NCBI GenBank assembly: GCA_020439605.1 | Contig: JAGQSI010000012.1 | Location: 3,443 to 16,398 of the forward strand | DNA length: 12,956 nucleotides | DNA from: Acidimicrobiales bacterium | GTDB lineage: Bacteria > Actinomycetota > Acidimicrobiia > Acidimicrobiales > Iamiaceae | Reading direction: 5' to 3' | Part shown: piece after piece, positions 1 to 12,956 of the stretch | Layout: the number at the start of each line of letters is the position of its first letter | How positions within the stretch are numbered: the first letter of the stretch is position 1 | Position numbers and translations under genes: made by a program | Notes under the pieces: model-generated | What the model saw: the letters and a program-made list of their open reading frames with translations, nothing else | What the model was told of the DNA's origin: nothing | Database searches by the model: none

Positions 1-708
1 ATCCAGCTCGCTTCTAGAGGCTCGCAGCGTCAGGACCGCACCTTTGGCCTCTACCGTCTCGAGATACTCGCCGCCCTGGCCAATTCGGCACTGCTCTTCG
101 GCGTTGCCATCTACGTTCTGATCGAAGCACTACGACGCTTCGGTGATCCCGTCGAGGTACCCGGAACCACGGTTCTGGTGGTGGCAATCCTCGGGCTCAT
201 CGCCAACCTCATCGCATTTGCCCTACTGAGGGAAGGATCCAAGGAGAGCCTCAACGTCGAAGGTGCATACCTAGAGGTGCTCTCAGACACCATCGGATCT
301 GTGGGTGTGATCATCGGGGCAATCATGATCTCGATCACTGGATGGGCCTGGATCGATCCGATTGTCGGCGTGGCGATAGGTGCATGGATCTTGCCCCGTA
401 CCTATCGCCTCGGTGCTCAAGCGCTCCGAATTCTGGTTCAAGCCGCGCCTCCGGGGCTCGATCTTGGAGCCGTGAGCGCGAGTCTTGAGCAACTCCCGGG
501 AGTGATAGACGTACACGATCTTCACGTCTGGACTCTCACCTCGGACATGGAGGTGGCTAGCGCTCATGTGATGGTCAACGACAATGTGGACCATCACGGG
601 GTGCTCGATGCTGCTCGCGATGTCCTACAACGCGAGTACGGGATTTCCCACGCGACCTTGCAGGTTGAGCCAGCTAGTCACCACGGTTGCGACGACGTCT
701 CCTGGTAG
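1..708 (+). CDS. CDF-family cation efflux transporter, 3' part (CzcD/ZitB-like)
   Basis: This is the C-terminal 235 residues of a cation diffusion facilitator, an inner-membrane antiporter that exports Zn2+, Co2+, Cd2+ or similar divalent metals against protons. The frame is open from base 1, so the start and the first membrane segments are outside the window. Visible residues 13-47 (RTFGLYRLEILAALANS and on) are the typical loop and third membrane segment. Residues about 56-77 and 97-116 give further hydrophobic segments. The metal-site motif before the fifth segment reads YLEVLSD (residues 90-96), with Glu92 where many relatives have His, and Asp96. The cytoplasmic domain follows (LPGVIDVHDLHVWTLTSDMEV, residues 165-185) and ends in HATLQVEP plus a short His/Cys tail (HHGC). 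No His-rich loop is seen between the central segments. Family is certain; the metal is not readable. It converges on the S15 hydrolase gene, 22 bases apart. Confidence 0.93.
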   Translation: MQLASRGSQRQDRTFGLYRLEILAALANSALLFGVAIYVLIEALRRFGDPVEVPGTTVLVVAILGLIANLIAFALLREGSKESLNVEGAYLEVLSDTIGSVGVIIGAIMISITGWAWIDPIVGVAIGAWILPRTYRLGAQALRILVQAAPPGLDLGAVSASLEQLPGVIDVHDLHVWTLTSDMEVASAHVMVNDNVDHHGVLDAARDVLQREYGISHATLQVEPASHHGCDDVSW

Positions 709-730
709 TTCGCGCCAAGCCACAGACGTG

Positions 731-763
731 CTAGCCGTTGGTCTTGTTGACGAAACCAGCTAG
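731..763. terminator. Weak inverted repeat at the convergent gene ends, possible terminator
   Basis: The arms CTAGC (731-735) plus TGGT (739-742) pair with ACCA (755-758) plus GCTAG (759-763). This gives nine pairs with a three-base bulge and a twelve-base loop. It lies just after the stop of the CDF gene and covers the last codons and stop of the S15 hydrolase gene. There is no run of T on either strand, so an intrinsic terminator is only a suggestion. Confidence 0.22.
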
Positions 764-3058
764 TGGACGGCACGGATTGCCTCGCAGGCTCGGACATGCG
801 GGATAGCCCGTCGGTACCTCAACGCCGGCCACAACTGGCAGAGCGATCGATGATGGCCGGCCTTTGGAACGAGCGATCTCGTTGTCCTGGGTTCCATCGA
901 GCTGTACGAAACTCCACACCGGCCTGTCTCCGCCCGGCGCAGAGATGGTGAGCCTGAGTTTCGAGCCCTTACGGAAGGCATGACCGAAGGGATACACCTC
1001 AACACGAAGCTTCACGAACTTGCCCTTTGGCATTGGCTCGGCATCGGTTTCCAACTGTGTGATCAGCGGCTGCAGTTCACTCGAACGTTTCGTGTCGAGC
1101 TTTCGCTTGGACCCTCGAAGCCAACCCGACTGCACGTTCACCTCTTGGCCATCGGTTCGAACCTCGGACAGAGTGACTTGAATATCGGTATCGGTCTCTG
1201 AAGAACGCACCCACAAGTCCACGGAACCAGACCCGATCATGACGGTGTCCTTGTCGAAACTAGGAGTGGTGTAGACGAGCGACTTTCCATCCACTGGATA
1301 CGCCCAGTTGTAGGCGGGCAGACGGCTCCAGGAGTCTTCACCCTCCTTGAGGCTCACCTCTGGGCGAGCGCTCGGATCTGATTCGTAGGAATCGATCGAG
1401 CCAGCAGAGTCATCGGCAACCTCGGGTGCCGACTGGCTCAAGGAACCGTCGGGTCCAAGGAACCATCGCTGGGCGGCGGTCCCCTCAACCGGGTAGCGGT
1501 CGAAGCCGTGCTCAAAGGCCGCCGTGGGCACGCCGGCCTGCACTGTGGTGGCGCCTCCGTTGTCGAACAGCACCCTCACACGGTCACGTTCTGCCCAGTG
1601 TTCAAGGGCCTGTTCATAGGTGAGTCCGTCGAAGGTGCTTGAAGGAATGGGCATGGTTGCCGCTGCTGCATCGTCGTGGATTACCTCTCCGGTGACAACT
1701 TTCATCAACCCGCCAAGCCCCTTATCTGGCACCTCCTCGGCCACGAACAACTCGAGGAACTGCGTCCAGCCCTGCAACACGCTTGGTTCCGCGAGACCTT
1801 CGGTGTGATAGCCGTTCACCAGCGTGAACCAAGCCTGCTTGTTCTTGTCGAACTCCGGGATGAAAGTCGGAGCATGGCCACCAACTTGTTCGTCCTGCCA
1901 TGATGCAACCATGTACACAGGCACCTCGATCTGATCCACAAAGGTCTCAGGAGCAAACGAGTTACCGAGATTGTTGATGATCGGGAAGAACGGCATCACA
2001 TCTATCAACGAAGCAAGATCCAGGTTCTGACCCCGCATCTCAAGATTCTTGGCGCAGACCTCGTCTCCCTCGTCGATCTTCTTGTTGACCCATTCAGCAG
2101 GGCTTGGGTTCTGTGCCTGTTGATAGCGCTCGGCAATCCAGCTTCGAGCGAAACCCTTGTTCTGTATTCCGCCCGGCCACAGCAGAGCCCTGAAACCGTC
2201 GTCGTAGGCAGCCATGGGCGCAATGGCCGACAGGTGTGGAGGTTGAAGGGATGCGGCGTAGAGCATTGCCGTGGCGGGATAGGAAATGCCGACCATCCCA
2301 ACCTTGTTTCCCTTGACCCAATCCTGGGCCGCAACACTCTCCACGACGTCATATCCATCAACGGCCTGTGAGTCCTCCCACAGTTGCATGGAACCACCCG
2401 AGCAACCCGATCCACGGATGTTCACTCCCACCGTTGCGAACCCGAGTTGAGCTGCAAGGGTCTTGGAGATTGTGACGGTAGAGGGCGTTGGACTCGCTGG
2501 GTCATAGCCCGAGTACTCGACAACGGTTGGATACGGTCCGTCTTCGATCGGTCCGGGCAGAGTCACGTTGGCGGCCAGTTTCGTACCGTCGCGAGTGGTC
2601 AGGTACTGGTATCCCTCTACGAGTTCCTGACTGTCATAGAAGGCCTGGGTCGGGTGGAAATCCTTTGCGGTGACGGTCAGAGTTTTGGATTGCTCGGAAC
2701 CATCTACACGCGCTACCCGGTAACCCTCACCGGCATCTATATAGCGAAAGACAAGAGCACCCCGCTCATCTGCTTGCCGTTGCTTGACGAGGTGAACCTT
2801 TCCAACCTCGTCAATCTTTTGGGTTTCAACCACCTCACCGGAACCGTCAAGAAGTTGGTAGGTGGCCTTCGGTTCATCGAGTAGCCAGATCTGATTGGTG
2901 CCGGCGTGGGCCTCGAGAGTCTCGGGAGCGTCGAGTTGGCTCGACTCCTTCGAATCAGCAGCATTGGAGTCCGAGGTGCACGCCCCCAACATTGATGAAA
3001 CCAACGCCAATGACACCGCCCCAGCAATCAACCCATGACGGCGTCGACCCATAATCAC
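731..3058 (-). CDS. CocE/NonD-type S15 hydrolase, exported lipoprotein
   Basis: Predicted serine hydrolase of the X-Pro dipeptidyl-peptidase/CocE family, 775 residues. The family cleaves X-Pro dipeptides, acyl esters or amides; the substrate cannot be read here. The N-terminus is a lipoprotein signal: Arg-rich start (GRRRH), a hydrophobic stretch, then lipobox LGAC with Cys27, so the enzyme should be membrane-anchored outside the cytoplasm. Residues about 150-430 hold the alpha/beta-hydrolase core: VGVNIRGSGCSGG, the nucleophile elbow GISYPA with Ser259, Asp389 in WQDEQVGG and His418 in NGYHTEG. The C-terminal third (about 530-760) fits the jelly-roll domain of the family. The start is GTG at 3058 because a strong ribosome site, GAGGGGG at 3064-3070, lies five bases before it. 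This site would fall inside the coding region of the longer GTG start at 3076. ATG at 3052 is the alternative. The aldo/keto reductase gene lies 67 bases upstream on the same strand, so cotranscription is possible. Confidence 0.9.
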   Translation of the reverse strand: MIMGRRRHGLIAGAVSLALVSSMLGACTSDSNAADSKESSQLDAPETLEAHAGTNQIWLLDEPKATYQLLDGSGEVVETQKIDEVGKVHLVKQRQADERGALVFRYIDAGEGYRVARVDGSEQSKTLTVTAKDFHPTQAFYDSQELVEGYQYLTTRDGTKLAANVTLPGPIEDGPYPTVVEYSGYDPASPTPSTVTISKTLAAQLGFATVGVNIRGSGCSGGSMQLWEDSQAVDGYDVVESVAAQDWVKGNKVGMVGISYPATAMLYAASLQPPHLSAIAPMAAYDDGFRALLWPGGIQNKGFARSWIAERYQQAQNPSPAEWVNKKIDEGDEVCAKNLEMRGQNLDLASLIDVMPFFPIINNLGNSFAPETFVDQIEVPVYMVASWQDEQVGGHAPTFIPEFDKNKQAWFTLVNGYHTEGLAEPSVLQGWTQFLELFVAEEVPDKGLGGLMKVVTGEVIHDDAAAATMPIPSSTFDGLTYEQALEHWAERDRVRVLFDNGGATTVQAGVPTAAFEHGFDRYPVEGTAAQRWFLGPDGSLSQSAPEVADDSAGSIDSYESDPSARPEVSLKEGEDSWSRLPAYNWAYPVDGKSLVYTTPSFDKDTVMIGSGSVDLWVRSSETDTDIQVTLSEVRTDGQEVNVQSGWLRGSKRKLDTKRSSELQPLITQLETDAEPMPKGKFVKLRVEVYPFGHAFRKGSKLRLTISAPGGDRPVWSFVQLDGTQDNEIARSKGRPSSIALPVVAGVEVPTGYPACPSLRGNPCRPLAGFVNKTNG

Positions 3059-3063
3059 ATTTA

Positions 3064-3070
3064 CCCCCTC
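3064..3070 (-). promoter_or_regulatory. Ribosome binding site of the S15 hydrolase
   Basis: GAGGGGG on the minus strand, five bases before GTG at 3058 and eleven before ATG at 3052. It decides the start, since translation from GTG 3076 would run through it. Confidence 0.6.
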
Positions 3071-3125
3071 GAGCACCCCTTGCGCTCGGACCAGCAGACT
3101 ACCCCAAACCGACTAGGTGTCGGTA

Positions 3126-4109
3126 TTACCCGTGCTGCCAGAACCGGTTTGAGAGACCACCAGCCTTGAGAAGCGATGCCTCATCGAGGCGAGCAACTTG
3201 CTCCTCACTCAGCGAGATCTTCAGTGCACCAGCATTGTCCGTGGCCTGGTCATGATTCTTTGCGCCGGGGATAGGCACCGCGCCTTTGGCCATGATCCAA
3301 GCCAGCGCGATCTGACCTGGCGTTGCTTCATGGGCATCTGCCAACTCGCGCACCACTCGCACCACCTCGTCAACCTTCTCCATTGGATAGTTGGAGAAGG
3401 TTCTTGTTGATGGAGGTGGATTGGTTGCCGAGTACTTACCGGTGAGTCGGCCTTGACCAAGTGGAGAATAGGCCAGTGGAACAACTCCCAGATCTCTGCA
3501 GGTCTCCAATAGTCCAGAGGTCTCCGGTATGCGGCGAAGTAGTGAGAACTCGATCTGATTGGTGGCTAGTGCCAACCCCCGTTTGGAGAGCTGCTCCGCA
3601 AAAGAACGGGTCTCTCGAACGGAGTAGTTGGACACTCCGATTGCGCCGATCAACCCCTCACTGTGAGCGGCAGTCATGGCTTCAGCTAGAGCACCATGAC
3701 CTCTAAGCGAGACCGGGCCATGGACCTGATAGAGGTCTACCTTCTCAAGTCCAAGACGTTCCAGCGATGCCCGCAGGGACTTGAGGAGTTGAGACCTGAC
3801 GTTGATCTTCCATGGATATGGAAAAAACTTGCTGGCGATCTGGACCTTCGCAGCCCTTTGTGGATCTCCCGCCAGTAGTCGACCGATAATGCGTTCGCTC
3901 TCGCCTGCGCCGTAAACCTCGGCGGTGTCGAAGAAAGTGGCTCCCATATCGATCGATGCGCGCCATGCTTCGCCGATGGTGTCCTCGGTGAGCGATGTGT
4001 CATAGGAACCCATGCCCCAAACCTTGGAATCTCCCCATGCCCAAGTGCCCACTCCGAGTCTGGGAATTGTGGTGGCGGAACCGGCTAGTTGAAACCCAAG
4101 ATCACCCAT
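3126..4109 (-). CDS. Aldo/keto reductase
   Basis: NAD(P)H-dependent oxidoreductase of the aldo/keto reductase superfamily, cytoplasmic, reducing a carbonyl to an alcohol; the substrate is not readable. With the start at ATG 4109 it has 327 residues, normal for the family. The catalytic tetrad is complete: Asp61 (FFDTAEVYG), Tyr66 in the same motif, Lys94 (IASKFF) and His130 (LYQVHGP). Later barrel strands are also typical: IGVSNYS, TNQIEFSLL, PLAYSPLGQGRLTGKY, and the cofactor-binding AVPIPGAKNHDQATDN near the C-terminus. The layout resembles the group with plant-type and auxin-induced-like reductases. The open frame continues upstream to 4265, but those residues look unlike any AKR N-terminus and would overlap the divergent nuclease gene, so 4109 is preferred. 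No strong ribosome site is seen before it. It is the first gene of a possible two-gene unit with the S15 hydrolase downstream. Confidence 0.94.
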   Translation of the reverse strand: MGDLGFQLAGSATTIPRLGVGTWAWGDSKVWGMGSYDTSLTEDTIGEAWRASIDMGATFFDTAEVYGAGESERIIGRLLAGDPQRAAKVQIASKFFPYPWKINVRSQLLKSLRASLERLGLEKVDLYQVHGPVSLRGHGALAEAMTAAHSEGLIGAIGVSNYSVRETRSFAEQLSKRGLALATNQIEFSLLRRIPETSGLLETCRDLGVVPLAYSPLGQGRLTGKYSATNPPPSTRTFSNYPMEKVDEVVRVVRELADAHEATPGQIALAWIMAKGAVPIPGAKNHDQATDNAGALKISLSEEQVARLDEASLLKAGGLSNRFWQHG

Positions 4110-4175
4110 GGCTGAACCGTACCTGCATCGGTGCTCTACGGTGAACGTAACGAGGTGGACGATGGATATTGGCCA

Positions 4176-4982
4176 ATGATTTTCAACAAACTCGCAATCT
4201 TGGCCATTGGCCTTGTAGCGCTGAGCACCAGTTGCACCGTGGTCATTGATGAGTCCGCTGATCAATCAACGCAGCCCAACCAGCCAACCTCGAGCGTCGA
4301 CACAACTGTTGTCACTTCGCCGTCCACATCAGCTTCGCCATCGTCTAGTTCCACGTCGCCCACCCCCTCGACCACATCCACGCCATCCGCCACCACATCG
4401 CAACAGCTTCCCGTTGGCGATGTTCCGATCCAACTCCCAGACCTAGGAGCCGCCGGGTTGGTCGACCGTCTGCAGGTCGCACCCGAGGATTCATCCATCC
4501 CCAAATATGAGCGGGACCGGTTTGGTAACGGGTGGGACTACAACTACCAAAGCGGTTGTAACACCAGGGAACTGGTTCTTATTGAAGAATCGTTGATCCC
4601 TGCAGAAGTTGACGACCGCTGTCGCCCAACGCTTGGACGTTGGCGATCGGCCTACGACGCCGTGGTGACCACAGATATCGCAGACCTACAGATCGATCAT
4701 TTCGTGGCTCTCGCAAACGCGTGGAGATCAGGTGCATGGAGATGGAGCGACGAACAACGTCGCGCGTATGCAAACGATCTCACGAGCCCAGATACTTTGA
4801 TCGCTGTAAGCGGACGGTCCAACCAGTCGAAGCAGGACTCGTCGCCAGACGAATGGATGCCTTCGGATAGGCAGAGTTGGTGTAGCTACGCGCAGACCTG
4901 GGTGCGCGTCAAGGCCCGTTGGCAACTAAGCGTTACCCCCGCAGAGAAGTCCGCGTTGGTGTCCTTGCTGTCGAACTGCTGA
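4176..4982 (+). CDS. Exported HNH nuclease-like protein, DUF1524/GmrSD C-terminal type
   Basis: Predicted secreted or membrane-anchored HNH-fold nuclease of 268 residues. Residues 1-20 are a hydrophobic export signal ending LSTSC. Cys20 could be a lipid attachment site, but Ser-Thr-Ser before it is not a canonical lipobox. Residues 28-78 form a Ser/Thr/Pro-rich, low-complexity linker. The globular part (about 85-268) shows the actinobacterial DUF1524 pattern: GCNTRELVL, LQIDHFVALANAWRSGAW with Asp174-His175 as the likely catalytic pair, then VSGRSNQSKQDSSPDEWMP (Asn216, Lys219) and CSYAQTWVRVKARW. Cys128, 149, 236 and 268 could form two disulfides, which suits an extracytoplasmic place. Inferred role: degradation of extracellular nucleic acid for nutrients or defence; no substrate is proven. 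The start at ATG 4176 places the signal at the N-terminus, though its ribosome site is weak. GTG 4155 is an alternative, with fifteen or so odd residues avoided by choosing 4176. Confidence 0.85.
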   Translation: MIFNKLAILAIGLVALSTSCTVVIDESADQSTQPNQPTSSVDTTVVTSPSTSASPSSSSTSPTPSTTSTPSATTSQQLPVGDVPIQLPDLGAAGLVDRLQVAPEDSSIPKYERDRFGNGWDYNYQSGCNTRELVLIEESLIPAEVDDRCRPTLGRWRSAYDAVVTTDIADLQIDHFVALANAWRSGAWRWSDEQRRAYANDLTSPDTLIAVSGRSNQSKQDSSPDEWMPSDRQSWCSYAQTWVRVKARWQLSVTPAEKSALVSLLSNC

Positions 4983-5044
4983 ACCTGTCGCCCAAGCTAA
5001 GCCATCCCTGCTCAAGCGGTGACCAAGCACTACTCAAGCGCTGC

Positions 5045-5067
5045 CGGCCACGTTTCGAGGTTGGCCG
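5045..5067. terminator. Hairpin between convergent genes, possible two-way terminator
   Basis: The 97-base gap between the nuclease and glycosidase stop codons contains CGGCCA (5045-5050) pairing with TGGCCG (5062-5067), six perfect GC-rich pairs around an eleven-base loop. It could end transcripts from both sides. There is no T run on either side, so support is modest. The rest of the gap shows only two copies of CTCAAGCG (5011-5018 and 5033-5040). Confidence 0.3.
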
Positions 5068-5079
5068 AGAGTGTTGGCT

Positions 5080-6453
5080 CTAGGCAGGCTCTGTGCTTTT
5101 CGCCTCGAGCAAACGCTGGAACCAGTAGCCGCTGTCCTTGATGGTTCTGACCTGAGTGTCAAAGTCCACGTGAACCAGGCCAAAGCGTGGGACATAGCCC
5201 TCGGCCCACTCAAAGTTGTCCATCAAGGACCACGAGAAGTAGCCGCCGACGGGAACACCGTCTTGTATTGCACGGCGAAGCTCACGCAGATGGGCCTCAT
5301 AGAAGGCGATACGGCGTGAGTCGTGGACCCGACCGTCTACTACGTGGTCAGGGAAGGCTGCACCGTTCTCTGTCACGTAGAGCTTTGGCACCGCGTTGTA
5401 TGAGTTCCAACGAGTTAGTGCTTCGTGGAGTCCATCTGGCTGAACTTCCCAACCCATCGCGGTGATCTCGTATTCACGGTGATTGCGGCTGATCCATGGC
5501 ACACCGCGCAGCATCGGCACCGGCCAAGGCTTGACCATCTGACGCTGGTAGTACTGCACGCCTACGAAGTCCCAGTCCACACGAATGTCCTGGTCGTCGC
5601 CGGGCTTGAGGTAACGGTCGATCCCACGAAGCAATGGAGCGTCATCCACCGGGTAACCCATACCCATATTCGGTTCCCAAAAGATCCGGTTGGAGATGGC
5701 GTCGATGCTTGCCTTGGCCTTGCGATCACGCTCGGTATTGCCAACCGTGCGCATGGGTGTCACGACGTGGGTGGTTCCAACATTGGCGTCCTCAACGTTG
5801 GCACGCACCACCCGCGCACCAACCGCTTCGCAAAGGTTCACATGGTGTGCAGCAGCCAGGTATTTGCGCAAGGAACGATTGCCGGGAGCGTGGGTTCCCA
5901 GTAGATGACCGATGAGAACAAACGAGCAGGGCTCGTTGAAGACCATCCAGTTCTTGACGCGGTCCCCGAGGCGAGCGGTAACCACATCTACGTACTCCTC
6001 GAACCAGCCAAGCACCGAACGGTTGGTCCAGCCGCCTTGGTCTTGAAGTACCTGGGGAAAGTCCCAGTGATAGAGGGTGACCCATGGCTCCACACCCTGT
6101 TCCAGGCAGGAGTCAACCAGGCGGTCATAGAAGTCGAGGCCGCGTTCTTCTACCCGACCCACACCATTGGGCAGCACCCGTGGCCATGAGATGGAGAAGC
6201 GCTGAGCATCAAAACCCATTTCCTTGACCAACGCTGTGTCTGAGTCATAGCGGTTGTAGAAGTCGCAAGCGGTATCACCGTTTGCCTTGCCACGAATTCG
6301 CCCACCGCCATGGGTGAAGGTGTCCCAGATCGACAATCCTTTGCCGTCGGCCTTCCAAGAACCCTCAACCTGATAGCTGGCGTGAGCAACGCCCCAAGTG
6401 AAGTTTTCTCCGAAATCAGCTTTGGTGAGATCCGTCTTTGGCAAATCGGTCAT
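5080..6453 (-). CDS. Glycoside hydrolase family 1 beta-glycosidase
   Basis: Retaining beta-glycosidase of family GH1, 457 residues, the usual length, with no export signal, so cytoplasmic. It should split beta-glucosides or related beta-glycosides of imported oligosaccharides. The N-terminus has the family signature FTWGVAHASYQVEGSWKADGKG (residues 18-39) followed by SIWDTF. The acid/base glutamate is Glu174 in MVFNEPCSF and the nucleophile is Glu362 in LYVTENGAA. FSISWPRVLP (87-96), TLYHWDFPQ (126-134) and FSWSLMDNFEWAEGY (406-420) form the sugar-binding site. No truncation or lost key residue is seen. The start at ATG 6453 puts the signature at the right distance from the N-terminus. The ribosome site is poor, and the best promoter-like boxes end only a few bases before the start, so a very short leader is possible. 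An upstream palindrome may regulate it. Confidence 0.96.
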   Translation of the reverse strand: MTDLPKTDLTKADFGENFTWGVAHASYQVEGSWKADGKGLSIWDTFTHGGGRIRGKANGDTACDFYNRYDSDTALVKEMGFDAQRFSISWPRVLPNGVGRVEERGLDFYDRLVDSCLEQGVEPWVTLYHWDFPQVLQDQGGWTNRSVLGWFEEYVDVVTARLGDRVKNWMVFNEPCSFVLIGHLLGTHAPGNRSLRKYLAAAHHVNLCEAVGARVVRANVEDANVGTTHVVTPMRTVGNTERDRKAKASIDAISNRIFWEPNMGMGYPVDDAPLLRGIDRYLKPGDDQDIRVDWDFVGVQYYQRQMVKPWPVPMLRGVPWISRNHREYEITAMGWEVQPDGLHEALTRWNSYNAVPKLYVTENGAAFPDHVVDGRVHDSRRIAFYEAHLRELRRAIQDGVPVGGYFSWSLMDNFEWAEGYVPRFGLVHVDFDTQVRTIKDSGYWFQRLLEAKSTEPA

Positions 6454-6456
6454 ATA

Positions 6457-6484
6457 GCCATAATGACCTACGCGAGTGGGTCAA
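6457..6484 (-). promoter_or_regulatory. Candidate promoter of the GH1 gene
   Basis: On the minus strand TTGACC (6484-6479) is followed after 16 bases by TATGGC (6462-6457), four bases or fewer before the ATG at 6453. The -35 box is good and the -10 box is weak. A start site at the usual distance would fall on or inside the first codon, implying a leaderless message or a different -10. The -35 box shares its first three bases with the palindrome at 6482-6508. Confidence 0.3.
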
Positions 6485-6508
6485 ATACCAACCGACGGTA
6501 GGTATTTG
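6482..6508. promoter_or_regulatory. 27-base near-perfect palindrome, candidate operator of the GH1 gene
   Basis: Arms CAAATACC (6482-6489) and GGTATTTG (6501-6508) are perfect complements. After one A/A mismatch the symmetry continues with ACC (6491-6493) and GGT (6497-6499) around the centre GAC. Eleven of twelve position pairs match. It lies 29 bases before the glycosidase start and touches its best -35 box. There is no T run after it on the minus strand, which speaks for a repressor site rather than a terminator of the protease gene. The regulator is not in the window. Confidence 0.5.
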
Positions 6509-6517
6509 TGGATCTGG

Positions 6518-6540
6518 GTGCTCGCGGGGTTCTCGAACAC
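6518..6540 (-). terminator. Hairpin after the protease gene, possible terminator
   Basis: Plus-strand arms GTGCTCG (6518-6524) and CGAACAC (6534-6540) pair in six of seven positions. In the minus-strand RNA the seventh is a G-U wobble, giving a seven-pair stem. It begins six bases after the protease stop. No U tract follows, so termination is uncertain. Confidence 0.3.
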
Positions 6541-6546
6541 AGGTGT

Positions 6547-9147
6547 TTACATCACGCGAACGGCGTACTCGCGGCTAGTGATCAACTCAGTTACCAACAC
6601 GTCGAGGGTTGTGACCTGCGAGGTGAGAGCTTGCACCTGCGCCGCGTGCTCACTTGGCGAAGGGGCCCTGCCCAGCACCATCACATAGACAACGGTGACA
6701 TCCACGCCAGCTTGTTGAACCCGCTCGAACTCACTGGACTCGGAGAAGCCAACCATGAGAGATCCGCGAGATCTTGACTTGGTATCGAGTTGAGAAGTCC
6801 AGAACCTGATGCCGCCTAGGTCTCCAGGACGGTCCAGAACATTCAGGTAAACCTGTTCCACAAATCCTCGGTTGGTGAGCGAGCCGTAAGCAGAAATGAA
6901 CTCGCTTGATCGTGCGAAGTGCTCCGAGATGCTCACAAGACTGCGACTCGATGAACGGCGATGGCCAACCCAGTAGTTGAGTCCGTCCGCGTCAGGAATT
7001 CTCTGGAAGTAGGCCTCGTAAAGCCGCACAATCGGATCCACGTTGTTGCGGTGATCCGACGAGAGACGGAGCTCTTGCGCCAAGGTGCCGGGGGTTAGTG
7101 CACCACTACCCAAGCGACCTACAAGCTCATTGGTAACCGAACTCGATGGCTCTTTACCCATCAGGTCCGAGTACAACCGAGTTACAAGCTCTCCCCATGA
7201 CTCGAACGGTGACCAAGGCTCGGTAGGACATGAATCCATTGATGCAATGGCGCTGTGAGCATTGACCAAACCACCCCCGACGGCATGCTCGTTGAAGCCA
7301 CTGATCGGTGTGGCAGTTGAGCGCATCACGTCAAGAATCACTGAAGGACTAAGGCAGGGGCGGGCCTGTTTGATCAGTGCAGCAACAGCAGCCACATGAG
7401 GAGCCGCCTGCGAGGTTCCATAGAAGCGGTAAGCGCCGGACTCGTAGTTGCCGAAAAAGGAATTGGCGCCACGATTGGTTGCTACCAGGTCGATCGTATC
7501 TGTCTGGCAGGGTTTGCCAATAGCGGGAGTACTGCCTGTGACCGGCCCCCAGCAGTATGTGACGGGTCCTCGTGAACTGAATGACTCCGGAGCCAAGGAC
7601 GAGTAATACGGGACCGCGCCAACCGAAACAACGTTGGGGGTCAAGTTGTGGCCGTAAGAACTAGGGCCGATCACATCAGTGCCCTGTGCAACGCTGCGCT
7701 CTACTGCTGTCACGGAACTGCTTCTCGAAGACACGGTTCTAAAGCGAGGAGTACCCGACTGTCCGTACCTACCAACTACCAGGTCATAGGTTCTGTTGAA
7801 TCCAGAGGTATTGGTGTACTCGACGAGTTCGTACGCCTTCTTGGTGGAGTTGATGTTGTCGTAAGTCGATTCGCCAACAACCGAGCCCGAGGCCTTGTCC
7901 ACCAGGAACAGGTCAAGGTCAGTGGTGACTGCGTTCACCGGCTCGCTGTAGCCGAGGATTATTCGAAGGCTGCCACCGGGTCCGAGCGTGTACCCGTTGC
8001 CAGTATCGGTTCCGGCACCGGGATCGAAGTCATGGCAGAGGTCTATACCCGCACTTGCGGTTACTGCAGAGGGACACGGGCTCGGACGTAGAGCCATGGC
8101 CTCATAGGAGCCAACATCGTTGTTTCCAATGCGCAGGTTTGAGTTCTGCGCCGAGGACACAACCACCACACCTTGGGCGCTCACCTCATTGATTGCCGCA
8201 GCAATGATCCCGTCCTGATAGTGCGGTTCGTTGAAATAGGTGATGTCATCGACGATCACATCCGCACCTGCAGCAGAGAGGGATCGAATCTGATTGGCAA
8301 AGTCCACGTCACCGTTGAACGCGGTGGCAAAGCGGATGGTGGCACCAGGTGCTAGATCGTGAATGGCTTGGGCCATGGCCCTGCCCTCATCTGAACCAGC
8401 ACTAATTTTCTCCGACTGGATCTGAACGGCCTTCTTACGGCCACACGGGTTCGAGGGACCGGGCAACTCGCCGTTTGCTACGTCTGCAGATGCCCCACCG
8501 AGGTTGTTGTAGGAATCTGACAGAACGCCGATCATGAGGCCCGTACCGTCCACGTCGAACTCACTGCGAGCCGATGCAGCGTTGAGTTGGGTATCTCCCT
8601 CGGACACAATTCGGTTCTCGCAACCGGGAGCATTTGTGACTGCTCCAGTAGACCCGCCGAGTACCTGAGCCACTGCTTGTCGAGCGCCTGCATTTATGGA
8701 CGGAGTGCGCTGTTCCTCTATCCCCACCACACCTTCCATGGCCGCTAGATCGGAGAGGCCTGCGGGCTGGACTGCCACAGTTGCAACGGCGCCATCAGGA
8801 CTAGTTGCAACCAGAGTTGCTCCGTGGCTCTCAGCGCTTTGGTCAGTGACTACAGGCGAACCCGGTGCAAGCATCAGGTTCACCAGAATGGTTCCTTGAT
8901 CGCCACGCAACAATGACCCGGCACCGCTGGTGGGCAAGCCGACGAGCTTGTTCTCCTGACGAGGCGACAACTCTGGCGTGGCCTGCTGCGCCAGGATCGT
9001 CAACTTTGGACTCAGCGGCGTTTCGTATCGGGCTTGTGTGTTTGGATCCACTACGGGCTTTGCTTGAGCCACAGCGGGAAGGAGCGCGCCACAAACACCT
9101 ACCAACGCGGCTACCGCGAAACTGAGTGATCGGTGTGTGGATGACAT
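6547..9147 (-). CDS. Secreted subtilase-like serine protease with DUF4214 C-terminal region
   Basis: Large exported protease of 866 residues. Residues 1-29 are a classical signal peptide ending AVAQA before KPVVD. The catalytic domain spans about 195-635. The Asp motif is DGTGLMIGVLSDSYN with Asp211. The expected His position carries acidic residues in SDEGRAMAQAIHDLAPGA (Asp253, Glu254), so the usual HGT motif is missing. VDD (299-301) and SSAQN (Asn335) follow. The nucleophile motif is GTSQAAPH with Ser579. An inserted stretch (about 375-480) separates the centre from the Ser motif. Glu/Asp/Ser chemistry like that of sedolisins (S53) is therefore possible. Residues about 651-866 hold repeats of DUF4214 type (LYEAYFQRIPDADGLNYWVGHRR, FVEQVYLNVLDRPGDLGGIRFWTSQL), each with the helix-loop 'R.pD..G..yW' pattern. 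These domains are found on many secreted proteins and may aid cell-surface binding. The gene is monocistronic or heads the glycosidase gene. Confidence 0.9.
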   Translation of the reverse strand: MSSTHRSLSFAVAALVGVCGALLPAVAQAKPVVDPNTQARYETPLSPKLTILAQQATPELSPRQENKLVGLPTSGAGSLLRGDQGTILVNLMLAPGSPVVTDQSAESHGATLVATSPDGAVATVAVQPAGLSDLAAMEGVVGIEEQRTPSINAGARQAVAQVLGGSTGAVTNAPGCENRIVSEGDTQLNAASARSEFDVDGTGLMIGVLSDSYNNLGGASADVANGELPGPSNPCGRKKAVQIQSEKISAGSDEGRAMAQAIHDLAPGATIRFATAFNGDVDFANQIRSLSAAGADVIVDDITYFNEPHYQDGIIAAAINEVSAQGVVVVSSAQNSNLRIGNNDVGSYEAMALRPSPCPSAVTASAGIDLCHDFDPGAGTDTGNGYTLGPGGSLRIILGYSEPVNAVTTDLDLFLVDKASGSVVGESTYDNINSTKKAYELVEYTNTSGFNRTYDLVVGRYGQSGTPRFRTVSSRSSSVTAVERSVAQGTDVIGPSSYGHNLTPNVVSVGAVPYYSSLAPESFSSRGPVTYCWGPVTGSTPAIGKPCQTDTIDLVATNRGANSFFGNYESGAYRFYGTSQAAPHVAAVAALIKQARPCLSPSVILDVMRSTATPISGFNEHAVGGGLVNAHSAIASMDSCPTEPWSPFESWGELVTRLYSDLMGKEPSSSVTNELVGRLGSGALTPGTLAQELRLSSDHRNNVDPIVRLYEAYFQRIPDADGLNYWVGHRRSSSRSLVSISEHFARSSEFISAYGSLTNRGFVEQVYLNVLDRPGDLGGIRFWTSQLDTKSRSRGSLMVGFSESSEFERVQQAGVDVTVVYVMVLGRAPSPSEHAAQVQALTSQVTTLDVLVTELITSREYAVRVM

Positions 9148-9213
9148 AAGAACCCGCGACTAACTAGCAACCTTGCCCATTCACACTAGAGGCCCAAGCA
9201 TGCTTTCTCACCT

Positions 9214-9237
9214 GCAGTAACTGTGCGCAGTGACTGC
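9214..9237. promoter_or_regulatory. 24-base imperfect palindrome upstream of the protease gene
   Basis: GCAGT (9214-9218) mirrors ACTGC (9233-9237), and ACTG (9220-9223) mirrors CAGT (9228-9231), with a GC centre; 20 of 24 bases are symmetric. It sits in the 107-base gap between the nuclease stop (9255) and the protease start (9147), 67 bases before the latter. It may be an operator of the protease or a hairpin after the nuclease gene. No T run follows on the minus strand, so an operator seems the better reading. Confidence 0.35.
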
Positions 9238-9254
9238 TTCAGGCGGCTGAGCGT

Positions 9255-9758
9255 TTACAAACGGCCCAGCTTGGCGGTGGCCTTTGGGTCATAGAGACAA
9301 ACAACTTCGCTCAAATAGCGCAGTTCCAACGCCGTCTTGAGCATCGCAGCGCCAGCTCCAGCCGTTGGAAGATGCGAGGTGACAACCACATAGGGCGCAG
9401 GGTCTTGAAGGGAGCGAAGCAGCGCACCGTTGGCAATTGCCTTCTTCAAGGTATCGGTCCTCATCAGGCCCGGTCGGTTCCCTTGGACACTGCCCTTGTA
9501 CTCGAACCAGATCAACACCCCAGAAGGGCTGATTGCTGCTTGATCAATCTCAACGCCGATCTCGCTCAGAACTCTTCGACCCTGCAACTCGAAGCCAAGA
9601 TGACCCAAGAGCGTGTCGCACTGCTCGGCAAACTGTCTTCCCTGAATCCCCGCTGATGCCTGAAAGCTCTTGGGTTCGCCAAGACTTGGCGGTCGAGAAT
9701 CCCGGCTCGGTTCCGCGCTCTCGCCCTCTATCAACGGAAGTTGCCCAGGGTCACTCAT
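9255..9758 (-). CDS. Small PD-(D/E)XK-like nuclease related to the methyltransferase tail
   Basis: I do not recognise a named family. This 167-residue protein has a flexible, Pro/Ser-rich start (1-35) and one compact domain (36-167). The core reads GVEIDQAAI, a short turn, then LIWFEYKGS, which fits the PD-(D/E)XK fold with Asp72, Glu86 and Lys88 as metal and catalytic residues. RPGLMRTDTLKKAIANGALL (95-114) follows, then a hydrophobic strand PYVVVTSHLP. The same domain, aligned without gaps over residues 68-127, forms the tail of the methyltransferase at 10801-12249, there with the catalytic residues changed. Its ATG overlaps the stop of the YceH gene as ATGA, so translation is probably coupled. 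Inferred role: the DNA-cutting partner of the methyltransferase, or a nuclease of another DNA-processing step. No helicase or ATPase domain is present. Nuclease fold is likely; restriction activity is inference. Confidence 0.7.
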   Translation of the reverse strand: MSDPGQLPLIEGESAEPSRDSRPPSLGEPKSFQASAGIQGRQFAEQCDTLLGHLGFELQGRRVLSEIGVEIDQAAISPSGVLIWFEYKGSVQGNRPGLMRTDTLKKAIANGALLRSLQDPAPYVVVTSHLPTAGAGAAMLKTALELRYLSEVVCLYDPKATAKLGRL

Positions 9759-10708
9759 GGCTGGGACGCATCCGAATCACCCAAACGAGCAATCACATGG
9801 GCTATCTCGGGTTGATTCTCGCCATCTATGGCTCTGGGACCGCTTGCGTACCATTCAGGCTCCACGAAACCCAAGACATCGAGACCATCGAGAACCACAT
9901 CCAAAGTGGATCTAGAACAGGCAACGCTGACCCAGGTTCCAGCATCCATCCCCTGCGCGTTCTCAACCAGCCTCGCCTCAATCTCGCCCGTCGTTAGCCC
10001 TCCGGTCTCAACCAGAGTTGGTGTTGCTCCAGCCAACAGCTCCGCGAAACGCAACTGGACCCACCCGCTGAAATCAACTGGTGCTTGGGTCCCCATAGAC
10101 GTAGCAGGTATCCCCTGAGCACCTGACGTACCGGCACCTAGGTCAAGGTTCACCGGTCCGAGGGTATGAATCCACCGTGAGTCATGCTGCGAGGGAAGCC
10201 TCTCCAGTTCTCCCACCAAGGCACCGCCGGTTCGAGACACCATTGCTGCGAGCAGCACTTCAACGTCGCTGCGATCATCAAAGTGATGCAGCCGTTCGGT
10301 TCTCGTCTTCAGCTCACCGGGTGCTTGGGGGCCACGCAGCAACAGGATGGTAAGCAAAGCACGCTCATCTGCTTCGAGATTCAGTCGCTCATCTATCACC
10401 TGTCGGTATTTGACCGCCCGGGCGCCAGAGGAGGCGTAAACCATTCGGGCAAGCCCCCGGGCCTTCAACCTATCTATGGCATCGAGAATCGTCTGATCAT
10501 CGAGATCCATCACCGGTTCTCGACTCGAACTCTGGTTACAGGCAGTCCTCAAAGCGTTCAACGTGAGTGGATAGGTGCTCGGTACGGTGATCTCCTTTTC
10601 GAGAAGTGCGCCGATCACACGTTGTTCCACCTCGTCTAGTTGAGGAAGGTCTTCATTATTGCCAGCCACAACGGCGATGGTAGGCCGATTCGATGACACT
10701 TCGGTCAT
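9755..10708 (-). CDS. YceH-family (DUF480) protein with C-terminal extension
   Basis: Member of the conserved YceH/DUF480 family, made of two winged-helix-like units and of unknown biochemical role. The family signatures are clear: VEQRVIGALLEKEITVPSTYPLTLNALRTACNQSSSREPVM (residues 27-67), LLTILLLRGPQAPGELKTRTERLHHF (118-143) and SRWIHTLGPV near 177-186. The usual family length is a little over 200 residues; this protein has 317. The extra part (about 205-317) starts with FSGWVQLRFAELLAG and contains a second helical segment, TLDVVLDGLDVLGFVEPEWY, that I cannot assign. Start ATG 10708 is chosen as the only start that gives the complete signature with a short lead; no good ribosome site is visible. 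The stop TGA overlaps the ATG of the nuclease gene (ATGA at 9755-9758), so the two form an operon. It is divergent from the methyltransferase gene with 92 bases between. Confidence 0.9.
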   Translation of the reverse strand: MTEVSSNRPTIAVVAGNNEDLPQLDEVEQRVIGALLEKEITVPSTYPLTLNALRTACNQSSSREPVMDLDDQTILDAIDRLKARGLARMVYASSGARAVKYRQVIDERLNLEADERALLTILLLRGPQAPGELKTRTERLHHFDDRSDVEVLLAAMVSRTGGALVGELERLPSQHDSRWIHTLGPVNLDLGAGTSGAQGIPATSMGTQAPVDFSGWVQLRFAELLAGATPTLVETGGLTTGEIEARLVENAQGMDAGTWVSVACSRSTLDVVLDGLDVLGFVEPEWYASGPRAIDGENQPEIAHVIARLGDSDASQP

Positions 10709-10800
10709 GTCTTTGCGCTTTGGCGGGCCTCGGCACCCATCTGCCAGAGAAAGTTCACGTCATACGAACACCCGCGCGATCTGCCATTAGGGTTACACCG
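10709..10800. promoter_or_regulatory. Divergent promoter region between YceH-nuclease operon and methyltransferase
   Basis: These 92 bases must carry the promoters of both transcription units unless they are read from outside. I see no convincing -35/-10 pair on either strand. AGGG at 10789-10792 is a fair ribosome site eight bases before the methyltransferase ATG at 10801. Shared control of nuclease and methyltransferase from this region is plausible but unproven. Confidence 0.35.
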
Positions 10801-12249
10801 ATGGCCTCTAGCGCAAAGCGTCAACGTACGTCGACGTCCAACTTCGGAGTCGGGAAACGTGAAGGCCATGACGCGTCGGGGTTCTATGAGCGCTTCACCC
10901 TGCCCACCATTTCGAGCGACGAAACCATCAACGTTGCCGAACAGCAAGACCAGATCTGGGTACACGACGCAAGATCCATGCCCGAGCTCACAGACAACTG
11001 CGTTGCTCTGGTTGTGACATCGCCACCCTATTTTGCTGGGAAGGCCTACGAAGAGGCGCTCGGCGAGGGCCATATTCCCGGTGACTATGCGGAGTATCTC
11101 GAAATGCTCCATGGGGTGTTTTCGGAGTGTGTTCGTGTTCTCGAACCGGGCGGGCGTATAGCGGTCAACGTGGCCAATCTCGGCCGCAAGCCTTACCGCT
11201 CTCTTTCCGCCGATGTGATCACCATCTTGTCGGATCTCGGTCTACTTCTACGTGGGGAGGTCCTGTGGCAGAAGGCAAAGGGGGCGGGTGGAAACTGCGC
11301 ATGGGGGTCTTTCCAGCGCCCAACCAATCCGGTCATTCGTGACCTCACCGAACGCGTAATCATCGCCAGCAAAGGGCGATTCGATCGAGCATTGGATCAA
11401 AAGAAGAGACTCAAGGCTGGTTTGCCCCATGTGGCTACGCTCCAGCGCGACGAGTTCATGGAGGCCACCACAGACCTGTGGGAGATTGCACCAGAACGCG
11501 CCACCAAGGTTGGCCATCCAGCACCTTTCCCGGTGGAACTGCCCGAGCGTCTGATCCATCTCTACACGTACCGTGAAGACCTTGTTCTGGATCCGTTCAT
11601 GGGTTCGGGGACCACTGCGGTGGCTGCGGTGCGCACTGGTAGGCATTTCGTTGGATACGACACGGACGAGCACTACGTGCACAAGGCACTGCTCCGAATA
11701 GATGCGGCCCGCCAGGTTGACGGATCTGGCTCTGAAGGGTCAGCCACGAGCGGAGTGCATCTCTTACCCGGGTCGAGCTCATCATCATCTTCAACGCCCG
11801 ACGCCGAGTCACCAACTACCCACCGAAGCGCCATGCGCGAAGGGCGCGCCGCTCGTGACTTGGCGCACCAACTTCTTGAAGAAAACGGATTCACTGTCAC
11901 CAACACGAAGGTCACGGTGACGAGTTGTGGTGTGGACGTAAGTTTCGAAGCCAAGGATGCGCTTGGTCGGATCTGGCTGTTTGATGTGGCCGGCGGTTTC
12001 ACTGCGATTCGCCCCGGCCTCGAACGCAATGAGGTTCTGTGGAAGGCAATAGCGAAAGGTGCCGTACTCCACGGAGCAGACCCCACCACAAACTTCGTGG
12101 TGCTCGCAGCGGGATTGGCTTCTGGCCAAGGGGCCAAAGCGCTTCAACATGTTGTGGGCGCAGGACAACCAATCCGAGCGGTGATAGATCTAAGTCGGAC
12201 CGATGATGTCGAGCGTCTTCGAGACCTCGCCTCCACCAATGAGGAATAG
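10801..12249 (+). CDS. Beta-class N4/N6 DNA methyltransferase fused to a pseudonuclease-like tail
   Basis: S-adenosylmethionine-dependent DNA methyltransferase, 482 residues, modifying the exocyclic amine of cytosine or adenine. Motif IV, TSPPY (residues 73-77), comes before the cofactor motif DPFMGSGTT (264-272), the order of the beta class. The serine-type SPPY leans towards N4-cytosine but does not prove it. LEPGGRIAVNVANLGRKPYR and HPAPFPVELPERLIHLYTYREDLVLDPF are standard family blocks. A Ser-rich linker (about 305-345, with a run of seven Ser) leads to an extra domain (346-480) that is homologous to the small nuclease at 9255-9758: shared GF, GV, RPGLER (404-409) and KAIAKGAVL (415-423). 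At the aligned catalytic positions it has Ser381, Asp395 and Ala397 instead of Asp, Glu and Lys, so it is probably inactive as a nuclease. The frame is open from 10693, but ATG 10801 has a ribosome site and avoids overlap with the YceH start. Target sequence unknown. Confidence 0.9.
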   Translation: MASSAKRQRTSTSNFGVGKREGHDASGFYERFTLPTISSDETINVAEQQDQIWVHDARSMPELTDNCVALVVTSPPYFAGKAYEEALGEGHIPGDYAEYLEMLHGVFSECVRVLEPGGRIAVNVANLGRKPYRSLSADVITILSDLGLLLRGEVLWQKAKGAGGNCAWGSFQRPTNPVIRDLTERVIIASKGRFDRALDQKKRLKAGLPHVATLQRDEFMEATTDLWEIAPERATKVGHPAPFPVELPERLIHLYTYREDLVLDPFMGSGTTAVAAVRTGRHFVGYDTDEHYVHKALLRIDAARQVDGSGSEGSATSGVHLLPGSSSSSSSTPDAESPTTHRSAMREGRAARDLAHQLLEENGFTVTNTKVTVTSCGVDVSFEAKDALGRIWLFDVAGGFTAIRPGLERNEVLWKAIAKGAVLHGADPTTNFVVLAAGLASGQGAKALQHVVGAGQPIRAVIDLSRTDDVERLRDLASTNEE

Positions 12250-12285
12250 TTTAAGTATCAACTTTGTTGGATGAGGTACCTACGC

Positions 12286-12292
12286 AAAGGAG
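12286..12292 (+). promoter_or_regulatory. Ribosome binding site of the pirin gene
   Basis: AAAGGAG six bases before ATG 12299, the best ribosome site in the window; it fixes the start. Confidence 0.75.
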
Positions 12293-12298
12293 CCAGCC

Positions 12299-12956
12299 AT
12301 GCCCGCGGTAACAGTTGATGACATCCTCACCCTTGAGCGTCTTGGTGAGCCGGCCTCTGGCGTTGATCGCACAGTGAAATCCCTCACCACCGCGCCATCG
12401 GGGTTCGAAGGCGAAGGATTCCCGGTGAGACGAGCCTTCCAAGACGTTGACCTAGCTGACCTCGACCCATTCATTCATATGGATCAAATGGGCGAGGTCG
12501 AGTACGCGCCCGGCGAACCCAAAGGAACGCCATGGCATCCCCACCGTGGTTTCGAGACGGTCACCTACATCATCGACGGTACGTTCCTGCATCAGGACTC
12601 TCATGGTGGTGGCGGCCAGATCTCCGACGGTGCCACCCAGTGGATGACCGCAGGCAAAGGAATCCTGCACATCGAAACCCCACCGGAATCACTGGTGCTT
12701 TCGGGAGGCCTGTTTCACGGGATCCAGCTCTGGGTGAATCTGCCAGCAGCCCAAAAAATGGTCGAGCCGCGCTATCAGGGTTTGGAACCCGAAGATGTCA
12801 CGCTCTTGAGCTCCGATGATGGCGGTGCACTCATTCGCATAATCGCTGGCGAGCTCGGTGGTCACAAGGGCCCGGGTAGTACCCGATCACCGATCACGAT
12901 GCTTCACCTCACCATTGAGCCCGGGGCCCAGGTCTCTTTGCCCTGGCCATCATCCT
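12299..12956 (+). CDS. Pirin-family protein, 5' part
   Basis: Pirin is a bicupin protein of the cytoplasm that binds iron. Members act as quercetin 2,3-dioxygenases or as redox-linked regulators; which applies here cannot be read. About 219 residues are visible and the gene runs off the window end. The N-terminal cupin is complete: DPFIHMDQMG (56-65), WHPHRGFETVTYIIDG (79-94), HQDSHGG, QWMTAGKGILHIETP (114-128). The iron ligands known for the family, two His in HPH plus a His and a Glu, match His80, His82, His124 and Glu126. LFHGIQLWVNLP starts the linker to the second cupin. It follows the methyltransferase stop by 49 bases on the same strand. In the gap CAAC-TTT-GTTG (12260-12270) is a short palindrome, and AAGT/ACTT arms overlap it, so a regulator site is possible but weak. 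The start has an excellent ribosome site at 12286-12292. Confidence 0.95.
   Translation, partial: MPAVTVDDILTLERLGEPASGVDRTVKSLTTAPSGFEGEGFPVRRAFQDVDLADLDPFIHMDQMGEVEYAPGEPKGTPWHPHRGFETVTYIIDGTFLHQDSHGGGGQISDGATQWMTAGKGILHIETPPESLVLSGGLFHGIQLWVNLPAAQKMVEPRYQGLEPEDVTLLSSDDGGALIRIIAGELGGHKGPGSTRSPITMLHLTIEPGAQVSLPWPSS

Follow-up and report, generated by a model that had tools for sequence, protein, structure and literature searches.

Why should a DNA methyltransferase carry, at its C-terminal end, a copy of the nuclease encoded close by? The question is raised by the window, the whole 12,956-nucleotide stretch of Acidimicrobiales DNA analysed here, which encodes a standalone nuclease of 167 aa (NUC; 9255..9758, minus strand), a YceH/DUF480 gene (9755..10708, minus strand; PF04337, E 2.1e-52) that overlaps the start of NUC by 4 bp (ATGA), and a 482-aa beta-class DNA methyltransferase (10801..12249, plus strand), with YceH separating NUC from the methyltransferase. 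The listed open reading frame of the methyltransferase is open from 10693; its start is likely to be at 10801, since three of eight aligned homologous loci have an in-frame TAG shortly before the equivalent Met (of the remaining five, L103 is open upstream and four alignments begin too late to judge), and all methyltransferase residue numbers below (377-436 and others) count from the ATG at 10801.

An earlier note on this DNA had described a standalone PD-(D/E)XK-like protein whose fold recurs in the C-terminal domain (CTD; residues 331-482, 11791..12246, plus strand) of a divergent beta-class methyltransferase, with about 21 identities in an ungapped alignment. Each of these points held. Between NUC residues 68-127 and methyltransferase residues 377-436, 21 of 60 ungapped positions are identical, whilst the best ungapped 60-mer between NUC and each of 60 shuffled CTDs averaged 11.8 identities and reached at most 14. 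BLASTP aligned the two proteins with 36/115 identities (E 1e-8), in the genome from which the window comes the CTD (E 2.4e-9) was the sole match to NUC up to E 10 apart from NUC, and the NUC and CTD family profiles matched each other with a probability of 99.84% (E 3.6e-30, 140 columns). The order of helices and strands is identical in the NUC model and in the CTD part of the methyltransferase model. NUC and the CTD are homologous.

The two copies differ in their active sites. The NUC model (pLDDT 90, its first 28 residues neither helix nor strand) retrieved PD-(D/E)XK neighbours in a structure search, and the catalytic residues Asp72 (codon 9543..9545, minus strand) and Glu86-x-Lys88 (E-Y-K, codons 9495..9503, minus strand) are retained in 19/19 aligned NUC rows; as modelled, NUC is a PD-(D/E)XK nuclease with an intact active site. 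In the CTD these positions align with Ser381, Asp395 and Ala397 (11941..11991, plus strand), and the lysine equivalent to K88 is missing from all 69 CTD rows (67 genes, two of them entered twice, from loci fetched as best NUC matches). Because the lysine is lost throughout, the CTD is read as a dead copy and not as a second cutter: the residue counts rule out a second working nuclease, and the CTD is a pseudo-nuclease, catalytically dead as judged from its sequence. The duplicated fold proposed for both modifier and cutter thus stands as homology, but resolves into one cutter and one pseudo-nuclease. A conserved segment, RPGLxRTDTxKK (NUC residues 95-106, 9441..9476, minus strand), delimited from residue counts and an alignment with viral copies, is by those counts largely common to the active and dead forms. 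Searches with NUC yielded 671 homologues at E <= 0.001, no Pfam family above cut-off and no NCBIfam, PADLOC or PHROGs match; plasmid relatives were also searched, with no match, and PDB sequence searches with NUC or the CTD gave chance-level rows only.

The methyltransferase itself matched PF01555 (E 3.8e-38), and its catalytic motif IV, TSPPY (11017..11031, plus strand), invariant across 52 aligned sequences, precedes the AdoMet-binding motif I, DPFMGSG (11590..11610, plus strand), an order that places it in the beta class. Structure-search rows for the whole model were filled by its catalytic domain, and the nearest solved relative, the putative modification methylase TTHA0409 of Thermus thermophilus (2zie), matched model residues 49-307 only, leaving the CTD outside. 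Some sources call relatives of this methyltransferase adenine-specific. In 395 genomes of a class taken to be Acidimicrobiia, drawn from a larger group, the methyltransferase was detected in 314 at E <= 1e-30, mostly once per genome, and some copies stop before the CTD (match end near residue 305 of 482, short frame). This reaches the yardstick for conserved solitary methyltransferases in PMC4752239, occurrence in half or more of the species within a high-rank group; the same study found little conservation among restriction-system methyltransferases (9% at the genus level). The accessible text of another study (PMC6329791) covers one Acidimicrobiia bin, for which no methyltransferase or motif was found.

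Intact NUC frames were far rarer, being found in 7/395 class genomes (with a broken one in G072), in four further genomes of a 296-genome phylum sample and in 10/23 genomes of the family to which the Aquihabitans MAG G667 belongs. All 21 distinct NUC genomes found also have the methyltransferase, its catalytic part matched directly in 20 and, in G676, by a CTD match only within a 553-aa frame. As the background frequency of the methyltransferase is already 79%, bare co-occurrence says little and the argument is carried by linkage. Outside the window and the Aquihabitans-like family, NUC and the methyltransferase are neighbours in 10/10 genomes (G084, G100, G332, G068, G279, G191, G567, G479, G448 and G437), directly in six and with one small gene between them in G084, G100, G191 and G567; the neighbourhood survey that the earlier note had called for thus found the two genes together repeatedly, in distant genomes. 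Within the Aquihabitans-like family, six genomes carry both genes on one contig, approximately 2.5 to 18 kb apart (G665, G667, G668, G669, G671 and G675, the last a complete chromosome with a distance of approximately 14 kb), and in 4/10 (G664, G666, G670 and G676) they lie on different contigs. No NUC was found in the class search for the great majority of the 314 methyltransferase carriers.

Linkage extends to viral contigs, where a methyltransferase lies beside NUC in 3/4 contigs of the NUC type. In L226, a NUC (37% identical) overlaps by 8 bases the gene of a CTD-less methyltransferase (36% identical over 248 aa), and in L225 and L227 NUC is accompanied by a different methyltransferase, the genes overlapping by 4 bases; the fourth, L228, had no match in its 10 kb to a panel of three methyltransferases. 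NUC also lies beside methyltransferases that end before the CTD in the bacterial genomes G332, G448 and G437. Since NUC pairs with CTD-less methyltransferases (L082, L089, L090 and the viral L226), the CTD is not needed for pairing, and the earlier proposal that the two proteins pair through their shared fold, at least as an obligatory arrangement, is weakened. Together, the bacterial and viral pairs argue for a functional nuclease-methyltransferase unit that does not need the CTD.

The CTD-less pairs also bear on the idea that the dead CTD is a guard, which competes with the active nuclease or dimerises with it and blocks it, so that the fusion would shield the cell in the manner of an antitoxin rather than add DNA recognition. 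One fold in active and dead forms side by side, a CTD that retains the shared segment and has lost catalysis, and, in one family, additional standalone copies, also dead, close to the same methyltransferase are what such a guard would lead us to expect. Most CTD-bearing genomes, however, were found without a NUC to guard against, and NUC also stands beside methyltransferases that have no CTD, making this an improbable account.

Relatives of NUC also occur in phages, and raise the further idea that NUC is a phage-derived selfish nuclease of the homing type, settled by a methyltransferase whose mark protects its site by chance. In 19/57 phage loci the relative lies among replication genes, a common place for free-standing homing nucleases, and NUC relatives are present in viral contigs. 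In 52/57 loci the fetched stretch had no match to the three-methyltransferase panel (5/57 matched), a figure to be read with the small panel and the many cut phage stretches in mind, since some methyltransferases may have been missed; outside these 57, Synechococcus phage Sf-FR1 encodes a D12-class methyltransferase approximately 160 bases downstream of its NUC relative, and from its gene names the phages with NUC relatives appear to be T4-like. Against a selfish origin, NUC keeps a conserved setting in Aquihabitans-like genomes, NUC and methyltransferase genes overlap in places, and the two recur as a pair in lineages far apart, all of which indicates a functional pair; we regard a selfish origin as highly improbable.

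YceH, named by the earlier note as a member of the locus, was near NUC only in the window and at L032, L033, L036, L037 and L153; beyond the window and the Aquihabitans-like family, the fetched stretch gave no YceH match at 10/10 NUC loci, and there was none at the Aquihabitans-like loci L034, L035, L038 and L039. Missing near most NUC loci, it is probably no component of the system but a likely neighbour, and we rejected it as a third part. In the window, G668 and G671, NUC has an aldo/keto reductase gene and a family 1 glycosidase gene close by. Such a stable place on the chromosome, common to the window and Aquihabitans-like genomes, is unlike that of typical mobile restriction systems and counts against a simple role in defence.

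A small companion protein (105-115 aa; no Pfam family above cut-off, no NCBIfam match) is encoded directly after the methyltransferase and before NUC in G084, G100, G191, G567 and, with its broken NUC, G072. Its gene was found in 38/395 class genomes, in 36 of them on the same contig as the methyltransferase and 24-279 bases from it (in G317, from the CTD end); the exceptions, G345 and G349, do not appear in the list of methyltransferase carriers, and in both the match begins no more than 310 bases from a contig end. The companion was commoner in genomes with NUC (3/7 intact carriers, one-sided Fisher p 0.022; 4/8 with the broken NUC counted, p 0.004), both values being uncorrected for kinship. 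The window's genome, at 70% completeness, yielded no copy of it.

As to the origin of the CTD, a tree of 95 rows placed NUC, the CTDs and the dead standalone copies in one group each (support 95/58, 97/95 and 100/100, respectively). With phage relatives as the outgroup and the very long branch of dead standalone copies left out, the CTDs grouped as a single clade (100/99) whose long stem arises among active nucleases; one fusion of an active nuclease, followed by loss of catalysis, would produce this pattern. The NUC rows were split in this tree, with G437, G448 and the viral L226, all of which adjoin CTD-less methyltransferases, on the CTD side, a placement of weak support (87/93, 80/54) that involves long branches and an unsettled bootstrap. 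An earlier tree that included the viral L228 row in a wrong frame recovered the CTD clade at 50/80. For the trees with phage rows, CTD rows were randomly thinned to 28 or 29, and the fragment L098 was dropped before tree building. No confirmed CTD match was obtained in viral contigs, and in the literature covered, most subscription journals being outside its scope, no published methyltransferase fused to such a dead nuclease was recognised.

Compared with known systems, the locus most resembles Type II restriction-modification in that a small PD-(D/E)XK nuclease, whose fold is known from restriction endonucleases and whose catalytic site (D72, E86 and K88) is intact, is linked to the gene of a DNA methyltransferase with intact motifs. 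Unlike such systems, however, the methyltransferase ends in a dead copy of the nuclease and is nearly class-wide, whilst the nuclease is rare. The solitary methyltransferases Dam and CcrM, as treated in the available part of PMC4752239, differ in turn from an enzyme that has a pseudo-nuclease CTD and, in some lineages, a linked nuclease (the window, the ten neighbour pairs and the six same-contig pairs). Single-chain Type IIG/IIC enzymes likewise join a nuclease fold and a methyltransferase in one polypeptide, according to the accessible portion of PMC4081073; here, in contrast, the nuclease domain is C-terminal and ruined in 69/69 rows, leaving no working nuclease in the methyltransferase chain.

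NUC could instead be a housekeeping repair or recombination nuclease, acting on mismatches or junctions or nicking in a strand-directed manner, and guided by the core methylation mark. With the mismatch endonuclease EndoMS/NucS, NUC aligns only over residues 125-236 of the 5gke chain, the PD-(D/E)XK part; the N-terminal half of EndoMS is without a counterpart in NUC, and NUC, unlike EndoMS/NucS, is linked to a methyltransferase. An intact NUC in 7/395 genomes against a methyltransferase in 314/395 would be odd for a housekeeping repair enzyme, and NUC is paired with unlike methyltransferases in viral contigs. We consider a repair role unlikely.

We favour, with a probability of roughly 0.6, a Type II-like restriction-modification pair built on a domesticated and otherwise mostly solitary core methyltransferase, in which restriction would fall to NUC and modification to the fused methyltransferase. 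The methyltransferase would mark a short site on both strands, probably as m4C, the product that the TSPPY motif suggests, and NUC, probably as a dimer, would cut the same site when unmarked. The CTD would derive from a NUC-type nuclease fused once to the methyltransferase and stripped of catalysis afterwards; as it keeps most of the R-x-G-L-x-R-x-D segment, it has probably retained a hold on DNA or assists site binding by the methyltransferase. Across most Acidimicrobiia, where no NUC gene was found, the methyltransferase would work alone, and the window's lineage would keep a working nuclease nearby.

Several observations count against the restriction-modification pair: the conserved setting, the split contigs in Aquihabitans-like genomes, the mostly solitary phage relatives, a weak agreement of distances and the lack of an avoided palindrome specific to NUC carriers. 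NUC and methyltransferase distances correlated at r 0.75 over 19 pairs, but at r 0.39 (p 0.012) without two deep lineages, at r 0.24 (p 0.11) within the Aquihabitans-like set and the window, and at r 0.29 (p 0.17) among the eight others; the methyltransferase of G669 looks like a replacement from another lineage. Counts of 4- to 6-mers in approximately 810 kb from five NUC-bearing genomes (G675, G084, G068, G479, with 12 kb counted twice, and G332; the window, at 13 kb, was too short to be included) and approximately 786 kb from six NUC-less genomes (G680, G111, G115, G052, G688 and G685) revealed no palindrome that stood out as avoided only in NUC carriers. Low values of CGCG, CTAG and GTAC were seen in many carriers and non-carriers alike. 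The mean log2 ratio of ATCGAT was -0.86 with NUC vs -0.51 without it, and that of CTCGAG was also slightly lower with NUC (-0.53 vs -0.27), from which nothing is drawn as there was no significance test and relatedness was uncontrolled. Near dnaA, in eight methyltransferase-bearing genomes compared with G014 alone as a genome without the methyltransferase (G055, with no background, uncounted), TGTACA occurred 18 times vs 5.8 expected (2 vs 0 in G014), and some AT-rich words and CGCGCG rose unevenly; we read these uneven rises as composition and rejected them as a methylation-site signal.

Overall, NUC represents a small nuclease family that lies outside the family collections searched and has both bacterial and phage relatives, and the history of the CTD suggests that a widespread bacterial DNA methyltransferase once absorbed a restriction nuclease. 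More tentatively, and with the odds against it, the core methyltransferase of Acidimicrobiia may as a whole be a restriction-modification system that has been domesticated, with its own dead nuclease persisting as the CTD and reused for finding or holding the methylation site or for checking the living nuclease that the window's lineage keeps next door. If so, the route by which a defence system became a housekeeping epigenetic enzyme would be visible, with its intermediate stages in living relatives. One class holds a working nuclease, a dead fused nuclease and a methyltransferase without a nuclease, and offers a testable case of a solitary methyltransferase that may have arisen from a restriction-modification system.

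An uncharacterised gene with a 105-115 aa product lies immediately 3' of the methyltransferase gene that carries the nuclease-like C-terminal domain (CTD) (L086:5531-5875 (+), L080:5824-6138, L081:4410-4727 (-), L085:1910-2254 (-), L087:6098-6409 and L154:10271-10585). Matches to this companion were found in 38 of the 395 class genomes, and in five loci it is sandwiched by the methyltransferase and the standalone nuclease (NUC) or a NUC remnant. Within genome G518, the CTD-like domain is encoded by its own gene immediately 3' of a methyltransferase without a CTD (L069:1000-1917 and 1920-2831, both (-)), which is a split, or unfused, state of the two.

A single family encodes an additional standalone copy of the NUC fold whose active site is ruined, LARG replacing EYKG (L091:1840-2418 (-), L092:4979-5557 (+), L093:4929-5585 (+) and L094:6075-6653 (+)). 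This dead copy and the CTD-bearing methyltransferase gene are convergent in three of the four loci, and lie on separate contigs in L094. Phages also encode a NUC relative (L229:3992-4390 (+); further loci L234-L251 and L290), mostly solitary amid genes for replication (those for the sliding clamp, clamp loader and RegA, and a polymerase-annotated gene); in Synechococcus phage Sf-FR1 it bears the annotation NO VEIN C-terminal domain protein.

Elsewhere in the window are a predicted GmrSD C-terminal nuclease domain protein (4131-4982 (+); PF07510, E 4.6e-10), its N-terminus Ser/Thr-rich and secretion-like as judged by eye, and an 866-aa subtilase-like protein (6547-9147 (-); PF00082) that also contains a DUF4214 domain.

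In genome G072, a broken NUC remnant containing an in-frame TGA (C1:343882-344079, about 5883-6080 of L086) adjoins a methyltransferase gene whose frame is open, the state that nuclease loss with retention of the methyltransferase would be expected to leave.
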